Of a stretch of DNA of 64,000 nt, positions 1-64,000 are shown piece after piece (positions within the stretch are counted from its first letter, which is position 1; the number at the start of each line of letters is the position of its first letter). Under the pieces are notes generated by a model, which did no database searches, was not told the origin of the DNA, and saw nothing but the letters and a program-made list of their open reading frames with translations. The position numbers and the translations under genes were made by a program. Where the stretch lies: the NCBI RefSeq assembly GCF_001697185.1, contig NZ_CP014224.1, positions 2,712,501 through 2,776,500 on the forward strand, given 5' to 3'. This DNA is from Wenyingzhuangia fucanilytica (GTDB lineage: Bacteria; Bacteroidota; Bacteroidia; Flavobacteriales; Flavobacteriaceae).

Positions 1-118
1 TTAAACACGCTCCAAGAATAGATTATTATTAAAACATACTTCTCGATACAAATCTCTACATTACATTACGAGACTTACTAGAAGTGACAGAGATTTATGA
101 AATTACAATAATCAGTTT
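1..118. other. Window edge, no supported gene
   Basis: No gene is supported here. The minus strand ends in an open stretch of about 18 codons closing at a TAA at 1-3, but an in-frame TAG lies just upstream and there is no start codon. A weak inverted repeat (AAATCTCT near 50-57, AGAGATTT near 90-97) spans the middle. It could be part of a 3' untranslated region of the esterase gene to the right. Confidence 0.4.
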
Positions 119-847
119 TTAAATATAAAGCGCTACCATTTTTCGCCAATATTTAGCTCTGTGTGCTTCTCCATCCCATTCATAAAAATCGTATGAAATT
201 CCCTTTTCATCAAGAATATTTTTTAACTCATAATTACTTTCTAAAAACAAGTCGTCTTTACCAATCACCAAAATAATATCCAAAGTTTTAATCTTAGAGA
301 CTAAATTTTCATCCTGTAAATTTTTTAAATATTGATTAGGCATATGATAGTACACAAAATCATTGTGATAGCCTCCTAATAAATCATCAAAATAACCTTT
401 AGATACCGTTAAATCATAACGACCGCTCATTCCAACAACTTTACAAAACAAATCTGGATGACGCATAGCAATATTTACAGCGTGGTAAGCTCCTAAACTG
501 CATCCTGCTGAAATAACATTTGGATTATTATTTACTTGATGCATTAACGGAAACACTTCATTTATCAAATAACTTTCGTATTTGCAATGTCTATAAATTC
601 TATGTCCTGGGTGGGTATAGGCATCATAAAAAGTTTCTGTATCTACACTATCAACACAAAAAACTTGTAAGTGTCCTTGATTGATTTTTTCTTCTAAAGC
701 TTTAATTACTTTCCAGTTTTCGTAATCAAAAAAACGCCCCATCCTTGGTGGAAAAAATAAAACTTTTGCTCCTGAATGACCAAAAATCAACAATTCCATA
801 TCTTTTTCTAAATTGGGGCTATACCATTTATGGTATTCTCTTTTCAT
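119..847 (-). CDS. Putative esterase, alpha/beta hydrolase fold
   Basis: A 242-residue cytoplasmic protein with no signal peptide, resembling the esterase-D-like family (Pfam Esterase, PF00756). The nucleophile elbow GCSLG is at residues 115-119 with Ser117. Asp198 or Asp199 in the GKDDL segment and His229 in the GEAHR segment fit the acid and base of the triad. The substrate is unknown. It follows an SGNH hydrolase gene on the same strand with only 16 bp between them, so the two are probably cotranscribed and may act on related esters. Confidence 0.75.
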   Translation of the reverse strand: MKREYHKWYSPNLEKDMELLIFGHSGAKVLFFPPRMGRFFDYENWKVIKALEEKINQGHLQVFCVDSVDTETFYDAYTHPGHRIYRHCKYESYLINEVFPLMHQVNNNPNVISAGCSLGAYHAVNIAMRHPDLFCKVVGMSGRYDLTVSKGYFDDLLGGYHNDFVYYHMPNQYLKNLQDENLVSKIKTLDIILVIGKDDLFLESNYELKNILDEKGISYDFYEWDGEAHRAKYWRKMVALYI

Positions 848-863
848 CGCTATTTTTTAAAAC

Positions 864-1508
864 TTAAGACATTTCTATAAGAGGAAATGATGCTTTGTTA
901 TTTTTAATGATATCATACCAAACCTTGTAACCTTTTTTATTAAGATGCAAACCATCTTCTATAAAATAATTATTGTTCGGTTTTCCCGAAGCATCTAACA
1001 TCGCCTCGTAGATATCTACAAAATAAAAGTTTTTATCTTCTTTCGTTATTTTTTTAATGTTACTATTTGTATAACGAATACTCCCTTCTAAATACCATCT
1101 ACTAGGACTTGGTTTGATAGAAACAAAAGTTACAGGAATATTTCCGTAATCTTGTCTAATTTGAAACAATAAAGTTCTAAAAAACAAAACTACTTCTTCT
1201 GGGTGCCTTCCATCACCTAAATCATTGTCCCCTGCATAAATCATAACAGCATCAGGAGCTAATCCTTTAAAGTTTTTTTTGTAAAACCAAGAACAAGCAG
1301 CCAAAGTAGAACCACCAAAAGCAACGTTAAAAGGGGTAAATTCTTTAAAAAGTTTAGGAATGTCATTCCATAAATTAAAGGAAGAACTTCCGTAGAACAC
1401 TAAACCAGGCTTATGCTTTAATCTTTTCTTTTTTCTTTCAATTCTTTCTAACTCCTCATGATACCAAAACATCTTCCTTTTTTTTAAATAGAGGCTAAAG
1501 TTAATCAA
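864..1508 (-). CDS. SGNH/GDSL-like hydrolase
   Basis: A 214-residue SGNH-fold hydrolase, probably an esterase or deacylase. All four blocks are visible: the nucleophile block YGSSS with Ser41, the glycine of FGGST near 65-69, the asparagine of AGDNDL (Asn95), and the DGLH block with Asp185 and His188. There is no signal peptide, so a cytoplasmic location is likely. A second in-frame Met at residue 13 (position 1472) is an equally good or better start, because the first 12 residues lie outside the conserved fold. It sits 16 bp upstream of the alpha/beta hydrolase. The physiological substrate is unknown. Confidence 0.75.
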   Translation of the reverse strand: MINFSLYLKKRKMFWYHEELERIERKKKRLKHKPGLVFYGSSSFNLWNDIPKLFKEFTPFNVAFGGSTLAACSWFYKKNFKGLAPDAVMIYAGDNDLGDGRHPEEVVLFFRTLLFQIRQDYGNIPVTFVSIKPSPSRWYLEGSIRYTNSNIKKITKEDKNFYFVDIYEAMLDASGKPNNNYFIEDGLHLNKKGYKVWYDIIKNNKASFPLIEMS

Positions 1509-1543
1509 AAAAAATAGCTGACACTTAACCTCTTGAAATTTAA

Positions 1544-1912
1544 CTATTTTATAAACCCAAGTTCTTTTTGTTTCTTTTTTGTTAAGCTTTTCACCACCAA
1601 ATCATAAGAATGATCTATCCATTTTTTTATTTCGTCTGTGGTCAAACCCGAAGACAATTCAATAGTATTCCAATGTTTTTTATTCATGTGATACGCTCCA
1701 GTAACAAATGGATACTTTTCTCTTAACTCTATGGCCAAATCTGGATTGCATTTTAAATTTACGGCATGTGGAATTCTTTCCAACCCAGCTAGAGCAAACA
1801 TTTTATCTGCTACTTTAAAAACCAACGTAGATTGATCAAAGGGAAAAGACTCTGTTACATGAGCTTTAGAAACACAATACATTCTTAAATCTTCTATATT
1901 CATTTTTATCAA
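1544..1912 (-). CDS. MmcQ/YjbR family protein
   Basis: A 122-residue protein matching the MmcQ/YjbR family (PF04237, CyaY-like fold). Recognisable parts are the N-terminal helix ending in TESFPFDQSTLVFKV, the K-C-N-P segment, the GAYHMNKKHWNTI segment and a C-terminal DHSYDLVVKSL helix. Members are often called DNA-binding on the basis of the fold, but no biochemical role is established. It is read away from the aldehyde dehydrogenase gene. The start could also be Met4, three codons downstream. Confidence 0.8.
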   Translation of the reverse strand: MIKMNIEDLRMYCVSKAHVTESFPFDQSTLVFKVADKMFALAGLERIPHAVNLKCNPDLAIELREKYPFVTGAYHMNKKHWNTIELSSGLTTDEIKKWIDHSYDLVVKSLTKKKQKELGFIK

Positions 1913-1955
1913 TTTTTCTTAGTACAAAACAGGATACCTACTAATATACATTTTG

Positions 1956-1963
1956 TAAGTTTG
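1956..1963 (+). promoter_or_regulatory. Putative -7 box of the aldehyde dehydrogenase gene
   Basis: TAAGTTTG matches the Bacteroidota TAnnTTTG -7 motif and lies 26 bp before the ATG at 1990. I see no clear upstream TTG at the usual spacing, so this is a tentative assignment. Confidence 0.4.
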
Positions 1964-1989
1964 TAAATCAAACTTAGTTTATTTTATAA

Positions 1990-3330
1990 ATGATTATTAC
2001 CACCAATCCGTATACTCTAAAAGAAATTAAACAATATTCTTTTTTAACAAATGATGAGTTAAATTTACAACTAAATTCAGCTCAAAAAAGTTATAAAGAA
2101 TGGAAAGTTATTCCTTTAAAAGACAAAGAGTTACTAGGATTAAAACTTAAAGAATTGATGTTAACTCGTAAAGAGGAGTTGGCTCACCTTATTAGTAACG
2201 AAATGGGGAAACCTATTACTCAATCTCTTGCTGAAGTTGAAAAAACAAGTACTCTTATTGATTATTTTACGCATAACACAAGTAATTTTTTAAAAAATCA
2301 AACATTAGATGATTATACTTATGTAAGTTATCATTCAACTGGTGCTGTTTTTGGAATCATGCCATGGAATTTTCCTCTTTGGCAAGTATTTAGATTTGCT
2401 TTTCCAAACATTATGGCAGGAAATATTTGTTTGTTAAAACACGCACCCAATGTTACAGGTTGTGCTGTAGCTATTCAACAATTATTTATTGATGCAGGAT
2501 ATCCTAAACAAGTTTTCACCAATTTAATTATTGATATTCCGCAAGTAGAACAAATTATTAAACACCCAATTGTACAAGGAGTTTGTTTAACCGGAAGTAC
2601 AAAAGCTGGTAGTTCTGTTGCTGCATTGGCAGGAAAATATTTAAAAAAATCTGTATTAGAATTAGGAGGTACAGATGCCTCTATTCTTTTAGAAGATGCT
2701 GATTTTGATACTGCTTTAACTTCTGCATTTGAATCTAGAACCGCTAACTCTGGTCAAGTTTGTATTGCTGCCAAAAGAATTTTTGTTCCTAAAAACAAAT
2801 TAGCATATGCTATCGATTTTTTTAAACAGAAAATTGCTGATTTAAAACACGGAAATCCTTTAGATAGTAACACCCAAATAGGCCCTATTTCTAAAGCTGA
2901 ATTTTTACCTGTTTTACAAAATCAAGTAGAAGAAACTATTAAAAATGGTGCTGAATTAATTGTAGGAGGAAAAATAAACGAACCTTTTTACCAAACTACT
3001 TTATTAGTGGTTAACAAGGAAAACCCTATGTTAAAAGAGGAAATTTTTGGTCCTGTAATTTGTATCATTCCTTATGAAAACATCGATAATTTAATTGATG
3101 ATGTTAACAATTCTGACTACGGATTAGGAACTGCTATTTGGACAAAAAACATTGAAAAAGCCAAAACATTAGCCAAAAAAATAGAAGTAGGTTATGTATC
3201 TATAAATTTTAAAGTAACAAGCGATCCTAAGTTTCCTTTTGGAGGAATTAAAAAATCTGGTTACGGAAAAGAATTAGGAGAACATGGTTTAAAAACTTTT
3301 TTAAATGCAAAAACCAATACCGTTGCTTAA
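1990..3330 (+). CDS. NAD(P)-dependent aldehyde dehydrogenase, succinate-semialdehyde type
   Basis: A 446-residue aldehyde dehydrogenase that oxidises an aldehyde to the acid with NAD(P)+. The catalytic cysteine is Cys258 in SGQVC, the general base is Glu224 in LELGG, and the oxyanion asparagine is Asn127 in PWNFPL. Length and motifs fit the succinate-semialdehyde dehydrogenase branch (GabD/Sad). It is slightly shorter than the roughly 455-480 residues usual for the family, with no sign of a missing domain. The gene converges on hemW and their stop codons overlap by 4 bp. The true substrate is inferred, not shown. Confidence 0.85.
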   Translation: MIITTNPYTLKEIKQYSFLTNDELNLQLNSAQKSYKEWKVIPLKDKELLGLKLKELMLTRKEELAHLISNEMGKPITQSLAEVEKTSTLIDYFTHNTSNFLKNQTLDDYTYVSYHSTGAVFGIMPWNFPLWQVFRFAFPNIMAGNICLLKHAPNVTGCAVAIQQLFIDAGYPKQVFTNLIIDIPQVEQIIKHPIVQGVCLTGSTKAGSSVAALAGKYLKKSVLELGGTDASILLEDADFDTALTSAFESRTANSGQVCIAAKRIFVPKNKLAYAIDFFKQKIADLKHGNPLDSNTQIGPISKAEFLPVLQNQVEETIKNGAELIVGGKINEPFYQTTLLVVNKENPMLKEEIFGPVICIIPYENIDNLIDDVNNSDYGLGTAIWTKNIEKAKTLAKKIEVGYVSINFKVTSDPKFPFGGIKKSGYGKELGEHGLKTFLNAKTNTVA

Positions 3331-4451
3331 ACCCAAAACAATTCACTAGCAATTCCATCGGCTAAAAACTTTCCTTTTTGTGTAGTTTTTAGCTGATTTT
3401 GTTTTAACACTAAAGTTCCGTTTGCTAAAAAAGGTTCAACCTGTTTTTCTAAAAAAGCACTTGTTTCCAAACCAAAATCTTTAGAAATCTTGTTTAAAGA
3501 AACACCCCAAATGGTTCTTAAACCTGTCATGATATATTCGTTATACCTATCTTTAATCGTTAATATTTCTTGAGTAGATGGCAATTGATTTTCTGATAAA
3601 GATTTAATGTATTTGGTATTATTGGCTACATTCCAACTCCTAATATCTCCATTAAAAGAATGTGCTGAAGGTCCAAAACCTAAATAAGATTTACCTAACC
3701 AATAAGAAGTATTGTGTTTAGAATAAGCATTAGGTTTTCCAAAGTTTGAGATTTCATAATGATCAAATCCCGATTGGGTTAACAGCTCAACCAAAATATC
3801 AAAATGTTGTGCAGCCAAACTTTCATCAACAGCAGGATATTTTCCTTTTTTAATAAAATCTGCCAAAGCGGTTCCTTCTTCCACCGTTAAAGCGTATGAG
3901 GAAATATGTGAAATTCCAAAATCTAAGGCTTGCTGAATATTTTGTTTCCATTCCTGATTAGACAAACCAGGTATTCCATACATCAAATCAATAGTAATAT
4001 TATCAAAATACTGAGTAGCTGTTTGCAAACATTGTTTGACTTCTTGTGCATTGTGTGCCCTATTCATCATCTGCAATTCTTTTTCTCCAAAAGATTGCAC
4101 TCCAATACTCAACCTATTGATTTCTGTTTGGGCTAACTCTTTTATTTTATCATCTGTTAAATCATCAGGATTGGCTTCTAAAGTAATTTCGGGAACCTGA
4201 ATCACTTCATAATTTTCCCTAAGCATTTTGATGATGTTTTTAATTTCATCAACGGCTAAAATACTTGGCGTTCCTCCTCCAAAATAAATGGTTTCTACTA
4301 TTTTGTCTTTAAACTCATCAGCTCTTAAAATAATTTCTTGTGCCAATGCTTTTAATAAAGGTTCTTTATTTTTTAAAGAAGTAGAAAAATGAAAATCGCA
4401 ATAATGACATGCTTTTTTACAAAACGGAATGTGCAAATAAATACCTGCCAT
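3327..4451 (-). CDS. hemW: Radical SAM heme chaperone HemW
   Basis: A 374-residue radical SAM protein related to oxygen-independent coproporphyrinogen III oxidase, but of the HemW type, which binds heme and is thought to deliver it to target enzymes. The iron-sulfur motif CKKACHYC gives Cys11, Cys15 and Cys18. The GGGTPS segment binds SAM, and the HNTSYW motif typical of HemW is present. The N-terminus begins directly at the family core (MAGIYLHIPFC), so the start is secure. The start codon lies only 2 bp from a heptamer repeat tract that occupies its leader. Confidence 0.92.
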   Translation of the reverse strand: MAGIYLHIPFCKKACHYCDFHFSTSLKNKEPLLKALAQEIILRADEFKDKIVETIYFGGGTPSILAVDEIKNIIKMLRENYEVIQVPEITLEANPDDLTDDKIKELAQTEINRLSIGVQSFGEKELQMMNRAHNAQEVKQCLQTATQYFDNITIDLMYGIPGLSNQEWKQNIQQALDFGISHISSYALTVEEGTALADFIKKGKYPAVDESLAAQHFDILVELLTQSGFDHYEISNFGKPNAYSKHNTSYWLGKSYLGFGPSAHSFNGDIRSWNVANNTKYIKSLSENQLPSTQEILTIKDRYNEYIMTGLRTIWGVSLNKISKDFGLETSAFLEKQVEPFLANGTLVLKQNQLKTTQKGKFLADGIASELFWV

Positions 4452-4453
4452 TT

Positions 4454-4492
4454 TTAATGGTTAATGGTTAATGGTTAATGGTTAATGGTTAA
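4454..4492. repeat. Heptamer tandem repeat TTAATGG, about 5.6 copies
   Basis: A perfect tandem array of the 7-bp unit TAATGGT (equivalently TTAATGG) beginning 2 bp upstream of the hemW start codon and filling most of its 5' leader. The same unit in the same orientation recurs at 30969-31065. Because 7 is not a multiple of 3 and the unit yields TAA on both strands, a tract this long closes every reading frame. Confidence 0.95.
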
Positions 4493-4537
4493 AAATTGCC
4501 TTTTTACTTGATAACTTTCAACTTGATCACTAAAAAA

Positions 4538-5092
4538 TCACTTTACTATCTTACTTTCATTCTGACTCACAAAACTTGCCCAGCCACTATAGTTTTTTCC
4601 ACCAACTTTTACTCCACTATTAAAAAAGTGACAAACAGCTGCTGCCAAACCATCTGTAGCATCTAAGTTTTTAGGCAGAGTTTTTAAATCTAATAAACTT
4701 TTTAGCATTAAAGCAACTTGTTCTTTACTAGCATTTCCATTACCCGTAATAGCCATTTTAATTTTTTTTGGTAAATATTCTGTTACCGGAATATCTCTAG
4801 ACAAACCCGCTGCCATGGCAACTCCTTGTGCCCTACCCAACTTTAACATAGATTGAACGTTCTTACCAAAAAACGGAGCTTCAATAGCCAGTTCATCAGG
4901 ATGATAAGTATCAATCAACTCTATGGTTCGTTCAAAAATCAATCGTAATTTAACATAAGGATCGCTGTATTTACTTAACAGCAATTCGTTCATTTGAACA
5001 AATTCCATTTTTTTCCCTACAACCTTAATTACTCCAAACCCCATAATAGTGGTTCCCGGGTCTATACCTAATATGATTTTTTCTACAGCCAA
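4538..5092 (-). CDS. ruvC: Holliday junction endonuclease RuvC
   Basis: Resolves Holliday junctions by paired nicks, working with RuvAB. The first catalytic acidic residue is in LGIDPGTT at the N-terminus, further acids are in AIEAPF, and the C-terminal motif DATDGLAAA is present. The nearest ATG is at 5143, but it adds 17 unrelated residues and leaves only 5 bp to the divergent gene. A TTG at 5092 gives (M)AVEKIILGIDPG and 184 residues, which matches family length and the usual N-terminus, so I chose it. The flanking gene on the left is hemW, same strand. Confidence 0.88.
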   Translation of the reverse strand: MAVEKIILGIDPGTTIMGFGVIKVVGKKMEFVQMNELLLSKYSDPYVKLRLIFERTIELIDTYHPDELAIEAPFFGKNVQSMLKLGRAQGVAMAAGLSRDIPVTEYLPKKIKMAITGNGNASKEQVALMLKSLLDLKTLPKNLDATDGLAAAVCHFFNSGVKVGGKNYSGWASFVSQNESKIVK

Positions 5093-5148
5093 TAAAGTGG
5101 ATTTAACTATTTTAGCAAAGATAGCTAAATTGAACGCTACCATAGTGC

Positions 5149-6045
5149 ATGCTTAAATCAATTCGTAAACATTTTACTTTGCTTAATTCCATATTAAAAT
5201 ATGTGGTAAGTTTTGCTGCCTTATTTTATATAGGTTATAGAATTGTAAGTACAAATTTTAGCTCCGCTGATCTTTATGAATTTTTAAACCCAATTACCTT
5301 ATTTTTTATTATTCTTTTGTCTTTTGGAAATTGGACTTTTGAAATTTTAAAATGGAAAATTGTAATTCAAACTTTTAATAAAATTTCTTTTAAAAAAGCT
5401 ACCTACGAAACTTTAGTGGCTTACACCTATGGATTAATCACTCCTTTTAACTCTGGAAATTATTTTAAAAAGATTCTTTTTTACTCCAAAGAGCACAGCA
5501 AAAAAATTGTGTTTTTAAATTTATCCAAAGGAATTTATCAAATGATGACCACCCTAATTTTTGGAAGTTGGGGAATTTATTATTTAATAGACAACATTGA
5601 TGCTAGAGCTTTTAATCAAAAAACTTTTTTAATGATTACTAGCTGCATAGGATCGATTGTTTTTATTGTTTTTAGAAAAAAAATTATAGCTTATATTAAA
5701 AGTATTCCTTTAACAATTCACTTTCAATTGTTTTTGTTTTCCATCATCAAATTTATTTTCTTTTCATTTTTATTGATGGTATTGTTACATCAAAAAAAAT
5801 TAAACTTTATAGCATTGTACGCAGGAATTTGTGCTGTTTATTTGTTGAGTTCCTTATTACCTATTTTAAATATTTTAGATTTTGCTATTAAAGGAAGTGT
5901 GGCTTTGTTTGTATTAAATCCTTTAGGATATTCTGAAGCAAACATTTTAATTGCTTATTTTATTTTGTGGATTTGCAATCACGCAGCTCCTGCAATTACT
6001 GGGAGTTTTTTACAGTTTTATCAACTTAAAAACAAAACTGTATGA
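5149..6045 (+). CDS. Integral membrane protein, LPG synthase TM-like (UPF0104)
   Basis: A 298-residue hydrophobic protein with about seven to eight predicted membrane segments. The pattern, including the TPFNSGNYFKK segment after the third helix and the small-residue-rich last helices, resembles the lysylphosphatidylglycerol synthase TM/YbhN family. Members act in lipid-linked transfer or flipping, but this one lacks any catalytic domain. It overlaps the following glycosyltransferase gene by 4 bp (ATGA), so the two are translated together and probably work on the same lipid or glycan. Exact function is unknown. Confidence 0.7.
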   Translation: MLKSIRKHFTLLNSILKYVVSFAALFYIGYRIVSTNFSSADLYEFLNPITLFFIILLSFGNWTFEILKWKIVIQTFNKISFKKATYETLVAYTYGLITPFNSGNYFKKILFYSKEHSKKIVFLNLSKGIYQMMTTLIFGSWGIYYLIDNIDARAFNQKTFLMITSCIGSIVFIVFRKKIIAYIKSIPLTIHFQLFLFSIIKFIFFSFLLMVLLHQKKLNFIALYAGICAVYLLSSLLPILNILDFAIKGSVALFVLNPLGYSEANILIAYFILWICNHAAPAITGSFLQFYQLKNKTV

Positions 6046-7127
6046 TGTTCATTATTTGCTTTTATTCTTTTATCATTCTACTATTTACAATAGGATTAAT
6101 TCGTTTGCCTAAAACAAAAATTGATAAAACTTTAGATCAACAAAAATTTAGCATCGTAATTCCTTTTAGGAATGAAGAAAATTCTTTGAACACACTTTTA
6201 ATAAGTATTAAAAACCTTACTTATAATTCAGAAAATTTTGAAGTTCTTTTAATTGATGATGAATCTACAGACAACTCTGTAAACACAATTAAAAAATGGC
6301 AAGATGAGCTTACAAACATCCAAATATTAAAGAATCAACGAGTAAGTAATTCTCCTAAAAAAGATGCCATACAAGTAGGTATAAAATCTGCAAAATTTGA
6401 TTTTATCATTACTACCGATGCAGATTGCGAATTACCTAAAAACTGGCTACAAGCCTACAATACCATCATTCAAAAAAAACAGAGTTTATTTGTGGCTGGC
6501 CCTATTGTACTCCGTAGCCAAAAAAGTTTTGTAGAACAATATCAAAAATATGACAGTTTAAGTTTAATTGGAATTACCATGGGAAGTTTTGGACTTCATT
6601 ACCCTATTATGTGTAACGCTGCCAATATGGGTTTTGATAAAAAAGCTTATTTACAAATACAATTCCAACACAATAATATTGCTAGTGGTGATGATATTTT
6701 TACTTTGGAAAACTTTGTAAAAACCTTTCCTAAAAAAGTACATTATTTAAATAGTGTTGAAGCAATTGTAAGTACAAAAGCAGAAAGCAATTGGAAAAAT
6801 GTAATTCAACAACGCATCCGTTGGGCAGCTAAAAGCACGCATTATAAAAATTTATTTACCAAACTTGTAGGGTTTATTGTTTTAATCACCCAATTAGCCA
6901 TTGTTTTAGGATGCTTCCTAAATCTAACTCTCACATTTTATATATGGTTTATAAAAATCAGTATTGATTTCATCATTATTTTAATGACAAGCAAAAAACT
7001 ATCACAAAAAATAAGCTTTGTACAATACTTATTTATGGCAATACTTTATCCTTTTTTAAATACTTATATAGGAATTAAAGCCCTTTTTGGTGGCTATACT
7101 TGGAAAGAAAGAAACTTTAAACGTTAA
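6042..7127 (+). CDS. Membrane glycosyltransferase family 2
   Basis: A 361-residue GT2 enzyme. An N-terminal membrane anchor (about residues 1-20) precedes the GT-A domain: VIPFRNEE at the nucleotide-binding strand, IDDES, and the metal-binding TDADCE. The QxxRW motif of processive or lipid-linked GT2 enzymes appears as QQRIRW. Three C-terminal membrane segments follow. It should transfer a sugar from a nucleotide sugar to a lipid or polymer at the inner membrane. Translational coupling to the upstream UPF0104-like protein suggests a shared pathway; the acceptor cannot be told from sequence. Confidence 0.85.
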   Translation: MMFIICFYSFIILLFTIGLIRLPKTKIDKTLDQQKFSIVIPFRNEENSLNTLLISIKNLTYNSENFEVLLIDDESTDNSVNTIKKWQDELTNIQILKNQRVSNSPKKDAIQVGIKSAKFDFIITTDADCELPKNWLQAYNTIIQKKQSLFVAGPIVLRSQKSFVEQYQKYDSLSLIGITMGSFGLHYPIMCNAANMGFDKKAYLQIQFQHNNIASGDDIFTLENFVKTFPKKVHYLNSVEAIVSTKAESNWKNVIQQRIRWAAKSTHYKNLFTKLVGFIVLITQLAIVLGCFLNLTLTFYIWFIKISIDFIIILMTSKKLSQKISFVQYLFMAILYPFLNTYIGIKALFGGYTWKERNFKR

Positions 7128-7262
7128 TTATTTGTTTAAAAACTGAGCTATTAAAGCATCCGCATTTTTTAACAAATACAACACCAAAAACAAAACAGCA
7201 ACTAATAAAATTACTCTAAGTCTATTTGGTTTTTTCCTTTTAGGTCTTGTAAACTCTGTCAT
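7128..7262 (-). CDS. Small single-pass membrane protein, 44 residues
   Basis: An open frame of 44 codons plus stop, starting with ATG at 7262, 1 bp after the stop codon of mnmD on the same strand. The product has a strongly basic N-terminus (TRPKRKKPNRLR) followed by one hydrophobic segment of about 16 residues (VILLVAVLFLVLYLL) and a short polar tail. The positive-inside rule predicts the N-terminus in the cytoplasm. The tight coupling to mnmD and clean composition argue for a real gene. Function is unknown; I do not recognise a family. Confidence 0.65.
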   Translation of the reverse strand: MTEFTRPKRKKPNRLRVILLVAVLFLVLYLLKNADALIAQFLNK

Positions 7263-7263
7263 T

Positions 7264-7929
7264 TTAACTATTTTTTGTTCCTCTTAACATTTCTCTTTTT
7301 CCTGGAGGCCCAGGCAATCTTTCTACTGCAAAACCTACAGTTTGCATGGCTCTACGCACACTTCCTTTGGCTGCATAGGTTACTATTTTTCCGCCAGGTT
7401 TTAAAGCGGTATACATCAAAGCAAAAATTTCTTCAGTCCACAAATCTGGTTGAACTCTAGCGCCAAAAGCATCAAAATAAATCAAATCAAAAGCATCTAC
7501 ATCATGTAAATTATGAAAAAACATTTGACGTTTGGTCAAGGTAAAATTTGGAGTAACCTCTTGTGGTTTGTTCCAAGGAGTTAAATGCATCTCCTCAAAC
7601 TTATGCGATAAATTCCTAGTATCTAGTTCCGACACATAATTTAAAGCCAACAACTCATCTTCTCTAACCGGATAAGCTTCTACCCCAACATAATTAATTT
7701 GTCGTTGATCTTTAGCTGTTTCTAGCAAAGTAATAAAAGCATTTAAGCCTGTTCCAAAGCCAATTTCAAGAATAGAAAAATCATCTTTTTCTATGGATTT
7801 GTACCCCATTTCAATAAACACATGATAAGCCTCTTGGATAGCACCATGCGAGGAATGATAATTTTCGTTCCATGCAGGGAGGTGAATCGTTGTAGACCCG
7901 TCAGATGTGATGATAATTTGTCTTTTCAA
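7264..7929 (-). CDS. mnmD: tRNA 5-methylaminomethyl-2-thiouridine methyltransferase MnmD
   Basis: A 221-residue SAM-dependent methyltransferase of the MnmD type (PF05430). It completes 5-methylaminomethyl-2-thiouridine at tRNA wobble position 34. The SAM-binding motif LEIGFGTG is at residues 54-61 and the catalytic-region YFDAFGA lies near 150. In enterobacteria this domain is fused to the FAD-dependent MnmC oxidase; here it stands alone, as is usual in this phylum. A 44-codon membrane peptide gene follows after 1 bp. It is divergent from ilvE. Confidence 0.88.
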   Translation of the reverse strand: MKRQIIITSDGSTTIHLPAWNENYHSSHGAIQEAYHVFIEMGYKSIEKDDFSILEIGFGTGLNAFITLLETAKDQRQINYVGVEAYPVREDELLALNYVSELDTRNLSHKFEEMHLTPWNKPQEVTPNFTLTKRQMFFHNLHDVDAFDLIYFDAFGARVQPDLWTEEIFALMYTALKPGGKIVTYAAKGSVRRAMQTVGFAVERLPGPPGKREMLRGTKNS

Positions 7930-7989
7930 AACTATTGAATTATACGAGCAAATATAGGTATTAATATACTTTGTTAAAAAGTCTTTTTA

Positions 7990-8022
7990 TTGCATACATT
8001 ACAATTTTTATATTTACTTTTG
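7990..8022 (+). promoter_or_regulatory. Putative ilvE promoter
   Basis: TTG at 7990-7992 and TACTTTTG at 8015-8022, separated by 22 bp, fit the Bacteroidota -33/-7 pattern (TTG, 17-23 bp, TAnnTTTG). The ATG follows 34 bp after the -7 box. Confidence 0.5.
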
Positions 8023-8056
8023 TTCTTCATAAATATATTTTTTTACAAACGAAATC

Positions 8057-9130
8057 ATGGGGATTAACAACCAGAACATCACGATTAAAAAATCTACTAC
8101 CACAAAAATTAATGAGGTAGATTTTAGCAATTTATCGTTTGGAGAAAACTTTACAGATCACATGTTTGAATGTGATTATATTGATGGAGAGTGGACAAAC
8201 GCTCAGATTAGACCATACGGTCCTATTTCTTTAGACCCATCAGCTAAAGTTTTCCATTACGGTCAAGCAATTTTTGAAGGAATGAAAGCCTACAAGTCTG
8301 TCGATGGTGCCGTCTGGTTATTTAGACCTGAAGACAACTTAATCAGATTAAACAAATCTGCTGTTCGTTTGGCCATTCCTGAATTCCCTAAAGATTTATT
8401 TTTTGATGGAATGGAATTGTTGTTAAACATTGATAAAGAATGGATACAAACTACAGAGGGAAGCTCTATGTACATCCGTCCGTTTATCATTGCTACAGAA
8501 CCAGGAGTATCGGCTTCACCAGCTAAGCGTTATAAATTTATGTTTATTTTATCGCCAGCACAATCATATTACAGCGGAGAAGTAAAAGTTTTATTTGCTG
8601 ATAAATATAGCCGTTCTGCAAGTGGAGGAGTTGGATTTGCTAAATGTGCAGGAAACTACGCAGGGCAATTTTACCCAACAAAATTAGCAAACGATGCAGG
8701 ATACCAACAAGTAGTTTGGACAGATTCTAGTACTCACGAAAATCTTGAAGAAGCAGGAACAATGAATGTTTTCTTTAGAGTTGGTGATACTTTAATAACT
8801 GCTCCAACTTCTGATAGAATTTTAGATGGTATTACTCGTAAAAGTGTAATTGCTATTGCAGAAAAAGCAGGATATAAAGTAGAAATCAGAGATGTTTCTG
8901 TTTACGAAATTGAAGAAGCTGCTAAAAACGGAACTTTGTTAGAAATGTTTGGTGCAGGTACTGCCGCGGTAATTAACCCTATTGTTAGTTTTAACTTTAA
9001 AGGTAACGACTACGATTTGCCAAAACTAGAAAACAGTTACGCTTCTATTATTAAAAAGAAAATTACCGATATTCAAACCGGTAAGGCAGAAGATCCATTT
9101 GGTTGGAAATATGCTGTAAGGTCTATCTAA
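8057..9130 (+). CDS. ilvE: Branched-chain amino acid aminotransferase
   Basis: A 357-residue fold-type IV PLP enzyme that interconverts leucine, isoleucine and valine with their 2-oxo acids. The Schiff-base lysine is Lys196 in [12 protein letters not shown], and the downstream [10 protein letters not shown] and GAGTAAVI segments are those of the longer (eukaryote-like, class II) branched-chain transaminases. A full N-terminal extension before IRPYGPI is present. The gene stands alone, with its own promoter and a terminator at 9151-9176. It is not in an ilv operon here. Confidence 0.93.
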
Positions 9131-9150
9131 AAAAGACTTATATAAAATCA

Positions 9151-9176
9151 AAAGAGCCTTTATAGGCTCTTTTTTT
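9151..9176 (+). terminator. Rho-independent terminator after ilvE
   Basis: A 9-bp stem AAAGAGCCT / AGGCTCTTT with a TTAT loop, followed by a run of T. Confidence 0.85.
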
Positions 9177-9177
9177 G

Positions 9178-9185
9178 TAAATTTG
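9178..9185 (+). promoter_or_regulatory. Putative nadA -7 box
   Basis: TAAATTTG matches TAnnTTTG and sits directly after the ilvE terminator, 18 bp before the ATG at 9204. It overlaps the in-frame ATG at 9183, which therefore cannot be the start. Confidence 0.5.
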
Positions 9186-9203
9186 TACCTCAAAACTAAT
9201 GTA

Positions 9204-10202
9204 ATGGACACTTTAGCAAAAGCAAAAGAAAACTTAAACAATAAAGGTTTTTTAGATATTGATACCAAAGACACTACAGATTATGTAGCAGAAATCAATC
9301 GACTAAAGAAGGAAAAGAATGCAGTTATTTTAGCTCACTACTATCAAGAAGAAGCAATTCAAGATATTGCCGATTTTGTTGGTGATAGTCTTCAATTGGC
9401 TCAAGAAGCTGCAAAAACAGATGCTGATATTATTGTATTTGCTGGAGTACATTTTATGGCAGAAACTGCTAAAATTTTAAACCCAAAGAAAAAAGTTTTA
9501 TTACCCGATTTAAAAGCTGGTTGTTCTTTAGCGGATTCTTGTCCTCCAGAAGACTTTAAAGCTTTTAAAGCAAAACACCCAGATCATAAAGTAGTTACTT
9601 ACATCAACTGTTCTGCCGAAATCAAAACAATGAGTGATATTGTTTGTACTTCATCAAACGCAGTAAAAATTATCAACTCTTTTCCAAAAGATCAAAAAAT
9701 CATCTTTGCTCCAGATAAAAACTTAGGAGATTATCTTAACAAAGAAACAGGAAGAGATATGCTTTTATGGGATGGATCTTGTATGGTACACGAAGCTTTT
9801 TCTATTGAAAAGTTATTATCACTTGCTGCAGAACACCCTGATGCAGAAATTATTGCACATCCAGAATCTCCGTCACACATTTTAAAAACAGCAAGCTATA
9901 TTGGCTCTACTGCTGGTTTGTTAAAATATGCTAGAGAAAGTAAAAAAGAAAAATTTATTGTAGCTACCGAAGCAGGTATTTTACATGAAATGATAAAACA
10001 AGTACCTAACAAACACTTGATTCCTGCTCCTGCAGAAGAAGATAACACTTGTGCTTGTAGTGAATGTTTTTACATGAGAATGAATACCATGAAAAAGTTA
10101 TTCTTGTGTTTAGAACACGAATTACCAGCCATTGAGGTAGATGAAAAATTAGCTGCAGAAGCGCTAATACCTATCGAAAGAATGTTAGCCCTTTCTATAT
10201 AA
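9204..10202 (+). CDS. nadA: Quinolinate synthase
   Basis: Condenses iminoaspartate with dihydroxyacetone phosphate to quinolinate, the first committed NAD precursor, using a 4Fe-4S cluster. With the start at 9204 the protein has 332 residues. Cluster cysteine candidates are Cys107, Cys193 and one of the CACSEC group (283-288). The substrate-binding HYYQEE (45-50) and GDSLQL motifs are present. An upstream in-frame ATG at 9183 lies inside the -7 box and is rejected. nadB follows after 3 bp, forming a two-gene NAD operon. Confidence 0.95.
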
Positions 10203-10205
10203 AAT

Positions 10206-11789
10206 ATGATTAAAACAGATTTTTTAGTAATCGGTTCTGGAATTGCTGGACTTTCTTATGCCCTAAAAGTTGCAACTCATTTTAAAGAAGCTCAAGTTAT
10301 TTTAGTAACCAAGGCAGAAAAAGAAGAAAGCAATACAAAATACGCCCAAGGAGGAATTGCTACAGTAACCAATACTCATACAGATTCTTTTGAACAACAC
10401 ATACAAGACACCTTAATTGCTGGTGATGGCCTATGTGACGAAACAGTTGTTAGAATGGTGGTTGAAGAGGCTCCTAAAAGATTAGAAGAACTAATTGCAT
10501 GGGGAACTCAATTTGACAAAACCAACCAAGGTGATTATAGCTTAGGTCGTGAAGGAGGACATTCTCAAAACCGAATTTTACACCACAAAGATGTAACGGG
10601 ATCTGAAATTGCTCGTGCTTTGTTAGAAGCTGTAGAAAAGATACCTAACATTACTTTACTAGAAGATCATTTTACTGTAGATTTTATTACAGATCATCAT
10701 ATTTTAAGAGCGCAAGGTCACGAAAAAACTGTAACTCACCGTGATGAAATCACCTGTTATGGTGCCTATGTGTTAGATGAAAAAACACAAGAAATAAAAA
10801 CCATTACTGCTAAATTTACTTTATTAGCGGCTGGTGGTAGTGGGCAAGTTTATGGAACTACCACAAATCCTAAAATTGCTACTGGTGATGGAATTGCTAT
10901 GGCCTATAGAGCCAAAGCAAAAGTTCAAGATATTGAATTTATTCAGTTCCACCCAACAGCTTTACACCAAGAACCTGCTCAATCTCCTGCTTTTTTAATT
11001 ACCGAAGCAGTAAGAGGTGAAGGCGGAATTTTACGTAATATTCATGGAGAACGTTTCATGGAAAAATACGATAAACGTTTAGAATTAGCACCAAGAGATG
11101 TAGTTGCAAGGGCTATTGATACTGAACTAAAATTAACTGGAGAAGATTATGTTTATTTGGATTGTACACATATGAATCAAGAACAATTTGTGAATCACTT
11201 TCCTAATATCACGCAAAAATGTAAATCTTTAGGAATAGATGTACACAAAGACTTCATTCCAGTAACCCCAGCTGCACATTATATTTGTGGAGGTGTGGCC
11301 GTTGATCTAAATGGAGAAACTACTATAGAAAATTTATATGCTTGTGGTGAATGTTCTAGAACTGGACTGCATGGTGCAAACAGATTGGCTTCAAACTCGT
11401 TGATAGAGGCCGTAGTTTATGCTCATAAAAGTTTTGAACACGCTGTCCAAAAATTCGATTCAATACACTTTAGAAACGATATTCCTGATTGGGATGACAC
11501 CAACACCTCTTTAAACAAAGAAAATATTTTAATTACTCACGATAGACGAGATATTCAAAAAATCATGAGTAACTACGTGGGGATTGTTCGTTCTGATGAA
11601 CGTTTACAAAGAGCTGCCAATCGTATAGAAATATTGTATCAAGAAAATAAAGAATTATACAAAAAAGCCAAACTTTCAGTTCCTATTTGTGAATTAAGAA
11701 ATATGATTACCAACGCATATTTAATTATTCAAGCATCTATGGAACGTAAAGAAAACAAAGGTGGTTTTTATAGCAAAGATTGTATATAA
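10206..11789 (+). CDS. nadB: L-aspartate oxidase
   Basis: A 527-residue FAD enzyme that oxidises L-aspartate to iminoaspartate, the substrate of NadA. The dinucleotide-binding GSGIAGLS is at the N-terminus. IEFIQFHPTAL and the active-site region HGANRLASNSLIE are typical of the succinate dehydrogenase/aspartate oxidase flavoprotein family, with the C-terminal helical domain complete. It is coupled to nadA (3 bp gap). The DUF6660-like gene downstream is read in the same direction and starts 25 bp after the stop. Confidence 0.95.
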   Translation: MIKTDFLVIGSGIAGLSYALKVATHFKEAQVILVTKAEKEESNTKYAQGGIATVTNTHTDSFEQHIQDTLIAGDGLCDETVVRMVVEEAPKRLEELIAWGTQFDKTNQGDYSLGREGGHSQNRILHHKDVTGSEIARALLEAVEKIPNITLLEDHFTVDFITDHHILRAQGHEKTVTHRDEITCYGAYVLDEKTQEIKTITAKFTLLAAGGSGQVYGTTTNPKIATGDGIAMAYRAKAKVQDIEFIQFHPTALHQEPAQSPAFLITEAVRGEGGILRNIHGERFMEKYDKRLELAPRDVVARAIDTELKLTGEDYVYLDCTHMNQEQFVNHFPNITQKCKSLGIDVHKDFIPVTPAAHYICGGVAVDLNGETTIENLYACGECSRTGLHGANRLASNSLIEAVVYAHKSFEHAVQKFDSIHFRNDIPDWDDTNTSLNKENILITHDRRDIQKIMSNYVGIVRSDERLQRAANRIEILYQENKELYKKAKLSVPICELRNMITNAYLIIQASMERKENKGGFYSKDCI

Positions 11790-11814
11790 CAATAAAAACA
11801 ATATCTTTACTAAC

Positions 11815-12135
11815 ATGAGATTCGTAGCGCTTATACTATCTTTTATTGTTTTTGTTATGGCAATACTGCCATGTACAGATAGTATTTTTACGAATGTAAA
11901 TGAGGTGACTAATACTGAAATTTGCGATACACATCAAGAACACTCAGAAGATGTTCATGACGAGTGTACTCCTCTTTGTACTTGTAACTGCTGTGGTACT
12001 TCTATCACCCTTCCTTTGTTGATTACCTTTCAAGACAATCATATTAATATTTATGACAATAGTTGTTATTTCTACAGCTATCATTATCACTACAAATTTG
12101 CCAAAGGTCTCTGGCATCCACCAAACATTAGTTAA
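11815..12135 (+). CDS. Small exported Cys/His-rich protein, DUF6660-like
   Basis: A 106-residue protein. I chose the ATG at 11815 because it begins a clean signal peptide (MRFVALILSFIVFVMAILPC); an upstream in-frame ATG lies inside nadB. The mature part has the cluster ECTPLCTCNCC and several His (HQEHSEDVH, YSYHYHYKF), so it could bind metal in the periplasm. It resembles the DUF6660 family that often precedes CzcA-type pumps in flavobacteria. Its position just before the metal efflux genes suggests a sensor or chaperone role, which is inference. Confidence 0.75.
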   Translation: MRFVALILSFIVFVMAILPCTDSIFTNVNEVTNTEICDTHQEHSEDVHDECTPLCTCNCCGTSITLPLLITFQDNHINIYDNSCYFYSYHYHYKFAKGLWHPPNIS

Positions 12136-12148
12136 ACTATTTTATTAG

Positions 12149-12165
12149 GACAAGTACGTCTTGTC
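12149..12165. promoter_or_regulatory. Inverted repeat before the efflux pump gene
   Basis: GACAAG-TACGT-CTTGTC, a perfect 6-bp inverted repeat with a 5-bp centre, in the 61-bp gap between the small metal protein gene and the pump gene. It may be an operator or a short mRNA hairpin. No run of T follows it, so it is not a terminator. Confidence 0.4.
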
Positions 12166-12196
12166 ATCACATAAAGTTTAACTAAAATCACTTAAA

Positions 12197-15100
12197 ATGT
12201 TTGATAAAATCATAGCTTATTCAGTGAAGAATAAGTTTATCGTAGGGCTATTTATGATGGCGCTAACTATTTGGGGTGTCTATTCATTAAGACAAATCCC
12301 TATTGATGCTGTACCTGACATCACCAACAATCAGGTACAAATTATTACCGTTACACCAACCTTGGCTACCCAAGAAGTAGAACAATTTATTACCACTCCT
12401 ATTGAATTAGCGCTACAAAGCCTTCAAAAAACAGAAGAGATTAGATCTATTTCTCGTTTTGGATTGTCGGTAATTACTGTTGTTTTTCAAGAAAATTACG
12501 ACATTTATTTAGCCAGACAATTGGTTAGTGAACGATTAAAAGAAGCTCAAGGAAATATTCCTGATGGATTGGGAACTCCTGAAATGGCTCCTATTTCTAC
12601 AGGATTGGGAGAAATTTATCAATATGTAGTAAGACCCGAAAAAGGGTTTGAAAACCAATACAATGCTACAGATTTAAGAACCATTCAAGATTGGATTGTA
12701 AAACGTCAATTATTGGGTATAGAAGGGGTTGCCGAAATTAATTCTATGGGAGGTTACTTAAAACAATACGAAGTTGCCATCAACCCAACGGTTTTAAAAG
12801 CCATGAATTTAAACATTACTGATGTTTTTGATGCTTTGGAAAAAAGTAATGAAAACACAGGTGGAGCGTATATAGAAAAGAATCCTAATACCTATTATAT
12901 CCGTGCAGAAGGAATTGCAAAATCGTTAAATGATATTAACAATGTTGTAATTCACAACCAAAACAACACTCCTGTATTGATAAAAGATGTTGCCAAAGTT
13001 CACTTTGGAAAAGCACCAAGATATGGAGCTTTGGTTCGTGATGGAGAAGAAGTTGTGGGTGGAAAAGTAATGATGTTTAAAGGAGCCAACTCAGCCGAAG
13101 TAACAGAACTGGTTAAAGAAAGAGTGGTTCAAATTCAGAAATCATTACCAAAAGGTGTGGTAGTAGAACCTTATTTAGTGAGAGATAAACTCATCAAAAC
13201 TGCAATAGGAACCGTAGAAAAAAACTTAATTGAAGGAGGATTAATTGTCATTTTCATACTTGTATTATTACTTGGAAACTGGAGAGCAGGACTAATTGTA
13301 GCTTCTGTAATTCCGTTTGCTATGTTGTTTGCTATTGCCATGATGAACTTATTAGGGATTTCTGCCAATTTGATGAGCTTAGGAGCCATTGATTTTGGAT
13401 TAATTGTAGACGGTGCCGTAATTATTGTTGAAGCCATAGTACACCGATTGCAAATAAAACATGCAGGAAAAACACTGACTAAAAAAATGATGAATTCAGA
13501 AGTTATTTCATCATCACAAAAAATTAGAAGTTCGGCCGCTTTTGGAGAAATCATAATCCTAATGGTTTATATTCCTATTCTTGCTTTGGTGGGTATTGAG
13601 GGTAAAATGTTTAAACCCATGGCACAAACCGTCATGTTAGCTATTACTGGAGCTTTAATTTTATCTTTGACCTATGTTCCTATGATGGCTTCTCTATTTT
13701 TAAGCAAACATATTACAACCAAAAGAAATTTTGCGGATAAACTTATTGATGCAATTCAAAAAAAATATCAACCTGTTTTAGAAAAAGCTTTAAAACATCA
13801 GAAGAAATTTATTGGAGGTACAGTAGCTATTTTCCTCATCACCTTATTTGTGTTTACCAAAATGGGAGGAGAATTTATTCCGACACTTGAAGAAGGAGAT
13901 TTGGCCATGCAACAAATTCTACCTCCAGGAAGTTCCTTAACGCAAAGTATAGAAACCGCGAAACGAATTCAGAATAAATTGATGAAAGAGTTTCCTGAAA
14001 TTAAAGACATTGTTGCCAATATAGGATCTGCAGAAATCCCTACCGACCCTATGCCTGTAGAAATTGCCGATTATACTTTGGTGATGAAACCTAAAAACGA
14101 ATGGACATCAGCAGATAACAAACAAGATTTGTTTGAGAAAATAGAAACTTCTTTGCATGATATTCCTGGTGTGGGTTATGAATTTTCTCAACCTATTCAG
14201 CTTCGATTTAACGAGTTGATGACAGGAACCAAAGCAGATATTGCTATTAAATTATTTGGTGATGATTTAGACATGCTCTACAGCAAAGCCAAAGAAGCTG
14301 AGACAATTATCAATCAATTGCCTGGTGTTGGAACTGTAAATGTAGAGCAAACGGTTGGAATGCCACAAATTGTGATTGATTATGATTATCCTAAACTGGC
14401 ACAATACGGATTGCATGTACAAGAGGTAAATAAAATTATTAGAACTGCATTTGCCGGAGAAAAAGCTGGAATTATTTACGAAGGAGAAAAAAGATTTGAC
14501 TTGGTTGTAAGACTAGATGAAAACGCTAGAGCAGAAATTGATGACATTCAAAACCTATACATTTCTTTAGATAACGGAAAACAAGTGCCTTTGAGTAGTA
14601 TAGCCAATATTGGTTTAAAAAATGCTCCTATGCAAGTGTCTAGAGAAAACACCAACAGAAGAATTGTAATTGGTGTAAATGTAGGAGATACCGATGTAGA
14701 AAGCTTGGTTAATACCATTCAGCAAAAACTCGACAGTCAGTTAACATTACCCACAGGATATTATTTTACCTATGGAGGACAATTTGAAAATTTAAAAGCA
14801 GCCAATGCACGTTTGTCTGTAGCGTTACCAATGGCTTTGGCTTTGATTTTTATTTTACTCTACTTCACTTTTGGTTCTTTTAAACAAGCGGCATTAATCT
14901 TTACTGCCATTCCGCTATCTGCTATTGGAGGTGTTTGGGCTTTACAGTTAAGAGGTATGCCTTTTAGCATTTCGGCAGGGATTGGATTTATTGCTTTGTT
15001 TGGTGTGGCTGTACTAAACGGAATTGTATTGATTGGTTATTTTAATCAACTTAAAAAAGAAGGAATGAATAATATCTACGATAGAATTATAGAAGGAACT

Positions 15101-16507
15101 AAAGTACGTTTACGTCCTGTAATTTTAACAGCTTCAGTAGCTTCCTTAGGTTTTTTACCTATGGCATTGTCTACTTCTGGAGGTGCAGAAGTACAAAGAC
15201 CGTTAGCAACGGTGGTTATTGGAGGATTGATCTCTGCTACTTTTTTAACTTTAATCATCTTGCCTATCTTATATCAATGGATAGAAAATTGGAAACCAAA
15301 AAAATTAAAGGTAAGTGCTAAAACTACGTTGATTGTTTTAATGTTCATCAGTTTAGGAGTTAGTTCACAAGCGCAAGAAAAGGCCATTACGCTAGAAAAC
15401 GCCATACAGATTGCTTTAGAAAATCACCCAAAAATAAAAGCAGCATCATTAGAAGTAGAAAAAAACGAATCTTTACAAGATGCTACTTATAACTTTGGAA
15501 ACACCTCAATAACCTACAAAGGAGATGCTTTATTTGAACGAAATGAACAACAACAAAATCAAATTGCAGTTGCTCAACAATTTAATAATATTGGAATTTC
15601 TAAAGCAAGTAATGACTTGCAAGATGAAATGACTCTTAAAAGTAATTTAGAGCAAACCCTTATTATTAGTGAAGTTTCTTATACCGTAAAACAAGTCTAT
15701 TACAACTTACAATATCAACTAAAATTAAAAGAGTTGTATGCTCAATTGGTACAAACTTATAGCAACTATCTAAATATTGCCATGGCTAGAGCAAAAACAG
15801 GAGCTGCAAATAATATTGAATCCTATACCTTAACATCTAAACTGAATGAATATAAACTTTTGGCACATCAAACAGATTTAGAAATTCAGAATTTAGAGCA
15901 GCAACTTAAAACTACCTTAAACAGTAACAAAATATATAGTGTTACTCCAAATTTTGAGACCAGCATTGTAAATCTTAAAGACAGTATTCACAATGTTTGG
16001 TTAGAAAACAGCAAACAAAACATTGCCGTTGCCAAAGCTAAAATGAAAGTAGCCAAAACGCAATTAAACCCAAGTTTCATGGTGAGTTACGCTGCTCAGA
16101 ACTATGTGCAAGGTGGTTGGCTAAGTGGAGTTTCTGGAGGGATTAGTATTCCCATATTTAACACACAAGCCAAACAAAAAGTAAAAGCTCAGAAAATAGC
16201 AGTTGAAATTGCCAACAATCAATACAAAAGTGATGCTTTGGTCTTTGAACAAGAAATAAACAAAGCCAAAAATCAGGTTATGATATACCAACAAGGAATC
16301 ACTTTTTATGAATCTCAGGTAAATCAAATCAATCCTGAAATGATTAGAATTACTCAGCTAAACTATAAGGCTGGGGAAATTTCTTACTTGGAATTATTAA
16401 ATACTTTACAGATAGTAGCTAACAATCAGCAAAAATATTGGAGTCAAATATGGAACTACAACAATGCTGTTGCTTATTATCAATTTATCACCAATCAACC
16501 TCAATAA
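12197..16507 (+). CDS. czcA: CzcA-type heavy-metal RND pump fused to a TolC-like outer-membrane factor
   Basis: A 1436-residue protein. Residues 1 to about 1035 form a complete heavy-metal efflux RND pump with 12 membrane segments, two large periplasmic loops and the proton-relay motif DFGLIVDGAVIIVE near 400-413. After the last pump helix a short basic linker is followed by a hydrophobic, signal-peptide-like stretch (about 1040-1057, ending SSQAQ), then a TolC/CzcC-like outer-membrane factor domain (about 1060-1436). Export of Zn, Co, Cd, Cu or Ag ions is expected; the metal cannot be read from sequence. The fused order is seen in other Bacteroidota, and cleavage at the internal site could release the TolC part. 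CzcB follows 1 bp later. Confidence 0.9.
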   Translation: MFDKIIAYSVKNKFIVGLFMMALTIWGVYSLRQIPIDAVPDITNNQVQIITVTPTLATQEVEQFITTPIELALQSLQKTEEIRSISRFGLSVITVVFQENYDIYLARQLVSERLKEAQGNIPDGLGTPEMAPISTGLGEIYQYVVRPEKGFENQYNATDLRTIQDWIVKRQLLGIEGVAEINSMGGYLKQYEVAINPTVLKAMNLNITDVFDALEKSNENTGGAYIEKNPNTYYIRAEGIAKSLNDINNVVIHNQNNTPVLIKDVAKVHFGKAPRYGALVRDGEEVVGGKVMMFKGANSAEVTELVKERVVQIQKSLPKGVVVEPYLVRDKLIKTAIGTVEKNLIEGGLIVIFILVLLLGNWRAGLIVASVIPFAMLFAIAMMNLLGISANLMSLGAIDFGLIVDGAVIIVEAIVHRLQIKHAGKTLTKKMMNSEVISSSQKIRSSAAFGEIIILMVYIPILALVGIEGKMFKPMAQTVMLAITGALILSLTYVPMMASLFLSKHITTKRNFADKLIDAIQKKYQPVLEKALKHQKKFIGGTVAIFLITLFVFTKMGGEFIPTLEEGDLAMQQILPPGSSLTQSIETAKRIQNKLMKEFPEIKDIVANIGSAEIPTDPMPVEIADYTLVMKPKNEWTSADNKQDLFEKIETSLHDIPGVGYEFSQPIQLRFNELMTGTKADIAIKLFGDDLDMLYSKAKEAETIINQLPGVGTVNVEQTVGMPQIVIDYDYPKLAQYGLHVQEVNKIIRTAFAGEKAGIIYEGEKRFDLVVRLDENARAEIDDIQNLYISLDNGKQVPLSSIANIGLKNAPMQVSRENTNRRIVIGVNVGDTDVESLVNTIQQKLDSQLTLPTGYYFTYGGQFENLKAANARLSVALPMALALIFILLYFTFGSFKQAALIFTAIPLSAIGGVWALQLRGMPFSISAGIGFIALFGVAVLNGIVLIGYFNQLKKEGMNNIYDRIIEGTKVRLRPVILTASVASLGFLPMALSTSGGAEVQRPLATVVIGGLISATFLTLIILPILYQWIENWKPKKLKVSAKTTLIVLMFISLGVSSQAQEKAITLENAIQIALENHPKIKAASLEVEKNESLQDATYNFGNTSITYKGDALFERNEQQQNQIAVAQQFNNIGISKASNDLQDEMTLKSNLEQTLIISEVSYTVKQVYYNLQYQLKLKELYAQLVQTYSNYLNIAMARAKTGAANNIESYTLTSKLNEYKLLAHQTDLEIQNLEQQLKTTLNSNKIYSVTPNFETSIVNLKDSIHNVWLENSKQNIAVAKAKMKVAKTQLNPSFMVSYAAQNYVQGGWLSGVSGGISIPIFNTQAKQKVKAQKIAVEIANNQYKSDALVFEQEINKAKNQVMIYQQGITFYESQVNQINPEMIRITQLNYKAGEISYLELLNTLQIVANNQQKYWSQIWNYNNAVAYYQFITNQPQ

Positions 16508-16508
16508 C

Positions 16509-17693
16509 ATGAAAATATCTATAACATATATTATTAGCAGTTTACTTGTACTAAGCATTCTAACATCTTGTAAAGGGGCTACAGAAAGTAATAATCATCA
16601 TGAAGAAGAATCACACGAAGAACATCATGAAACCAATACACATTTAACCAAAAATCAAATAGCAAGTATTGGTTTAAAGTTGGGAGATTTTTCTAAAATA
16701 AAAGTAAACGATTATGTAAAAGCTACAGGAGTATTGGGATTACCCCCTAATGCTTATGCTTTTGTAAATGCTAAATCGGCAGGAATTGTATCTGGACATA
16801 AAAAATTTATTGAAGGTAATTTCATCAATAAAAACGAAATAATTGCCTATTTAGAACATCCTGATTTTATTGCTAAACAACAAGAATTTTTAATTACCAA
16901 AGCAAAGTTAGATTTGCAAAAAATGGAACTAAAAAGACAACAAGAATTGATGGAAGCCCAAGCGGGAGTTGCTAAAAGTTTACAAACTGCCAAAGCAGAA
17001 CTTGATATATTAAAAGCTACTTATATGGGATTGTCTCAACAATTGTCTTATTTGGGAATTAACACTACATCACTTAGCCCAGATAATATTCAAAAACAAA
17101 TTCCGATTAGATCTCCTATGAGTGGATATATTACTAAAATTAACATGCACAATGGAGTATTTGTACAGCCTAGCACCTCTTTAATGGAAATTGTAGCCGA
17201 TGATCACTTACATTTAGAATTAGATGTTTTTGAAAAAGACATTGAAAAAATTAAAGTAGGACAAAAAATTAGCTATACCACTCCAGCCGTAAACAGTATT
17301 TTGTATCAAGGAGAAATTAGTGTAATTGGTAAAGAGTTTAACAGTACTTCTAAAACCGTAAGAGTTCACGGACACTTAGAAGGAAAAAGACCTATATTTT
17401 TAAAAGATTTATTTATCAATGCAAAAATTTGGATGAATGATATAACTGTAAATGCTTTGCCAGAAAATGCTATTATTAATGAAGGTAACAACAGTTTTAT
17501 ATACGCTGTTCTAAATGAAAATGATGAAGAAACTGAATTCCTAAAAATTAATATTAAAACAGGAGCTACCAACAATGGTTATACGCAAGTTACTCCTATT
17601 GATAAAATACCTGAAAATGCAAAAATTGTAACCGAAGGAGCATATTATGTTTATGCGCAATCTAAGAACGGAGAATTAAGTCACGAACATTAA
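16509..17693 (+). CDS. czcB: RND efflux periplasmic adaptor lipoprotein (CzcB-like)
   Basis: A 394-residue membrane fusion protein that links the RND pump to its outer-membrane channel. The ATG at 16509, 1 bp after the pump stop codon, opens a lipoprotein signal (lipobox LTSC, Cys near 21); the upstream in-frame ATG lies within the pump gene. The mature N-terminus is very rich in His and Glu (HHEEESHEEHHETNTH), a likely metal-binding tail. Then come a barrel-sandwich domain split by a helical hairpin (about 100-165) and a beta-barrel domain. It completes the efflux set with the fused pump. Confidence 0.9.
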   Translation: MKISITYIISSLLVLSILTSCKGATESNNHHEEESHEEHHETNTHLTKNQIASIGLKLGDFSKIKVNDYVKATGVLGLPPNAYAFVNAKSAGIVSGHKKFIEGNFINKNEIIAYLEHPDFIAKQQEFLITKAKLDLQKMELKRQQELMEAQAGVAKSLQTAKAELDILKATYMGLSQQLSYLGINTTSLSPDNIQKQIPIRSPMSGYITKINMHNGVFVQPSTSLMEIVADDHLHLELDVFEKDIEKIKVGQKISYTTPAVNSILYQGEISVIGKEFNSTSKTVRVHGHLEGKRPIFLKDLFINAKIWMNDITVNALPENAIINEGNNSFIYAVLNENDEETEFLKINIKTGATNNGYTQVTPIDKIPENAKIVTEGAYYVYAQSKNGELSHEH

Positions 17694-17720
17694 ACAAAAA
17701 AAACATCTATTTACTAATTC

Positions 17721-17759
17721 AAAACACTTTGTAGAAAAATTTCACAACAAAGTGTTTTT
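17721..17759 (+). terminator. Terminator after the metal efflux operon
   Basis: A perfect 12-bp stem AAAACACTTTGT / ACAAAGTGTTTT with a 14-nt loop and a short T run, about 30 bp after the czcB stop. Confidence 0.75.
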
Positions 17760-17837
17760 ACTCTCTATTAAAAATTTTATTGTTTAAAAAAAATATAATC
17801 TCCTAAACATTATTAAAATCAGCTAATTTAGGCGGTT

Positions 17838-18464
17838 ATGAATAACGAATTAACCACAGTACAAGAAGAGCTTCAGTTTGAAGCTTTGATTGATGGACTC
17901 TTAAATAATCAGTACGGATTTACAGAGAGTTTTTTGGATATTGACATTATTTCTGGACTAAGAAACAATCTTTTTAAATACAGAGAAAATGGTGAAATGT
18001 ATCCAGCAGGAATCGGTAAAAAGTTCGACTATCAAAAAAACACTTTGGTAAGAGGAGATTTAATTAAATGGTTTGATGAAAACACTACCGATAAATATGA
18101 ACGTTTATTATTAGATAAAATAAACAGGTTTATTACTTATTTAAACAGAACTTGTTACACCTCTATAAACGCATCAGAATTTCACTATGCTACATATGAG
18201 GTTAACAGTTTTTACAAACGTCATTTAGATCAATTTAAAAGTGAAAAAGGAAGAAAATTTTCTTTAGTGATTTACTTAAACGAAGATTGGTCTACAGAAG
18301 ATGGTGGAAAATTATCGTTGTATATTAACGAAACTAAAATAGATGATGTATATCCACTAGAAGGTAGGGCTGTATTTTTTAAAAGTGATGAATTAGAACA
18401 CGAAGTGCATCCTTCTTTTACAAGAAATAGAATCAGTATTGCAGGCTGGTTAAAAAGTGTTTAA
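17838..18464 (+). CDS. 2-oxoglutarate/Fe(II)-dependent oxygenase, prolyl-4-hydroxylase type
   Basis: A 208-residue soluble protein with a jelly-roll dioxygenase domain. The iron ligands are His129 and Asp131 (RHLDQF) and His188 (EHEVHP), and Arg198 (in RNRIS) should bind the 2-oxoglutarate carboxylate, ten residues after the distal His as usual. It probably hydroxylates a protein or small molecule; bacterial relatives include enzymes acting on proline of ribosomal or translation proteins. The substrate is unknown. It stands alone between two terminators. Confidence 0.85.
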   Translation: MNNELTTVQEELQFEALIDGLLNNQYGFTESFLDIDIISGLRNNLFKYRENGEMYPAGIGKKFDYQKNTLVRGDLIKWFDENTTDKYERLLLDKINRFITYLNRTCYTSINASEFHYATYEVNSFYKRHLDQFKSEKGRKFSLVIYLNEDWSTEDGGKLSLYINETKIDDVYPLEGRAVFFKSDELEHEVHPSFTRNRISIAGWLKSV

Positions 18465-18470
18465 AACCAA

Positions 18471-18499
18471 AAGAGTCAGAATTATCTGACTCTTTTTTT
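18471..18499. terminator. Bidirectional terminator between oxygenase and guaC
   Basis: A 10-bp stem AAGAGTCAGA / TCTGACTCTT with an ATTA loop and T run on the plus strand. It separates two convergent genes and may serve both. Confidence 0.85.
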
Positions 18500-19538
18500 A
18501 TTTAGTATACACTCTATTTTCTTGCTCTGCTACTCTAATAAAAGTAGTTCTTTTGGTTAATTCTTTTAAACGCTGTGCTCCTACATAAGTACAGGTACTT
18601 CTAATTCCTCCCAAAATATCCTGAATGGTTAACGCTACTTTTCCTCTATAAGGCACTTCTACCGTTTTTCCTTCACTAGCTCTATATTCTGCCACACCTC
18701 CTACGTGTTTTTCCATTGCAGTAGCAGAACTCATTCCGTAAAACTGTTTAAATTTTTCTCCATTTTTTTCGATCAACTCCCCTCCACTTTCATCATGACC
18801 TGCTAGCATACCTCCTAACATTACAAAATCTGCTCCGGCACCAAAGGCCTTTGCCACATCTCCTGGAGTAGCACAACCTCCATCACTAATAATTTGACCA
18901 CCTAAACCATGAGCAGCATCAGCACATTCTATAATAGCTGATAGTTGCGGATAACCAACTCCTGTTTTTACTCTTGTAGTACAAACAGAACCAGGCCCAA
19001 TACCTACTTTAATGATATCTGCACCAGATAGTAATAATTCTTCTACCATTTCTCCTGTTACTACATTCCCTGCAATAATTACTTTATCTGGATATAAATT
19101 TCTTGTATTCTGAACAAAACCTACAAAATGTTCTGAGTATCCATTTGCTACATCAATACAAATGAATTTTAAATGAGGATTTTCAGCCAATACAAGCTTT
19201 AATTTTTCAGCATCCTTAACGCCTGTACCAGTACTAATGGCAATATAATTTTCTATTCCTTTGGGAGCTGTTTTTAAAAATTGATTCCATTCTTGAGTAG
19301 AATAATGCTTATGAACAGCTGTAAAAATACAATGTTCTGATAATGCTAAAGCCATTTGAAATGTCCCAACAGTATCCATATTCGCAGCCATAATGGGTAC
19401 ACCACTCCAACTTGCTTTAGAATTTAAAAACTTAAACTCTCTATCTAAATTTACTTGAGCTCTACTTTTTAAAGTAGAACGTTTAGGTCTAATCATTACA
19501 TCTTTAAAACCTAGTTTGATATCATATTCAATTCTCAT
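18498..19538 (-). CDS. guaC: GMP reductase
   Basis: Reduces GMP to IMP and ammonia with NADPH, returning guanine nucleotides to the adenine branch. The 346-residue TIM-barrel lacks the CBS pair of IMP dehydrogenase. The catalytic cysteine is in [16 protein letters not shown] near the N-terminus, DVANGYSE and the flap QFYGMSS region fit the GMP reductase branch. The gene is monocistronic, read towards the oxygenase and ending at the shared terminator. Confidence 0.92.
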
Positions 19539-19656
19539 AGAAATGTAGTTTTAGCTATACTCTTAAATTTACAAATTGTTTAAAAGTATATTTCCCATCA
19601 AAAGTCATTTCTATTCATGACTTATTAACAATAAATTTTAATAGATTTATCAGTAA

Positions 19657-20223
19657 ATGAAAGAATTACTGAGCAACATAAAACAATGTAATATTTGTTT
19701 ACCACACTTAAGTGATGGAGTAAATCCAGTATTATCTGCACATCCAAAAAGTAAAATTGCCATTATTGGTCAAGCTCCCGGAAGTATTGTTCACAAAACA
19801 GGGATTCCTTGGGATGATAAAAGTGGAGAACGTTTGAGAGATTGGTTAGGTGTAGATAAAACAACATTTTACAATAAACAAATTTTTGCCATAATTCCTA
19901 TGGGGTTTTGCTATCCTGGCAAAGGAAAAACGGGAGATTTACCTCCTAGAAAAGAATGTGCTCCTACTTGGCATCCACTTTTGTTTGAACAACTAAAACA
20001 TATAGAAATCATTATTCTTATTGGGAGTTATGCTCAAAATTATTATTTAAATAATGCTAAAAAAACACTTACTGCTACTGTTAAAAATTATCAAGAATAT
20101 CTTCCAAAGTTTATCGTGCTACCTCATCCATCTCCAAGAAATAATATTTGGCTTAAAAAGAACGATTGGTTTGAAAAAGACAATCTTCCGTTTTTAAAAA
20201 AACATCTCAAAAAAATTATTTAG
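19657..20223 (+). CDS. Uracil-DNA glycosylase family protein
   Basis: A 188-residue member of the uracil-DNA glycosylase superfamily (UDG fold). The first motif is GQAPGS (strand then loop, near 38-43), and the final motif HPSPRN near 157-162 corresponds to the family HPSPLS/HPSPRN segment. It begins with a paired-cysteine segment (CNIC). Expected role is removal of uracil or a related base from DNA, but the activity of this subgroup is not established. Its 3' end overlaps the convergent AraC gene by 8 bp. Confidence 0.85.
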   Translation: MKELLSNIKQCNICLPHLSDGVNPVLSAHPKSKIAIIGQAPGSIVHKTGIPWDDKSGERLRDWLGVDKTTFYNKQIFAIIPMGFCYPGKGKTGDLPPRKECAPTWHPLLFEQLKHIEIIILIGSYAQNYYLNNAKKTLTATVKNYQEYLPKFIVLPHPSPRNNIWLKKNDWFEKDNLPFLKKHLKKII

Positions 20224-21073
20224 AATTGAACTCTTTTCTATAAGCTGTGGGATTCTTCCCTCTATATTTTTTAAAAGTTTTATTCATGTGACTTGCATCA
20301 TTAAAGCCTACTTTATCAGCAATTTGAACAATAGTAAAAGTACTTTGTTTAATCATTCTTTCTGCAATCATTAGCCTTGTTTCTAAAATCATACTTTTTA
20401 ATCCCTGACCTGTATGTTTCTTTAAATAAGTACTCACGTAATTGGGAGACAATAAAAACATCTCAGCCAAATGTTGTTGGGTTAACAAATCTTTATTCTG
20501 TATGTTTTTCCTAATATAGCTTAGCACCTTGCTAATTTTTTCTTTTTCTAGTTGATTTACTTTTGAGTTTGAAGTATTTTTTTTCTCTAAATTTCTAGCC
20601 ACTATTAGCATAATGGCTCCAAAAAGTTCTAAGACTAATGCCCTTGTATAAAAATGATTAGAAACATATTCCTTTAGCAACATTCCCGTTAATTGAAATA
20701 ATGCTTTTTTATCTTCTTTATCTTTTATAATACACTCTGGAATTGTATTGGGCTTGTACAAAATAGTCTCTACCATTTCTTTCCAAATGGTTTGTTTATC
20801 AAAATTTTGTTTTTCTAAAAATATCTGCTCCGTAAACTTTATATAAATAAATGTAGTAGGCGCTTCTATAACAAACTCATGCCAATCTTCTGGAGTTAGC
20901 AAAAACACATGTCCTACACTATAATCAAAAGAAACATTATTTAAAATGTGTTTTCCACTCCCTTCTTTAATTAAAATTAATTCATAAAAATTATGAGTAT
21001 GAGAATCATGAGGCCACGTTTCTAAAGTAAACTCAAATACATTTAAGGCATATTTGCTAAACAATCTTTTCAT
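20216..21073 (-). CDS. AraC family transcriptional regulator
   Basis: A 285-residue regulator. The N-terminal part (about 1-150) is an AraC-type cupin ligand-binding domain with HTHNFYELILI near the start. The C-terminal 100 residues hold the double helix-turn-helix, with NYVSTYLKKHTGQGL and the signature KVGFNDASHMNKTFKKYRG. I chose the ATG at 21073; the longer frame adds 64 residues with no similarity that run through the divergent promoter. It faces the deacetylase gene with an 87-bp gap and probably controls that four-gene cluster. Confidence 0.88.
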   Translation of the reverse strand: MKRLFSKYALNVFEFTLETWPHDSHTHNFYELILIKEGSGKHILNNVSFDYSVGHVFLLTPEDWHEFVIEAPTTFIYIKFTEQIFLEKQNFDKQTIWKEMVETILYKPNTIPECIIKDKEDKKALFQLTGMLLKEYVSNHFYTRALVLELFGAIMLIVARNLEKKNTSNSKVNQLEKEKISKVLSYIRKNIQNKDLLTQQHLAEMFLLSPNYVSTYLKKHTGQGLKSMILETRLMIAERMIKQSTFTIVQIADKVGFNDASHMNKTFKKYRGKNPTAYRKEFNSK

Positions 21074-21133
21074 GGAGTTTTTTTTTACAAAAATACAATG
21101 TTTTTTTACAACATATAAACTTAGTGCTCTAAC

Positions 21134-21141
21134 TAATTTTG
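21134..21141 (+). promoter_or_regulatory. Putative -7 box for the deacetylase cluster
   Basis: TAATTTTG matches TAnnTTTG and lies 19 bp before the ATG at 21161, in the gap divergent from the AraC gene. Confidence 0.45.
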
Positions 21142-21160
21142 AAATAAAAAAGAACACATT

Positions 21161-22099
21161 ATGAAACCTTTTATAAAATCGACATTTATCCTTAGTCTTT
21201 TCATTATGGTAACTACCAATATTCAAGCACAAAAAAAGCAACAATATTGGCCAAATAATGCCCAATTAGTGATTTCATTCTCTATGCAGTTTGAAACTGG
21301 TGGACAACCTGAAGGTGCAGAAAGTCCTTTTTCAGGAAATCCGTTACCAAAAGGAAATTTTGATTTTCCTGCAGAAAGTTGGTTTAGATATGGAGCCAAA
21401 GAGGGAGTTTATAGAATGTTAAGGTTGTGGAAAAAACACAACATTAAAGTAACTTCTCATGTGGTTGGAGAAGCTGCTATTAAATACCCCAAAGTAGCCA
21501 AAGCCATTGCAGATGGCGGACATGAAATTGCGGCACATGGTATTGCATGGGATGACCAATGGAATATGAGTTATAAAGATGAATATAATTTTATTAAAAA
21601 AGGAATTGACACTGTAGAAACCATAACCGGACAACGAGGAATTGGATACAATGCCAATTGGCTAAGAAGAGGTCCTAATACTTTAAAAATATTACAAGAT
21701 TTAGGTTTCCTTTATCACATTGATGATTTAAGTCATGACGAACCCTTTATCACTAAAGTTCGTGGTAAAAACTTTGTGGTGATGCCTTATACTTTAAGAA
21801 ATAATGATATTGTAAATATTGCAGGAAAAAATTGGAGTCCAGATCAATTTTTAGCTCAATTAAAAGCTGAGTTTGATCAATTATATGAAGAAGGTGCCAG
21901 TCAACGTAGAATGATGAGTATTAGTTTACATGATAGAATTGGAGGCGCTCCATCAATAGTACATGTGGTTGATGAATTTATTGAATATGCTAAAAAACAC
22001 AAAGGAGTAGTTTTTATGAGAAAAGATGATATTGCCAAAATGATTCAAAACGACCCCAACACTCCAATTGACAATTCCGAGATAGAGTTCAACAAGTAA
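21161..22099 (+). CDS. Exported polysaccharide deacetylase family protein
   Basis: A 312-residue protein with a signal peptide cleaved after IQAQ (about residue 24). The fold is NodB-like and closest to the PuuE/HpPgdA branch: GHEIAAHG (120-127) supplies the two metal-binding histidines, and SLHDR appears near the end. The usual TFDD motif 1 is replaced by ISFSMQFETGG, so the metal-binding Asp may be replaced by Glu45. It might deacetylate a glycan or hydrolyse a cyclic amide; the substrate is unknown. It heads the AraC-linked cluster. Confidence 0.8.
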   Translation: MKPFIKSTFILSLFIMVTTNIQAQKKQQYWPNNAQLVISFSMQFETGGQPEGAESPFSGNPLPKGNFDFPAESWFRYGAKEGVYRMLRLWKKHNIKVTSHVVGEAAIKYPKVAKAIADGGHEIAAHGIAWDDQWNMSYKDEYNFIKKGIDTVETITGQRGIGYNANWLRRGPNTLKILQDLGFLYHIDDLSHDEPFITKVRGKNFVVMPYTLRNNDIVNIAGKNWSPDQFLAQLKAEFDQLYEEGASQRRMMSISLHDRIGGAPSIVHVVDEFIEYAKKHKGVVFMRKDDIAKMIQNDPNTPIDNSEIEFNK

Positions 22100-22149
22100 A
22101 CTTTATTAGCAATATAAAAGACAAGTATTTAACTTTAACAAAAAAGATT

Positions 22150-23163
22150 ATGAAAGCCATTGGATTTAAAACCTCATTACCTATTACCGAAGCAGATAGT
22201 TTTATTGCTTTTGAAACAGAAACACCTAAACCTACAGGAAAAAACTTATTAGTTAAAATAGATGCAATTTCTGTAAACCCTGTCGACTTTAAAATTAGAC
22301 AAAATAGCGCTAAAGACACTGTGCTTGATACTCCTAAAATAATTGGTTGGGATGCAATTGGAACTGTAGAAGCTGTTGGAGAAAACAGTACTTTATTTAA
22401 ACCGGGAGATCAAGTTTTTTATGCTGGAGATATTACCAAACCTGGTTCTAATGCAACACATCAAATGATAGATGAACGTATTGTGGGGAAAGCTCCTAAA
22501 AAAGTTTCAGCAATACAAGCAGCAGCGATGCCATTAACCGCATTAACAGCTTGGGAAATATTATTTGATAGAATTAGAATTTCTGCAACAAAAGACAAAA
22601 ACAAAAGCATACTTATTATTGGTGGTGCTGGTGGTGTTGGTTCTATTGCTATTCAATTAGCAAAAAAAGTGGCTGGATTGACTGTTTTAGCAACAGCCTC
22701 TAGAGAGGAATCAGCTAACTGGTGTAAACAAATGGGAGCTGATCATATAGTGAATCACAAAGATTTAATTAACGAAATACACAATGCTGGATTTAAACAT
22801 GTTGATTATATTTTAGACTTTGTAGACACCAATAGTTATTGGGACATAATGGTTGAGTTGATTAAACCTCAAGGACATATTGCTTCTATTACAGGATCTT
22901 CTAACCCAATTGCTCTAAACAAACTAAAAACCAAAAGTGTTAGTTTTTCTTGGGAGTTGATGTATACCCGCTCAATGTTTGAAACAGAAGATATGATTGA
23001 GCAACATCACATCTTAAACAAGATTGCTGATTTACTAGACAACAAGACCATCACATCTACATTAAATCACACATTGCAAGGATTTACCGTTGATAATTTA
23101 AAACAAGCTCATCAAATGCTTGAAAGTGGAAAAACCATTGGTAAAATTGTGATAGAATATTAA
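22150..23163 (+). CDS. Zinc-type alcohol dehydrogenase/quinone reductase (MDR family)
   Basis: A 337-residue medium-chain reductase of the ZADH/quinone oxidoreductase group. The N-terminal GroES-like domain is followed by the nucleotide-binding IIGGAGGVGSIAIQLAKK (about 155-172). No structural zinc cysteines are visible, as expected for the non-zinc branch. It should reduce a quinone or an activated carbonyl/alkene with NADPH. It stands 50 bp after the deacetylase gene, and a cupin gene follows 3 bp later. Confidence 0.85.
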   Translation: MKAIGFKTSLPITEADSFIAFETETPKPTGKNLLVKIDAISVNPVDFKIRQNSAKDTVLDTPKIIGWDAIGTVEAVGENSTLFKPGDQVFYAGDITKPGSNATHQMIDERIVGKAPKKVSAIQAAAMPLTALTAWEILFDRIRISATKDKNKSILIIGGAGGVGSIAIQLAKKVAGLTVLATASREESANWCKQMGADHIVNHKDLINEIHNAGFKHVDYILDFVDTNSYWDIMVELIKPQGHIASITGSSNPIALNKLKTKSVSFSWELMYTRSMFETEDMIEQHHILNKIADLLDNKTITSTLNHTLQGFTVDNLKQAHQMLESGKTIGKIVIEY

Positions 23164-23166
23164 GTC

Positions 23167-23556
23167 ATGAAATCGACAACTATTCATACAAAAGGAAATT
23201 GGAACGCCCCTTGGACCAATGCTTTAAAAAAAGCTATAGAAGATGCTAGAAATAACACTCAAGTTGGAGAAAATTTATTAATGCAAACTCCTGATATGAA
23301 AGTATGGAGTATCCATTTACCTGTTGGTCAATCGTTGCCTTTTCACAAACACAACAAACCCTATTTTTATGTTGCTTTAAACAATGGAACATCACGTTCA
23401 TATCATCACGATGGACACATAACCGAAACAGATTATAAAAAAGACGACACCAAACATTTTGAGCACTTAAATGATGAAAATTATTTTATTCACAATTTAG
23501 AAAATATAGGAACTACAGAATTAAATTTTATCACAGTAGAATACTTAAAAAAATAA
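23167..23556 (+). CDS. Small cupin-like protein
   Basis: A 129-residue protein with a single cupin-like beta barrel. HLPVGQSLPFHKHNKPYF carries a possible first metal motif with His pairs, and YHHDGHITE and HFEHLNDENYFIHNLEN follow. It has no signal peptide. It lies between the MDR reductase (3 bp gap) and the Old Yellow Enzyme (3 bp gap), so it belongs to the same operon. A role in binding or isomerising a small electrophile is possible but not shown. Confidence 0.75.
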   Translation: MKSTTIHTKGNWNAPWTNALKKAIEDARNNTQVGENLLMQTPDMKVWSIHLPVGQSLPFHKHNKPYFYVALNNGTSRSYHHDGHITETDYKKDDTKHFEHLNDENYFIHNLENIGTTELNFITVEYLKK

Positions 23557-23559
23557 ACC

Positions 23560-24663
23560 ATGAAAAAAATAGACCTATTTACCCCGTATAAACTAAATCA
23601 CCTAGAATTAAGTAATCGTTTTTTAATGGCTCCTATGACTCGATCTAGAGCAAGCCAACCAGGAAATATTCCCAATGCTTTAATGGCTGAATATTACGGT
23701 CAACGAGCAAGTGCTGGGATTATTATTACAGAAGCCACTCAAGTTTCCTTACAAGGTCAAGGTTACGCAAAAACTCCAGGAATTTATACTCAAGAACAAA
23801 TTGAGGGTTGGAAATTAATAACCGATGAAGTTCATCAAAAGGGAAGTAAAATATTTTTACAGCTATGGCATGTTGGTAGAGTTAGTTCTTCTAAAGTAAA
23901 CGGATTGCAACCCATAGGACCATCTGCTAAAATAGCCAAAGACACCAATGTTTATATTTTTAATGGTGCTCCAAACGGTGATGCTACTTTTGTTCCCGTA
24001 GAAGAACCCAAAGAAATGGATGCTAATGATATTAAACAAGTGATAGAAGAATTTAGAGTTGGTGCTAAAAATGCTATTGCTGCGGGTTTTGATGGCGTAG
24101 AAATCCACGGAGCTAACGGATATTTAATAGATCAGTTTTTACGTAGCAACAGTAATCAAAGAGCAGATGAATATGGAGGTTCTAAAGAAAACAGAGTTCG
24201 ATTATTAGAAGAAATTACCACAGCGGTTGTAAAAGAAATTGGAGCTGAAAAGACAGGAGTAAGATTATCGCCATTTATTAGTTTTAAAGACATGAACGAT
24301 CCTGAAATTTTAGAAACCATAATGATTGCCACAAATAATTTAAACAAGCTAAACATTGCTTATATACATTTATGTGAGGCCGATTGGGACGATGCTCCAA
24401 AAATTCCTCAAGATTTTAGAGTGAACTTGCGCAAAAACTTTAAAAACACCATTATAGCAACAGGGAATAAAACCCCTAATGAAGCCAATGAGTTATTAGA
24501 AAGCAATTTAGTAGATTTAATTGGTTTTGGTAGAAACTTTTTAACCAATCCTGATTATCCAAAAAGAGTAGCAAAAAATGCTCCTTTAAACCCTATTTCT
24601 GACAATCACACTTTATTTGGAGGAGGAACCGAAAGAGGTTACACCGATTATAATTTCCTATAG
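23560..24663 (+). CDS. nemA: Old Yellow Enzyme family alkene reductase
   Basis: A 367-residue FMN flavoenzyme that reduces activated C=C bonds, as in enones and N-ethylmaleimide, with NAD(P)H. Typical features are APMTRSRA at the N-terminus, the substrate-binding HGANGYLIDQFL with its His-Ala-Asn, the following RADEYGGS, and GFGRNFLTNPD near the C-terminus. It is the last gene of the AraC-linked cluster and ends before a strong terminator. With the MDR reductase it suggests handling of reactive carbonyl compounds. Confidence 0.92.
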   Translation: MKKIDLFTPYKLNHLELSNRFLMAPMTRSRASQPGNIPNALMAEYYGQRASAGIIITEATQVSLQGQGYAKTPGIYTQEQIEGWKLITDEVHQKGSKIFLQLWHVGRVSSSKVNGLQPIGPSAKIAKDTNVYIFNGAPNGDATFVPVEEPKEMDANDIKQVIEEFRVGAKNAIAAGFDGVEIHGANGYLIDQFLRSNSNQRADEYGGSKENRVRLLEEITTAVVKEIGAEKTGVRLSPFISFKDMNDPEILETIMIATNNLNKLNIAYIHLCEADWDDAPKIPQDFRVNLRKNFKNTIIATGNKTPNEANELLESNLVDLIGFGRNFLTNPDYPKRVAKNAPLNPISDNHTLFGGGTERGYTDYNFL

Positions 24664-24685
24664 ATAGGGAATGCTACAAAACAAA

Positions 24686-24714
24686 AAATCCCGAGTAAAA
24701 CTCGGGATTTTTTT
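24686..24714. terminator. Bidirectional terminator between the alkene reductase gene and accA
   Basis: A 10-bp stem AAATCCCGAG / CTCGGGATTT with a 5-nt loop, a T run on the right and an A run on the left. It can end both convergent transcripts. Confidence 0.88.
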
Positions 24715-24730
24715 ATTATTTAATAGTAAT

Positions 24731-25687
24731 TTACTTCTCTTCGTAAACCCCCATGTTAGCGTATTTCTCAATACGTTCATTTACCATATTGTCTACATCC
24801 TTAGCTTGTAATTCTCCTAGTAACTTAACAATCGTTTCTCTAACAGTATTAAAAGTAGTTTCTCTATCAGAATGTGCACCTCCTAATGGCTCTGGAATTA
24901 CTCCATCTACCAATTTTAAAGTACTCATATCTTTAGATGTTAATTTTAAAGCAGCTGCTGCTTTTTCTTTAAACTCCCAAGATCTCCATAAAATAGTAGA
25001 ACAGTTTTCTGGAGAGATTACAGAATACCATGAGTTTTCCATCATTAATACTCTATCTCCAACTCCAATTCCTAAGGCACCTCCAGAAGCTCCTTCACCA
25101 ATAATAATTGTAATAATAGGTGTTTTTAACACACACATTTCAAAAATGTTACGTGCAATTGCTTCTCCTTGACCACGCTCTTCTGCTTCTAAACCAGGAT
25201 ATGCTCCAGGAGTATCAACAAAAGTAACTACAGGAATTCCGAATTTTTCTGCCATACGCATCAAACGTAAAGCTTTACGGTATCCTTCAGGGTTTGCCAT
25301 TCCAAAGTTTCTGTACTGACGCATTTTGGTATTGATCCCTTTTTGTTGACCAATAAACATAAAACTTTGATCTCCTATTTTTCCTAAACCACCAACAATA
25401 GCTTTATCATCTTTTACAGTTCTGTCACCATGTAACTCCATAAAAGTATCCCCAGCTAGTGCCTTTATATAATCAAGGGTATAAGGTCTGTTTGGGTGTC
25501 TTGACAACTGAACTCTCTGCCAAGGCGTTAAATTTTCGTATATATTTTTCTTAAGATTGATGATTTTATCCTCTATCTCTTTACAAGTATTGGTCACATC
25601 AACTTCACTCTCTTCACCAATTATGGCACATTTTTGTAACTGTTCTTCTAATTCCTTAATTGGTAATTCAAAATCCAAGTATTCCAT
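24731..25687 (-). CDS. accA: Acetyl-CoA carboxylase carboxyltransferase subunit alpha
   Basis: The alpha half of the carboxyltransferase that makes malonyl-CoA for fatty acid synthesis. The 318-residue protein starts [17 protein letters not shown]; a preceding Met codon in frame is less likely. Conserved features are the ARHPxRPYT-like segment [12 protein letters not shown], the GDR motif (MELHGDR) and the oxyanion-hole region [12 protein letters not shown]. Its partner accD is not nearby. The gene is monocistronic with its own terminator. Confidence 0.95.
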
Positions 25688-25829
25688 CATTATAAATTTT
25701 GGCTAATGGCAAATATAGTAAGTTATACGGATTAACATTCTGTTTTATTTAATTTTTAATTAACATTATATAGACTTAACCTATGTCAGTTTTTAAAAAA
25801 TAGCTTACTTTGTAAAATATTATAGAGGA

Positions 25830-26576
25830 TTGATTATGGGAATATTTAACAACAAAATAAACATTAGCGAACTCTACCCCAAAGGTTTAGTTGATATTCA
25901 CTCACATTTGCTTCCAGGAATAGATGATGGAGCAAAAACTATTGAAGATTCCATAGGTCTTGTTAAAAGAATGCAAAAACAAGGAATTAACAATTTTAGA
26001 ATTACCCCACATGTATTAGGTGGTGTTTGGGAAAATAGTTCTGAGCTTATTAAAGAAAAAGAAGCCGAACTAAAGGCTGCATTAATTGAAAATGGATTTC
26101 ATGATGTTAATATTCATGCATCTGCTGAATACATGTTAGATGATAATTTTAGCCAATTATTAGAAAATGATGACTTATTACCTTTAAAAGACAAATACAT
26201 TTTGGTTGAAATGTCTTTTTTTAATCCTCCTTTTAATTTAGATGATCTTTTATTTCAAATTCAAGTAAAAGGATATATTCCTGTTTTAGCACATCCTGAA
26301 CGATATAATTATTATCATGATAATATTGCTCAGTATGAAAAGTTAATTGAAGCTGGATGTTTGTTTCAGTTAAACCTATTGTCTTTAACAGAGCAATATG
26401 GAAAACCTACAACCAAAACAGCCTATACACTATTAAAAAAAGGAATGTATACTTTTGTGGGTACAGATACGCATCATAAAAGACACATCCATTTAATAAA
26501 AGAGATTGCTACCAAAAAAAATAAAAAATTATTAACTCCTTTGTTTGAAAATAATATTGAAACATTTTCATTTTAA
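25830..26576 (+). CDS. CpsB/YwqE-type tyrosine-protein phosphatase (PHP fold)
   Basis: A 248-residue PHP-superfamily enzyme similar to the CpsB/CapC and YwqE phosphatases that dephosphorylate bacterial tyrosine kinases controlling capsule or exopolysaccharide export. Metal ligands are evident in DIHSHLLPGIDDGA (about 22-35), HASAEYM, AHPERY and GTDTHH. Met3 may be the true start. No cognate kinase or capsule genes are present in the window. It converges on the pseudouridine synthase. Confidence 0.82.
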   Translation: MIMGIFNNKINISELYPKGLVDIHSHLLPGIDDGAKTIEDSIGLVKRMQKQGINNFRITPHVLGGVWENSSELIKEKEAELKAALIENGFHDVNIHASAEYMLDDNFSQLLENDDLLPLKDKYILVEMSFFNPPFNLDDLLFQIQVKGYIPVLAHPERYNYYHDNIAQYEKLIEAGCLFQLNLLSLTEQYGKPTTKTAYTLLKKGMYTFVGTDTHHKRHIHLIKEIATKKNKKLLTPLFENNIETFSF

Positions 26577-26582
26577 ACATAA

Positions 26583-26617
26583 AAAAACCTCAACAAATTT
26601 GTTGAGGTTTTTATTTT
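26583..26617. terminator. Bidirectional terminator, perfect palindrome
   Basis: A 30-bp perfect palindrome with arms AAAAACCTCAACAAA and TTTGTTGAGGTTTTT, followed by further T residues. It lies between the convergent phosphatase and pseudouridine synthase genes. Confidence 0.88.
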
Positions 26618-26618
26618 T

Positions 26619-27551
26619 TTAGGCATTATTAAGATTGATAACTTCTTGTTCTGTTAAATGTCTATAATGACCTCTTGGTAAATCTTTTTTGGTTAATCCT
26701 GCAAAAATTACACGATCTAGTTTTACTACTTTATATCCAAAGTGTGCAAATATTTTACGCACAATACGGTTACGACCAGAGTGAATTTCTATTCCCACTT
26801 CATTTTTAGACTGACCTTGAACATAGGCTACATCATCAACAAAAACTTTTTTATCGTCAATGATTGGACCTTCTGAAATAGATTGTAAATCTTTTAAAGA
26901 TACTTTATGATCTAAAGTAGCATGATACAATTTACGCTTGTTGTGTTTTGGATGAGTTAATTTTTTAGCCAACTCTCCATCATTGGTAAACAACAACAAT
27001 CCTGTAGTATCTCTATCTAATCTACCAACTGGATAAATACGTTCTTTACAAGCTTTAGAAACCAAATCCATTACAGTTTTTCTACCTCTTTCATCTTCCA
27101 TGGTAGTAATGTAATTCTTTGGTTTGTTTAATAAAACATATCTCTTTGTTTCTGGATTGATTAATACATTGTCAAAACGTACTTCATCAGTAGGTTGTAC
27201 TCTGTATCCCATTTCGGTAATAACTTTACCATTTACAGTAGCACTACCAGTTTCTATATAGGTATCTGCATCTCTACGAGAACAAATTCCTGCATTAGAA
27301 ATATATTTATTTAAACGGATTCCTGTTTGTTTTGAAGCAACAGTAACAACTCTATTTTTAGGAGCATTACCTGTTGGTTTTGTCTTGTTAAAAGGTTTCT
27401 TTTTAGCAAAGGACTTTGCTCCTTCTTCATTAGTAGCGTCTGCAGGTCGTTTAGTAAAACGCTTACTATTTGGTTTAAAACTTCCAGAAGGTTTTCCTTT
27501 ACCTCCTTGACCTTGTTGTCGTCTTCCCGACGAGTTTTTATTTGTACTCAT
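26619..27551 (-). CDS. rluB: 23S rRNA pseudouridine synthase, RluB/RsuA family
   Basis: Converts a uridine of rRNA to pseudouridine. The product has 310 residues from the ATG at 27551. The first 75 residues are a basic low-complexity tail rich in Lys, Gly, Ser and Pro. An S4 RNA-binding domain follows (RLNKYISNAGICSRRDAD), then the catalytic domain with its Asp in PVGRLDRDTTGLLLFT. Such long basic tails are common in this phylum. The exact target uridine is uncertain, so the symbol is provisional. UbiA lies 48 bp upstream on the same strand. Confidence 0.85.
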   Translation of the reverse strand: MSTNKNSSGRRQQGQGGKGKPSGSFKPNSKRFTKRPADATNEEGAKSFAKKKPFNKTKPTGNAPKNRVVTVASKQTGIRLNKYISNAGICSRRDADTYIETGSATVNGKVITEMGYRVQPTDEVRFDNVLINPETKRYVLLNKPKNYITTMEDERGRKTVMDLVSKACKERIYPVGRLDRDTTGLLLFTNDGELAKKLTHPKHNKRKLYHATLDHKVSLKDLQSISEGPIIDDKKVFVDDVAYVQGQSKNEVGIEIHSGRNRIVRKIFAHFGYKVVKLDRVIFAGLTKKDLPRGHYRHLTEQEVINLNNA

Positions 27552-27599
27552 TTTATAAATTTTGAATGGCAAAATTACGAAACAATCTGTAATAAAATA

Positions 27600-28514
27600 C
27601 TATATTCTTACTTCATTTAATATCCTGATTAACAAGACAGAAGTATCTATTAACGAAAGACTAAAAACCCCCATCACCAATACGACTCTTAAAAAATTAT
27701 GAAGTAGAAAATAATGTTTGTTTGTTTTAGCGATATATAATAAAATTAAAAACAAAGGCCCCCAAATAATACTTGAATAAAAATAGTACCTCATACTCCC
27801 AACCTCTGGAAATCTAAGTAAAAAATAAGTTGGAATTGTTAATAGAGCCAATAAAACATATACATAAACTTTTACTTTATCCTCTCCATATTTTAACACT
27901 AGAGTTTCTCTATTGGTTAATAAAGCCCCTTTAGCCCTTTCAAAATCTTTAATAAACTCCTTTAGCAACACCAATAAATACAGGTATAAACCGTGAGTAA
28001 TAATTAATTCTGATATATTTTCGTAGTACACAAAAATCACAAAAAAAGGCAAAATATCTAAAATAGATACTGATAAAATTCTTACCAGTGGATACTTTTG
28101 TAATTTGTGAGAATACAGCCATATTAAAAAAATATACCCTGCGAAGAAAACTCCTGCTTTCCATGAAATAATCATTCCTAAAACAAAAGCAATAAAGTTT
28201 AAGGTAAAGTAAACTTGAAGTTTGGTTTTTTGGCTTACCCAGTTTCCTATATGAGTCTTAACTGGCTTGTTAATCGCATCAATAGAAGCATCGTAAAAAT
28301 CGTTGATGATATACCCTGAAGACACTACACTAATAGTAGACAATACTACCAAATGCAAATGCCAATCAACCATTACTTCTCTTAAAGTTTGATTAACAGT
28401 AAAAACAAAAATAGCAGCTAAATATTGGGCAACAGTTAAAAGCATGATATTGTAGCCTCTTACTACCGAAAATAATGCTAAAATTTTATGCCTTGTTGTG
28501 GCTGCTTTATTCAT
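27600..28514 (-). CDS. UbiA-family prenyltransferase, geranylgeranylglycerol-phosphate type
   Basis: A 304-residue integral membrane protein with eight or nine helices. The first Asp-rich motif is NDFYDASIDAINKP and the second is DFERAKGALLTNRETL. Flavobacterial proteins with this context are commonly named geranylgeranylglycerol-phosphate geranylgeranyltransferase, but the actual acceptor is unproven. It starts 13 bp after the mevalonate kinase stop, which supports a role that uses prenyl diphosphates made by this pathway. Confidence 0.8.
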   Translation of the reverse strand: MNKAATTRHKILALFSVVRGYNIMLLTVAQYLAAIFVFTVNQTLREVMVDWHLHLVVLSTISVVSSGYIINDFYDASIDAINKPVKTHIGNWVSQKTKLQVYFTLNFIAFVLGMIISWKAGVFFAGYIFLIWLYSHKLQKYPLVRILSVSILDILPFFVIFVYYENISELIITHGLYLYLLVLLKEFIKDFERAKGALLTNRETLVLKYGEDKVKVYVYVLLALLTIPTYFLLRFPEVGSMRYYFYSSIIWGPLFLILLYIAKTNKHYFLLHNFLRVVLVMGVFSLSLIDTSVLLIRILNEVRI

Positions 28515-28527
28515 AGCTGGTTAGACT

Positions 28528-29454
28528 TTAAAATCTGTACACCAATTCTAAACGATGACCTGCCAAAGAAGTTTTTGCTTTTTCAAAATCAGCAGCAAAT
28601 CCTAAAATGTATCCACCACCACCAGAACCACAAAGTTTTAAGTAATAATCATTAGAGTCAATTCCCTTTTTCCATAAAGCATGAAATTGTTTAGGAATCA
28701 TTGGTTTAAAATGATCTAAAACTACTTTTGATAGTTTTTTAACATTTCCAAACAATGCTTTTGCATCACCATGTAAAAAGTTATCAATACAAGCATCTGT
28801 ATGAATAACAAACTCTTCACTTAACATTTTACGGAAACCATCATTTTTCATTTTTTTCATAAAAATGTTTACCATTGGCTCCGTTTCTCCAATCATATTT
28901 GAATCTAATAAAAATACAGCTCCTTTACCATTTTGTTGATAAGGAATCCCTACTGACTCTACATCGTTCTTTGATTGAATTAATATTGGTAAACTTAAAT
29001 AACTGTTTAAAGGATCTAATCCAGAACTTGTTCCGTGGAAAAAAGATTCCATTAAACCAAAAACTGTTTTTAATTGTAATAATTTGTCTTTGGTTAAATT
29101 TTCTAAAACAGTGATTTTATCTTTTGCATATTGATCGTAAATAGCAGCTACAATAGCACCTGAACTCCCTACTCCATATCCTTGAGGAATGCTAGACTCA
29201 AAATACATTCCATCAGCTAAATCTTGTTCTAATTGCACCAAATCAAAAGAAACCAAATCTGTGTCTAAATCTTTTAAGTATTTAAAATACTTTACTAAGT
29301 TTTGATTAGATTTTAACTTATCACCTTCTAAAACATCAGCTAATTTAAACGCTCCTTTATAAGAATTATAAGGAATTGCTAAGCCTTTAGAGTCTTTAAT
29401 AATTCCATACTCACCAAATAGCAAAATTTTTGCGTAAAATAATGGTCCTTTCAT
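28528..29454 (-). CDS. Mevalonate kinase-like GHMP kinase
   Basis: A 308-residue GHMP kinase that should phosphorylate mevalonate. The glycine-rich ATP loop PQGYGVGSSGA is near 91-101. The start LFYAKILLFGEYGII is typical of the mevalonate kinase/phosphomevalonate kinase group, and the C-terminal motif LCGSGGGGYILGF closes the domain. It lies between mvaD (71 bp upstream) and the UbiA gene. Which step of the mevalonate pathway it performs cannot be settled from sequence alone; mevalonate kinase is the favoured reading. Confidence 0.82.
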   Translation of the reverse strand: MKGPLFYAKILLFGEYGIIKDSKGLAIPYNSYKGAFKLADVLEGDKLKSNQNLVKYFKYLKDLDTDLVSFDLVQLEQDLADGMYFESSIPQGYGVGSSGAIVAAIYDQYAKDKITVLENLTKDKLLQLKTVFGLMESFFHGTSSGLDPLNSYLSLPILIQSKNDVESVGIPYQQNGKGAVFLLDSNMIGETEPMVNIFMKKMKNDGFRKMLSEEFVIHTDACIDNFLHGDAKALFGNVKKLSKVVLDHFKPMIPKQFHALWKKGIDSNDYYLKLCGSGGGGYILGFAADFEKAKTSLAGHRLELVYRF

Positions 29455-29525
29455 AGTTTAGTTTTTTGTGCAATATGCTGCGCGCAATGAACTCTGCAAA
29501 GATAAACAATTAAAATGGTTAATAA

Positions 29526-30611
29526 CTAGATTGTTAATTGTTTAGCACCAGTCCCTACACAATCGTGAATATATGATTGGTCTTTGCAATACACCGATAA
29601 TTTATTTTTAATAAACTCTTGTACTGGTTCTTTTTCGCTTTCAGGATACAATAAATGTACGTTAGCCCCCGCATCTAAAGTAAAACACAATTTACTTCCG
29701 GTCTTTTTTCTATATGCCCAAACCTCATTAATCACTTGTAAAGTATTAGGTTTCATTAAAATAAAATACGGATTACTAGTCATCATCATGGCGTGTAAAG
29801 TTAAAGCTTCACTCTCTACCAATTCTATAAACTTATCCACATCACTATTGGCAAAAATATCTTTTATCTTATTGATGTTTTCTTGTGCTTGTATAAACCT
29901 TTGAGCTGCAAATGGATGTCCGTGCATTAAATTATGCCCCACAGTACTACTCACTTGTTTTTCACCTTTATCTATCAACAAAATAGTATCCTGATAATTT
30001 TTAAAAACAGCAGCAACACCATCAACATAAGGAACTCCATATAAATCCGAACTTCCTTCAATATTTTCGTGCTCGCCCCAAACAACAATATCTCCTTTTA
30101 CACTTCTACAAGCACTTCCGGAACCTAAACGAGCTAAAAAAGAGGCCTTTTTATAAAATGCTTCTTCTGTTAAATTAATGTTGATTTCTTTTTCTATACT
30201 CATTAAACACAAAGCAATAGCACTCATTCCACTTGCCGAAGAAGCAATTCCGCTACTGTGAGGAAAAGAATTTTTAGTATCAATCACAAAATGATATTCC
30301 CTTAAAAAAGGAACATACTTTTCTATTCTCTTAAAAAAAGTTTCGATTTTTGGCTTAAAATCTTCTTGCTCTTTACCATCTAAAACCACCTTAAAATCAT
30401 AAGTACCTCTTAAATCTTTCCTTTTCCCATAGGTTAAAGTTGTGGTGGTATGACAATTAGATAAAGTAAAACTAATTGAAGTATTTTCTGGTAATTGAGG
30501 ATTTTTCTTTCCCCAATATTTTACTAAAGCGATATTACTTGGGGTTTGCCAAGTAACTTTTCCTGATGCTTTACTTGCGGCTAAAGACTTTGGGATAAAT
30601 TTTTGCTCCAT
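29526..30611 (-). CDS. mvaD: Diphosphomevalonate decarboxylase
   Basis: Converts mevalonate 5-diphosphate to isopentenyl diphosphate with ATP. The 361-residue GHMP-fold protein carries NIALVKYWGKKN near 27-38, the phosphate-binding FPHSSGIASSASGMSAIA near 115-132, and the catalytic Asp region LDAGANVHLL. Its presence shows that the organism uses the mevalonate route rather than MEP, as flavobacteria generally do. It heads the mvaD-kinase-UbiA-rluB series. Confidence 0.94.
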   Translation of the reverse strand: MEQKFIPKSLAASKASGKVTWQTPSNIALVKYWGKKNPQLPENTSISFTLSNCHTTTTLTYGKRKDLRGTYDFKVVLDGKEQEDFKPKIETFFKRIEKYVPFLREYHFVIDTKNSFPHSSGIASSASGMSAIALCLMSIEKEININLTEEAFYKKASFLARLGSGSACRSVKGDIVVWGEHENIEGSSDLYGVPYVDGVAAVFKNYQDTILLIDKGEKQVSSTVGHNLMHGHPFAAQRFIQAQENINKIKDIFANSDVDKFIELVESEALTLHAMMMTSNPYFILMKPNTLQVINEVWAYRKKTGSKLCFTLDAGANVHLLYPESEKEPVQEFIKNKLSVYCKDQSYIHDCVGTGAKQLTI

Positions 30612-30724
30612 TGCAAATGTCTATTTTTTGTAAGTATAAACGTAAGTTATATAGTTGATATCTGAAAATTTTTAATCTGAATTTTTATCTATACAAATCG
30701 TATTTTAAAGTTTTATGGAATGGT

Positions 30725-30732
30725 TATATTTG
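30725..30732 (+). promoter_or_regulatory. Putative -7 box giving a nearly leaderless mRNA
   Basis: TATATTTG matches TAnnTTTG. It ends 5 bp before the ATG at 30738, so transcription would begin at or within a base or two of the start codon. It also overlaps an earlier in-frame ATG at 30720, ruling that out. Confidence 0.5.
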
Positions 30733-30737
30733 CCTTT

Positions 30738-30971
30738 ATGAGGAAATTAAAATTGATTTGGGATTTTAGAGGAGCAACAGGTTTAGGAACTGCTAAACAC
30801 CATTGCATACATTTAAAAGAATTTGCAGAAGCCGAAAAACTTAACTTTCATCTTATAGATCACCAGGAAATTAATGAGATGTGGGCAATAGCTTTTATTG
30901 TTGTTGATGAAAGTGATATGAAAATTTATAGAGATGCTTTAAAACCTCATAGAGGAGAAGTGTATCAGTAA
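30738..30971 (+). CDS. Conserved-looking small protein, 77 residues
   Basis: A 77-residue soluble protein with mixed composition and an apparent alpha/beta pattern (KLIWDFRG, AEAEKLNFHLIDHQEI, AIAFIVVDESDMKIYRDALKPHRGE). I do not recognise a named family. It is divergent from mvaD. The start at 30738 is chosen because a promoter box covers the earlier ATG. Its TAA stop codon is itself the first unit of the long heptamer repeat that follows, so the repeat abuts the coding end exactly. Confidence 0.7.
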   Translation: MRKLKLIWDFRGATGLGTAKHHCIHLKEFAEAEKLNFHLIDHQEINEMWAIAFIVVDESDMKIYRDALKPHRGEVYQ

Positions 30972-31065
30972 TGGTTAATGGTTAATGGTTAATGGTTAAT
31001 GGTTAATGGTTAATGGTTAATGGTTAATGGTTAATGGTTAATGGTTAATGGTTAATGGTTAATGG
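30969..31065. repeat. Heptamer tandem repeat TAATGGT, about 13.9 copies
   Basis: A perfect tandem array of the same 7-bp unit and orientation as at 4454-4492, starting with the stop codon of the small upstream gene. No base differs over 97 bp. Copy number is likely to vary between isolates by slippage. Confidence 0.97.
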
Positions 31066-31144
31066 AATTTAGAAATTCTACAATCAACAATTACATTTTA
31101 ACAAAGTTTATTTGTTGATGTGTTTAACCCTTTATAATAAAGTC

Positions 31145-31168
31145 GGTCTTCGAGCGGAGTCGAGAAGC
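31145..31168. repeat. Possible fragment of a dispersed REP-like repeat
   Basis: The GC-richer stretch TCTTCGAGCGGAGTCGAGAA stands out from the AT-rich surroundings and is a near-palindrome. It resembles short dispersed repeats (of the form TTCTCGACTCCGCTCGAA) that I associate with flavobacterial intergenic DNA. Only one copy is in the window. Confidence 0.4.
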
Positions 31169-31191
31169 CATTTTCTTAACTTCTATAATTC

Positions 31192-32412
31192 TCAATACGC
31201 TATTGCTTCAGAAATTACCCAACCACCTGTCCAAGCATTTTGGAAATTAAAGCCACCTGTAACGGCATCAATATTTAAAATTTCTCCAGCAAAGAACAAG
31301 TTTTCATGGAGTTTACTTTCAAACTTTTTAAAGTTGACTTCTTTTAATTTTACACCTCCCGCTGTTACAAACTCATCCTTAAACGTACTTTTTCCTTGAG
31401 CATGAAAAACAGTATGGGTTAATTTATCTGCCAACAACTCTAAACTTTTATTAGAAACATCTGCCCATTTGGTTTGTCCATCTATCTCACAAACTTCTAA
31501 AAATCTAGACCACAAACGCTTGCTAATTGTTTCAAAAGGACTTCTTTTTTCTAATATAGACTTTACATCTGTCTTTTTGGTTTTAAACAATACATCTAAC
31601 GCTTGTTGTCTGTTTATACTTAACCAATTTACAATTACTTGATATTGATATTCTTTATCGGCCAACAAAATAGCACCAAAAGCAGATAATTTTAATACTG
31701 CAGGCCCACTAGTTCCCCAATGGGTAATTAACAAAGGACCTGTACTTTTTAGCTTGGTATCTTTTATAGCAACTTCTACATTTTGTACAGCTATACCTGG
31801 CAAATCTACCAATAAAGAATCTTTGATGTTAAAAGTAAATAAAGATGGGACTGGCGCTACAACATTATGCCCTAAATCTGTTAATAACTTCCACATTGGT
31901 TTACTGCTCCCTGCTGTGACCACTAATTTATCACAAGTATATTCGTTGTTATTTGTAATAACTTTCCAACTTCCGTTTTCTAATTGCTGAAAACTAGAAA
32001 CACCTTCACTTTTTTTAACTTCTATTCCTAAGTTTTGGGTAGCATTTAAAAAACAATCAATAATAGATTGAGAAGAATTTGATTCAGGAAAAATACGATT
32101 GTCACTTTCAATTTTTAAAGGCACTCCTCTATTTTCGAACCACTCCATGGTATCACCAGTCATAAACTGATGAAAAGGGCCAAGTAATTCTCTTTTCCCT
32201 CTAGGATAAAACTCGGTTAATTCTTTTGGATCAAAACAAGCATGAGTAACATTACAACGTCCTCCACCAGAAATTTTAACTTTTTGTAAAACTTCTTTTC
32301 CTTTTTCTAATATACAAACAGATAAAGTCTCGTTTTTTTCTTTGGTATTAATAGCGGTAAAGAAACCTGCTGCCCCACCTCCAATAATGATTACATTGTA
32401 ATGTTTTGCCAT
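31192..32412 (-). CDS. NAD(P)/FAD-dependent oxidoreductase, HI0933/YhiN family
   Basis: A 406-residue flavoprotein of the HI0933-like family (PF03486). The FAD-binding IIGGGAAGFF is at 9-18, the family signature VKISGGGRCNVTH follows near 45-57, and the C-terminal ILNIDAVTGGFNFQNAWTGG closes the FAD site. Members of this family have no settled role, though some relatives reduce bile-acid intermediates. It is followed 3 bp upstream-to-downstream by the HAD phosphatase gene on the same strand, so an operon of flavin and phosphatase genes is likely. Confidence 0.88.
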   Translation of the reverse strand: MAKHYNVIIIGGGAAGFFTAINTKEKNETLSVCILEKGKEVLQKVKISGGGRCNVTHACFDPKELTEFYPRGKRELLGPFHQFMTGDTMEWFENRGVPLKIESDNRIFPESNSSQSIIDCFLNATQNLGIEVKKSEGVSSFQQLENGSWKVITNNNEYTCDKLVVTAGSSKPMWKLLTDLGHNVVAPVPSLFTFNIKDSLLVDLPGIAVQNVEVAIKDTKLKSTGPLLITHWGTSGPAVLKLSAFGAILLADKEYQYQVIVNWLSINRQQALDVLFKTKKTDVKSILEKRSPFETISKRLWSRFLEVCEIDGQTKWADVSNKSLELLADKLTHTVFHAQGKSTFKDEFVTAGGVKLKEVNFKKFESKLHENLFFAGEILNIDAVTGGFNFQNAWTGGWVISEAIAY

Positions 32413-32415
32413 AGG

Positions 32416-33105
32416 TTACAAAGATACAATCTCTTGATAAGCTTCTAATAAAGTTGGAAAAACTTTTACAGCTCCATTTGCTAACAACTCTTCTTTAGAA
32501 TATTGTGTTGTTAACCCAACAGCTACCATTCCTGTAGCCGCAGCAGCTCTAATACCGGTTAAACTATCTTCAAAAATAAGGGTACTACTAAAATCTTTTT
32601 CTGCTACACCAAGATGTTTTGCCAAAGTTAAATAAGGAACAGGGCTTGGTTTAGGTTTAGAAAACATATCTACTCCCATACAAATAGAAAAATTAGCGCC
32701 TGTTTGACGTAGAGAATTTTCTACAAAAGCAGTATAAGCATTACTTGCTATTCCATGTGGAATATTATTTTTTGCTAAAAAACCTTGAATTTCATGAACA
32801 CCAGGCAATAAACCTGGAGGTGTTTGAGTGGCTAATATATGTGATTGTTTTAGAGTGTTTAACTCTTCTCCTTTGGTGATATCTCCTCCAAACTCAGCAA
32901 AATAATTTGCAATTTGATATGGAGCTCTACCAGCATGAGTTGCCTCTGGAAAATCACAAATTTCTTTGTTAAATATTTCTTTAAATGCCGAAGACCAAGC
33001 CGACATGTGACAATTTTTACTATCAACAATTACACCGTCAAAATCAAACAATACGGCTTTGGGAAATGGAAGTTTATTCATTTTATCTTTCTTTTGAATG
33101 AACAT
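32416..33105 (-). CDS. HAD-family hydrolase, beta-phosphoglucomutase-like
   Basis: A 229-residue HAD hydrolase. The nucleophile motif is FDFDGVIVDS with Asp21 and Asp23; a helical cap follows, then the Ser/Thr motif (GIASNAY), the Lys motif (SKPKPSP) and the acidic FEDSLTGIRAA. It probably dephosphorylates a sugar phosphate or acts as a phosphomutase. The start used overlaps the stop of the lactone oxidase gene by one base (TAATG), suggesting coupling; Met9 is an alternative start. Confidence 0.85.
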   Translation of the reverse strand: MFIQKKDKMNKLPFPKAVLFDFDGVIVDSKNCHMSAWSSAFKEIFNKEICDFPEATHAGRAPYQIANYFAEFGGDITKGEELNTLKQSHILATQTPPGLLPGVHEIQGFLAKNNIPHGIASNAYTAFVENSLRQTGANFSICMGVDMFSKPKPSPVPYLTLAKHLGVAEKDFSSTLIFEDSLTGIRAAAATGMVAVGLTTQYSKEELLANGAVKVFPTLLEAYQEIVSL

Positions 33106-34421
33106 TATTTTACAAACAACTTGGTTAAATAACCATTTAAAAATTTGTTTGTAGGATCTAATTTTGAACGTAAAACCACAAAATCATTCCATTTTGTATA
33201 AAGTTTTTCAAAATCAACATAAGTAGCACTAAAACGTTTTGCCCAATGCGGTTTTCCTTTATACTTTAAGAACAATTCTTCTACTTTTTCAAAAGCTACA
33301 TAATCGTTTGCTTTAGGAGAATTTCTACACACACAACCTACAGTAACTACATCTTCATCGGCAGCATAGCTTAACCAAGCATTGTCCTTTTTTAAAAAAC
33401 GTATGTCCATTGGCACATGCACATAAGCTTTATTTGTTTTATCTTCTAACATTGCTTTTAGTTCCTTAAACAAATCTTGAAATTTAGAATAAGACACTGT
33501 CCACTCTGCCAACTCCATAGTTGCTCCTCTTTTTTTAGTCACGGTAGCATCATACAAACTTCCGGCATGTTCTTGCTTGGCAGTAAAAAACAAGAAATAT
33601 AAAATCTTATTAGCAATGGCGGTAAAACGCGGATATTTATGCGTGTACTTATATAGTTTTTGAGAAATTTTTCTTCTCTTTTTATAATACTTAGGTGCCG
33701 ATTTTGATTTGAACTTAAAATCTTGATCAACTTTATTTCCTAAAATCACATATCCATGGTTGGTATGCGGCAACCATAAAATTCTTACAAAATCATAAGT
33801 ATTTAAAAAGCCATCCAATTTAGCAGTCCAATCTGCATCTTTCATTGGTGCTTCTTTAATATGCAATCTGTAATTCTCTTCACAAGTAAAAGTAATTTCA
33901 GAAAACACTCCTAGCAAACCGATTGAAACACGAATGGCATCAATTTCTGGATCTTGATTTGTGAATTCACGAATAGTTCCATCGGCCATAACCATTCTAA
34001 ACTTAGAAACATATTTAGACAGTATAAATCCGTTTGTTCCGTGGGTAGCGGTAGCCAAAGCTCCACCAATGGTAATTTTATTAATATCTGGCAAGCAAGG
34101 AATACACCAACCACAAGCTTGAACTGTATTGATTACTTTTTCTAAGCTTATTCCTGCTTGTACAGTAATCTCCTTGGTTTCTTTATTGATGTTTACAATT
34201 TTATCGTAATTAGAAACATCAACTAAAGTTGAAGTTCCTGCATGTATATCAGAAGAAGAAAAACGATTTCCAAACACACGAACAGAAGAATTGTTTGCTA
34301 TGGCATTGACCAACTCATCCTCGTTATTTACTTTGATTAAGTTTTCGTAAGAATGTTTTATGTTTTTATTCCAACTAACCCATTCTTTATTGGTTTGGGC
34401 TTTTTTGGTTGATTTGCTCAA
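33105..34421 (-). CDS. FAD-linked sugar-lactone oxidase family protein
   Basis: A 438-residue protein with an N-terminal FAD-binding PCMH domain (VRVFGNRFSSSDIHAG near 50; ITIGGALATATHGTN near 140) and a C-terminal ALO domain. The HWAK motif at 392-395 is characteristic of aldonolactone oxidases, such as arabinono- and gulonolactone oxidases. The usual His for covalent FAD attachment is not obvious, so the flavin may be bound without a covalent link. It has no signal peptide. The substrate is unknown. It is coupled to the HAD phosphatase gene. Confidence 0.85.
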   Translation of the reverse strand: MSKSTKKAQTNKEWVSWNKNIKHSYENLIKVNNEDELVNAIANNSSVRVFGNRFSSSDIHAGTSTLVDVSNYDKIVNINKETKEITVQAGISLEKVINTVQACGWCIPCLPDINKITIGGALATATHGTNGFILSKYVSKFRMVMADGTIREFTNQDPEIDAIRVSIGLLGVFSEITFTCEENYRLHIKEAPMKDADWTAKLDGFLNTYDFVRILWLPHTNHGYVILGNKVDQDFKFKSKSAPKYYKKRRKISQKLYKYTHKYPRFTAIANKILYFLFFTAKQEHAGSLYDATVTKKRGATMELAEWTVSYSKFQDLFKELKAMLEDKTNKAYVHVPMDIRFLKKDNAWLSYAADEDVVTVGCVCRNSPKANDYVAFEKVEELFLKYKGKPHWAKRFSATYVDFEKLYTKWNDFVVLRSKLDPTNKFLNGYLTKLFVK

Positions 34422-34463
34422 AATATTTTGTTGCTTTTGTTGATTACTACAAGGGAATGGTCG

Positions 34464-34850
34464 TTAACTATTTAATATCTTTTCGATATTTGGTTTAAAA
34501 TAATTAGGCCCCTTTAACACTTTACCATCTTCTCTGTAAATTGGTTCTCCATCTTCTCCTAATTTACTCATATTGCTTCGTTGAATTTCATTAAAAACTT
34601 CTTCAATTTTATGTTGCATTCCGTGTTCAATAATAGTTCCACATAAAATATATAACATATCACCAAGAGCATCGGCAACCTCAACCAAATCTCCATTTTG
34701 TGCAGCCTCTAAGTACTCTTTGTTTTCCTCATCCATTAAATTAAATCTCAGGTTGATTTTTTCTTCACCAATAGCTGCTATAGGCTCATTTTTATACCCT
34801 AATTTATATGCGGTGTGAAATTCTTGTACTGCTTTGATTTTATTCTTCAT
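34464..34850 (-). CDS. All-alpha NTP pyrophosphohydrolase (MazG-like)
   Basis: A 128-residue protein of the all-alpha nucleoside triphosphate pyrophosphohydrolase superfamily, close to proteins named phosphoribosyl-ATP pyrophosphohydrolase-like. The metal-binding helices are MDEENKEYLEA (EExxE type) and EVADALGDMLYIL (ExxD). It likely hydrolyses a nucleotide, perhaps a noncanonical dNTP, to the monophosphate. No his genes are nearby, so a housecleaning role is more likely than histidine synthesis. Confidence 0.82.
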   Translation of the reverse strand: MKNKIKAVQEFHTAYKLGYKNEPIAAIGEEKINLRFNLMDEENKEYLEAAQNGDLVEVADALGDMLYILCGTIIEHGMQHKIEEVFNEIQRSNMSKLGEDGEPIYREDGKVLKGPNYFKPNIEKILNS

Positions 34851-34858
34851 TTGTTTGT

Positions 34859-34866
34859 TAATTTTG
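34859..34866 (+). promoter_or_regulatory. Putative -7 box for the small membrane protein gene
   Basis: TAATTTTG matches TAnnTTTG and lies 16 bp before the ATG at 34883, in the 32-bp gap between divergent genes. Confidence 0.45.
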
Positions 34867-34882
34867 GTGAAAATTAATTTTT

Positions 34883-35071
34883 ATGTTTTCTACTGGACAA
34901 ATTTACTTTGCTATATTTTTTGTAATTGCTTTTACTATTGCTATGGTTTGGAGCTATAGAAAGGACTTACAAAGACACAAACATTATTACAAAAATACAG
35001 CTATTAAAGTATTTATTGCAGGAATTTTAGTTACGATATCTTTTATACTGATTAGATTGGCTTTAAAATAA
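34883..35071 (+). CDS. Small conserved membrane protein, two TM segments
   Basis: A 62-residue protein with two hydrophobic segments (about 6-24 and 42-60) joined by a basic loop (SYRKDLQRHKHYYKN), so both ends should lie outside the cytoplasm. Proteins of this look are widespread hypothetical proteins in Flavobacteriaceae. The gene has its own -7 box, ends 1 bp from the stop of the convergent channel gene, and is well composed. Function is unknown. Confidence 0.75.
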   Translation: MFSTGQIYFAIFFVIAFTIAMVWSYRKDLQRHKHYYKNTAIKVFIAGILVTISFILIRLALK

Positions 35072-35072
35072 A

Positions 35073-35987
35073 TTATATTTTTTTAATATCGTTTAATTTA
35101 TGGTGATCTATAATGGTAAATCCATCTTCATCAAAATCATAAGACACATCAAATTTGTAATCTATTTTTAACTGACTAAAGTCGTAAGAATGTAGTTGAT
35201 ATAGTTTTTGATTAAACGTTTCTTCGTGATATTGAAACAAAATATAAATCTCTACTTCTAACGCCTCAAGTTCTTCTTTAGAATATTTATACAAAGGACT
35301 CTCTTTGTCCATTTTATGCACCAAAGTCCACATGGTTGGCAAATACATAATTTTATTACGTTCTAAATTAAGTTGATAAAATGCTCTATTAAACTCTCCT
35401 GTTTCATTCTTTTCAGTAATGCTCATAATTGCGTTTAATTCGGGCTCTATCATCATATTTGTTCGTTTGTTCATTACCCTAAACATTAAAGCCCTAGTAT
35501 CTTCAAAATCACGAACTACTATATGATCCGAAAACTTAATTTTGGCTTTGGGTTTAGAAAAACGTCCGTATAACAAACCTGTAATAAAAGAAAAAGACAT
35601 TAGCCCAACTAAGGCTTCTAAAGATGAAATTACTCCTGCCCATACGCCATTAGGAGCAATAGCACCATAACCTACTGTGGTAATTGTTTGGGCGCTAAAA
35701 AAGAAAAGATGTATAAAATCTTCCCACAAACTCCCTTTAACAATTTGAAATTCTTGAACCCCAATCAACAAATATACAAATCCAAAAATGGCATTAATAA
35801 GTACATAGCCCAACAAAACGTATGCTAAAAAAAGACCCCAAGAAATATTTATAAGATAAGTATATAAATCATCTATTGTACGCGCTCTGTTAATGTGTTT
35901 AACATTAGAACTTCCATTAATAATAAGCCTTTGCGCATTTCTGTTAGACTTATATCCTACTCCAGGATCTTTTAATATTCTTGCCAT
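35073..35987 (-). CDS. Inward-rectifier-like potassium channel (KirBac type)
   Basis: A 304-residue channel. Two membrane helices (about 48-76 and 115-140) flank a pore helix and the selectivity filter TVGYG at 104-108. The C-terminal half is a beta-rich Kir cytoplasmic domain beginning KIKFSDHIVVRDFEDTRALMFRV. It should conduct K+ across the inner membrane, gated by the cytoplasmic domain. It is convergent with the small membrane protein gene and is preceded by the PPIase operon on the same strand. Confidence 0.9.
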   Translation of the reverse strand: MARILKDPGVGYKSNRNAQRLIINGSSNVKHINRARTIDDLYTYLINISWGLFLAYVLLGYVLINAIFGFVYLLIGVQEFQIVKGSLWEDFIHLFFFSAQTITTVGYGAIAPNGVWAGVISSLEALVGLMSFSFITGLLYGRFSKPKAKIKFSDHIVVRDFEDTRALMFRVMNKRTNMMIEPELNAIMSITEKNETGEFNRAFYQLNLERNKIMYLPTMWTLVHKMDKESPLYKYSKEELEALEVEIYILFQYHEETFNQKLYQLHSYDFSQLKIDYKFDVSYDFDEDGFTIIDHHKLNDIKKI

Positions 35988-35996
35988 ATGCTAATT

Positions 35997-36027
35997 AAAA
36001 AAAAAGCCTTGAATAAATCAAGGCTTT
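35997..36027 (-). terminator. Terminator after the PPIase operon
   Basis: A 10-bp stem AAAGCCTTGA / TCAAGGCTTT with a 5-nt loop. On the minus strand it is followed by a T run, so it ends the transcript of the three chaperone genes. Confidence 0.85.
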
Positions 36028-36033
36028 AATATT

Positions 36034-37386
36034 TTAGTGAATCCACTGTTTTTGAAAACTACAATCTTTATACTTTCCGTTCAGCTTTACATAGGTGTCT
36101 TTTATTTTGGTATCGTACCACTTTTCTAAAGTTTCTTGTCTCTTTTTTTGCAATGCTAGCTGCTGAAACTTTACATAATCTTTAGATAAATCTGCTTGGT
36201 GAGCATCAATTTTATTTTTAACTAACATTAGTTTGTACAACTTTACTCCTTGATCAGACTCTTCAAAATAAACAGAAGTAAGCTCTCCTTCTTTTAATCC
36301 ATCAATTTTAGCAAATAATTCTGCTCCCATTTTATTCAATTCAAACTTAGAATCGTTAGTACTTCCATTTACTAAAACCCCTTTGTTTAATCTGGTTGCT
36401 TCGTCATCAGAATATTTGGTTACTGCTTCTTCAAAAGAAATATCACCTGCAACAATTTCTGCTCTTACAGATTCTAATTTTTCTTTGGCTGCATTTAATT
36501 TAGCTTCGTCTATTTTAGGTTGAATTAAAATATGTCTTACATCTCTTTGTTGACCTTTTATTTTTTCTACTTGTAAAATATGATATCCAAATTGAGATTT
36601 GAAAGGTTCTGAAACTTCACCTTCTTCTAAACTAAAAGCGGCTTCTTTAAATTCTTTTACAAATTGACTTTCTCTTGTAATGGTATATTTACCACCATTT
36701 TGTGCAACTCCTGGATCTTCTGAGTATAAAATTGCTTTTAACCTCATGCTAAACCCATCCTCAATATCTTTTTTGATTTTATTTAATTGATCTATGGTTT
36801 CTTGAATAGATGCTTCTGTTGGTTCTGCTTTGATGGTAATTTGAGACAACTCTACTTCTACTCCAAAATTTGGTAAATCTCCTTTGTCTTTTAAATCTTT
36901 ATAAAAATATCTTATCTCTTCAGGAGTTACCACAACATCTGCTACTATGCTTTCTCTTTCTTTAGAGATTAAAGCATTTTCTCTTTGTATTCTTGTTAGC
37001 TCTCCTTTTAAATCATCTAAATCATCAAAACCATACAACTCTACCACTTGATCCATATCTCCAATTTGGGATTTAAAGTGTGCTAAAGTACGTTCTACTC
37101 CAGATGAAATTTCGGCATCAGAAACCACTACACTATCTATTACCGCATGGTGAGCTAATAATTTTTGACTCATCACATCTTCCATGATTTCACAATCGGT
37201 AACATTTATTTCTTCTTCTGCTCTAGAGGCTATTTCTTGTTTAAATTTTACAATATCAGAATCTAATATTATGTTTTCACCTATTACAGCAGCAACACCA
37301 TCAATCTTAATTCTTTCTTGGGCGTTTACTGAGTAAAAACCTAAAAGACATAACCATAAGGCGTGGTGTTTTTTAACGAACTTCAT
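36034..37386 (-). CDS. Periplasmic peptidyl-prolyl isomerase, SurA-like
   Basis: A 450-residue exported chaperone with a signal peptide ending VNAQ (about residue 22). An N-terminal SurA-like helical domain (about 30-170) precedes two parvulin domains: one around 175-275 (VELSQITIKA ... GYHILQVEKI) and a second around 280-390 (RHILIQPK). It should assist folding of outer-membrane proteins. It is the last gene of a three-gene operon, overlapping the preceding lipoprotein gene by 14 bp. Confidence 0.88.
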   Translation of the reverse strand: MKFVKKHHALWLCLLGFYSVNAQERIKIDGVAAVIGENIILDSDIVKFKQEIASRAEEEINVTDCEIMEDVMSQKLLAHHAVIDSVVVSDAEISSGVERTLAHFKSQIGDMDQVVELYGFDDLDDLKGELTRIQRENALISKERESIVADVVVTPEEIRYFYKDLKDKGDLPNFGVEVELSQITIKAEPTEASIQETIDQLNKIKKDIEDGFSMRLKAILYSEDPGVAQNGGKYTITRESQFVKEFKEAAFSLEEGEVSEPFKSQFGYHILQVEKIKGQQRDVRHILIQPKIDEAKLNAAKEKLESVRAEIVAGDISFEEAVTKYSDDEATRLNKGVLVNGSTNDSKFELNKMGAELFAKIDGLKEGELTSVYFEESDQGVKLYKLMLVKNKIDAHQADLSKDYVKFQQLALQKKRQETLEKWYDTKIKDTYVKLNGKYKDCSFQKQWIH

Positions 37387-38212
37387 ATTTTTTTTGTTTT
37401 ACGGCATCATCAATCAAAATTTGTTCCATTTGATCAAAGAACTTTAATTTGTTTTTTTGTAATAATATATTTTTAATAGTTGGCTTTACATACTCTAAAG
37501 GTGCAAGGTCTCCACTATTTAAAATTTCATGAATGTAAATATAGTAAACGCTTTTATCTGCCTCTGTTTTTTCTATCAACTTATTTGTTGATTTTAAATC
37601 CCAAGAAGACAATATTGGGAATTCTGTTTTTTGAAAATAGACATCTTTTAAAGAAACCCAAACAGAATCTTTTAAAAAGTAATCATCATAACCAGAATAA
37701 TCGTTTAATATTTCTAGTTTATCATCTACATCATCCGAAAGGAATAATTTTTTAATGTGATACCTTTTTCTGTTGTTAGGGTCTATATGTATGTATTTAA
37801 ACTTTATTAAAGTTTCATTTAACTTAAAACTTTCTTTGTTTTTAATATAAAAGCTATCTATTTCTTTTTGAAATACTAAGGTGTCTAACTTTTTGTTTAC
37901 CAAAGCATTTTTATAATAGGTTACATATAATTCTTCTTTGTATTTGTCTACCAACTCATCCAACTCTTTTGTGTTGTCTAAATTGATAAGGGCATTTTTA
38001 TAAAGTAACTTTTGTTTTGCCCAACGCTGAATGTATTCTTGAGTGATTTTTAAACTATCTACAATAGAATTTGTTTTGGGTAAATTGTTTTTTAACTCCT
38101 CTTTTGTTAATGTAAAATTATACACTTTAGCCACAACATTGGGTGATGTGGCTGTTTCTTGATGGCAAGACATCAAAGATATTATTCCTAAAAGTGCTAA
38201 TAATTTTTTCAT
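37373..38212 (-). CDS. Periplasmic lipoprotein, SurA-N-like, no clear PPIase domain
   Basis: A 279-residue lipoprotein with lipobox LMSC (Cys16). It is helical and rich in Lys, Leu and Asn, and resembles the chaperone core of PpiC/SurA proteins, but I cannot find the parvulin signature, so enzymatic activity is doubtful. It lies between two PPIase genes, sharing 1 bp with the upstream gene and overlapping the downstream one by 14 bp. It may be an outer-membrane-anchored chaperone partner. Confidence 0.75.
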   Translation of the reverse strand: MKKLLALLGIISLMSCHQETATSPNVVAKVYNFTLTKEELKNNLPKTNSIVDSLKITQEYIQRWAKQKLLYKNALINLDNTKELDELVDKYKEELYVTYYKNALVNKKLDTLVFQKEIDSFYIKNKESFKLNETLIKFKYIHIDPNNRKRYHIKKLFLSDDVDDKLEILNDYSGYDDYFLKDSVWVSLKDVYFQKTEFPILSSWDLKSTNKLIEKTEADKSVYYIYIHEILNSGDLAPLEYVKPTIKNILLQKNKLKFFDQMEQILIDDAVKQKKYEVR

Positions 38213-39804
38213 TATTGATAAGTCTTCTCTAATTTCTTTACTTGACGTTTGTAGTATTTAATTTTACTTTGGTTACGTAAAGATTCCATCCATTCTTTTT
38301 GAACTTTATCTTGATAATCGCTTTCTACATATCCTTTTACATCTTCAAAACTTTCTCCTTTAGCTTGGTAGTTTTCTATATGTTTTTCATAATAAGCCTT
38401 TACCAACTCTGGTTCGTTACTAGGCACATCCCAAATATGTATTTTCATCAATTCAAAAATTTCAAGACCATTTCTGTAAGAATCTAAAATAGCTTTATAG
38501 TCTTCATTCTGATCTTCTAAATGATCTATTACATATTCTTTTAATTGTTCGTTTTTGTAGTCGTCAAAGTAAGTTACAGGTTGCTTAGTTCTTCTGTTTT
38601 TAACATACTTAGCAAATCCATCTTGTAAATACGACTCCCCATTTATAGTAAACAAAACTTGTTGTAAGCTATCGGTAGGAATGTTGTAAACTTTATTAGA
38701 CTCAAACACTTTTAAAGCCTCTTTGTTTACCTCTACATTGTATTTTGCCTCCATTTTAGCAAAAGCAACTTCTTTAGGTTTTTTACCTCTTTCATCATTC
38801 AACACCTTCTTTTTTAGCTCTTCTTTTAACTCTTCAAATGGCTGAATTGGTTCTTTTTCTATAAACTTAACAACATGCCAACCATATGGCGTTTTAAAAG
38901 GTTTAGAATATGTATTTGGTTCTGACATAGAAAAAGCTACCTTTTCAAACTCAATTGGTAATCTTCCTTTTTCAAAAGGTTTTAAAACCCCTCCAGAATT
39001 ACTACTTCCTTTATCATCAGAAAATTCTTTAGCTAAATCTTCAAAATTTTCCCCTGCTTGTAATTTTTGGTAAATACTATCTATTTTAGATTGCTTTGCG
39101 GTATCTAAACCAGCAACCATAATATGGGCTACTTTTACTTTTCCTTCGGATTTAGCAATATCTTCTACTTTAATAATGTGGTATCCAAATTGAGATTTTA
39201 CAATATCAGAAACCTCTCCAACAGGAGTTTTGTAGGCCGCATCTTCAAAAGGATAAACCATTCTAAAAGCAGTAAAATATCCTAAAGACCCTCTGTTTTG
39301 AATGGCACTTTTATCATCAGAATATTTAATAGCTAAATCTCCAAAATCTACTCCATTGTTAATTTGAGCTTGAATATCTTTAATTTTATTATATGCCTCA
39401 ATGGTATCATTTCCCTTAAAAGCAATTAAAATATGACTTGCTTTTATTTTATTTTCTGTTCTGTAATAAGCCTCTTGTAATAAATCTTGTAAAGTTTCAT
39501 CATCAGTTAAAAAAGGAGCTGCTAAATCTCTTTTATATTTTGCCAACTCATTTTTAATAGATTTAATGGTATCTAAGCCTTCTTTTTCGGCTTCTTTTAA
39601 CTTTAATTTATAATCTACCATTAATTGTAAATCTTCCCTAAAGTCTTTCTCTAAAATGTTTGCGTCTTTTTGTTTAAATAATTTTTTGAATTCCGAAACA
39701 TAAGTAGGTTCTCCGTCTATTTTAAATAAAACCTTGTCTTTTTTTTGTGCTGATGAATTTAAACTCATCAACAACATTGCAATTCCTAAAAAATATTTTT
39801 TCAT
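38212..39804 (-). CDS. Periplasmic peptidyl-prolyl isomerase with two parvulin domains
   Basis: A 530-residue exported protein with a signal peptide ending SSAQ (about residue 19). Two parvulin domains are clear: around 120-215 (ASHILIAFKG ... GYHIIKVED) and around 225-315 (VAHIMVAG ... GWHVVKFIE). A helical chaperone region flanks them on both sides. It heads the three-gene PPIase operon and probably helps assemble the many outer-membrane proteins needed by a polysaccharide degrader. The neighbouring DUF493 gene lies 15 bp upstream. Confidence 0.88.
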   Translation of the reverse strand: MKKYFLGIAMLLMSLNSSAQKKDKVLFKIDGEPTYVSEFKKLFKQKDANILEKDFREDLQLMVDYKLKLKEAEKEGLDTIKSIKNELAKYKRDLAAPFLTDDETLQDLLQEAYYRTENKIKASHILIAFKGNDTIEAYNKIKDIQAQINNGVDFGDLAIKYSDDKSAIQNRGSLGYFTAFRMVYPFEDAAYKTPVGEVSDIVKSQFGYHIIKVEDIAKSEGKVKVAHIMVAGLDTAKQSKIDSIYQKLQAGENFEDLAKEFSDDKGSSNSGGVLKPFEKGRLPIEFEKVAFSMSEPNTYSKPFKTPYGWHVVKFIEKEPIQPFEELKEELKKKVLNDERGKKPKEVAFAKMEAKYNVEVNKEALKVFESNKVYNIPTDSLQQVLFTINGESYLQDGFAKYVKNRRTKQPVTYFDDYKNEQLKEYVIDHLEDQNEDYKAILDSYRNGLEIFELMKIHIWDVPSNEPELVKAYYEKHIENYQAKGESFEDVKGYVESDYQDKVQKEWMESLRNQSKIKYYKRQVKKLEKTYQ

Positions 39805-39819
39805 AAAGTTAACTTATAA

Positions 39820-40101
39820 TTATAATGATATTAAACCTTCAATTTTTTCAACAGCATAATAGTTAGCAATGACCTCATCGGCATTTTTAACTTTTAACAC
39901 TACAGAAAGACTTATATACTTACCTGTTTTAGATGCTTTAGTTGTAATAACCGCACCTGTGTTATTAAAAACAGCCTCTACTTCCTTTACCTGATTTTTA
40001 GATGTAGGAACGATAAATTTATACAAATAATCCGAAGGGAATTTAGTATTATTTTCTAACTTCTCTTTTAAATCTTTATAAAACGCTTCTTTTTCGGTCA
40101 T
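39820..40101 (-). CDS. DUF493 family protein
   Basis: A 93-residue protein of the DUF493/UPF0250 family (YbeD-like, ACT-like fold). The segment FPSDYLYKFIVPTS followed by ISLSVVLKVKNADEVIANYY is characteristic. Its role is unknown; E. coli YbeD is similarly uncharacterised. It is divergent from the AAA ATPase gene and starts the series leading to the PPIase genes. Confidence 0.82.
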   Translation of the reverse strand: MTEKEAFYKDLKEKLENNTKFPSDYLYKFIVPTSKNQVKEVEAVFNNTGAVITTKASKTGKYISLSVVLKVKNADEVIANYYAVEKIEGLISL

Positions 40102-40185
40102 ATTATAGTTATCCTTAGTAATCAGGCTACAAAACTATAATTATTTCTTATTTTTACTCCCTCGTAATAAGTTTATTTTAAATAT

Positions 40186-40722
40186 ATGCCACAAAAAATA
40201 GTACTAACAGGTGCTCCTGGTACCGGTAAGACTACTGTATTAAATCTACTTCGTGCCAAAGGTCACTTTTGCATGGAAGAAGTATCAAGAGAAATTATTC
40301 AAGAAGCAGAAAGAATGGGCTCTAAAAAGCTTTTCTTATCTCAACCAATATTGTTTAGCAAAATTGTATTAGGAAAAAGAATTATTCAATATCAACAAGC
40401 TACAAATAGCGAAAAAACTCATTGCTTTTTTGATAGAGGGATGCCAGATATTACTGCTTACTTAAATAGTATTCACACTCCGGTAGAAGAAACTTTTAAG
40501 CAATCTAACAAAAAATACATTTACGACACCGTTTTTATTTTTCCGCCTTGGGAACAAATTTATACCAATGATGCAGAAAGATTTGAAACCTATGAAGAGG
40601 CTTTAGCTATTCACAAAGAAATTGTAGAAGAATACAAAAAAACGCATCAGAATATTATTGTAGTCCCTAAAGGAACTCCAAAAGAAAGACTTAAGTTTAT
40701 ATTAAAAAAATGCCATGCTTAA
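40186..40722 (+). CDS. AAA_28-type P-loop ATPase
   Basis: A 178-residue P-loop protein with Walker A GAPGTGKT (8-15) and a likely Walker B at HCFFDRGMPD. It resembles the AAA_28 family of small nucleotide-binding proteins related to kinases (PF13521). It could phosphorylate a nucleotide or other small substrate, but this is not established. It overlaps the recQ start by 8 bp, so the two are coupled, an arrangement typical of flavobacteria. Confidence 0.8.
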   Translation: MPQKIVLTGAPGTGKTTVLNLLRAKGHFCMEEVSREIIQEAERMGSKKLFLSQPILFSKIVLGKRIIQYQQATNSEKTHCFFDRGMPDITAYLNSIHTPVEETFKQSNKKYIYDTVFIFPPWEQIYTNDAERFETYEEALAIHKEIVEEYKKTHQNIIVVPKGTPKERLKFILKKCHA

Positions 40723-42616
40723 CACTTCTCCTGATCAACTAAAAGAACTGCTCCAAAAATATTGGAATCACAGCTCTTTTAGACCATTACAGGAAGGTAT
40801 TATTCAAGACATTTTACAGCAGCACGATACTTTTGCTATTTTACCCACAGGAGGAGGAAAATCTATTTGTTACCAAATACCTGCTTTACTGTTAGAGGGA
40901 ACTTGTGTGGTAATTTCTCCATTGATTGCTTTGATTAACGATCAAGTTGAGTCTTTAAAACAAAAAGGAATCGAAGCAATGACGATTCCAAGCAAGTCCA
41001 ACACAGATGATATTATTCGTTTGTTTGATAACATTAGGATAAAAAAAATAAAACTTTTGTATTTATCTCCTGAACGATTAAATCAACCCATCATTCAGGA
41101 AAAATTAAAACAATTAAATATTTCTTTTATAGCAGTAGATGAGGCACATTGTATTTCTCAATGGGGGCACGATTTTAGACCTGCTTATTTAAAAATTTCT
41201 TTGTTAAGAGAACTGTTGCCAAACATCCCGTTTTTAGCTGTTACTGCAACCGCTACTGTTAAAACTCAAGAACAAATAATTGATTTACTTCAATTAAAAG
41301 AAGTAAAAAAACACATAGGTTCTTTTGATAGAAAAAACCTTGCTTATCAAATTTATGAAACCCCTCAAAAATTTGATTTACTCTGTAAAATTTTAGGCAA
41401 AAGAAATATTGTTACCATTATCTATTTGCAAAATAGATTAGCTGTAATGGAACTTGCTAGCAGATTGCAACAACAAGGATTTAAAAGCACTTATTTTCAT
41501 GCCGGTTTAACCAATAAAGAGAAAGAAAAAAACTTTCATGCTTGGAACACCGAGCAACAAAATATTATGGTAGCCACAAGTGCTTTTGGAATGGGAATTG
41601 ACAAAAGCAACGTAAAACTTGTCATTCACTTAGAAATACCATCAAGTTTAGAAGGTTACACTCAAGAAGCTGGTAGAGCTGGTAGAGATGAACAAAAAGC
41701 GTTTTCTTGCGTTATTTTATCGCAAAATGATTTTAAAAAATTTCAGAATTTAAGTACTCAAAACGAACTTACTTTTGAAGATGTTTTAAATGTTTATCAA
41801 AAATTAAATCAACACTTTCAAATTGCTTATGGCGAAATGATTGAACAAGCTTTTGATTTTGATATTGATGCTTTTTGCCTTAAATACAATCTTAACACAA
41901 ACAAAACTAGCAAAGCACTTAGGCGATTAGATAATTATAGGATTTTAAATTATCAGGAATTATATGAAAGTAGCACCTATATAAAAGTAATTTGTAGCAG
42001 TCAGCAACTTTTAAATTTTTGCGACCATCACCATAGTTATCAAACATTAATTGAAACCATCTTAAGGAATTATACTGGTATTTTTGAATTACCAAAAAAG
42101 CTAAACATTCCGCGTTTATCAAGTAAAACCGAAATTTCAATTTCTGATATCCACAAAAAACTATCTTATTTAAAAGATATTCAACTAATTGACTACGAAA
42201 AAAAGCAAAACAATCACAGTCTACAGTTTTTAGTTCCTAGAGAAGACAAGCAAACTATTAATGTAATCAAAAAAGATTTGGTTACTCTTAATCACATAGA
42301 TCTTGAAAAGAGCGAAAAAACTTTGGCTTATTTTAAAAACCAAAGTACTTGTAGAAATCAACTTATTTTAAATTACTTTAATGAGGAGACTACAGAAAAC
42401 TGTGGTATTTGCGATATTTGTCTAGAAAACACAAAAAACATCAGCATCACAAACATCGGTCAAAACGCTCTTGTTTTATTAAAAAACAAACCACATACTT
42501 TTAATGAGTTAATGATTGCTTTAAAAATTAACTCCATAAGCTTAAAAGAAGTGTTAAAGTATTTGTTAAACGAAAATTACATCCAACAGAACCAACAATA
42601 TTATCAATTGATATGA
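40715..42616 (+). CDS. recQ: RecQ-family ATP-dependent DNA helicase
   Basis: A 633-residue superfamily 2 helicase that unwinds DNA 3' to 5' in repair and recombination. Walker A is TGGGKSICYQ near 47-56, the DEAH box with the aromatic-rich loop is DEAHCISQWGHDFRP, and motif VI is QEAGRAGRD. The RecQ zinc-binding region is present (C then CGICDIC near 547-570), with a winged-helix after it. A classical HRDC domain is not evident. It overlaps fmt by 4 bp and follows the AAA ATPase. Confidence 0.92.
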   Translation: MLNTSPDQLKELLQKYWNHSSFRPLQEGIIQDILQQHDTFAILPTGGGKSICYQIPALLLEGTCVVISPLIALINDQVESLKQKGIEAMTIPSKSNTDDIIRLFDNIRIKKIKLLYLSPERLNQPIIQEKLKQLNISFIAVDEAHCISQWGHDFRPAYLKISLLRELLPNIPFLAVTATATVKTQEQIIDLLQLKEVKKHIGSFDRKNLAYQIYETPQKFDLLCKILGKRNIVTIIYLQNRLAVMELASRLQQQGFKSTYFHAGLTNKEKEKNFHAWNTEQQNIMVATSAFGMGIDKSNVKLVIHLEIPSSLEGYTQEAGRAGRDEQKAFSCVILSQNDFKKFQNLSTQNELTFEDVLNVYQKLNQHFQIAYGEMIEQAFDFDIDAFCLKYNLNTNKTSKALRRLDNYRILNYQELYESSTYIKVICSSQQLLNFCDHHHSYQTLIETILRNYTGIFELPKKLNIPRLSSKTEISISDIHKKLSYLKDIQLIDYEKKQNNHSLQFLVPREDKQTINVIKKDLVTLNHIDLEKSEKTLAYFKNQSTCRNQLILNYFNEETTENCGICDICLENTKNISITNIGQNALVLLKNKPHTFNELMIALKINSISLKEVLKYLLNENYIQQNQQYYQLI

Positions 42617-43557
42617 GTAAATTAAGAATTGTATTTATGGGAACACCAGATTTTGCGGTGACCATTTTAGATAAAGTTTTACAAGAAAATTACAATGTAG
42701 TAGGAGTGATTACCGCCCCAGACAAACAAGCTGGTAGAGGTAGAAAAATTCAACAATCTGCAGTAAAACAATACGCTGTAGAAAAAGGATTAACTGTGTT
42801 GCAACCTACCAATTTAAAAGCTCCTGAATTTCAAGCAGAACTAGAAGCCTTAAAACCTAATTTACAAATTGTTGTAGCTTTTAGAATGTTACCACAATCT
42901 GTTTGGAGTTTACCAGAATACGGAACTTTTAATTTACACGCTTCTTTATTACCAGACTATAGAGGAGCCGCTCCTATTAACTGGGCCATCATTAATGGAG
43001 AAACAGAAACAGGTACTTCTACTTTCTTTTTAGATGATAAAATTGATACTGGTGAAATCATATTACAAAACAAAACTAATATTGCTCCAAACGAAACTGT
43101 TGGCGAACTACATGATAAGTTGATGCATTTAGGAAGCGATTTGGTTGTAGAGACATTAGAATTGATTGAAAAAGGAGATGTTAAAACCCAAAAACAAGCA
43201 GCACATAGCGATAAGTTGGCTTATAAAATCCACACCGATACTTGTAAAATAAATTGGAACCAAACAAGTGATAAAATTCACAATCATATTAGAGGTTTAA
43301 ATCCATACCCAGCTGCATGGACTACATTAAAAAACGACGATCAAGAAATTAGTGTTAAAATTTATGGCTGTGAAATTATTGAAGAACCCCACCAACTACA
43401 ACCAGGAAGCATTGTTACCGATAAAAAAAATATCAAAGTAGCTACTTTAAATGGATACATTAAAATCAACCAATTAAAGTTAGCGGGTAAAAAGCTAATG
43501 GACGCTGCTAGTCTATTAAATGGTTATACTTTTTCGGACAACGCAAACATGCTGTAA
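42613..43557 (+). CDS. fmt: Methionyl-tRNA formyltransferase
   Basis: Formylates initiator Met-tRNA using 10-formyltetrahydrofolate. The 314-residue protein has the N-terminal FMT hydrolase fold (VFMGTPDFAV at 6-15) with the catalytic loop FNLHASLLPDYRGAAPI near 105-121, and the C-terminal OB-like tRNA-binding domain. Its start overlaps recQ (ATGA), forming a three-gene unit with the AAA ATPase. Confidence 0.95.
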   Translation: MSKLRIVFMGTPDFAVTILDKVLQENYNVVGVITAPDKQAGRGRKIQQSAVKQYAVEKGLTVLQPTNLKAPEFQAELEALKPNLQIVVAFRMLPQSVWSLPEYGTFNLHASLLPDYRGAAPINWAIINGETETGTSTFFLDDKIDTGEIILQNKTNIAPNETVGELHDKLMHLGSDLVVETLELIEKGDVKTQKQAAHSDKLAYKIHTDTCKINWNQTSDKIHNHIRGLNPYPAAWTTLKNDDQEISVKIYGCEIIEEPHQLQPGSIVTDKKNIKVATLNGYIKINQLKLAGKKLMDAASLLNGYTFSDNANML

Positions 43558-43652
43558 ACACTAACACTACACATAAAACAACAATTTTAAACCATCTTTA
43601 TCAACAAAAACAAAAAGTTATTAACAATTCAGTGTTTTTAAGGGCTGAACAC

Positions 43653-43682
43653 TTGCACAAGCTATAATTCCTTATATATTTG
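43653..43682 (+). promoter_or_regulatory. HU gene promoter
   Basis: TTG at 43653-43655 and TATATTTG at 43675-43682, separated by 19 bp, match the Bacteroidota consensus closely. The start codon is 42 bp downstream, as fits a highly expressed gene. Confidence 0.65.
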
Positions 43683-43724
43683 TTTATGTATAAACTTATT
43701 TAATTTAAAATAAAATATTCAGTT

Positions 43725-43997
43725 ATGAACAAATCAGATTTAATCGACGCAATTGCAACGGATGCAGGAATTTCTAAAACAGCAGCTAAAGCAGCTTTAG
43801 AATCAGTAACAAACAATGTAACTTCTACTTTAAAAGATGGAGGAAAAGTTTCATTAATCGGATGGGGAACTTGGTCAGTATCAAAAAGACCTGCTAGAGA
43901 TGGTAGAAACCCTCAAACTGGAGCAACTATTAAAATTGCAGCGAAAAACGTTGTTAAGTTTAAGCCAGGTGCTGGATTATCAGACGCTGTAAACTAA
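43725..43997 (+). CDS. hup: HU family DNA-binding protein
   Basis: A 90-residue histone-like protein that binds and bends DNA as a dimer. The helix pair MNKSDLIDAIATDAGISKTAAKAAL leads to the beta-arm region GWGTWSVSKRPARDGRNPQTG, including the conserved RDGRNPQTG tip proline. The gene is monocistronic, with a consensus promoter and a strong terminator on either side. Confidence 0.95.
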   Translation: MNKSDLIDAIATDAGISKTAAKAALESVTNNVTSTLKDGGKVSLIGWGTWSVSKRPARDGRNPQTGATIKIAAKNVVKFKPGAGLSDAVN

Positions 43998-44015
43998 TAA
44001 CAATTTATAGTATTT

Positions 44016-44046
44016 AAAAACTCCTTTTTACAAAGGAGTTTTTTTT
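44016..44046 (+). terminator. Terminator after the HU gene
   Basis: A 12-bp stem AAAAACTCCTTT / AAAGGAGTTTTT with a TTAC loop and T run. Confidence 0.88.
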
Positions 44047-44085
44047 ATGCATTTTTTTTCTTAGATTTATTAAAAAGCTATTGTT

Positions 44086-44643
44086 ATGCCCCTTTTAAAA
44101 CCCTCAAAAGGAAGATTATTGATTGCAGAGCCTTCTATTTTAGGAGACCTTTCTTTCAATCGCTCCATTATTTTGCTTACAGAGCACACAAAGTCTAGCT
44201 CTATAGGTTTTATAATGAATAAACCTTTGGAATATAGTTTAAACGATTTAATTCCAGAAATTAAGTGTGATTTTAAAGTATACCAAGGTGGCCCTGTAGA
44301 ACAAGACAATTTATATTTTATTCATAAAATCCCTAACCTACTATCTAACAGTATAAAAGTAACTGAAGGTATTTATTGGGGAGGAGACTTTAGTGAATTG
44401 TCTAGATTACTAAATGAAGGCTTAGTAAATAACGAAGATATACGGTTTTTCTTAGGCTACTCCGGATGGGGACAAGGCCAATTAAATTATGAATGGGAAC
44501 GAGACTCTTGGCTAGTAAGAGAAAATGATTACCAAAACATTTTTAGCACCCACAATAGAAATTTATGGAAAGAAAATTTAATGGAACTTGGCGGAAAATA
44601 CCAAATATGGGCCAATGCACCTATAGATCCTAACCTAAATTAG
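44086..44643 (+). CDS. YqgE/AlgH family protein
   Basis: A 185-residue protein of the UPF0301 family (PF02622). Family landmarks are the N-terminal GRLLIAEPSILGDLSFNRS, GPVEQDNLYFIH, and LGYSGWGQGQLNYEW near the C-terminus. The name AlgH comes from Pseudomonas alginate regulation studies, but members are widespread and have no proven function; a link to the alginate locus 5 kb away is not implied. Its 3' end overlaps the convergent aminotransferase gene by 14 bp. Confidence 0.9.
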   Translation: MPLLKPSKGRLLIAEPSILGDLSFNRSIILLTEHTKSSSIGFIMNKPLEYSLNDLIPEIKCDFKVYQGGPVEQDNLYFIHKIPNLLSNSIKVTEGIYWGGDFSELSRLLNEGLVNNEDIRFFLGYSGWGQGQLNYEWERDSWLVRENDYQNIFSTHNRNLWKENLMELGGKYQIWANAPIDPNLN

Positions 44644-45448
44644 CCATCAACTTTGTTATTTCACTAACTACTTTTGTACTAAAAGTCTTTTTTCTGTATT
44701 TGGTTACCGGTTGAATTCCTACAATCACATTAGTCAAAAACACCTCATCTGCTTTTTGAATAGCAAACGGAGAAATAGAAGCTTCTTCAACTTCAAAATC
44801 TGTGTTTTTTCCTAAAACATCAATAATATTTTTTCTCATCACCCCTTTAACACAACCATCAGATAATGGAGGAGTTGTAATTACATTTCCTTTTACCAAA
44901 AAAATATTTCCGTTGGTAAATTCAACCACATTTTTATTTGTATTTAACAACACACAATTATCAAACTCGTTATCTTGAGCATAAATCCCAGCCAAAACAT
45001 TGGTGATTTTATTGTTTGTTTTAACTGTAGATAACAAATTAGGATTGATCATAAAATCCTTGTACAAATCTACTACATAATCCTCTTTTACAACAATCTC
45101 CACTTTTTTAGCTTCAATTACATAAGATGTTTTGTGATTTGATGGAGCATATAATCCTTCCGCATCTCTAAACACAGTAAACTTTACTCTGTTTTCATCT
45201 CCAGAATTCGCATTAATAGTCTTTAATATTTCTGCTTCAAAAAACTCTAAAGTAAATTCCATCGGAATTTCCATACGTAACATACGCATAGAGGCCATTA
45301 ATCTAAAATAATGATCTTCGCAAAAAACAACTGCCTCATCTTTTATTTTAATAGTTTCGAACAAAGCATCTCCATATTTAAACGCTCTGTTGTTAAAATT
45401 GATTTGATTGTTGTTTTCGGAAACAATGTTTCCATTAAAATTGATCAT
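44630..45448 (-). CDS. Class IV aminotransferase
   Basis: A 272-residue fold-type IV PLP enzyme, shorter than IlvE, of the aminodeoxychorismate lyase/D-amino acid transaminase group. NRAFKYGDALFETIK is the conserved N-terminal region; the Schiff-base lysine should be in KTNNKITNVLAG; EFTNGNIFLV and the LTNVIVGIQPV segment follow. I chose the ATG at 45448; an ATG at 45514 adds 22 unrelated residues that overlap a terminator-like hairpin. Aminodeoxychorismate lyase (pabC) is possible, but the branch cannot be fixed. Confidence 0.82.
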   Translation of the reverse strand: MINFNGNIVSENNNQINFNNRAFKYGDALFETIKIKDEAVVFCEDHYFRLMASMRMLRMEIPMEFTLEFFEAEILKTINANSGDENRVKFTVFRDAEGLYAPSNHKTSYVIEAKKVEIVVKEDYVVDLYKDFMINPNLLSTVKTNNKITNVLAGIYAQDNEFDNCVLLNTNKNVVEFTNGNIFLVKGNVITTPPLSDGCVKGVMRKNIIDVLGKNTDFEVEEASISPFAIQKADEVFLTNVIVGIQPVTKYRKKTFSTKVVSEITKLMANLG

Positions 45449-45477
45449 GACCCATTTAATTTTTGGCAAATTTACAT

Positions 45478-45508
45478 AAAAAAAGCCTTGATTATCATCA
45501 AAGCTTTC
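45478..45508 (-). terminator. Imperfect terminator hairpin
   Basis: AAAGCCTTGAT / ATCAAAGCTTT with one bulged base and a TATC loop, followed on the minus strand by a T run. It would end the START-domain gene just to its right. Confidence 0.55.
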
Positions 45509-45528
45509 ATACAATTGGTGCTATTTTA

Positions 45529-45909
45529 TTATGCTCCAATAATGTGTTTTAGTTCGGAAATTTGGTTTTCCCACAACATTTTTGCTTCGTCTATTTCGTC
45601 TTCTTCAGCAAAATCAGTAATAATTAAAGACACGTCTTTAGTTAAAGCATCTACTTGAATTTTAAATTCAAAGTAAGCATTGTCATCTTCATCTTCTACC
45701 CAATGAAATTTTGCTCTATCATCCGTTTTAGAAGCTAACAATTTTGCTTGTTCTTCTGAACCATCCCATATAAAGGTAAACAATTCACCTCTAGAGTTTA
45801 CATTATCTGCAAACCATTCTCCTAACCCAGAAGGAGTTGCAAAATACTGATACAACATCGATGGCGATGCGTGTATAGGAAACTCTAACTGAAATTTTTC
45901 TTTTACCAT
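45529..45909 (-). CDS. START/SRPBCC-like domain protein
   Basis: A 126-residue single-domain protein of the Bacteroidota START-like (SRPBCC, AHSA1-related) type. The opening KFQLEFPIHASPSMLYQYFATPSGLGEWFAD and the closing long helix (EEDEIDEAKMLWENQISELKH) are typical. Such domains bind hydrophobic ligands or lipids, but no ligand is known here. The gene has its own terminator and faces the DUF4294 gene's transcript from upstream. Confidence 0.82.
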   Translation of the reverse strand: MVKEKFQLEFPIHASPSMLYQYFATPSGLGEWFADNVNSRGELFTFIWDGSEEQAKLLASKTDDRAKFHWVEDEDDNAYFEFKIQVDALTKDVSLIITDFAEEDEIDEAKMLWENQISELKHIIGA

Positions 45910-45982
45910 GATTGTACTCTTTTTTTGATGGTTGGCAAAGTAATATTTTTTTGCTTATTAAAAAAAGAATGTTGTTTTAAAG

Positions 45983-46669
45983 TTATTTCTTTTTTTCTAT
46001 ATGAATTTCTCTCACTGGTAAAGGAAGTTTTCCGCTCATTAAAACCGATGGATGTCGTTCTAATTGACCATACAAAAATGCTTGTTGTAAAATATTTTCA
46101 ATCATATAATCTTCCATCACATTTTCTGGATGATATTCTAAATCCAAATCAATCTTAAAAAAACTTGCAGAAAATCTATACCAAAACGCTTTAAACTTTC
46201 CTCTTTTATCTTGAATGTGTTCGTTTACCGTTTCTCCCGTTAACCTATGAATCAACTTAATCAAAATACGACCTTCTGTTCTAGTTAATTTTTTAACATC
46301 CTCTGCAAATTGTTCCTCAAAAAGTTTTTGCTTGTCTTTTATATATCTTCTTCGTTTTCTAGAAGACTCAATTTCATCAATACTAGCATTTAAACTATCT
46401 AATTTTTCTTTAGCCAAAACTGCATAAGGATATGCTTTATATGTTTTTTTTCTAAACCACGCATAGTATCGCCTATCGTAGTTGTTGGTAAATTTTGGTT
46501 TTGGAAACAACACAATGGTATCCAAATGAATTTCTTGATGAGGATTGGTAATAAGATATCCATCTTCATACTGTTTCCCTAAGTGTATCCACTCTTTGTC
46601 TTGAGCTTGTAACACTAGAGAAATCAACATAAAAACAAAAGGTAACGATATTTGTATTCTTAATTTCAT
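45983..46669 (-). CDS. Exported DUF4294 protein
   Basis: A 228-residue protein with a signal peptide (MKLRIQISLPFVFMLISLVLQAQ). The DUF4294 core follows, with NYDRRYYAWFRKKTYKAYPYAVLAKEKLD and a long basic helix. I chose the ATG at 46669; the earlier one adds a hydrophobic lead outside the family. Function is unknown; the position divergent from an M42 peptidase gene recurs in flavobacteria. Confidence 0.85.
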   Translation of the reverse strand: MKLRIQISLPFVFMLISLVLQAQDKEWIHLGKQYEDGYLITNPHQEIHLDTIVLFPKPKFTNNYDRRYYAWFRKKTYKAYPYAVLAKEKLDSLNASIDEIESSRKRRRYIKDKQKLFEEQFAEDVKKLTRTEGRILIKLIHRLTGETVNEHIQDKRGKFKAFWYRFSASFFKIDLDLEYHPENVMEDYMIENILQQAFLYGQLERHPSVLMSGKLPLPVREIHIEKKK

Positions 46670-46741
46670 CAACACCAAAAATACATAATTAACCTGCTTA
46701 AAAACAAGAATCAACATGCATAATATCTAAAATCAAAATAG

Positions 46742-46749
46742 TACTTTTG
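46742..46749 (+). promoter_or_regulatory. Putative -7 box of the M42 peptidase gene
   Basis: TACTTTTG matches TAnnTTTG and ends 23 bp before the ATG at 46773. No clear upstream TTG is seen at the usual spacing. Confidence 0.45.
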
Positions 46750-46772
46750 ATTGGATAAAAAATCGATATACG

Positions 46773-47882
46773 ATGAGTGAACAGACCATTTTAACAGAAA
46801 AGTCATTAAACTTTTTAGAAGAATATTTAAACAATGCTGCTCCTACTGGATACGAAAGTAACGGGCAAAAAATTTGGATGGATTATTTAAAGCCTTATGT
46901 AGATGAGTTTATTACTGATGCATATGGTTCTGCTGTAGGAGTTATTAACCCAAAAGCAAAATACAAAGTTGTAATAGAAGGACATGCTGATGAAATTTCA
47001 TGGTACGTAAACTACATTACTGATAACGGATTAATTCATGTTATTAGAAATGGTGGAAGCGATCATATTATTGCTCCTTCAAAAAAAGTAAACATCCATA
47101 CCAAAAAAGGAATAGTAAAAGGTGTTTTTGGTTGGCCAGCAATCCATACTAGACTAAAAGGTAAAGAAGAAGATACACCAAAAATTGAAAACATTACCAT
47201 TGATGTTGGTTGCGAAACCAAAGATGAAGTATTAGCCTTAGGTGTGCACGTTGGTTGTGTAATTACCTATCCTGATACTTTTGAAGTTTTAAACGGAAAC
47301 AAATTTGTTTGTAGAGCTTTAGACAACCGTATGGGTGGATTTATGATTGCCGAGGTAGCACGTTTAATTAAAGAAAACAATATTGATTTACCTTTTGGTT
47401 TATACGTTACCAACTCTGTACAAGAAGAAATTGGTTTACGCGGAGCAGAAATGATTACCCAAACCATAAAACCAAATGTTGCTATTGTGACTGATGTTTG
47501 CCATGACACCACTACTCCAATGATTGATAAAAAATCTGAAGGAGATAGTAAAATTGGTGCTGGACCTGTAATTTCTTACGCTCCTGCCATTCAACACAAC
47601 GTTAGAGAATTAATTATAGAAACTGCAGAAAAAAACGAGATTCCTTTCCAACGTCATGCTTCATCTAGAGCTACAGGAACAGATACAGATGCTTTTGCTT
47701 ATAGTAATGGCGGAGTTCCTTCTGCTTTAATTTCTTTACCATTGCGTTATATGCACACTACTGTAGAAATGGTACATAGAAATGATGTAGAAAACGTAAT
47801 TAAATTAATTTTTGAAAGCGTTAAACAAATTAAAGAAGGTGATAACTTTAACTATTTTAATAAAAAAAGTTATAGTTTATAA
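46773..47882 (+). CDS. M42 family metallopeptidase
   Basis: A 369-residue co-catalytic zinc aminopeptidase of the M42 family, often mislabelled endoglucanase. Likely metal ligands and catalytic residues are His71 (EGHADE), Asp184 (RALDNRMGG), Glu218/Glu219 (SVQEEIG), Asp241 (TDVCHD) and a late His in MHTTVEM. It should form a large tetrahedral complex in the cytoplasm and trim short peptides. A strong terminator follows. Confidence 0.92.
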   Translation: MSEQTILTEKSLNFLEEYLNNAAPTGYESNGQKIWMDYLKPYVDEFITDAYGSAVGVINPKAKYKVVIEGHADEISWYVNYITDNGLIHVIRNGGSDHIIAPSKKVNIHTKKGIVKGVFGWPAIHTRLKGKEEDTPKIENITIDVGCETKDEVLALGVHVGCVITYPDTFEVLNGNKFVCRALDNRMGGFMIAEVARLIKENNIDLPFGLYVTNSVQEEIGLRGAEMITQTIKPNVAIVTDVCHDTTTPMIDKKSEGDSKIGAGPVISYAPAIQHNVRELIIETAEKNEIPFQRHASSRATGTDTDAFAYSNGGVPSALISLPLRYMHTTVEMVHRNDVENVIKLIFESVKQIKEGDNFNYFNKKSYSL

Positions 47883-47902
47883 AACCTAAAATGTTTTTTA
47901 AC

Positions 47903-47941
47903 AAAAGGGCTAGAGAATTATTCTCTAGCCCTTTTTTTTTT
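47903..47941 (+). terminator. Terminator after the M42 peptidase gene
   Basis: A 15-bp perfect stem AAAAGGGCTAGAGAA / TTCTCTAGCCCTTTT with a TTA loop and a run of T. Confidence 0.92.
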
Positions 47942-48134
47942 ATGATAAACTATTAAAAATCAACTAAATTATTTAAATATTACTATGGTTCATTTTTATC
48001 TATTTAAACATAAAAAACAAGAAAATTTAAAAATCGATAATCTGCTTAAAAACAAGGGAAAACATGCTACGAAATCGTTGTAGTAAAGCAAAAAAAGTAT
48101 GATATTTACAGCAACTAATAAAATCAAACTATAA

Positions 48135-49142
48135 ATGTCTTATCAACACAAAACTTTAGGAGAATTTATCAATGAAAATCAACACGCTTTTAAGTATTCA
48201 ACTGGTGAATTATCTAGCTTAATCAACTCTATTAGACTTGCCGCAAAAGTAGTAAACCACGAAGTTAACAAAGCTGGTTTGGTAGATATTACCGGAGCAG
48301 CAGGTGATGTAAATGTGCAAGGTGAAAGTCAACAAAAATTAGATGTATATGCTAACGATAAGTTTATACAAGCTATGATCAATAGAAATATTGTTTGTGG
48401 AATTACTAGCGAAGAAGAAGATGATTTTATCATTGTTAATAGTAAAGACAAGAACCATCAAAATAAATATGTGGTTTTAATTGATCCTTTAGACGGTTCT
48501 TCTAACATTGATGTTAATGTTTCCGTAGGAACTATCTTTTCAGTTTACAGAAGAATTACTCCAATTGGAACACCTGTAACCAAAGAAGATTTTCTTCAAG
48601 CTGGTAAACACCAAGTTGCGGCTGGTTATATTATTTACGGAACTTCAACCATGCTTGTTTACACAACTGGTCATGGAGTAAACGGATTTACACTAAACCC
48701 AGCTATTGGTACTTTTTATTTATCACATCCAGACATGGAGTTTCCTAAAGACGGGAATATTTACTCTGTAAACGAAGGAAATTATTTAGAATTTCCAGAA
48801 GGGATAAAAAAATACATCAAATACTGTCAACAAATAGAAGAAGACAGACCTTATACTAGTAGATACATTGGGTCTTTAGCTTCTGATTTTCATAGAAATA
48901 TGATTAAAGGAGGAATTTATATGTATCCTAAAAGCACCAAAAACCCTAATGGAAAACTACGTTTGTTATACGAATGTAACCCAATGGCCTTTATTGCAGA
49001 ACAAGCAAAAGGAAAAGCAAGTGATGGTTACACTAGAATTTTAGATATTAATCCAACAGAATTACACCAAAGAGTTCCTTTTATTTGTGGAAGCATTAAT
49101 ATGGTAGAAAAAGCAGAAGCTTTTATGAAAGAATTCTCTTAA
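48135..49142 (+). CDS. fbp: Class 1 fructose-1,6-bisphosphatase
   Basis: Hydrolyses fructose 1,6-bisphosphate to fructose 6-phosphate, the committed step of gluconeogenesis. The 335-residue protein carries the metal site SEEEDD and the signature [18 protein letters not shown], with the substrate-binding [14 protein letters not shown] and [18 protein letters not shown]. It stands alone and is separated from the alginate genes by a terminator. Growth on alginate-derived pyruvate and triose would need this enzyme, so the closeness may be meaningful, but they are on opposite strands. Confidence 0.95.
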
Positions 49143-49157
49143 TCCTTTTAGCATAAA

Positions 49158-49187
49158 AAAAGCCGAAGATTTCTCTTCGGCTTTTAA
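49158..49187. terminator. Terminator between fbp and the alginate locus
   Basis: A 12-bp stem AAAAGCCGAAGA / TCTTCGGCTTTT with a TTTC loop; A and T runs on both sides let it act on both strands. Confidence 0.85.
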
Positions 49188-49334
49188 ACTAGAAAACTTA
49201 ATTATAATAGGCTAACTAAAAGACAATCCCCTATTAATTTATTACCTCTCCATTAAAAACAGTAAACTTATCAAACTGTACTTTTTTTTAAAGAGATTCT
49301 TTTAACGATTCATTTCTAAAATCGCTATTTAATT

Positions 49335-50096
49335 TTAAATTCCTAAAGCTTGTCCTCCTCCAATTTGGATGGTTTCGGCAGTGATAAAAGAAGCTGCATC
49401 ACTTGCCAAAAAGGATACTACAGAAGCTACTTCTTCTGGTTGACCTAATCTTCCTAACAAAATATTGTTTTTCCAAGAAGCAAATACTTCTGGTTTGGTT
49501 GATTTTATTTGTGCGTGAAATGGAGTATCAATAGTACCTGGAGACACCGCATTAACACGTATACCATATTCCGCTAAATCTTTAGCCAATGCTCTTGTAA
49601 TTGCGTGTACTCCTGCTTTAGAAGTTCCATAAATCCCAGCTCCTGGTCCTCCGGCATTCCAACCTGCATTTGATGTATAATTGATAATTGAAGCATTCTC
49701 TCCCTTTTTAAGGTAAGGAATCGCTGCTCTTGAAGCAAAAAATGTTGAATCAAGGTTTAAAGCCATTACAAATCTATAAAACTCAGTAGTCATTTCTTCA
49801 AATCTAGATCTACCACCTAAACCTCCTGCATTATTTACAAGTACATCAATTCTACCATATTTTTCTCCAATAGCTTTGATGTTTTCTGTAACAGCTTCAT
49901 CGTTTGTTACATCAAAACCATAATACTCTGCTGAAATTCCTTCTTCTTTTAATTCTGCAACTCTTTTAGCTCCAGCTTCATCTTCAATACCGTTTAATAT
50001 TACTGTATATCCGTCTTCTCCTAATTTTTTTGCTACTTGAAATCCTATTCCTCCTGTTGCTCCTGTGATTACTGCTATTTTTTCTTCTACTTTCAT
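49335..50096 (-). CDS. SDR oxidoreductase, candidate DEH reductase
   Basis: A 253-residue short-chain dehydrogenase. The cofactor motif TGATGGIG is at 12-19, NNAGG near 88-92, and the catalytic Tyr-x3-Lys is YGTSK with its Ser in the NYTSNAG segment. In flavobacterial alginate loci an SDR reduces 4-deoxy-L-erythro-5-hexoseulose uronate (DEH) to 2-keto-3-deoxygluconate. It lies 19 bp after the MFS transporter gene, so import and reduction are likely coupled. A second SDR (60166-60918) competes for the same role. Confidence 0.8.
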   Translation of the reverse strand: MKVEEKIAVITGATGGIGFQVAKKLGEDGYTVILNGIEDEAGAKRVAELKEEGISAEYYGFDVTNDEAVTENIKAIGEKYGRIDVLVNNAGGLGGRSRFEEMTTEFYRFVMALNLDSTFFASRAAIPYLKKGENASIINYTSNAGWNAGGPGAGIYGTSKAGVHAITRALAKDLAEYGIRVNAVSPGTIDTPFHAQIKSTKPEVFASWKNNILLGRLGQPEEVASVVSFLASDAASFITAETIQIGGGQALGI

Positions 50097-50115
50097 CTTA
50101 ATATCGTTTAAATGT

Positions 50116-51390
50116 TTATGTTAATTTTACTGGTTCTATTTTTTTAATTAATACGTAAATTGATGCTACAGCCATTGGTGCTAAAATTGCAATAACAATA
50201 AATGCTGGTGTATATGATACTGAAGCAATTAACGGGATTAGTGTATTCATAATAATTACAGATATTGCTGCAACAGTTCCTGCTAAACCAGCTAAGGTTC
50301 CTACAGATTTACCACTGAATAAATCACTTGAAATGGTTTGAATGTTTCCAATAGCAAATTGAAATCCAAATAATACTACTGACACGATGTATATAAATGT
50401 CATAGGATTGTTTTCGTTTACTAAAAAGATAATTCCTAATAATCCTAAAAAGATTAATGCTCCACCAATAGTAATGGTTGTTTTACGAGCAACATCAACA
50501 GATTTAGTTTCCATTAATTTACCACTATACCAACCACCAATAATACTTCCTGCCATTCCTCCTAAATAAGAGATCCAAATGGTTGCTCCAATTTCTTCAA
50601 TACTAAATCCAAATTTTGAATTTAAGTACAACGGCATCCATCCTACAAACAGCCACCATATAGGCTCTATAAATAATCTTGCTGTTAAAACTCCCCAAGA
50701 CTCTTTGTGACTTAAAATTTGTACTACAGACAAACCTTTTTCTTTTTTTCCAGGCTCTTCTACAGTTACAATTCTATCTTTTAAAATCAACGCTCTTTCT
50801 TCGTCAGTAATCCAAGGATGCACTTCTGGGTTTGATTTGTTAACAAACAACCAAGGAATTACCCATAACAAACCTATAGCACCAATAATGATAAAAGTTG
50901 TTCTCCATCCAAAGTGACTGTATAAATAAGCGATTAATACAGGCGCTATTACACTTCCTAAAGATGCTCCTGCATTAAAAATTCCTTGTGCAATGGCACG
51001 TTGTTTTACAGGAAACCACTCTCCGTTACTCTTAACAGCTCCAGGCCAGTTACCTGCCTCTCCAAGTCCTAAAAAGGCTCTAAAAATGGTTAAACTTGCT
51101 AATCCTCCTGCAAAAGCGTGTAGTACAGATGATAAAGACCACACTACAATAGAAACAACAAAACCAAGTCTAGTTCCTATTTCGTCATATAATTTTCCTG
51201 ATAAAAACTTACCTAAGGCATAAGTAACCATAAAAATGTTTAGCATCACTGCATAATCGGACTCATCAAGTCCTAAATCTTTTCCCATTTCTGGCCACAT
51301 TACTCCAAATGCCGTTCTATCAATGTAATTGATGACCGTTGCTAAACAAATTAGCATAATTACCCACCATCTTAATCCTTTAACTTTCAT
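50116..51390 (-). CDS. MFS transporter, hexuronate/ACS type
   Basis: A 424-residue inner-membrane transporter with 12 predicted helices, of the anion:cation symporter group that includes ExuT. The N-terminal INYIDRTAFGVMWPEM and YALGKFLSGKLYDEIGTR (between helices 2 and 3) are typical. The context predicts import of unsaturated monouronate or DEH from the periplasm to the cytoplasm. It forms a pair with the following SDR gene. I saw no TGGT-N2-ACCA operator in its 230-bp upstream region. Confidence 0.85.
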   Translation of the reverse strand: MKVKGLRWWVIMLICLATVINYIDRTAFGVMWPEMGKDLGLDESDYAVMLNIFMVTYALGKFLSGKLYDEIGTRLGFVVSIVVWSLSSVLHAFAGGLASLTIFRAFLGLGEAGNWPGAVKSNGEWFPVKQRAIAQGIFNAGASLGSVIAPVLIAYLYSHFGWRTTFIIIGAIGLLWVIPWLFVNKSNPEVHPWITDEERALILKDRIVTVEEPGKKEKGLSVVQILSHKESWGVLTARLFIEPIWWLFVGWMPLYLNSKFGFSIEEIGATIWISYLGGMAGSIIGGWYSGKLMETKSVDVARKTTITIGGALIFLGLLGIIFLVNENNPMTFIYIVSVVLFGFQFAIGNIQTISSDLFSGKSVGTLAGLAGTVAAISVIIMNTLIPLIASVSYTPAFIVIAILAPMAVASIYVLIKKIEPVKLT

Positions 51391-51580
51391 AACCCTATAA
51401 TTTACAGTGCATTAATAATATTTTGTTTTTTAAAATAAAGACAAAAGATTCCCCTCAACAAGAATATAAGAGTTCTTATTCCTGTTGTAATACTATATAT
51501 AGATCTAAAATGGAAATACAGAAATTCTGTGTATAGTTCTAAGTATAATACTTTAAATATTTTATCCCTTCAGTTTTTTT

Positions 51581-51612
51581 AATCAAGTAAAACCGTGCAT
51601 TTTTACTTGATT
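51581..51612. repeat. Inverted repeat upstream of the MFS gene
   Basis: A perfect 12-bp inverted repeat AATCAAGTAAAA / TTTTACTTGATT with an 8-nt loop, 9 bp beyond the gntR stop. Neither strand has a T run on the correct side for a textbook terminator of gntR, so it might be a weak terminator, mRNA 3' end structure, or protein site. Confidence 0.6.
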
Positions 51613-51620
51613 GATGTTGA

Positions 51621-52325
51621 TTATTTTTTTGCGTTATAGCAATATTGATAAAGAGCACTAAAGTGTACTTTCATCTTCTCTCTTGCTTTATCTACATTTT
51701 GTTCTTTTATTGCTTCGTATATAGCTTCGTGCTCTACAATTCCTCTCTGAGACATCCCAGCATCACAAACATGATATTTTTCAAAGTTTGTAATAATATT
51801 AGGAGTAATCATCAACATGAGTTTATTCATGGTACTGTTTCCACTTGCTTGCGCAATAGCTAAATGGAATAACAAATCTTCTTGAACTGCTTTTTCTCCG
51901 TTGATTACTTTTTTCTTATAAGCATCTAAAGCTTTTTCCATTAATTTTAAATGCTCCTCTGTTCTTCTCTCAGCAGCTAAACTAACCGTTTTTAACTCAA
52001 ACATGATCCTTGTTTCTACTAACGATTTAAAGTCAGGATCTTCCAACCTCAAAATATCGTCAATCATTCCGTTCATGGCTATTTGTCCAATATCTGCAAC
52101 AAAGGTTCCACTTTGTGGTTTTGATTTTAGTAATCCGTAAAACTCAAGTAGCTGTATTGCTTCTCTAACATTACTTCTACTTACTTCAAACTTTTCAGAT
52201 AACATTCTCTCAGATGGCATCTTATCTCCTGGTTCAAGATTTTTAAGAATAATTAAATCTCGTAATTTAGATATAATTTCATTCTGACTTGTTTGCTCTC
52301 CTTTTGACAATAACTCTAACTTCAT
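51621..52325 (-). CDS. GntR/FadR-family regulator of the alginate locus
   Basis: A 234-residue transcription factor. The winged helix-turn-helix occupies about 15-80 (PGDKMPSERMLSEKFEVSRSNVREAIQLLEFYGLL), and an FCD ligand-binding domain follows (about 95-225) with likely metal or carboxylate-binding His. FadR-type regulators of this group often sense uronates or other sugar acids (ExuR, UxuR). A perfect palindrome of the ExuR/UxuR class sits 19-36 bp upstream of its own start, and two similar sites overlap the susC promoter, so it is probably the locus repressor and autoregulated. The inducer, perhaps KDG or DEH, is inferred. Confidence 0.88.
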   Translation of the reverse strand: MKLELLSKGEQTSQNEIISKLRDLIILKNLEPGDKMPSERMLSEKFEVSRSNVREAIQLLEFYGLLKSKPQSGTFVADIGQIAMNGMIDDILRLEDPDFKSLVETRIMFELKTVSLAAERRTEEHLKLMEKALDAYKKKVINGEKAVQEDLLFHLAIAQASGNSTMNKLMLMITPNIITNFEKYHVCDAGMSQRGIVEHEAIYEAIKEQNVDKAREKMKVHFSALYQYCYNAKK

Positions 52326-52343
52326 AGGAACATAGTTTTAATT

Positions 52344-52361
52344 AAATTGGTTAACCAATTT
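52344..52361. promoter_or_regulatory. Perfect palindromic GntR operator upstream of gntR
   Basis: AAATTGGTTAACCAATTT is an exact 18-bp palindrome with TGGT-N2-ACCA at its core. It is nearly the same as the known ExuR/UxuR operator type (AAATTGGTATACCAATTT). It lies in the 67-bp gap between the second PL7 gene and gntR. Confidence 0.75.
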
Positions 52362-52392
52362 TCATGTAGTAAATATATAAAAATTAGTTCTT

Positions 52393-53295
52393 TTAATGTG
52401 TAACATTTAACTGATAATATTCAACTTTAGCACTTGCTCCACTATCGGTAGTACTCAGGTAGTTACCAGCTTTAAAATAGTTTTCAAAAATCCCCCATTT
52501 TTGAATATGGATATCATTATAAACTTTTGAGGTATTATTCATGATTATTTCCATTCTACCTTCTGATATTTTTACTTGTAATTTAAATTTATCAAAACCT
52601 ACGTATTCTGGAAAATTATATCCTTCATCATCACCCCACGCATCTGTATGTAAAATTTCCTCATCAGATGCATTTAAATCTTTTAATACTTTAGTTTTTA
52701 CTCTAATATACCCTTTATGCCAGTATATTTTTAACATTGGTGGTGCGTTATTATCTTTTTGACCAATTAAATCACGTTGAGCATTTGTTAACCTTCCATG
52801 AATCTGCATGATAATGGTTCTATGATAATCTCCATTTTTATCTTTACTTATCTCGGCCATAGCCAACTCACCTGTCATAATTCCTCCTTGTGAAAAAGTC
52901 CAGTTTACAGAATTATCTCCTGCTTTTATTTGTTCTCTTAATTCAGTTCTAGAATAAGAAGTATTAGCAGTGGTACTACTTGGATAAGTATAAAACACTA
53001 AAGCTCCTTTAATAGAATCATTATACATGAATGGTTTTAAGGTTTCATTGGTTCCATAATCTAGAATCTCTGGTGGAGAAACTTCTGTTGGGTTACCAAT
53101 AGGTAAAGTTACTTTCCAATTACTTAAATCTATATTAGGCAAATTGTAATCTTTTTCTGGTGTTTCATCTTCTTCAACCACTACATCCCCACTATCCTTA
53201 TCATCATTCGATAACACATCATCATTATTAGCACTACAATTACTTAAAAATAATGCCAATACAATTACACTGTTATATAGAAGTTTTATGATCAT
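52393..53295 (-). CDS. PL7 alginate lyase, lipoprotein
   Basis: A 300-residue polysaccharide lyase family 7 enzyme that cleaves alginate by beta-elimination. The lipobox LSNC (Cys20) and an acidic linker (about 25-50) suggest anchoring to the outer membrane, perhaps facing outwards. The three PL7 motifs are SRTELREQ (115-122), QIHG (164-167) and YFKAGNY (273-279), giving Arg116, Gln164, His166 and Tyr273 or Tyr279 as candidate catalytic residues. QIH (rather than QVH/QTH) often goes with guluronate-containing substrates. It is a close paralogue of the next gene, 5 bp away. Confidence 0.92.
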   Translation of the reverse strand: MIIKLLYNSVIVLALFLSNCSANNDDVLSNDDKDSGDVVVEEDETPEKDYNLPNIDLSNWKVTLPIGNPTEVSPPEILDYGTNETLKPFMYNDSIKGALVFYTYPSSTTANTSYSRTELREQIKAGDNSVNWTFSQGGIMTGELAMAEISKDKNGDYHRTIIMQIHGRLTNAQRDLIGQKDNNAPPMLKIYWHKGYIRVKTKVLKDLNASDEEILHTDAWGDDEGYNFPEYVGFDKFKLQVKISEGRMEIIMNNTSKVYNDIHIQKWGIFENYFKAGNYLSTTDSGASAKVEYYQLNVTH

Positions 53296-53300
53296 TTATA

Positions 53301-54221
53301 TTAATGTTTAACTTTTAACTTATAATAATTAACCTTTGCAAAAGCTCCTTCATCTCTAGACTGAAAGTAATTTCCAGCTTTAAAATAGTTCTCAAAAACT
53401 CCCCATTTTTCCATATGAATGTTATCGTAAACTTTATAATCAAAATTATTTAAGACTACAATTAACTTCCCTTCTGACACCTTAACTTCTAAAGTAAATT
53501 TTCTATGTCCTACTTCTTGATCAAAGGTGTAACCTTCATCATCACCCCAAGCTTCATCATGCAAAATCTCTTCATCAGAAGCATCTAAATTTTTAAGAAC
53601 TTTTGTTTTGACACGAATTTTACCATTTTGCCAATATATTTTTAAAATAGGTGGTGCATTATTATCCTTTTGCCCTATTAAATCACGTTGCTCATTGGTT
53701 AACCTTCCATGGATCTGCATAATGATTACCTTATGAGGTTTACCGTCGCTATCTTTAGAAATTTCATCAACTTTTAAAACTCCTTTCATAGTTCCCCCCT
53801 GTTTAAATGTCCAGTTTACATTATTATTTCCTGGTTCCATTTGTTCTCTAAGTTCTGAACGAGAATATTTGGTGTTTGCAGTTGTTGCATTACTTGGATA
53901 AGCATAAAACACTAAAGCTCCGGTTATAGAATCATTATACATGTATGGAGTTAACCTTTTATCAGTTGCATATTTTAAAATCTCAGGAGGCTCAACATTA
54001 GTCGCTTTACCTTTGTGATTTAGTTCTGGTGTAGTAACACTCCAATGGCTTAAATCAATTTTAGATAATTTGTATTTTTTCTTCTTCTTTTTTGATTTCT
54101 TTTTTACCTCAACTGATTTTTCCACTTCTGTGGTACTACTTGCCTTTTCTTGGCAAGTAGCATTCACAGATAGGAAAGTAATAACTACAACAAGTATAAA
54201 TTCTTTTTTAAAGTAATTCAT
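53301..54221 (-). CDS. PL7 alginate lyase, signal-peptidase-I type
   Basis: A 306-residue PL7 lyase, clearly a tandem duplicate of its neighbour (about 60% identical by eye over the catalytic domain). The signal peptide ends near NATCQ, without a proper lipobox, so the enzyme is probably periplasmic or secreted, unlike the lipoprotein copy. A strongly basic Lys-rich linker (about 39-50) precedes the lyase domain. Motifs are YSRSELREQ with Arg121, QIHG (169-172) and a later YFKAGNY. The two lyases probably act in different compartments. Confidence 0.92.
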   Translation of the reverse strand: MNYFKKEFILVVVITFLSVNATCQEKASSTTEVEKSVEVKKKSKKKKKKYKLSKIDLSHWSVTTPELNHKGKATNVEPPEILKYATDKRLTPYMYNDSITGALVFYAYPSNATTANTKYSRSELREQMEPGNNNVNWTFKQGGTMKGVLKVDEISKDSDGKPHKVIIMQIHGRLTNEQRDLIGQKDNNAPPILKIYWQNGKIRVKTKVLKNLDASDEEILHDEAWGDDEGYTFDQEVGHRKFTLEVKVSEGKLIVVLNNFDYKVYDNIHMEKWGVFENYFKAGNYFQSRDEGAFAKVNYYKLKVKH

Positions 54222-54232
54222 TTGTAAATTAT

Positions 54233-55120
54233 TTATTCTGGTTTAGCAATAATAGTCACATCATCTACTCTTGCTTCAGTAATATTATTGCTATCAATCC
54301 ATATAGCAATTGTACTTCTATTTCCAGAGTTAAACTCTAACGTCATTTGTACATAATCGCTTGCACTTGTTTGGTCTGTACCACTAACAGAAGCAATAAT
54401 AGCTGCTTCAGCTTCAGAGGCATTAGAGATAGCTTCTCCTAAAACAGCTAACCTCAACGCTCCTCCAGCAGGATCTGTTTTCATGGTATAATAAATAGAA
54501 ACGATATAATCTGCATTTGGAGTAACTGTTAACTCTTGATAAGCAACACGAGGATCTCCTGCATCAAACTTAGCTCCTTGAGAACCTGTACGAACAGGGC
54601 TACTAGTAATTCCAAATATTTTACCTCCAGATATTCTCCAAGAATCACGACCATCACCAGTACCACCTGCTAAACCACCATCTTCAAAACCAGCTTCTAA
54701 AATTGTTGGTACAAATACACTTGGCGCATCTGGTTCTACAACCTCAACAGTACTGCTAAACGTACTTTCTACTCCTAATTTATCAGAAGCAACTAAAGTA
54801 ACTGTATAAGTTCCTTCTCCAGAAAAAGTATGTGATGGATCTTTTTCAGTAGATGTATTATCAGCTCCTGAAGCGGCATCACCAAAGTCCCATTCATAAT
54901 CCGTTGCACTATCAGAAGTGTTTGTAAATAAATAGGTTAAATAATCCCCACTTTGTTCTTCTGCAGAAAAGCTACTACTTGGAGGAGTGTTATCTGGTTT
55001 AGAACCAGCCTCTGGTAAATCTTCTGTACATGCATTAAATGTTAGTAATAATGTGATAGCGGCCACCAACTTAGTGATATCCATTATCTTTTTATGTATA
55101 AATAAATTTTTCATCTTCAT
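54233..55120 (-). CDS. PKD-domain lipoprotein, SusE/F-position glycan-binding protein
   Basis: A 295-residue lipoprotein (lipobox FNAC, about Cys31 from the first Met; Met3 or Met13 may be the start). A PKD domain (about 48-130) contains YEWDFGDAAS and GTYTVTLVASD. A beta-sandwich of about 155 residues follows, resembling a carbohydrate-binding module with a closing EARVDDVTI strand. It occupies the SusE/SusF position directly after susD, so it probably binds alginate chains at the cell surface. No catalytic motif is visible. Confidence 0.82.
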   Translation of the reverse strand: MKMKNLFIHKKIMDITKLVAAITLLLTFNACTEDLPEAGSKPDNTPPSSSFSAEEQSGDYLTYLFTNTSDSATDYEWDFGDAASGADNTSTEKDPSHTFSGEGTYTVTLVASDKLGVESTFSSTVEVVEPDAPSVFVPTILEAGFEDGGLAGGTGDGRDSWRISGGKIFGITSSPVRTGSQGAKFDAGDPRVAYQELTVTPNADYIVSIYYTMKTDPAGGALRLAVLGEAISNASEAEAAIIASVSGTDQTSASDYVQMTLEFNSGNRSTIAIWIDSNNITEARVDDVTIIAKPE

Positions 55121-55125
55121 TAGTT

Positions 55126-56553
55126 TTAATTGTTATAACCAGGGTTTTGCTTAAGAACTCCATTACTTAAACCAATTTCTGAGTTAGGGATTGGCAATAA
55201 TAAATCTGTTCCAGAAAAACTATATCCGTTTGCTGCAGAGAAAGCAGATAAGATAGATTGAGCCTCACCAAAGCGAACTAAGTCAAAAAATCTTTGATTC
55301 TCAAAAGCTAACTCTACTCTACGCTCGTTTAACAAATCTTCTTTTGTAATAATTGCTGGAGTTGTTAAACCTGCTCTATCTCTAATTAATTTAAAAGAAG
55401 CAATTGCATTTGTACTAGTAGTTGATGCTCCACCAGCTAAGATTGATTCTACATGCATTAAAACAACATCTGCATAACGTAATACAATCCAGTCATTTCC
55501 TGCTAATGTTGGGTCTGTAGAAGTAGGATCAATTCCTAAACTTGCATCTCCATTAGGTAAATATTTTACTACTTGATATTGTGTAGTTTGTCCTGCATCT
55601 TGTCTAAATGCATATTTTGATCTTTCTACACCTCCATAAGTAGCAAAAGCATTTCTTACATCAGCAGTAACATAATTCATTCCACTTGTTCTACCTACAG
55701 AATTTAACCATTCTGCTGAAAAGTTTTGACTATCATTTACAGCATTTCCGTTGTATCCAATTGCAAAAATTACCTCATCATTACCTTCTGTATAAAAGAT
55801 ATCTTTATAGTCAGCTTCTAATGAAAAACCACGTGATGGCTGCATAATAGATTCACATAAAGTTTGTGCTCCACTATAATTTCCTGTTGTTAAATATACT
55901 TTTGCTAATAAACCTTCTGCAGCAGCTTTTGAAGCTCTGTTTTTAGATCCATCTGTCAATCCATTAATAGCAGTTGTTAAATCACTAATAATTAAAGAGT
56001 ATACATCTGCTGTAGGTACTCTTGTAAAAGAAACATCTGTTTCTAATGGAGCAATAACTCTATCAATTAACGGAACATCTCCAAACAAACGAACTAAGTT
56101 AAAATAAGCATAAGCTCTTACAAATTTTGCTTCTCCTTCAAACTGAGCTTTTTTAGTAGTAGCAGCATCAATGTTTTCTAAAACTGTGTTAGCTCTATAT
56201 ATTACATTATACATACTTCTATAATAATCGGCTACAATACCGTTTGTTGATTGAACAGTATAAGTTTCAAACTGAGCTGCTTCACCTTCACCACTTTTAG
56301 TTCTGGTATTATCACTTCTCATTTCTGTAAGATAGAACTCAATTTGTGTTGAGTGATTACTATCAGAGTCTGTATCATTTACTCCTTGTAAACCATCGTA
56401 CATATTAATTACTCCAGCCTCTAACTCTTCTTCGTTGTTATAAAAACCATCTGCTGAAATAGCCGAGGTAGGCAGCGGGCTTAAAAAGTCATCTTCACAC
56501 GAAGCGGCGAATATGGCTAAAAAAACTACGGTTATAAATTTTATATTTTTCAT
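55126..56553 (-). CDS. susD: RagB/SusD family alginate-binding lipoprotein
   Basis: A 475-residue SusD-like protein: the lid and substrate-binding partner of the SusC transporter. The signal peptide ends at lipobox AASC (Cys19). TPR-like repeats fill the N-terminal half (VRAYAYFNLVRLFGDVPLI is the usual motif), and the C-terminal region has LNERRVELAFENQRFFDLVRF, characteristic of the family. It follows susC by 22 bp and precedes the PKD lipoprotein by 5 bp. Confidence 0.94.
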   Translation of the reverse strand: MKNIKFITVVFLAIFAASCEDDFLSPLPTSAISADGFYNNEEELEAGVINMYDGLQGVNDTDSDSNHSTQIEFYLTEMRSDNTRTKSGEGEAAQFETYTVQSTNGIVADYYRSMYNVIYRANTVLENIDAATTKKAQFEGEAKFVRAYAYFNLVRLFGDVPLIDRVIAPLETDVSFTRVPTADVYSLIISDLTTAINGLTDGSKNRASKAAAEGLLAKVYLTTGNYSGAQTLCESIMQPSRGFSLEADYKDIFYTEGNDEVIFAIGYNGNAVNDSQNFSAEWLNSVGRTSGMNYVTADVRNAFATYGGVERSKYAFRQDAGQTTQYQVVKYLPNGDASLGIDPTSTDPTLAGNDWIVLRYADVVLMHVESILAGGASTTSTNAIASFKLIRDRAGLTTPAIITKEDLLNERRVELAFENQRFFDLVRFGEAQSILSAFSAANGYSFSGTDLLLPIPNSEIGLSNGVLKQNPGYNN

Positions 56554-56575
56554 AATGTGTGTCTTTTAAATTTTG

Positions 56576-59500
56576 TTAAAATTCTACATTTAATCCTACA
56601 GAAATGGTTCTAAAAATTGGAGAACCTGCTCTTTGATATCCATAAGTAGTAGCGCTTGTATCATCAATTGATTCTGGATTAAACCCTGTATAGTCACTAG
56701 CTGTTAAATACAATAGGTTTTGTCCTGTAGCATATACTCTTGCTTTTGATAATCCTAATTTAGAAGCCATGTCTTTTGAAAAATTGTATCCAATATTTAC
56801 ATTTCTTAAAGCAACATATGATGCATCTTGAACAATAGAGTTTGTAAAGATTTTTTCTTTAATAAACCCTTGATTTGGTGTTGTTGCAGGGTTAAAATCT
56901 TGTGCACTGTTAAAGTGGTTAAAGATGTATTGGTCTCCCATGTTTCTTACTTTAGCCCCATGACTTCCTTGGAACATAAAACTAAAATCTACTTGTCCTA
57001 ATTTAAAATCATTTGTTAAACTCCATACAAAATCTGGATAAGGATCTCCTAAATTTGCTTTATCATCATCGTCAATTACTCCATCACCATTTAAATCTTT
57101 TACATAAACATCTTGAGCTTCTGCTCCAATTGGATGATATGGATCATTTAAATATTCTACTGGAATTTCTTTATCTACTACCCATCCATAAAATGATGAA
57201 ATAGGTTGTCCTTCTGAGTTAATCCACTCAGCAGCTCTTTTAGTATCTACATTCTGAATTTGTCCGTTAGAATCTGCAAAATTTACTAAAGTATTTTTGT
57301 TAAATGACCCTATAAAAGATGAAGTCCATCTAAAGAAACTAGTAGAAAGGTTCTTAGTTCTTAATTCAAATTCTAAACCTTCGTTTTGTACCTCTCCTAA
57401 ATTCACAAGAGCATTACTAAATCCTGTTGTAGATGATACTGGGTTATATAATAATAACTGATCACTATTACGCTTATAATAATCTACAGAACCAGAAATT
57501 CTATTATTAAAGAATCCAAAATCAACCCCTGGGTTAATCTCTACAGAACGCTCCCATTGTAAATCTGCATTGGCTATGTTAATAGGGTTAAAAGCTGTAG
57601 TTACATCACCATCTACTATTGCAGTAGAAGGGTTTAATAATGCTAATGATGGATAGTTATCTATTAAATCATCACCAGTATCAATTAATGGATTTCCTGT
57701 TATACCGTAACTTACTCTAAACTTTAAGTTGCTAATAAGATCACTGTTTTTTAAGAAATCTTCTTTTGCAATATTCCAACCTACAGAAGCTGCTGGGAAG
57801 TTACCATACTTTTGATTTTTTCCGAAAACAGATACTCCATCACGACGAACACTTAAAGAGAATAGGTATTTACTATCAAAAGCATAATTTACCCTTCCGA
57901 AGTAAGACAATAAGTTTCTTTCATATTCATATGAGTTATAATCTGAAATAGATGTTGCTGCTCTCATTGTTTGTAATAAATCAGAACTATATCCAGTACC
58001 TTGAGTAGTTTCATAATTATAATTCCAAGTTTCTACAGAAGTACCTAAAATAGCATTTACATCATGTTTTCCGAATGATTTATCATAGCTAAGGAAGTTC
58101 TCATTTGCCAAGTGAATTTGCTTTTCATTTGTAAGATCTAACTGTGCAGCACTTGCTCCGTTTCTGTTAGACAATACTCCTTGCCATCTTCTTCTATCAG
58201 TATACTGAACATCCCCTCCTAAAGTTGTTTTAAAACTTAAGTCTTTAGTAAAATCGTATTTAGCATATACACTACCATACATTTTAAACTTTTTATCTCT
58301 TCTGTCTCTCTCTAAAACTTTAGCCGCTGGGTTTGTATTTGATGTATTACTAATATCTATTAAAGTACCATTCCCATCTAAATCATAATTATCAAAATGA
58401 CGTTGTAATGCATAGTCTCCAACTTTTACATCAGGATAAACAGTTCTATCAACAAACTGAATAGTATTATCATCATGGTACACTGGTAACCAAGAAGGTT
58501 GTCTTAAAATATCATGAGTAGAACCATCAAAACGTCTAGTTTCTGTGTAAGATGGTGAAAGATTTGCACCAAAAGAAAATTTATCATTTACCTCTGTGTC
58601 AATCTTAGCTTTTAAATTGTATTTCTTAAAATCATCAGTAAGCATTACTCCCTCATCATGTAAATAATTTAAAGAAGTACTGAACTTAGTTCTTTTACTA
58701 CCTCCTCTTGCAGATAATGAATGACTAGTAATTGTTCCACCATCAAAAGCAATATCTTGCCAGTTAGTATCTACACCAATTAATTGCTTATAACGAGTTC
58801 TAGCAGACAATGTACCTGTAGCTGCTTGTTCTGCTGCTACAGTTCCAGCCACAGTAGAATAGTAAGCATCGCTTTGTCTTGCTTCTTTTAAACCAGTATA
58901 AGCACTATAAGTAAATTTAGTTTTACCTTCTTTACCTGTTTTAGTAGAAATCATGATTACCCCTTTACTACCTCTAGATCCATAAATAGCTGTAGAAGCT
59001 GCATCTTTTAAAATCTCAAAAGATTCAACATCATTCATATCTAATGCACTTAGATAATCATTATCCACAACCAATCCATCTACTACAATTAATGGATCAA
59101 TTCCTCCAGAAATAGAACCTACACCACGCACTCTAATAGTTGGAGCAGCACCTGCACCACCATCGGTAGCTTGAATGTTTACCCCAGAAACTTGACCTAC
59201 TAAAGCATCATCTACACGAGATACTGCTATTTGATCTAAGGTTTCGTTTTTAACTTTTGAAATAGCTCCGGTTAAGTGAGATTTCTTTTGACTACCATAT
59301 CCTACAATTACAACCTCATCTAACTCAGATGAATCCTCTTGAAGCTTAGTAGAAATCTTTTTTTGATCTGAAACAACAATTTCTTGTGTTTTAAATCCTA
59401 AATATGACAACACAATCACATCTCCTTTTTTTACCGTAATTTGATAATTACCATCAAAATCAGAAATTGTTCCTGTGGAAGTTCCTTTAATAATTACGTT

Positions 59501-59629
59501 TGCTCCTGGAATTGGACTATTATCCGTACCAGACAAAACAGTCCCTGTTAAACTGTAGTTTTCCTGAGCAAACAATGCCATATTGAAAAACAATAAAGCA
59601 ATTAATGTTATACTTTTCTTTAGTTTCAT
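56576..59629 (-). CDS. susC: SusC/RagA family TonB-dependent transporter
   Basis: A 1017-residue outer-membrane importer. The signal peptide ends ALFAQ (about 22). A carboxypeptidase-regulatory-like domain (about 26-105) contains TGTVLSGTDNSPIPGANV; the TonB-box-like region DEVVIVGYG precedes the plug (about 115-230), and a 22-strand beta-barrel follows to the C-terminus, which ends in an aromatic-containing strand. It should import alginate oligosaccharides using TonB energy. It leads the susC-susD-PKD-PL7-PL7 transcript and has a predicted leader of about 330 nt. Confidence 0.95.
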   Translation of the reverse strand: MKLKKSITLIALLFFNMALFAQENYSLTGTVLSGTDNSPIPGANVIIKGTSTGTISDFDGNYQITVKKGDVIVLSYLGFKTQEIVVSDQKKISTKLQEDSSELDEVVIVGYGSQKKSHLTGAISKVKNETLDQIAVSRVDDALVGQVSGVNIQATDGGAGAAPTIRVRGVGSISGGIDPLIVVDGLVVDNDYLSALDMNDVESFEILKDAASTAIYGSRGSKGVIMISTKTGKEGKTKFTYSAYTGLKEARQSDAYYSTVAGTVAAEQAATGTLSARTRYKQLIGVDTNWQDIAFDGGTITSHSLSARGGSKRTKFSTSLNYLHDEGVMLTDDFKKYNLKAKIDTEVNDKFSFGANLSPSYTETRRFDGSTHDILRQPSWLPVYHDDNTIQFVDRTVYPDVKVGDYALQRHFDNYDLDGNGTLIDISNTSNTNPAAKVLERDRRDKKFKMYGSVYAKYDFTKDLSFKTTLGGDVQYTDRRRWQGVLSNRNGASAAQLDLTNEKQIHLANENFLSYDKSFGKHDVNAILGTSVETWNYNYETTQGTGYSSDLLQTMRAATSISDYNSYEYERNLLSYFGRVNYAFDSKYLFSLSVRRDGVSVFGKNQKYGNFPAASVGWNIAKEDFLKNSDLISNLKFRVSYGITGNPLIDTGDDLIDNYPSLALLNPSTAIVDGDVTTAFNPINIANADLQWERSVEINPGVDFGFFNNRISGSVDYYKRNSDQLLLYNPVSSTTGFSNALVNLGEVQNEGLEFELRTKNLSTSFFRWTSSFIGSFNKNTLVNFADSNGQIQNVDTKRAAEWINSEGQPISSFYGWVVDKEIPVEYLNDPYHPIGAEAQDVYVKDLNGDGVIDDDDKANLGDPYPDFVWSLTNDFKLGQVDFSFMFQGSHGAKVRNMGDQYIFNHFNSAQDFNPATTPNQGFIKEKIFTNSIVQDASYVALRNVNIGYNFSKDMASKLGLSKARVYATGQNLLYLTASDYTGFNPESIDDTSATTYGYQRAGSPIFRTISVGLNVEF

Positions 59630-59762
59630 TGGTATTAGTGTTAAGTTAAGTTAATAATTGACGAGTTTAAACCCCTGTTATAGAGTGTTACATAAATACT
59701 AGCTTGCTTTGCTTAACTTATGTTTAAACTCCCCTTAACACGCTTTACATAGATAATTTTCT

Positions 59763-59770
59763 TATTTTTG
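59763..59770 (+). promoter_or_regulatory. Putative -7 box for an antisense RNA
   Basis: TATTTTTG on the plus strand matches TAnnTTTG. It points into the susC leader region, 76 bp before a terminator stem. No clean TTG lies at the usual upstream spacing. Confidence 0.4.
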
Positions 59771-59775
59771 CAAAA

Positions 59776-59876
59776 GCGTGTTTATTCATAGTTCACATGC
59801 TTTAAATATTACTTCCCTTCAGAATGAAGTAATTTTACCTTATAGAGGATGGGCGTGCACCCATCCTTTATTTTTT
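59776..59876 (+). ncRNA. Candidate antisense small RNA in the susC leader
   Basis: A roughly 100-nt plus-strand transcript is predicted between the -7 box at 59763-59770 and the terminator ending at 59876. It is fully complementary to part of the predicted susC leader. A small hairpin (CTTC-AGAAT-GAAG type) lies near its middle. Bacteroides PUL regions are known to carry sRNAs antisense to the susC leader, which is the precedent; here it is inference from promoter-like and terminator-like sequence only. Confidence 0.4.
59846..59876 (+). terminator. Plus-strand terminator within the susC leader
   Basis: An 8-bp GC-rich stem AGGATGGG / CCCATCCT with a CGTGCA loop, followed by TTATTTTTT. All coding genes nearby are on the minus strand, so a terminator here needs an unannotated plus-strand transcript to serve. 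Confidence 0.7.
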
Positions 59877-59943
59877 CCCCTAAGTTTCGCCTTTCATATA
59901 TAGTTTAATAGTTTGCATTTTAACGTTGTTTAAGTTTAAATTA

Positions 59944-59972
59944 AATTGGTTTACCAGTTTGGTTTACCAAAT
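59944..59972. promoter_or_regulatory. Two tandem GntR-type operators at the susC promoter
   Basis: AATTGGTTTACCAG and TTTGGTTTACCAAA each contain TGGT-TT-ACCA, with centres 13 bp apart. They match the palindrome upstream of gntR in their TGGT/ACCA arms. The second overlaps the susC -7 box, so a bound regulator would block transcription. Confidence 0.7.
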
Positions 59973-59998
59973 ATATACAATAGGATTAGGATAAACAA
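59968..59998 (-). promoter_or_regulatory. susC operon promoter
   Basis: On the minus strand, TTG (59996-59998) is followed after 20 bp by TATATTTG (59975-59968), a full match to the Bacteroidota promoter consensus. Transcription should start near 59962, giving a leader of about 330 nt. Confidence 0.65.
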
Positions 59999-60101
59999 AT
60001 TTTTATTTAAAATTTATTATATAAACACAAAAAAAATAGGATAAAATTACACATACACCATATTACAGTTGGTTTATTTAACAAAATGATATTTTATAAA
60101 T

Positions 60102-60133
60102 AAAAAAGGATGAGTAAATACTCATCCTTTTTT
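60102..60133 (-). terminator. Terminator after the PL17-kdgF-SDR transcript
   Basis: A perfect 15-bp stem AAAAAAGGATGAGTA / TACTCATCCTTTTTT with a 2-nt centre. The A/T runs are symmetrical, so it may act on both strands, insulating the two alginate transcripts. Confidence 0.88.
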
Positions 60134-60165
60134 ATTTATAGAAAACTATGTATATAAATTACATA

Positions 60166-60918
60166 CTATGAAAATGCAAGCCCTCCATTGATATCTATAT
60201 TGGCTCCTGTGATGAAAGAAGTATCATCTGAAGCTAAACAAGCAACTGTATTTGCGATCTCTTCTGCCTGACCTTCTCTTTTTAAAGGAGTTGAAGCAGC
60301 AACTTTTTCACGAATTGCATCTACCGTAAAAGTATCGTGAAAAGTAGTAGCAATCATACCAGGACATAATGCATTTACACGAATACCTTTAGGACCAACC
60401 TCTTTTGCTAAACCTCTTGTAAAGGTCATTACCGCTCCTTTAGAAGTAGCATATGCAATAGATCCTCCACCACCTCCATCTCTACCTGCTAAAGAAGCAA
60501 GGTTTACAATAGAAGCTCCAGACTTCATATATGGTAAAACAGCCTGGGACACTAAAAATGTTGAATTTAAATTTAACTTGATTACTTTATCAAAGAAATC
60601 TTCATCCATCTCAGCCATCGTTTTTCTAGCAACCAATCCACCTGCATTGTTTACTAAAATATCAATAGTATCACCAAAAGCATCAATACTTTTTTTAATC
60701 ATATCATCAACATCAGCTTTAATGGTCATATCTCCTTTTACCATAATCGCTTCTCCTCCTAACTCTCTAATTGCAGTTAGTGTTTCTTTTGCATTCTCTT
60801 CGTTGTTATAATAATTCACAACAACCTTAGCTCCTTCTTTTGCTAATTTTATAGAAACAGCTCTTCCTATATCTCTTGTACCACCTGTTACTATGGCAAT
60901 TTTATCTTTTAGTTTCAT
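60166..60918 (-). CDS. SDR oxidoreductase, candidate DEH reductase (KDG-forming)
   Basis: A 250-residue short-chain dehydrogenase. The cofactor motif is TGGTRDIG (11-18), with Asp in place of the usual third Gly. NNAGG is near 90, the catalytic Ser is in NLASLAG, and YATSK gives the Tyr and Lys. It follows kdgF by 29 bp, in the transcript that generates DEH from unsaturated uronate, so reduction of DEH to KDG is the favoured role. It is a different SDR subgroup from the one at 49335-50096. Confidence 0.85.
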   Translation of the reverse strand: MKLKDKIAIVTGGTRDIGRAVSIKLAKEGAKVVVNYYNNEENAKETLTAIRELGGEAIMVKGDMTIKADVDDMIKKSIDAFGDTIDILVNNAGGLVARKTMAEMDEDFFDKVIKLNLNSTFLVSQAVLPYMKSGASIVNLASLAGRDGGGGGSIAYATSKGAVMTFTRGLAKEVGPKGIRVNALCPGMIATTFHDTFTVDAIREKVAASTPLKREGQAEEIANTVACLASDDTSFITGANIDINGGLAFS

Positions 60919-60947
60919 ATCGTTAAGTTTAATTGTTTACATTTTTT

Positions 60948-61325
60948 TTATTCCTCTTTATCTCCAAAATAAGACACACCATCACCACTCAAAAAGTCTT
61001 CTCTTACAGGACTAAACGTATCAATTAAAATCCCTTCTTCTAAACAAGTAGTTCCATGCCATAAATTAGGTTCAATATAAATTCCATCACCTGCCTCTAC
61101 TATTTTCTTTACTCCATCAATTTCGAACTCAAATTTACCAGCAGCACAGTAAGTAGCTTGGGTGTGAAAATGTTGATGCGGAGCTCCTGAAGCACCTTTT
61201 TCAAATTTTACTTTTACCATCATAATTTGGTTGTCGTAACCTAAGAATTTTCTTGATACTCCTCCACCAAGTTCTTCCCACTCCATATCTTTTGTAATGA
61301 TATACTTTTCGCTAAATCGTTTCAT
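60948..61325 (-). CDS. kdgF: KdgF-type cupin, unsaturated uronate ring-opening enzyme
   Basis: A 125-residue single-domain cupin. KdgF converts the 4,5-unsaturated monouronates released by alginate (or pectin) lyases into linear ketouronate (DEH for alginate). The metal ligands are evident as His50, His52 and Gln56 (HQHFHTQATY) and His90 (NLWHGT). The closing FSPVREDFL carries the conserved arginine. It sits 11 bp after the PL17 gene, whose product supplies its substrate. Confidence 0.92.
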   Translation of the reverse strand: MKRFSEKYIITKDMEWEELGGGVSRKFLGYDNQIMMVKVKFEKGASGAPHQHFHTQATYCAAGKFEFEIDGVKKIVEAGDGIYIEPNLWHGTTCLEEGILIDTFSPVREDFLSGDGVSYFGDKEE

Positions 61326-61336
61326 CTTTTTAAAAT

Positions 61337-63583
61337 TTATTTGATTATTGAATAATGATAAGAGCCCTTCCAGTTATACTCTTTATCGTTGATTATTAAT
61401 GTATGTTCTTTTGAATTTTTGTCTTTATTGTTTGAAATAATAATTAAATGCTGTTCTTTATCAACAGTCGTAATTTTTACAGCTGTATAATTTTCATCAT
61501 CATGAACAACTTTTAGATTTTCTATATGACTTTTAGAATCTACCGAGAATTCTGATACATGACTATAACTTCCATGAGGTTCTATAATGCTAGCAAAAAC
61601 AGTATTTTTTGCATTTCTACGAATCATATACCCAGCATCTCTTCTTAAATTAAATTCAGGATCATTGGCTCCAATTCTGGTAAACAACAACTCATCGTTT
61701 TTTTGACTTGCTGTAGAAATGGTGTAAAAAACTTCTTTGTTTAAGAAAGAAAATTGATTGATTTCTTCAGAAGATTTCCCTTTTGCCTCTAACCACAAAT
61801 GTTGATATCCATTTTTAGTTCCTAATGGTTTTAAGCTATTTTCTGTAACATAGTTAAAGTTGGTGTTGACCACTTGTCCCATAAAATAAAATGGAAAATC
61901 GTATTGATTCTGAGTATTGGATACAACTTTCATCAAATCAATAACTATAGGTTTATCAGATCCTTTAAGATTCATCATCACCAAAGTTCTGTTTAACTCT
62001 GTACCTGGATATGCATTTGTTTCTTTTGCACTAATGATTTGAAAATCTTCGTTAGAAAAATCTTTGAAGTTTAAGTCTGAATGATGTTTACTTCCTATTT
62101 CGTATTTTCCACTAAAATGAGAAGTTTCATTCTGTATAACCGTATTATGCGCAATACTTTGCTTTGCCCAAGTTTTGTTTTCTTTTAAGTAATTTCCTCC
62201 TCCTTTTTGCTCAATATTTACAAATCTTGCCAATCCGTAATCTTGAATTACTTCATTTCCTTTTTCATATAAAGAGTAAGAAAGTTTATCATAATGACCG
62301 TGACTTAGGCCTTGAGCAGCATATTTAAACACCAAAGTAAAATCTTCATTCCCACTTCTTAATACACCAACACCACCTTGTTTTCCATCAGCACCATCAG
62401 TTAAATTGATTGATTTTTTTTGAAAAGGTTTTACTTTACCATCGCGAATAGCCAAAGCCACTTCTAGACCAGAATCATCTAACAACACACTTTGCTGCTT
62501 AGCTGCAATACTTAATAACTGTGGATTTAATCCTCCGTAATAGTAGGCAATATCAACAGCTGTAACCAATTCTCTTGAATAATAAGACATTCCTTTTTGT
62601 CCATCATTTAACGGAAAAAATTTTCCATCAGCATCGGTTAAATTCAACAAAGCAGTTACAGATTTTAGTAAAACTCCGTTTTTATGTTCAAATATTTTTA
62701 ATTCAGGTTTTACATTTTGCAAAGCTTCTGCAAAAACCAAAAAAGGATACATGGCATAACGCTGATAGTAAGGCCCTTCTGTATAATATCCGTCTGGAGA
62801 AAAAGGTTCATCTATATTGGCCAAGAAACCTGTTTGTTGACCTTCTTCTCTAATTAAACCACCATCATTATCTTTAGCACCAGCAGGCAATCCATCATCT
62901 TTTAAACCATACAAAGCTCTTTCTAACAACTCAGCATCATCCATTACCAATGCAATCATTCCAACCGCTGCATTCCCCCAAGTACTATGATTGTGAACTC
63001 TGTTAAAAAACTGTGGATTTTCAATTGAAATAAAATCAGCAAAAGGTTTGAACAAGTTTTTTTCTAACTTTTTTCTCTCTTTTTTTGATAGCCAATCATA
63101 AATACAGTCATAAGCTTGACTTGTATAAACCAACCAATTAGAATCGTTTAAACATTGCCAAAACAATTTACCTCTTGCATAAGATCTTGTTTGCGGATGT
63201 ACTGGTAAATCTTTATACATTGCCTCGTATTGAAACAGCATATCACGCACATAAACTGCATATTTTTCATCTTGTAAAATTTGAAACAACACCCCAGCTT
63301 TTTGCATCATCAAAAAGTTTCTCTTGTGTTTTTCATGCGTATAGCCTCCAGAAAAATCTTTAGGAATTGGCGTATCAATTCCCAACTCAATTTCTGCATC
63401 TACTTCTGCTTGAACATTTTTTAAAGTAGCATCAAACAAAGGTACAGTCCCTAATTCTTTCCTAATTTTTTCTACTCCAGATTTGGTTAAAATTAAACTA
63501 GGATGTTCTTGTGCTTTTACTTCTACAGCCGTAATCAGCCCAATAAAAGTTAATAAAAGAACGATATGATGTTTTATTTTCAT
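61337..63583 (-). CDS. PL17 oligoalginate (exo) lyase
   Basis: A 748-residue exported lyase that releases unsaturated monouronates from alginate oligomers. From the ATG at 63583 there is a signal peptide ending VKAQ (about 25); a longer frame adds 7 residues. The N-terminal alpha/alpha toroid (about 50-370) has the PL17 active-site residues Asn198 and His199 (VHNHSTW) and the tyrosine segment GYYTEGPYYQRY (265-276). A heparinase II/III-like beta-sandwich follows, opening with GLSHGHYDKLSY, where the His may bind metal or act in catalysis. It lies between the PL6 and kdgF genes. Confidence 0.94.
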   Translation of the reverse strand: MKIKHHIVLLLTFIGLITAVEVKAQEHPSLILTKSGVEKIRKELGTVPLFDATLKNVQAEVDAEIELGIDTPIPKDFSGGYTHEKHKRNFLMMQKAGVLFQILQDEKYAVYVRDMLFQYEAMYKDLPVHPQTRSYARGKLFWQCLNDSNWLVYTSQAYDCIYDWLSKKERKKLEKNLFKPFADFISIENPQFFNRVHNHSTWGNAAVGMIALVMDDAELLERALYGLKDDGLPAGAKDNDGGLIREEGQQTGFLANIDEPFSPDGYYTEGPYYQRYAMYPFLVFAEALQNVKPELKIFEHKNGVLLKSVTALLNLTDADGKFFPLNDGQKGMSYYSRELVTAVDIAYYYGGLNPQLLSIAAKQQSVLLDDSGLEVALAIRDGKVKPFQKKSINLTDGADGKQGGVGVLRSGNEDFTLVFKYAAQGLSHGHYDKLSYSLYEKGNEVIQDYGLARFVNIEQKGGGNYLKENKTWAKQSIAHNTVIQNETSHFSGKYEIGSKHHSDLNFKDFSNEDFQIISAKETNAYPGTELNRTLVMMNLKGSDKPIVIDLMKVVSNTQNQYDFPFYFMGQVVNTNFNYVTENSLKPLGTKNGYQHLWLEAKGKSSEEINQFSFLNKEVFYTISTASQKNDELLFTRIGANDPEFNLRRDAGYMIRRNAKNTVFASIIEPHGSYSHVSEFSVDSKSHIENLKVVHDDENYTAVKITTVDKEQHLIIISNNKDKNSKEHTLIINDKEYNWKGSYHYSIIK

Positions 63584-63616
63584 GTTTAATGTTTTTATAC
63601 TCAAAACAGATTGATG

Positions 63617-64000
63617 TTAGTACATCAATTTTTGTTTTAGGTTTTGTACAATTTTAAATTCTCCAGAATTTTTAATCTTGTTGTTTTCTGGTTTTTGACC
63701 TTTTTCTCCCCAAAGAATAGCGATTAATTTTACAGGATTATTGATGAATGTATTTTCAGAAATTTCTGCTTGTACAATTCCTTGGTTCTTGATTAAAATT
63801 TTATCTGCTGATTCTTTACCAGAATGGGTAATAGTATTGTTCTTAAAAATTAAATTCCCTCCAATGGTAGACTCATCATATCCTCCTCGGAAATAATCTA
63901 GCACAGTACCTTTTACCTCATCAAAATTGCTGTTTTCTATAAACACAAATTCTGCATTATAATCTCCTTTAGCATCAATTTCTTGATTTAATAAAAATCC
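63617..64000 (-). CDS. PL6 alginate lyase, C-terminal part
   Basis: The final 127 residues of a beta-helix protein whose reading frame is open to the right edge of the window, so the gene continues beyond 64000. Repeated strand-turn units with Asn-rich turns (NLIFKNNTITHSG, QAEISENTFINNP) and the segment FRGGYDESTIGGNL are typical of PL6 (chondroitinase-B-like) alginate lyases. The catalytic residues lie upstream, out of view. It ends 34 bp before the PL17 start and belongs to the same transcript. Confidence 0.85.
   Translation of the reverse strand, partial: GFLLNQEIDAKGDYNAEFVFIENSNFDEVKGTVLDYFRGGYDESTIGGNLIFKNNTITHSGKESADKILIKNQGIVQAEISENTFINNPVKLIAILWGEKGQKPENNKIKNSGEFKIVQNLKQKLMY

Follow-up and report, generated by a model that had tools for sequence, protein, structure and literature searches.

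Antisense RNAs linked to PULs repress their cognate PULs in Bacteroides (PMC7366714, PMC10994844). In B. thetaiotaomicron, 32 PUL antisense RNAs are known, whose correlation with the PUL can be both negative and positive (PMC7366714, PMC10994844). RNAs of the DonS type are 78-128 nt long and reduce susC expression (Cao et al. 2016, cited in PMC7366714, PMC10994844). The statement in the original prediction that antisense sRNAs at susC leaders are known from Bacteroides PULs is correct for gut Bacteroides, DonS and others being examples (PMC7366714, PMC10994844).

The window analysed here is a stretch of 64,000 nucleotides from Wenyingzhuangia fucanilytica, in which the coding genes from 49.3 kb to the window edge are all on the minus strand. 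They include an alginate PUL that encodes SusC, SusD, a PKD lipoprotein, two PL7 lyases and an FCD-type GntR regulator, together with an MFS transporter, SDRs, a cupin and a PL17-like lyase (Table 1). Between susC and the next gene lies an intergenic gap of 536 bp (59630-60165), and it was in this gap that the original prediction, made from the sequence alone, had placed a plus-strand -7 box and terminator. The gene orientation, the gap and both signals are all present as it described them. The predicted antisense RNA overlaps the susC leader over its upstream half, without reaching the start codon. Elsewhere in the gap, at 60100-60140 and 3' of an SDR gene, an A/T-flanked hairpin (GGATGAGTA/TACTCATCC) appears by eye to be the terminator of the upstream minus-strand operon; the terminator scan missed it because its loop is too short.

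Table 1. Features of the alginate PUL and of the susC leader region (window positions).
Feature	Position	Strand	Remarks
FCD-type GntR regulator (possible repressor acting at the operators)	51621..52325	-	Pfam GntR + FCD
Two PL7 alginate lyases	52393-53295, 53301-54221	-	Pfam Alginate_lyase2 PF08787
susD	55126..56553	-	Pfam SusD-like_3, SusD_RagB
susC, encoding a TonB-dependent receptor; first gene behind the leader	56576..59629	-	Pfam CarbopepD_reg_2, Plug, TonB_dep_Rec_b-barrel
susC 5' leader, ~330 nt	59630..59963	-	Start site inferred from the -7 box
-7 promoter box TATTTTTG (TAnnTTTG) of the antisense RNA	59763..59770	+	Conserved in homologous loci
Predicted antisense sRNA, ~104 nt	59774..59877	+	5' end inferred 4-7 nt past the -7 box; 3' end = T run
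Hairpin 1, sequence variable	59773..59803	+	8/8 consensus pairs covary
Hairpin 2, UUACUUCCCU...GAAGUAA	59808..59833	+	CCCU at the 5' side of the loop highly conserved
Terminator hairpin GGAUGGG-CGUGCA-CCCAUCC + T run	59842..59877	+	Loop partly self-complementary (UGCA)
Two TTGGTTTACCA operators, 13 bp apart	59946..59969		Cover the expected susC start site
-7 box TATATTTG of the facing susC promoter	59968..59975	-	Complement CAAATATA adjoins the operators in nearly all loci

The terminator hairpin itself (59842-59871) has 12 bp and a 6-nt loop; a T6 run comes directly after it (59872-59877), at a distance of 213 bp from the susC ATG. A 112-nt plus-strand RNA is predicted to fold into three hairpins at -31.9 kcal/mol (z = -6.1), a value that none of 200 shuffles equalled. 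The box and the terminator do exist, but in the window alone neither class of signal rises above chance: a promoter scan based on E. coli-type promoters gave 39 sites against 37.9 expected, and terminator-like sites numbered 3 against 2.6. A T-rich stretch lies immediately 5' of the antisense TAnnTTTG box, and no TTG is found at -33 of this promoter in the window, which the original prediction had counted as a weakness. We do not share this concern, because the element is absent family-wide, TTG being rarer in the -33 zone across loci (10/78) than at control positions (21), and because RNA-seq in Flavobacterium johnsoniae revealed a -7 motif and no -33 motif (PMC7366714). The absence of a -33 TTG is ordinary for flavobacteria. 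A conserved small ORF within the RNA was considered and rejected, as inspection by eye found the ATG of the window to be lost in relatives. An inverted repeat at 59738-59783 (AACACGCTTT...AAAGCGTGTT) lies on both sides of the antisense -7 box; by eye it is retained in same-genus relatives through compensating changes, and it could be an operator or a sense-leader hairpin.

A search of 60 related genomes at the DNA level found the region in three genomes of the same genus and in more distant genera. Ten loci shared a TAnnTTTG box 79-86 nt 5' of a GGAtgGGCGTGCACC terminator, with an TTACTTCCCT...GAAGTAA hairpin in between. With a covariance model whose query was the plus strand of window positions 59763-59882, the RNA was detected in 86 of 397 sampled Flavobacteriaceae genomes and in 69 of 237 genera, nearly always as a single copy. 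The source genome likewise holds one copy (E 4.3e-22), the next-best match there having an E of 0.16. At least 80 stretches with the RNA come from named genomes, among them Zobellia, Maribacter, Aquimarina, Lutibacter, Algibacter, Robiginitalea and three Wenyingzhuangia. Genomes sampled across the order and the class yielded no believable match outside Flavobacteriaceae; the sole class-level match (genome G919, E 8.7e-4) was a lone terminator without PUL genes. At the gathering score, Rfam 15 gave no match in the window or in 11 homologous loci, and relaxing the threshold to E 5 brought up only weak matches of no relation. Two weak matches (L143 and L145) were excluded from all counts, and the weakest model matches are not among the loci inspected below.

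One outcome named in advance as refuting the RNA was that relatives carrying this PUL would not conserve the hairpin and the -7 box. Both proved to be conserved. TAnnTTTG is exact in 63 of 78 homologous loci and has at most one mismatch in 77, where about 0.05 of 78 would be expected at a fixed offset, and the terminator and the middle hairpin covary. Across 80 distinct sequences, 95.9% of cells were paired, compared with 87.9% after shuffling and 44-61% with slid partners; double-sided changes were seen in 18 of 27 pairs, and the covariation score was 0.290 against 0.154 (0/500 shuffles).

The position of the RNA is as consistent as its fold. In 75 of the 78 inspected loci it runs antisense to a susC leader within an alginate PUL, with 48-154 nt (median 115) between the antisense -7 box and the susC ATG, and a lyase match lies within 7 kb of the RNA in 69 loci. 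Both the RNA and PL7 occur in 78 genomes, the RNA only in 8, PL7 only in 20 and neither in 291 (Fisher p 8e-54, uncorrected for relatedness). One genome with PL7 and without the RNA (G020) has kept the operators and has an apparent decayed remnant of hairpin 2, with no terminator. The three remaining loci, L071, L111 and L132, are missing susCD. In L071 and L111 the sense leader reads into the apparent last codons of susD or PL7, and the loss of susCD (in L111 also of PL7) looks like a recent deletion that has left promoter, operators and antisense RNA ahead of apparent coding scraps; these two loci are natural experiments on the function of the RNA. The conserved CCCU loop of the RNA is gone in L132. 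That the RNA is kept without susCD was rejected as proof of a role in trans, because L071 and L111 appear to keep deletion scraps and L132 is without the conserved loop. The fold, the family-wide covariation and the placement in 75 of 78 loci all uphold the antisense RNA gene of about 100 nt that the original prediction had proposed for the alginate susC leader, and we regard the existence of a conserved antisense RNA gene as close to certain.

The promoter that faces this RNA is also marked by conserved sequences. Two to three copies of TTGGTTTACCA, spaced at 13-bp steps, lie to the right of the terminator in nearly every locus, beside CAAATATA and at the place where susC transcription is expected to begin. 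FCD-type regulators bind TGGT-N-ACCA palindromes, and it is probably the PUL's own FCD-type GntR that binds the TTGGTTTACCA operators, although both the identity of this GntR as the regulator and its binding are inferred. An operator-like sequence directly 5' of gntR (52334-52382; 80% match, E 0.001) suggests autoregulation. About 1.9 kb to the right of the window end, at G000:C1:2778432 (L252), a second exact double operator is followed by CAAATATA and is presumably the promoter of another alginate operon. The operators could be used for mapping the alginate regulon.

The reading we favour, and consider probable though by no means settled, is that a DonS-like cis-antisense RNA of about 100 nt pairs with the nascent susC leader and filters out leaky expression; its transcription and the repression are both inferred. 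Its own TAnnTTTG promoter would drive the RNA against the alginate susCD leader, and its own intrinsic terminator would end it. Without alginate, a GntR-type repressor bound to the operators that overlap the susC start site would permit little leader to be made, and what leaked through would meet an excess of the antisense RNA, with pairing beginning at the exposed loops. The resulting duplex of leader and antisense RNA would be cut or would stall the transcript, and the outer-membrane transporter would not be made. Once alginate products freed the operators, sense transcription could overtake the antisense RNA, and convergent sense transcription might also lower its level, giving a threshold switch. 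With some 60-170 nt left between the RNA and the start codon, a block of translation would be less likely than decay, early termination or interference. The positive correlation of some Bacteroides PUL antisense RNAs with their PUL (PMC10994844) counts against a reading based on repression in cis.

An alternative is that the element, which is situated within the inferred susC leader, functions as part of the sense mRNA, forming a hairpin in the leader or an attenuator of susC, and that the antisense promoter is incidental. Such a role would be consistent with the fold of the sense leader (z -3.0) and with the roughly 4.5 T among the 8 nt on the sense side of the terminator hairpin; the corresponding run on the antisense strand, however, holds 7.3 T. 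The covariance-model alignment is biased toward its own structure, but in a structure-free alignment the plus strand had nine double-change pairs and a consensus fold of -28.2 kcal/mol, whereas the minus strand had four and the weaker value of -17.3. Judged from these comparisons of sequence, it is the antisense strand that carries the structure, because G-U pairs on the antisense RNA far exceed A-C mismatches, by 194:9 in the model alignment and by 50:1 when 69 terminators were anchored on their GG/CC ends alone. With the antisense -7 box conserved as well, we hold an element acting in the sense mRNA to be improbable. It is also conceivable that the act of antisense transcription matters, through polymerase collision, and not the RNA product. 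The two promoters do face each other over a short leader in nearly all loci, but covarying hairpins and conserved loop letters are not what interference would maintain, and we give this explanation very little credence.

A different question is raised by the loops, where the letters CCCU and CGUGCA, and UUACUUCCCU on the 5' side of the hairpin 2 loop, are conserved across genera. A pure cis target is always complementary, so conserved loop letters would be unneeded and something else may also read them. The RNA could be an sRNA that acts in trans and only happens to be encoded across from the susC leader; its loops, CUUCCCU and CGUGCA, would then bind a protein or base-pair with other mRNAs, in the manner of FopS/GibS in Bacteroides. 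The FopS sRNAs act in trans to repress susC mRNAs, and they include four that are classified as antisense RNAs (PMC11697453). Yet the complements of the loops are enriched neither in the 7-kb PUL flanks nor at gene starts, and only one of 19 AGGGAAGTA sites in the source genome lies near an ORF start, although no genome-wide target prediction was made. The position of the RNA is, moreover, constant across the family, and the RNA is altered in L132, which is without susCD. We therefore consider a purely trans-acting RNA unlikely. A dual RNA, which would pair in cis with the susC leader and have a second, family-wide role for its conserved loops (CUUCCCU; GUGCAC), is possible but remains doubtful; if true, that role might consist of loop-loop dimers, or of pairing with other mRNAs that would tie alginate use to other metabolism. 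The terminator loop (59854-59859) is mostly CGUGCA, part of the self-complementary GUGCAC, and several of its variants are again self-complementary. Self-complementary terminator loops occur in 65 of 78 loci, against 28.6 expected from shuffles, which mostly reflects shared ancestry and is no more than a hint of loop-loop dimers.

Pairing in cis with the susC leader remains our preferred reading, and its interest lies in the breadth of the family, which extends over dozens of genera of marine seaweed degraders. One structured RNA family is tied to one substrate system, alginate, across much of Flavobacteriaceae, which are important degraders of brown-algal carbon, and it offers a single testable regulator common to cultured Zobellia, Maribacter, Aquimarina, Lutibacter and Wenyingzhuangia. 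Its natural variants and natural losses make the purpose of PUL antisense RNAs directly testable, and it adds a family that is absent from Rfam 15. The original prediction had supposed that such a case in a flavobacterial alginate PUL was undescribed. Our literature search found no alginate or flavobacterial susC-leader antisense RNA, and there was no Rfam 15 match; most subscription papers were outside the search, however, and novelty is unproven.

Compared with known systems, the RNA most closely resembles DonS of Bacteroides, which is likewise about 100 nt long, has its own promoter and lies opposite the 5' end of a PUL susC homologue. The corresponding features are present here, with a predicted length of ~104 nt, a conserved -7 box and terminator, and a position opposite the susC 5' end in 75 of 78 loci. 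Unlike DonS, the present RNA belongs to another bacterial family and another substrate, alginate; it faces an operator-bearing promoter beside an FCD-GntR gene, and it forms one alginate-bound structured family in 69 genera, for which repression is inferred only. The FopS and GibS small RNAs of Bacteroides thetaiotaomicron also act on mRNAs of SusC-type transporters (PMC11697453), but FopS is a 14-copy family that acts in trans at the translation start (PMC11697453), whereas the present RNA is usually single-copy, bound to its locus and ends well before the start codon. Short antisense transcripts do occur within Flavobacteriaceae, in Flavobacterium psychrophilum (PMC9723704); those described there overlap coding sequences, and the accessible part of that report names no alginate PUL or susC-leader RNA. 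RNAs of this kind are known. New, within the limits of what could be tested, are the family itself, how deeply it is conserved, its tie to a single substrate and the operator-bearing promoter with which it is paired.
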